A program made the position numbers and the translations under genes. From NCBI GenBank assembly GCA_016217625.1, contig JACRHK010000013.1, positions 1 through 6,705 on the forward strand: 6,705 bases of DNA, in the 5' to 3' direction. Shown one piece after another: positions 1 to 6,705 of the stretch. This stretch comes from Nitrospirota bacterium (lineage in GTDB: Bacteria > Nitrospirota > RBG-16-64-22 > JACRHK01). The notes under the pieces were generated by a model that did no database searches, had not been told where the DNA came from, and worked only from the letters and a program-made list of their open reading frames with translations. The stretch's first letter is position 1. Every line of letters begins with the position of its first letter.

Positions 1-1
1 C

Positions 2-262
2 CGGGAAACGGCCGAGCGGTATCACCGGGAGCTGGAAGCCGCGGGCGTGGAAGTCCTCCTGGACGACCGGGACGAGCGGGCCGGGGTGAAATTCAAAGAC
101 GCCGACCTGATCGGCATCCCCTACCAGGTCGTCTTCGGCGAGAAGGGGCTCAAGGAAGGGATGGTGGAGATCAAGACCCGCCGCGACGGCAGCGTCGCCC
201 GCGTCCCCGTGGATGAAGGCGTCGCCCGCCTGCGGGTTCTCCTTCAAACCCCCTCTCCTTGA
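2..262 (+). CDS. proS: Prolyl-tRNA synthetase, C-terminal end (partial, 5' truncated by window)
   Basis: This is the last 86 codons of a bacterial-type class II prolyl-tRNA synthetase, the cytoplasmic enzyme that charges tRNA-Pro with proline. The visible part is the C-terminal anticodon-binding domain, recognised from the run [20 protein letters not shown] followed by [19 protein letters not shown] and a charged strand ending [10 protein letters not shown]. The same region in E. coli ProRS reads closely alike (VLLDDR.ER.GV.F.D.ELIGIP). The reading frame is open from base 2 and stops with TGA at 260-262. The catalytic core and any editing domain lie outside the window. The TGA lies inside the -35 hexamer of the next gene's promoter, so the two genes are packed tightly but the regulator can be transcribed on its own. 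Confidence 0.95.
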
Positions 263-287
263 CACCCTTTCGCTTTCCGATTAGCAT
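259..287 (+). promoter_or_regulatory. Sigma70-type promoter for the GntR/FCD regulator
   Basis: A perfect -35 hexamer TTGACA (259-264) is followed by a 17-base spacer and TAGCAT (282-287, four of six matches to TATAAT). A start 7 bases past the -10 would fall exactly on the A of the ATG at 294, so the message may be leaderless. No Shine-Dalgarno sequence lies between the -10 and the ATG. The -35 overlaps the proS stop codon. Confidence 0.6.
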
Positions 288-293
288 ACCGTC

Positions 294-989
294 ATGGCCT
301 TCCGAAATTACGCCACCCGGCGGAAAGCTGTCCAGACGCAGACGCTCCGGGAGCAGGTCGTGGAGTTCGTCAAGGAGGCGATCATCCGCGGCCAGCTCCG
401 CCCGGGGCAGCGCGTCCCCGAGCCCGACCTGGCGCTCCGCTTCGGCGTGAGCCGGACGCCGATCCGCGAGGCATTCCGCCAGCTCGAATCCGAGGGGTTC
501 CTGGCCTTCACGCCCCGGAAGGGGGCCGTGGTCAGCCCCATCACCTCCAAAGACGTGCGGGATTTCTACGCCGTCAAAAGCCTGCTGGAGGGGTACGCCG
601 CCCGCCAGGCCTGCGCCCGGTTCACCGCCAAAGAGATTGAGCGGATGGATCTGCTCAATCGGCAGATGGCGCGGTGCGCGGAAGCAGAAGACGTCCGGGG
701 GTTCTTCGACCTGGACAACCAGTTCCACGAGGTTTTCCACCAGGCGTGCGGCAATGACAAGCTCTACCACCTGATCCGGACGCTCGTCCAGCACTACGTC
801 CGCTTCCGCATCGCGGCCCTCTCCGTGCCCGGCCGGATGAAGAACTCCGTCCACCAGCACGAGGAGATTATCGATGCCTTCAGGCAGAAGGATATCGAGC
901 TGATCGATCGGCTGGTGCGGGCGAACGCCGAGCAGGGGTGCGAGGTCCTCGTCCGGGAGCTCGAAAAAGCCGCTCCCACAACCTTTTGA
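294..989 (+). CDS. GntR-family transcriptional regulator, FCD (FadR) subfamily
   Basis: This 231-residue protein is a one-component, cytoplasmic DNA-binding regulator. Residues 17-80 form the GntR winged helix-turn-helix (REQVVEFVKEAIIRGQLRPG, then VPEPDLALRFGVSRTPIREA and the wing FTPRKGAVV). Residues 86-225 form the all-helical FCD effector domain. In that family a metal is usually held by Asp and three His. Here D141 and H145 (DNQFH) and H189 (HEEIIDAF) are present, but the fourth ligand position, 22 residues after H189, is N211. Typical ligands for the subfamily are small organic acids; the ligand here cannot be read from sequence. The ATG at 294 was chosen because the HTH follows at normal distance and the promoter points to it; there is no Shine-Dalgarno sequence. 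The CDGSH gene follows after 35 bases and is probably co-transcribed. A candidate operator of the FadR type lies before trpB2. Confidence 0.92.
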   Translation: MAFRNYATRRKAVQTQTLREQVVEFVKEAIIRGQLRPGQRVPEPDLALRFGVSRTPIREAFRQLESEGFLAFTPRKGAVVSPITSKDVRDFYAVKSLLEGYAARQACARFTAKEIERMDLLNRQMARCAEAEDVRGFFDLDNQFHEVFHQACGNDKLYHLIRTLVQHYVRFRIAALSVPGRMKNSVHQHEEIIDAFRQKDIELIDRLVRANAEQGCEVLVRELEKAAPTTF

Positions 990-1007
990 TCGATCGACCC
1001 GCGTCTC

Positions 1008-1015
1008 AAAGGAGG
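1008..1015 (+). promoter_or_regulatory. Strong ribosome binding site for the CDGSH gene
   Basis: AAAGGAGG sits 9 bases before the ATG at 1025. It decides the start: the same frame is open back to a GTG at 938 inside the regulator gene, but only the ATG at 1025 has a ribosome binding site. It contrasts with the regulator upstream and the RadC-like gene downstream, which have none. Confidence 0.85.
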
Positions 1016-1024
1016 ATCCAACCC

Positions 1025-1264
1025 ATGGAACAACCGACCATCGCCGCCAAGCAGCCGGCCACTCTCACCCTACGACCGGGGACCTACTACTGGTGCAGTT
1101 GCGGGCGGTCGAAGAACCAGCCGTTCTGCGACGGCGCGCACCAGGGGACGCCGTTCGCCCCCCTGGAATTCACGGTGACGGAGAACAGCGAAGTCGCGCT
1201 CTGCCGGTGCAAGCGGACGGGCAGCCCGCCGTATTGCGACGGGAGCCACCAAGGGCTTCGATGA
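1025..1264 (+). CDS. Small double-CDGSH iron-sulfur protein
   Basis: This 79-residue cytoplasmic protein consists almost entirely of two zf-CDGSH motifs. The first has C24, C26, C35 and H39 (WCSCGRSKNQPFCDGAH); the second has C60, C62, C71 and H75 (CRCKRTGSPPYCDGSH). By family knowledge each Cys3His set binds a redox-active [2Fe-2S] cluster, in the manner of mitoNEET and of the double-motif CISD3/MiNT protein. All eight ligands are intact. There is no signal peptide or membrane segment, unlike the anchored eukaryotic mitoNEET. Bacterial members are linked to iron, redox or electron-transfer roles, but the partner is not known here. It lies 35 bases after the GntR/FCD gene in the same direction with its own strong ribosome binding site, so it is probably the second gene of that transcript. 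The family is secure; the biological role is open. Confidence 0.93.
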   Translation: MEQPTIAAKQPATLTLRPGTYYWCSCGRSKNQPFCDGAHQGTPFAPLEFTVTENSEVALCRCKRTGSPPYCDGSHQGLR

Positions 1265-1293
1265 GGAAACGGCTATCACAGGCCGGCTGAAGA

Positions 1294-1311
1294 GGGTGAC
1301 CTAGGGCACCC
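1294..1311. other. 18-base near-palindrome between the CDGSH and RadC-like genes
   Basis: GGGTGACCTAGGGCACCC reads almost the same on both strands, with only one mismatched pair (A1299 with G1306). Around CCTAGG at its centre it forms GGGTG/CACCC arms. It lies 30 bases after the CDGSH stop and 13 bases before the -35 of the next gene. It could be a weak terminator (only TTT follows, in CGTTTG) or an operator for the RadC-like unit. The sequence does not decide which. Confidence 0.4.
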
Positions 1312-1324
1312 CGTTTGAAAGCTC

Positions 1325-1353
1325 TTGCTCAGATAATCTCTGAAGTGTAGAAT
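1325..1353 (+). promoter_or_regulatory. Sigma70-type promoter for the RadC-like/methyltransferase unit
   Basis: TTGCTC (1325-1330) and TAGAAT (1348-1353, five of six matches to TATAAT) are separated by 17 bases. Seven bases past the -10 is the GTG at 1360, the first start codon of the RadC-like gene. This is the same geometry as the promoter at 259-287. No clear Shine-Dalgarno sequence precedes 1360 or the in-frame ATG at 1399. Confidence 0.55.
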
Positions 1354-1359
1354 AGGCGC

Positions 1360-2013
1360 GTGGACCGTCAGGGCAGCGTCAACCAAGCTACACCCCCGAT
1401 GGCTACGCAGACAACGTCTGAGACGTGGCGCCATCCGGGGGGGAAACTCATCGAGCTAGGCCCCCATACCCTCAAACAGGCGGAGCTGCTGGCTATCCTG
1501 ATTGGCGCGGGGGTTGCGGGCCGCCCCGCGCTGGCCATCGCCAACGCCGTCCTGGATGAATACTTCGGGCTTTATGGCATCCACCAGCGGGCCACCCTTG
1601 ATGGCCTCGCGCGCATCCCAGGTTTAGGCCGTAAGAAAGCCGAGCGCATCCTTGCCGCCATCGAACTTGGACGCCGCCTCCACCGCCTCCTGCGGCAAAT
1701 GGCAAAACCGATTGGAACGCTGAAGGACCTGTCGGACTTGTTCGGCCCTTTAGAAATCCCACCCGCACCGGAGCCTCCGCCCCAAGGACCAAGCGATGCA
1801 GAACTCCTCGCGGCAGTCATCAGCTCGGGAATCCGCAGCCGGCCTCCCAAAGTCATTGCAGAGGATCTCCTCTCACGCTTCGGCTCTTTCCTCGGACTCT
1901 TCGGCCAGGACATGGGGGATTTGCTCGACGTCAAAGGCCTGAACTCCGTCAAGATCATCCGGATCGCCGCCGCCCTGGAAATCGCCAAGCGGCTCGACCA
2001 AGCTCTCCAATGA
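1360..2013 (+). CDS. Tandem RadC N-terminal (UPF0758-type) helix-hairpin-helix protein without JAB domain
   Basis: The 217 residues contain two copies of the module that forms the N-terminus of RadC. Copy one is about residues 29-108: LKQAELLAILIGAGVAGRPA, then the helix-hairpin-helix LARIPGLGRKKAERILAAIE. Copy two is about 125-213: PSDAELLAAVISSGIRSRP, then LLDVKGLNSVKIIRIAAALE, where the hairpin GLG has become GLN. A proline-rich linker (residues 134-144) lies within copy two. Normal RadC has one such module plus a C-terminal JAB/MPN metalloprotease-like domain with HxH; that domain is absent here. HhH modules usually bind the DNA backbone without sequence specificity, so a DNA-binding partner of the methyltransferase is the likely role (inference). 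The gene overlaps the next by ATGA. The GTG at 1360 fits the promoter; the ATG at 1399 is an alternative and would lose only 13 unstructured residues. Confidence 0.8.
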   Translation: MDRQGSVNQATPPMATQTTSETWRHPGGKLIELGPHTLKQAELLAILIGAGVAGRPALAIANAVLDEYFGLYGIHQRATLDGLARIPGLGRKKAERILAAIELGRRLHRLLRQMAKPIGTLKDLSDLFGPLEIPPAPEPPPQGPSDAELLAAVISSGIRSRPPKVIAEDLLSRFGSFLGLFGQDMGDLLDVKGLNSVKIIRIAAALEIAKRLDQALQ

Positions 2014-4592
2014 AGCGCAAGAGGCCTGTCCGTGGCGCCCCCATTTCTCTCGTAGCTCGATCCATCACGCACATCGAACGTCAGATCCCGCCCCTCGCCC
2101 ACACGCCGATGTATGTCTGGCACAAGTTCTGGGGGAGGAAGACGTGGAACGTCGTGGGCGAATACATCAGAACCTACTGTCCGGAAGGGGGAATCGTGCT
2201 CGACCCCTTCGCCGGCAGCGGCGTCGTCGCCATGGAGGCGCTCAAGGCGGGGCGCAAAGCCATTGTCTGCGATTTGCTCCCAATCGCCACAGAGATTACC
2301 CGGTTGACGCTGAAACCTGTAGAGCTGAGGCCATTGCGTCAGGCTTTTGACCGTGTCGCTGAACGGGTGAAAGAGCGCATCCTTGGGCTATATGAAACGA
2401 CTTGTCGTAAGTGCGGATATGCCTTTCCGCTTACGTGTGCGGTCTGGGAAAGGGATCGGCTCGTTGAAATCCGTTATGAGGCCTGTCCGCGTTGCAAGGA
2501 TCGGAAGGAGAAGATCTGTCCACCGAACCGAAAGGACCGAGCCCTCCTTGAGAAGATTGAGCAGGCGAAGATTCGCGCCTGGCATCCGCGCAACCGGCTC
2601 TACTACCCCGATGGCGCGCCGTTCAAGGAGAAACAACGGTACGAATCACTCGACCAGTTGTTCACCAAACGCAACCTCATGGCACTTGCCTGGCTCATGG
2701 AGGCCATCGAGAAGGAACCCCGCCGTGACCTACGGGATTTTCTAAAAATTGCCTTCACCTCAATGGTGCATTTGTGCAGTCGGATGATGCCAGATCGACC
2801 AACACGGGCCATGAGCGGTGTTTGGTTTGAGCACAGTTACTGGTATGCTTCACGTTTTATGGAGCAAAATGTCTGGGAGAAATTCGAAAGTGCTGTGATA
2901 GGACGACAAGGACTACAGAAAGCCAAGGACGCATCTAATCGGTTCATTCCGCAGATACAGTTTGGCCGGATGGTCGAGGATGTGCTTGAAGGCCATGCGG
3001 ACGTATACATCCATTGTGGCGACAGTGTGGATCTGATGAAAACCATGGCGGAGCGTTATGGTCCCTGCGTAGACTATATCTTCACTGATCCCCCCTACGA
3101 TGCCTCTGTCCAGTACGGGGAGCTCGCCTACCTCTGGGTTGCTTGGCTTAAGCAGGACGAGGGATATCTGGATGATATTCTCGCCAAGGAGGTAGTGCGC
3201 AACGAGCGCCAACGCAAGACCTTTGATGTCTATCATGCCCTTCTCCGAAACGCATTCAGGGTGATGCACGATGTGCTTAGGCCAGGCGGCTATCTCACCC
3301 TGACATTCCATAACCCCACTTTCAAGGTTCGAAATGCGACAATTTACGCTGGTGTTATGGCAGGATTTGAGCTCGAAAAAATTCATCACCAAGAGTTGGC
3401 ACGCCCCTCGCCAAAATCTCTCTTACAGCCTTTCGGCTCTGCCCAGGGAGACTTTTATCTCCGATTCCATAAGGTTCCTGCCGCTCGTGCCTCTGTCCAA
3501 CCCGAGGAGATTGATGCCGCGCGGTTTGAGCGTATTGTGCTTGAGGCGGCCAAGCGTGTGATTGCTGAGCGGGGTGAACCAACACCCTATACCATTCTGA
3601 TTAATGCAATCGATCCCGAACTCGCCCGCAACGGTTATTTCTCTGAACACCGGACGGGGCTGGATGTCAGCGCCGTTCTCAAGAAGCACGAAGGCCAAGA
3701 ATTTATGTTAGTCCCGATGCAGATCGGGGGTGCAGAAGGAAAGGCATGGTGGTTCAAAGACCCATCGAGTATCCCACGTTTGGAGACCGTACCGCTCTCT
3801 GAACGGGTTGAGCAAACGGTTCTGCGAAAGCTCCAGGAGCGCGGGCGTGTTACTTTCACCGACATGTGGAAGGCGATTAGCGAGGAATTTCCGAACGCCT
3901 TGACAACAGATTCCACAAGCATTAAAGAAGCACTTCAGACATACGCCAGACAGGTAGGACATGGGGAATGGATGCTCAAACCCGAATATAACCAGGACAG
4001 GGTTCACCGGGTGCACACCCGGATGATTGTTATATTGGCTGAGCTCGGTAAAGCCAAAGGCTATGACATCTGGATTGGCCGGCGGGAGCAGGGCGACTCC
4101 GTTGCGGAGGGCTTCTCTGGTCGGGAAGGGGAGCTTCGCCGGTATGTGTCCCGCGCCTCCTTGCGGGGATTGAGGAATGCGCAAAATATTGAAGAGGTCG
4201 AACATATCGACGTGTTATGGCTTAGGGCAAACAAGGTGGAGACGGTCTTTGAAGTAGAGGTGTCGACCTCGATGACCGAGGCTCTCAAACGAGGCTCGAA
4301 CATCGACTCTGCCGTACCGAAATATCTTGTGATTCCTCAAGGACGAGAAGAGCAATTCCGCCGAAAGCTGAGATCGCCTTTGTTTTCCGAGCGATACCAA
4401 CAAGATTCATGGAACCCTATCTTTGGCGAAGCCCTGGACAACGCCTTTCTGAGACATCGAAGCAAAGTAGATATCGCATCGCTCATCAAAAAAAAGGTTG
4501 CCGCGAGTTCGTTAAGAAGGTCAAAAAATGAAGATCAGCTTGGGTTGTTTGTCGCGGAACCCACAGAAGAAACCGAATACGGCAACGAGTAA
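2010..4592 (+). CDS. Zinc-ribbon DNA amino-methyltransferase fused to a nuclease-like C-terminal region
   Basis: This 860-residue protein starts at the ATG of an ATGA overlap with the RadC-like gene and has no Shine-Dalgarno sequence, so translation is probably coupled. Residues 37-49 (WHKFWGRKTWNVV) and 64-71 (LDPFAGSG, AdoMet motif I) begin the methyltransferase. A zinc ribbon follows (C132, C135, C159, C162). Motif IV TDPPY (359-363) indicates N6-adenine or N4-cytosine methylation. Motif I first, with a long insert before IV, resembles zinc-ribbon methylases of the COG1743/DUF1156 kind, though a typical DUF1156 start is missing. Residues about 595-660 look like a winged helix. Residues 665-800 resemble a PD-(D/E)xK nuclease: D734, then E748 and E750 in VFEVEVSTS. 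QLGLF (843-847) near the end matches the sliding-clamp-binding pentapeptide. Parts of the gene are near 45% GC, unlike its neighbours. The methyltransferase assignment is firm; the nuclease and clamp contacts are inferred. Confidence 0.85.
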   Translation: MKRKRPVRGAPISLVARSITHIERQIPPLAHTPMYVWHKFWGRKTWNVVGEYIRTYCPEGGIVLDPFAGSGVVAMEALKAGRKAIVCDLLPIATEITRLTLKPVELRPLRQAFDRVAERVKERILGLYETTCRKCGYAFPLTCAVWERDRLVEIRYEACPRCKDRKEKICPPNRKDRALLEKIEQAKIRAWHPRNRLYYPDGAPFKEKQRYESLDQLFTKRNLMALAWLMEAIEKEPRRDLRDFLKIAFTSMVHLCSRMMPDRPTRAMSGVWFEHSYWYASRFMEQNVWEKFESAVIGRQGLQKAKDASNRFIPQIQFGRMVEDVLEGHADVYIHCGDSVDLMKTMAERYGPCVDYIFTDPPYDASVQYGELAYLWVAWLKQDEGYLDDILAKEVVRNERQRKTFDVYHALLRNAFRVMHDVLRPGGYLTLTFHNPTFKVRNATIYAGVMAGFELEKIHHQELARPSPKSLLQPFGSAQGDFYLRFHKVPAARASVQPEEIDAARFERIVLEAAKRVIAERGEPTPYTILINAIDPELARNGYFSEHRTGLDVSAVLKKHEGQEFMLVPMQIGGAEGKAWWFKDPSSIPRLETVPLSERVEQTVLRKLQERGRVTFTDMWKAISEEFPNALTTDSTSIKEALQTYARQVGHGEWMLKPEYNQDRVHRVHTRMIVILAELGKAKGYDIWIGRREQGDSVAEGFSGREGELRRYVSRASLRGLRNAQNIEEVEHIDVLWLRANKVETVFEVEVSTSMTEALKRGSNIDSAVPKYLVIPQGREEQFRRKLRSPLFSERYQQDSWNPIFGEALDNAFLRHRSKVDIASLIKKKVAASSLRRSKNEDQLGLFVAEPTEETEYGNE

Positions 4593-4680
4593 TACTCACA
4601 GCAGTCCTAGCCCACCCACCCTTTCAGCTCAAAGAGCAGAGGGAAGCCTTTGTAAGTATACCGATGTATGAAAGAAGCTC

Positions 4681-6027
4681 TTACCCTACCGTCACCTTTG
4701 GGATCTTGCCGATGGCCTCCTGGATCTTCGCTTCCGGATACGCGTAGTCCTCCAGCTTCCCGGAGAGGTACGCGTCATAGGCCGACAGGTCGAAGTAGCC
4801 GTGGCCGCTGAAGTTGAACACGATGCAGTTCCCCTGGTTCTTCTTCGCCTCGTCGATGACGCAGCGGATCGCGTGCGCGGTCTCGGGCGCGGGCACGAGC
4901 CCCTCCGTCTGGGCGAACAGCATGGCCGCCTCGAACACGGCGTTCTGCGGATAGGCCACGGCTTCAATCACCTTGTGCTTGACCAGCAGGCAGAGTTGCG
5001 GCGCGTCCCCGTGATACCTTAGTCCCCCCGCATGGATGCCCGGCGGCACGAACGTATGCCCTAGCGTATACATCTTGACCAGCGGCGTCAGGCCCACCGT
5101 GTCGCCGAAGTCATACGTATAGATCCCCTTCGTGAGGGTGGGGCACGCGGTAGGCTCCACGGCAATCATCCGGATGGGTTTTCCCTTGAGCTTGTCGGGA
5201 AGGAACGGGAACGCGAACCCTGCGAAATTGCTGCCGCCGCCCACGCAGCCGATCAGCACGTCCGGCCGCTCGCCGGCCATCTCGATCTGCCGCTTGGCCT
5301 CCAGCCCCACGACGGTCTGGTGCAACAGCACGTGGTTCAGGACGCTCCCCAGGGAATACTTGGCGTCCTCGTGCGTCGCCGCGTCTTCCACCGCCTCGGA
5401 GATGGCGATCCCCAGCGAGCCGGGGGAGTCGGGGTTCTCCGCCAGGATCTTGCGTCCAGAGTTCGTGAGGTTCGTCGGCGAGGGGTGGACCTCCGCCCCC
5501 CAGGTCTGCATGAGGAGCCGGCGGTACGGTTTCTGCTCGTAACTGACCCTGACCATGTAGACCGTGCACTGGAGATCAAACAGTTTGCACGCAAAGGCGA
5601 TCGCGCTCCCCCACTGCCCGGCCCCCGTCTCCGTGCAGAGGCGGATGACGCCTTCCTGCTTGTTGTAATAGGCCTGGGCGATGGCCGTGTTCGGCTTGTG
5701 GCTGCCCGCCGGGCTGACGGACTCGTTCTTGAAATAGATCCGCGCATTGGTGTTGAGCGCCTTTTCCAGGCGGTGCGCGCGGTGGAGCGGTGTCGGCCGG
5801 TAGATCTTGTAGGCGTCCAGCACGGCGTCGGGGATATCGATCCACCGTTCCTGGCTGACCTCCTGTTTGATCAGCTCCAGGGGGAAGATGGGCGCCAGGT
5901 CCTCGGGGCCGATCGGCTTGCCCGTGCCGGGGTGTAACGGGGGCGGGAGCGGCTCGGGCAGATCCGGCGACACGTTATACCAGCGGGTGGGCAGCTCGCT
6001 TTCCGACAGCAGAATCTTTGTCTCCAT
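4681..6027 (-). CDS. trpB2: Tryptophan synthase beta chain, TrpB2 type
   Basis: The 448-residue product is a PLP-dependent fold-type II enzyme that joins indole and L-serine to give tryptophan (EC 4.2.1.20) in the cytoplasm. The PLP lysine is K111 in SHKPNTA, the catalytic glutamate is E133 in ETGAGQWG, and the phosphate loop is GCVGGGSNF (260-268). The N-terminal extension ([20 protein letters not shown]) and the QWG in place of the TrpB1 QHG mark the TrpB2 class, which lacks the usual tight TrpA interface and is often present besides a TrpB1. No trpA or other trp gene is in the window, so indole salvage or a stand-alone role is possible. The start is the ATG at 6027, with AAGGAGGTG 9 bases before it; the upstream in-frame GTG at 6036 lies inside that ribosome binding site. 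Codon use is GC-rich and native-looking. It converges on the methyltransferase gene with an 88-base gap. Confidence 0.96.
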
Positions 6028-6033
6028 GGCACG

Positions 6034-6043
6034 CACCTCCTTG
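6034..6043 (-). promoter_or_regulatory. Ribosome binding site that fixes the trpB2 start
   Basis: On the minus strand this reads CAAGGAGGTG. The core GGAGG is 9 bases before the ATG at 6027. The GTG at 6036 is part of the ribosome binding site itself and cannot sensibly be used, so the longer protein starting MRAMETK is rejected. Confidence 0.85.
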
Positions 6044-6051
6044 TCTCACAA
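6041..6051. promoter_or_regulatory. FadR-subfamily-like operator dyad in the trpB2 leader
   Basis: TTGTCTCACAA is a perfect 4-base dyad with a 3-base centre and fits the TNGTNNNACNA pattern known for FCD/FadR-type GntR regulators. It overlaps the 5' edge of the trpB2 ribosome binding site, where a bound protein would block expression. A six-base-defined pattern is expected once or twice in a window of this size by chance, so the assignment rests on its position. The GntR/FCD protein encoded at 294-989 is a possible but unproven binder. Confidence 0.3.
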
Positions 6052-6091
6052 TTTGATCGTAAATACCTGGGCTTTATCTTTCGGACAGCGA

Positions 6092-6104
6092 ACGAGTCAC
6101 TCGT
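6092..6104. promoter_or_regulatory. 13-base dyad upstream of trpB2
   Basis: ACGAGTCACTCGT is a perfect 6-base inverted repeat around a single C, 65 bases before the trpB2 start codon. An operator is plausible. I could not find a convincing -35/-10 pair for trpB2 between 6052 and 6120, so its relation to transcription is unknown. Confidence 0.3.
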
Positions 6105-6117
6105 GAACCCCGTTACT

Positions 6118-6152
6118 CCCCGCCATGAATGACGGGGCTTCTTCCAAGGAAG
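6118..6152. repeat. Pair of hairpins resembling an IS200/IS605-type end (remnant)
   Basis: CCCCGCCAT (6118-6126) pairs with ATGACGGGG (6129-6137) with one C/A mismatch, giving a hairpin capped by TGAA. A second hairpin, CTTCC-AA-GGAAG (6141-6152), follows at once. Hairpins of the form CCCCG...CGGGGCTT are common near the ends of IS200/IS605 elements, where TnpA recognises them as single strands. No tnpA or tnpB is present, so at most this is an orphan end or a small non-autonomous copy. Confidence 0.35.
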
Positions 6153-6184
6153 CGCTTTTAAATCCTCCCTTCCTCCCCGGCTTG

Positions 6185-6213
6185 CCCCGTGTGAAGCCTC
6201 GCTTCAATCGGGG
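6185..6213. repeat. Strong hairpin in the trpB2 upstream gap
   Basis: CCCCG (6185-6189) and CGGGG (6209-6213) enclose a two-base mismatch and then a perfect inner stem TGAAGC (6192-6197) / GCTTCA (6201-6206) with loop CTC. The right-hand CGGGG and the nearby GGGGCTTC (6224-6231) echo the GGGGCTTC at 6134-6141, so this is probably part of the same repetitive element. Confidence 0.45.
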
Positions 6214-6243
6214 CCTGAAGGCGGGGGCTTCCTGGGAGGAACG

Positions 6244-6377
6244 GGGTGAAACTCCCCTCCTCCTTGATGGGGGGAGGGCCAGGCCTGCCCTGAGTCCCGA
6301 GACGATGCTCGGGATAAACTCCGTCGAAGGGGTGGAGGTGGGAAAGCGCGAGGAGCGCCGTCATGCATCGCTCACCC
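6244..6377. repeat. MITE-like segment with short inverted ends and inner hairpins
   Basis: The segment opens with GGGTGA (6244-6249) and closes with its complement TCACCC (6372-6377). Inside are an imperfect CCCCTCC/GGGGAGG stem (about 6253-6277) and a perfect hairpin TCCCGAG (6295-6301) / CTCGGGA (6308-6314) with loop ACGATG. Phrases such as CCTGAGTC and GTCGAAGGGG have the look of dispersed intergenic repeats. The weak open frame across it (6125-6394) has no recognisable protein. I infer a non-coding repeat; whether it is dispersed needs the rest of the genome. Confidence 0.35.
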
Positions 6378-6392
6378 TCCCCTCGAGGGATT

Positions 6393-6441
6393 AGTCAATA
6401 GTCAATAGTCAATGGTCAATAGTCAATAGTCAATGGTCAAT
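6393..6441. repeat. Seven tandem heptamers RGTCAAT, flanked by GATTAG
   Basis: Seven uninterrupted 7-base units run AGTCAAT, AGTCAAT, AGTCAAT, GGTCAAT, AGTCAAT, AGTCAAT, GGTCAAT. The order A,A,G repeats twice, so a 21-base unit has been duplicated as well. GATTAG occurs on both sides (6389-6394 and 6442-6447). It resembles the short tandem heptamer repeats reported from cyanobacterial and other genomes. It is too short and spacer-free to be a CRISPR array. Such tracts can change copy number by replication slippage. Confidence 0.95.
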
Positions 6442-6467
6442 GATTAGGGGGGGTGATTTCTTAGCGA

Positions 6468-6487
6468 CCGGGTTCCAGATTGCCCGG
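6468..6487. other. Hairpin in the non-coding 3' part of the window
   Basis: CCGGG (6468-6472) pairs with CCCGG (6483-6487) around a 10-base loop. No T-run follows, so it is not a standard terminator. It is the first of several stems between 6468 and 6694 that together suggest a structured transcript. Confidence 0.35.
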
Positions 6488-6513
6488 ACAATGTCTGTCA
6501 AGTCGAGTTCTGA

Positions 6514-6539
6514 GCTTTACATGCGTTCGCATGCTAAGC
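6514..6539. other. Extended hairpin, candidate structured RNA element
   Basis: GCTT (6514-6517) and AAGC (6536-6539) form an outer stem, followed by two mismatched positions and then a perfect inner stem CATGCG (6520-6525) / CGCATG (6528-6533). A further outer pairing GTTCT (6507-6511) / AGAAC (6555-6559) is possible. The fold is strong for AT-poor DNA without a coding frame; I recognise no known family. Confidence 0.45.
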
Positions 6540-6593
6540 CAATCGAGCGAGCATAGAACGATGAACTTGTGTTTGAAATAAGAGCTGCGAGGG

Positions 6594-6694
6594 AGTTCCG
6601 CGATGGCTGGTGAGGGTGTAAGTCCCGGGCCGAACTGGGTTGGGAAGTGTCGAGGTCTTGCTGGCGGCATGGTCGCGGCCTCCCGGTTTGGAGG
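6594..6694 (+). ncRNA. Candidate structured leader or 5' part of an intron-like RNA
   Basis: Three nested stems are visible: AGTTC (6594-6598) with GAACT (6632-6636), GGCT (6605-6608) with GGCC (6628-6631), and GGG (6614-6616) with CCC (6624-6626) around TGTAAGT. The phrase GGTGTAAGTCC inside such a nest is reminiscent of domain I of bacterial group II introns, but no certain GUGYG 5' end is seen. Further on, CCTC (6679-6682) can pair either with GAGGTC (6652-6657, through GGCCTC) or, as CCTCC, with GGAGG (6690-6694). The second stem would hide a ribosome-binding-like sequence at the window end. The assignment to a family is uncertain. Confidence 0.3.
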
Positions 6695-6705
6695 AACTTT
6701 ACTTA

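Follow-up and report, generated by a model that had tools for sequence, protein, structure and literature searches.

The two overlapping genes at positions 1360 to 4592 of the window (the whole 6,705-nucleotide stretch of DNA analysed here) form a real, recurrent unit, and they probably constitute a one-chain restriction-modification system in which the small double RadC_N protein is likely to be the DNA-structure-binding accessory. Comparative analysis demonstrates adjacency of the two genes across phyla, conserved catalytic-type motifs, co-inheritance and discrete loop types. A wider proposition, to which we give somewhat less than even credence, is that one-chain restriction-modification enzymes generally employ RadC_N alone as an accessory subunit and that its clamp-tethered, loop-switched partner in the window takes part in replication-linked policing of self and non-self DNA.

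The gene pair and its recurrence

The upstream gene (1360..2013, forward strand; open reading frame and domain search) encodes a double RadC_N protein (UPF0758_N, helix-hairpin-helix) without a JAB domain, which comprises 217 residues when counted from the GTG at 1360; the start may be this GTG or the ATG at 1399, the latter being considered because homologues begin near the HPGGK motif. It shares an ATGA, in the sequence around 2010, with the gene of an 860-residue methyltransferase-winged helix-nuclease-like protein (2010..4592, forward strand; open reading frame, domain search, alignment and structure model), in which the Pfam model N6_N4_Mtase scores above its cut-off, and the overlap with a methyltransferase described in the initial annotation was thereby confirmed. 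The pair is flanked by genes of housekeeping type according to Pfam, namely the end of a ProRS-like anticodon domain, a GntR/FCD regulator, a CDGSH protein and a convergent TrpB-like PALP enzyme, where the names ProRS and TrpB are presumptive and our own assignment. The window corresponds to contig positions 1-6705 of a 1.6 Mb genome that is 78% complete. A tRNA-linked island was considered and rejected, as no tRNA was found in the window.

Two UPF0758_N stretches (PF20582, E 1.5e-21, above cut-off) and HHH_5 were detected in the small protein and RadC/JAB (PF04002) was not matched in the Pfam search, in agreement with its first description as a RadC-type protein with two RadC-N stretches and no JAB domain. 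Domain search and alignment place the first copy at residues 26-111 (1435..1692, forward strand), with the HPGGK motif and GLG hairpin kept, and the second, shorter copy at residues 144-215 (1789..2004, forward strand). The gene is not the housekeeping radC, since a separate full-length RadC is encoded on another contig (C197) of the same genome. A profile of stand-alone RadC_N proteins gave weak matches to the helix-hairpin-helix parts of solved structures (topoisomerase V, E 1.6e-4; Hef, 2.5e-4; DisA, 0.01; XPF, 0.04), and so the fold plausibly binds DNA, with branched DNA as a candidate target.

Two peptide patterns were run against 84,980 species genomes and picked out 63 loci of the methyltransferase family. 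In 46 of these the gene immediately before the methyltransferase encodes RadC_N, and these 46 are spread over 17 named phyla, four of them lacking a phylum assignment. No such gene stands there in 12, and the methyltransferase start is missing in 5; the repeated adjacency in unrelated lineages that had been put forward in advance as a check on the module is therefore present. The module had also been framed around a double RadC-N protein, and here the pairing stands while the doubling does not hold as a rule: among 55 tree rows, 27 carry a single RadC_N of about 95 residues (one maybe cut by a contig end) and 15 a double one of about 185-217. In a tree of these short sequences, first copies from the window's clade and first copies from a Nitrospirota/Deltaproteobacteria group stand apart, at support values of 100 and 99, and the doubling may therefore have occurred twice in the history of the family; second copies group together on the same tree with weak support.

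Distances of RadC_N and methyltransferase proteins are correlated (r 0.81, n=41; at most 0.21 in shuffles), where the two halves of the methyltransferase correlate at 0.90 in the same comparison. Both genes show dN/dS of 0.07-0.12 in three close pairs, and dS is saturated or nearly so in four wider gene pairs. Comparison of the scan loci revealed no further gene that regularly accompanies the two; the largest other gene clusters occur in 8 and 7 loci at varying positions, and one cluster lies downstream of the pair in four Deltaproteobacteria. Fusion was considered as a proof of contact between the two proteins and set aside, there being no RadC_N-methyltransferase fusion among the best 120 homologues listed.

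Two of the 12 loci without upstream RadC_N are not full members of the family (L081, 26% identity; L083, a short piece), which leaves ten full members (547 bases of upstream sequence being covered for L040), and L002 likewise has no RadC_N upstream. RadC_N is likely to be an accessory of this methyltransferase family and not an obligatory part, because these ten scan members do without it. The putative modification/restriction role first proposed for the pair is supported by domain homology. RadC_N was searched for in ten genomes, those of nine of the scan members and of L002, with that of L040 left out: a single lone RadC_N was found elsewhere, in the genome of L056, adjoining a Type IIG-like gene, and the other nine genomes gave only longer, RadC-sized frames (four) or no match (five).

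The methyltransferase genes of the RadC_N-less members L056 (Bacteroidota) and L061 (Ignavibacteriota) have enolase near upstream and phosphoglucomutase directly downstream, and others adjoin AIR carboxylase, LysRS or pyrophosphatase genes, which suggests that one branch of the family is now resident in its genomes. Operons such as enolase-methyltransferase-phosphoglucomutase are unlike the setting of a defence gene and count against the restriction-modification reading, as do the housekeeping-type neighbours of the pair in the window. Such operons favour, along with phage and plasmid records that hold no close homologue, a solitary regulatory methyltransferase in a CcrM- or Dam-like role, chromosomal epigenetic or replication-linked, whose nuclease-like domain and RadC_N would only aid DNA finding. 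We consider this unlikely, and the broken family copies L074, L075 and L078 speak against it, as do features of the large protein given below. Origin of the family from phages or plasmids was rejected: viral contigs gave 17 loci, all short partial matches, phage records gave one at 24% and plasmid records gave three at 29% identity or less.

Stand-alone RadC_N genes and their partners

The reverse question, what stands beside RadC_N genes without JAB, was addressed with a profile of 27 such genes. Members of the window's methyltransferase family follow 26 of these, and a Type IIG-like gene follows the remaining one (L111), a composition that could bias the profile toward methyltransferase-linked copies. 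It was run on 392 genomes of Planctomycetota and 395 from the phylum to which the window belongs, and 395 Bacteroidota genomes were searched with a single sequence, the G063 gene itself. Planctomycetota contained nine lone RadC_N places, eight with a methyltransferase gene next downstream and one at a contig end. The window's phylum gave 28 rows, in which a methyltransferase lies downstream of 18 genes (19 rows) and is absent from two (L192, L188), four rows being cut by contig ends and three set aside as a piece, a broken copy and a full-length RadC. Matches occurred in 349 of the 395 Bacteroidota genomes, mostly frames of full-length RadC size among the matches listed; the 30 loci and one further place that were examined held two lone RadC_N genes with downstream room, both followed by a methyltransferase gene. 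Two more short matches stop at contig ends.

Altogether, a methyltransferase gene lies downstream of a stand-alone RadC_N in 28 of 30 decidable cases from three phyla, or 27 of 29 when the non-independent G063 query is removed; near L192 and L188 no methyltransferase was seen. Full-length RadC controls had such a partner in none of 35 rows (34 genes, one being counted as both L101 and L104), rows that are mostly from Bacteroidota and whose median downstream room of 1107 bases is shorter than the distance of the four most remote partners. The partner search employed ten methyltransferases from the same loci and that of the window, and other families could escape it in cases and controls alike. 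The two genes overlap in 15 of the 28 cases, are at most 507 bases apart in 24 and lie 1.0-1.5 kb apart in four.

Of the 28 partners, 19 are Type IIG-like, seven are members of the same family as the window's methyltransferase and two are other methyltransferases (L191, and L176 by a weak 27.7-bit match). Eight partners were classed by Pfam, five were run through PADLOC, where REase_MTase_IIG was the best model in four and second best in one (up to E 6e-239), and the remaining Type IIG-like ones were assigned by phmmer similarity to classed partners at 385 bits or more. For one partner, a relative on a plasmid bears the annotation BseRI. With 19 Type IIG-like partners among the 28 and none beside the controls, RadC_N without JAB would seem to serve one-chain restriction-modification enzymes as an accessory in general.

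That RadC_N is an unrelated passenger hitch-hiking next to methyltransferase genes is very improbable: it is absent from some family members and two lone copies are located elsewhere, but the difference between cases and controls, the tight overlaps, the co-inheritance and the several distinct partner families all oppose it. An antitoxin-like regulator or immunity factor, holding the nuclease back until host DNA is methylated in place of acting as a targeting subunit, has a small but real chance of being correct. The upstream, often overlapping position of the RadC_N gene would suit such a factor, and small toxin-antitoxin-like genes do stand between RadC_N and methyltransferase in several loci; helix-hairpin-helix domains are DNA-binding folds, though, and the ten relatives without upstream RadC_N would have made a costly loss. 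The accessory reading remains preferred, and its extension to one-chain restriction-modification enzymes at large is more novel than the pair in the window. No description of RadC_N adjoining a restriction-modification or methyltransferase gene was found in the literature among the matches listed. RadC is a widespread bacterial protein of disputed function, and the frequent position of its lone N-terminal domain beside several distinct restriction-modification families gives that domain a testable job; if true, an accessory subunit would be added to enzymes usually considered self-sufficient.

Architecture and loop types of the large protein

The methyltransferase part begins with an AdoMet-binding region (residues 59-101; 2184..2312, forward strand; domain search and alignment) around motif I, DPFAGSG at residue 65, followed by two CxxC pairs (C132, C135, C159, C162; 2391..2513, forward strand; alignment) that likely form a zinc ribbon. 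Motif IV, TDPPYD at about residue 359-360, lies in the aligned segment of residues 355-366 (3072..3107, forward strand). Between motifs I and IV stands segment A (residues 255-285; 2772..2864, forward strand), recognition-loop-like and of the type 'RPT' in the window, and segment B, of type HHQELARPS, follows at residues 455-476 (3372..3437, forward strand), both defined by alignment.

In an alignment of 172 rows (168 distinct proteins), segment A falls into six types and segment B into two, and the types of A and B match in 164 of 165 rows, or 160 of 161 distinct proteins. Class boundaries were drawn by eye, with patterns widened and the sixth type added after a first count left remainders; that count also preceded the choice of how types were grouped against segment B, and part of the tidy outcome is therefore post hoc. 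Thirteen independent row pairs were compared, of which 12 or 13 agree, with no disagreement (median p 0.00024). When the segment columns are omitted from the tree, the type of segment A changes 71 times, against at least 82 (mean 88) in 30 label shuffles. Loop type can differ between proteins of up to 94% identity elsewhere, as in L054 and P0063 with 50% in the segment, and at 45-62% backbone identity the segment identity is 69% for like types versus 52% for unlike. DNA identity at residues 250-299 falls in the unlike-type pairs L043/L044 (58, 68%) and L030/L047 (65, 65%) and partially in L036/L043 (66, 81%); the like-type pairs L032/L072 and L036/L073 show no fall and L038/L051 no clear one, and further dips occur elsewhere along the gene. 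One Nitrospinae assembly carries different loop types on two contigs (L028, L058). Segments A and B are thus candidate target-recognition loops, and their frequent switching is unlike the fixed mark of a regulatory methyltransferase. Discrete coupled loops that differ among near-identical proteins would be a natural code from which methylation specificity might be read.

Further along, the structure model predicts a winged helix (residues 592-657; 3783..3980, forward strand) and, together with the alignment, a PD-(D/E)XK-like nuclease domain (residues 659-820; 3984..4469, forward strand), assigned by inference to PF27126. All 85 aligned homologue rows (81 distinct proteins) have D734, E748 and E750, the latter two within the FEVE motif at residue 747, without variation. 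The invariance extends to rows without a RadC_N gene and, like the EVE modified-base readers to which relatives of this domain are fused elsewhere, argues against the solitary regulatory methyltransferase. The PD-(D/E)XK core runs alpha-beta-beta-beta-alpha-beta, with D on the second strand and D/E-x-K on the third; here E-x-E stands in the place of E-x-K, and cutting could be altered or lost. The whole-model fold search gave methyltransferase-type folds among the matches listed, so the C-terminal part was modelled separately; EcoT38I then ranked 41st at an rmsd of 5.3, and the sequence profile of this part found no nuclease among solved structures, with matches at chance level only.

The disordered tail of the model carries QLGLF (residues 843-847; 4536..4550, forward strand; alignment and model), which resembles the clamp-binding consensus QLxLF and may bind the sliding clamp. 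All but four of the 85 rows retain Q843, and a clamp-like motif occurs within the last 45 residues in 70 of 85 (66 of 81 distinct proteins), whereas 500 shuffles of the 85 rows gave 6.3 on average and never more than 14. Sequence conservation accordingly upholds the nuclease-like and clamp-motif-like parts that had been suspected in this protein as putative functional elements. Such a tail would equally serve a solitary regulatory methyltransferase, and it would serve a fork-repair enzyme, in which a clamp-tethered methyltransferase and nuclease tells new from old strand by its own mark and nicks the new one in MutH-like fashion, and RadC_N binds branched DNA. We hold the latter improbable: the weak RadC_N matches to Hef, DisA and XPF and the housekeeping context of some members are in its favour, whereas patchy distribution and discrete specificity types are ill-suited to conserved repair, the RadC_N partners elsewhere are mostly Type IIG-like, and E. 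coli radC mutants are described in PMC11981726 as normal in damage sensitivity. A clamp motif common to all RadC_N partners was considered and dropped; among 13 Type IIG-like partners that were inspected, only 3 end in a clamp-like tail, and the fork idea therefore cannot be extended to RadC_N partners in general.

Proposed mechanism and comparison with known systems

For the preferred one-chain restriction-modification system, the methyltransferase would mark adenine within a short target whose sequence is dictated by segments A and B as exchangeable loops, and the nuclease, placed by the winged helix, would cut DNA with unmarked targets. RadC_N would keep the enzyme on DNA, probably branched or replicating DNA, and the QLxLF tail might dock on the sliding clamp. 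Host DNA would in this way be remethylated as it is made, and incoming replicating DNA would be inspected.

The reported lack of a BREX or DISARM layout was corroborated, as no helicase or other partner of these systems is present among the window's Pfam-scanned genes. DUF1156 anti-phage and PglX-type methyltransferases show weak, partial similarity to that of the window, which scores 30.4 bits with the DUF1156_antiphage model (NF042963) against a cut-off of 1000; BREX, DISARM and DUF1156 systems were rejected on such partial scores, far under the cut-off where one exists. With the RadC (UPF0758) family the small protein has the N-terminal helix-hairpin-helix domain in common, and it differs in the absent C-terminal JAB domain, the tandem copies and NCBIfam RadC scores far below cut-off (99.5 against 180; 72.6 against 133.85). 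EVE-PF27126 proteins, which probably correspond to the putative type IV restriction enzymes called EVE-PD(D/E)XK, have the C-terminal domain in common, with equivalents of H669, D734, E748 and E750, but join it to a reader of modified bases where the window protein joins it to a writer. DpnI-type nucleases also combine PD-(D/E)XK with a winged helix, the latter being a methyl-adenine sensor in DpnI according to PMC11037411. Unlike in DpnI, the domain order is reversed in the window protein and a methyltransferase is joined.

The closest likeness is with Type IIG and other single-chain Type II enzymes (Eco57I/BseRI-like), members of which stand downstream of other RadC_N genes by Pfam and PADLOC. 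Type IIC/IIG enzymes are defined by methyltransferase and endonuclease within one polypeptide, and motifs I and IV together with the predicted nuclease-like domain and its conserved D/E/E residues are consistent with that definition. A separate endonuclease had been found missing from the window; it is indeed absent, and this is not odd because the methyltransferase itself carries a nuclease-like domain, as in one-chain restriction-modification enzymes. Type IIG enzymes of the Eco57I/MmeI layout have an N-terminal nuclease, a gamma-order methyltransferase and a C-terminal recognition domain. The large protein, in which the Eco57I Pfam domain was not matched, departs from this layout in running motif I, recognition segment, motif IV, in its E-x-E motif, in the added RadC_N gene and in a nuclease that is read as sitting at the C-terminal end, an unusual placement for the proposed single-chain enzyme.

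Relatives lacking RadC_N in a housekeeping neighbourhood, and methyltransferase copies of different loop types

Two relatives of the methyltransferase without a RadC_N gene upstream, encoded at 2641-5175 of L056 and 6019-8541 of L061 (loci from two phyla, Bacteroidota and Ignavibacteriota), are both preceded by an enolase gene and directly followed by a phosphoglucomutase gene, with one extra gene after enolase in L061. This common genomic place suggests that their branch is resident and non-mobile.

In one Nitrospinae assembly, methyltransferase copies with differing recognition-loop types were observed on two contigs (L028 and L058).

Genes neighbouring RadC_N

In the window, a GntR/FCD regulator gene and a CDGSH iron-binding protein gene (294-1264) lie upstream of the RadC_N-methyltransferase pair, and no sign of a link between either gene and the pair was seen. 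In several genomes of the same phylum (L182-L190), small toxin-antitoxin-like genes separate RadC_N from Type IIG-like genes, the RelE-, PIN- and DUF2283-like labels of these intervening genes being assigned by eye. At L188 (7078-8758), a lone RadC_N gene has no methyltransferase gene with it; after it come many genes of toxin-antitoxin-like type and one GHKL-ATPase-like gene, likewise named by eye.

The nuclease-like domain in stand-alone proteins

The nuclease-like domain of the window methyltransferase also occurs in a stand-alone protein of 400 residues at L004 (1354-2556) and at L202. The family of this protein is very large (6307 hits), and among the matches listed many members contain EVE.
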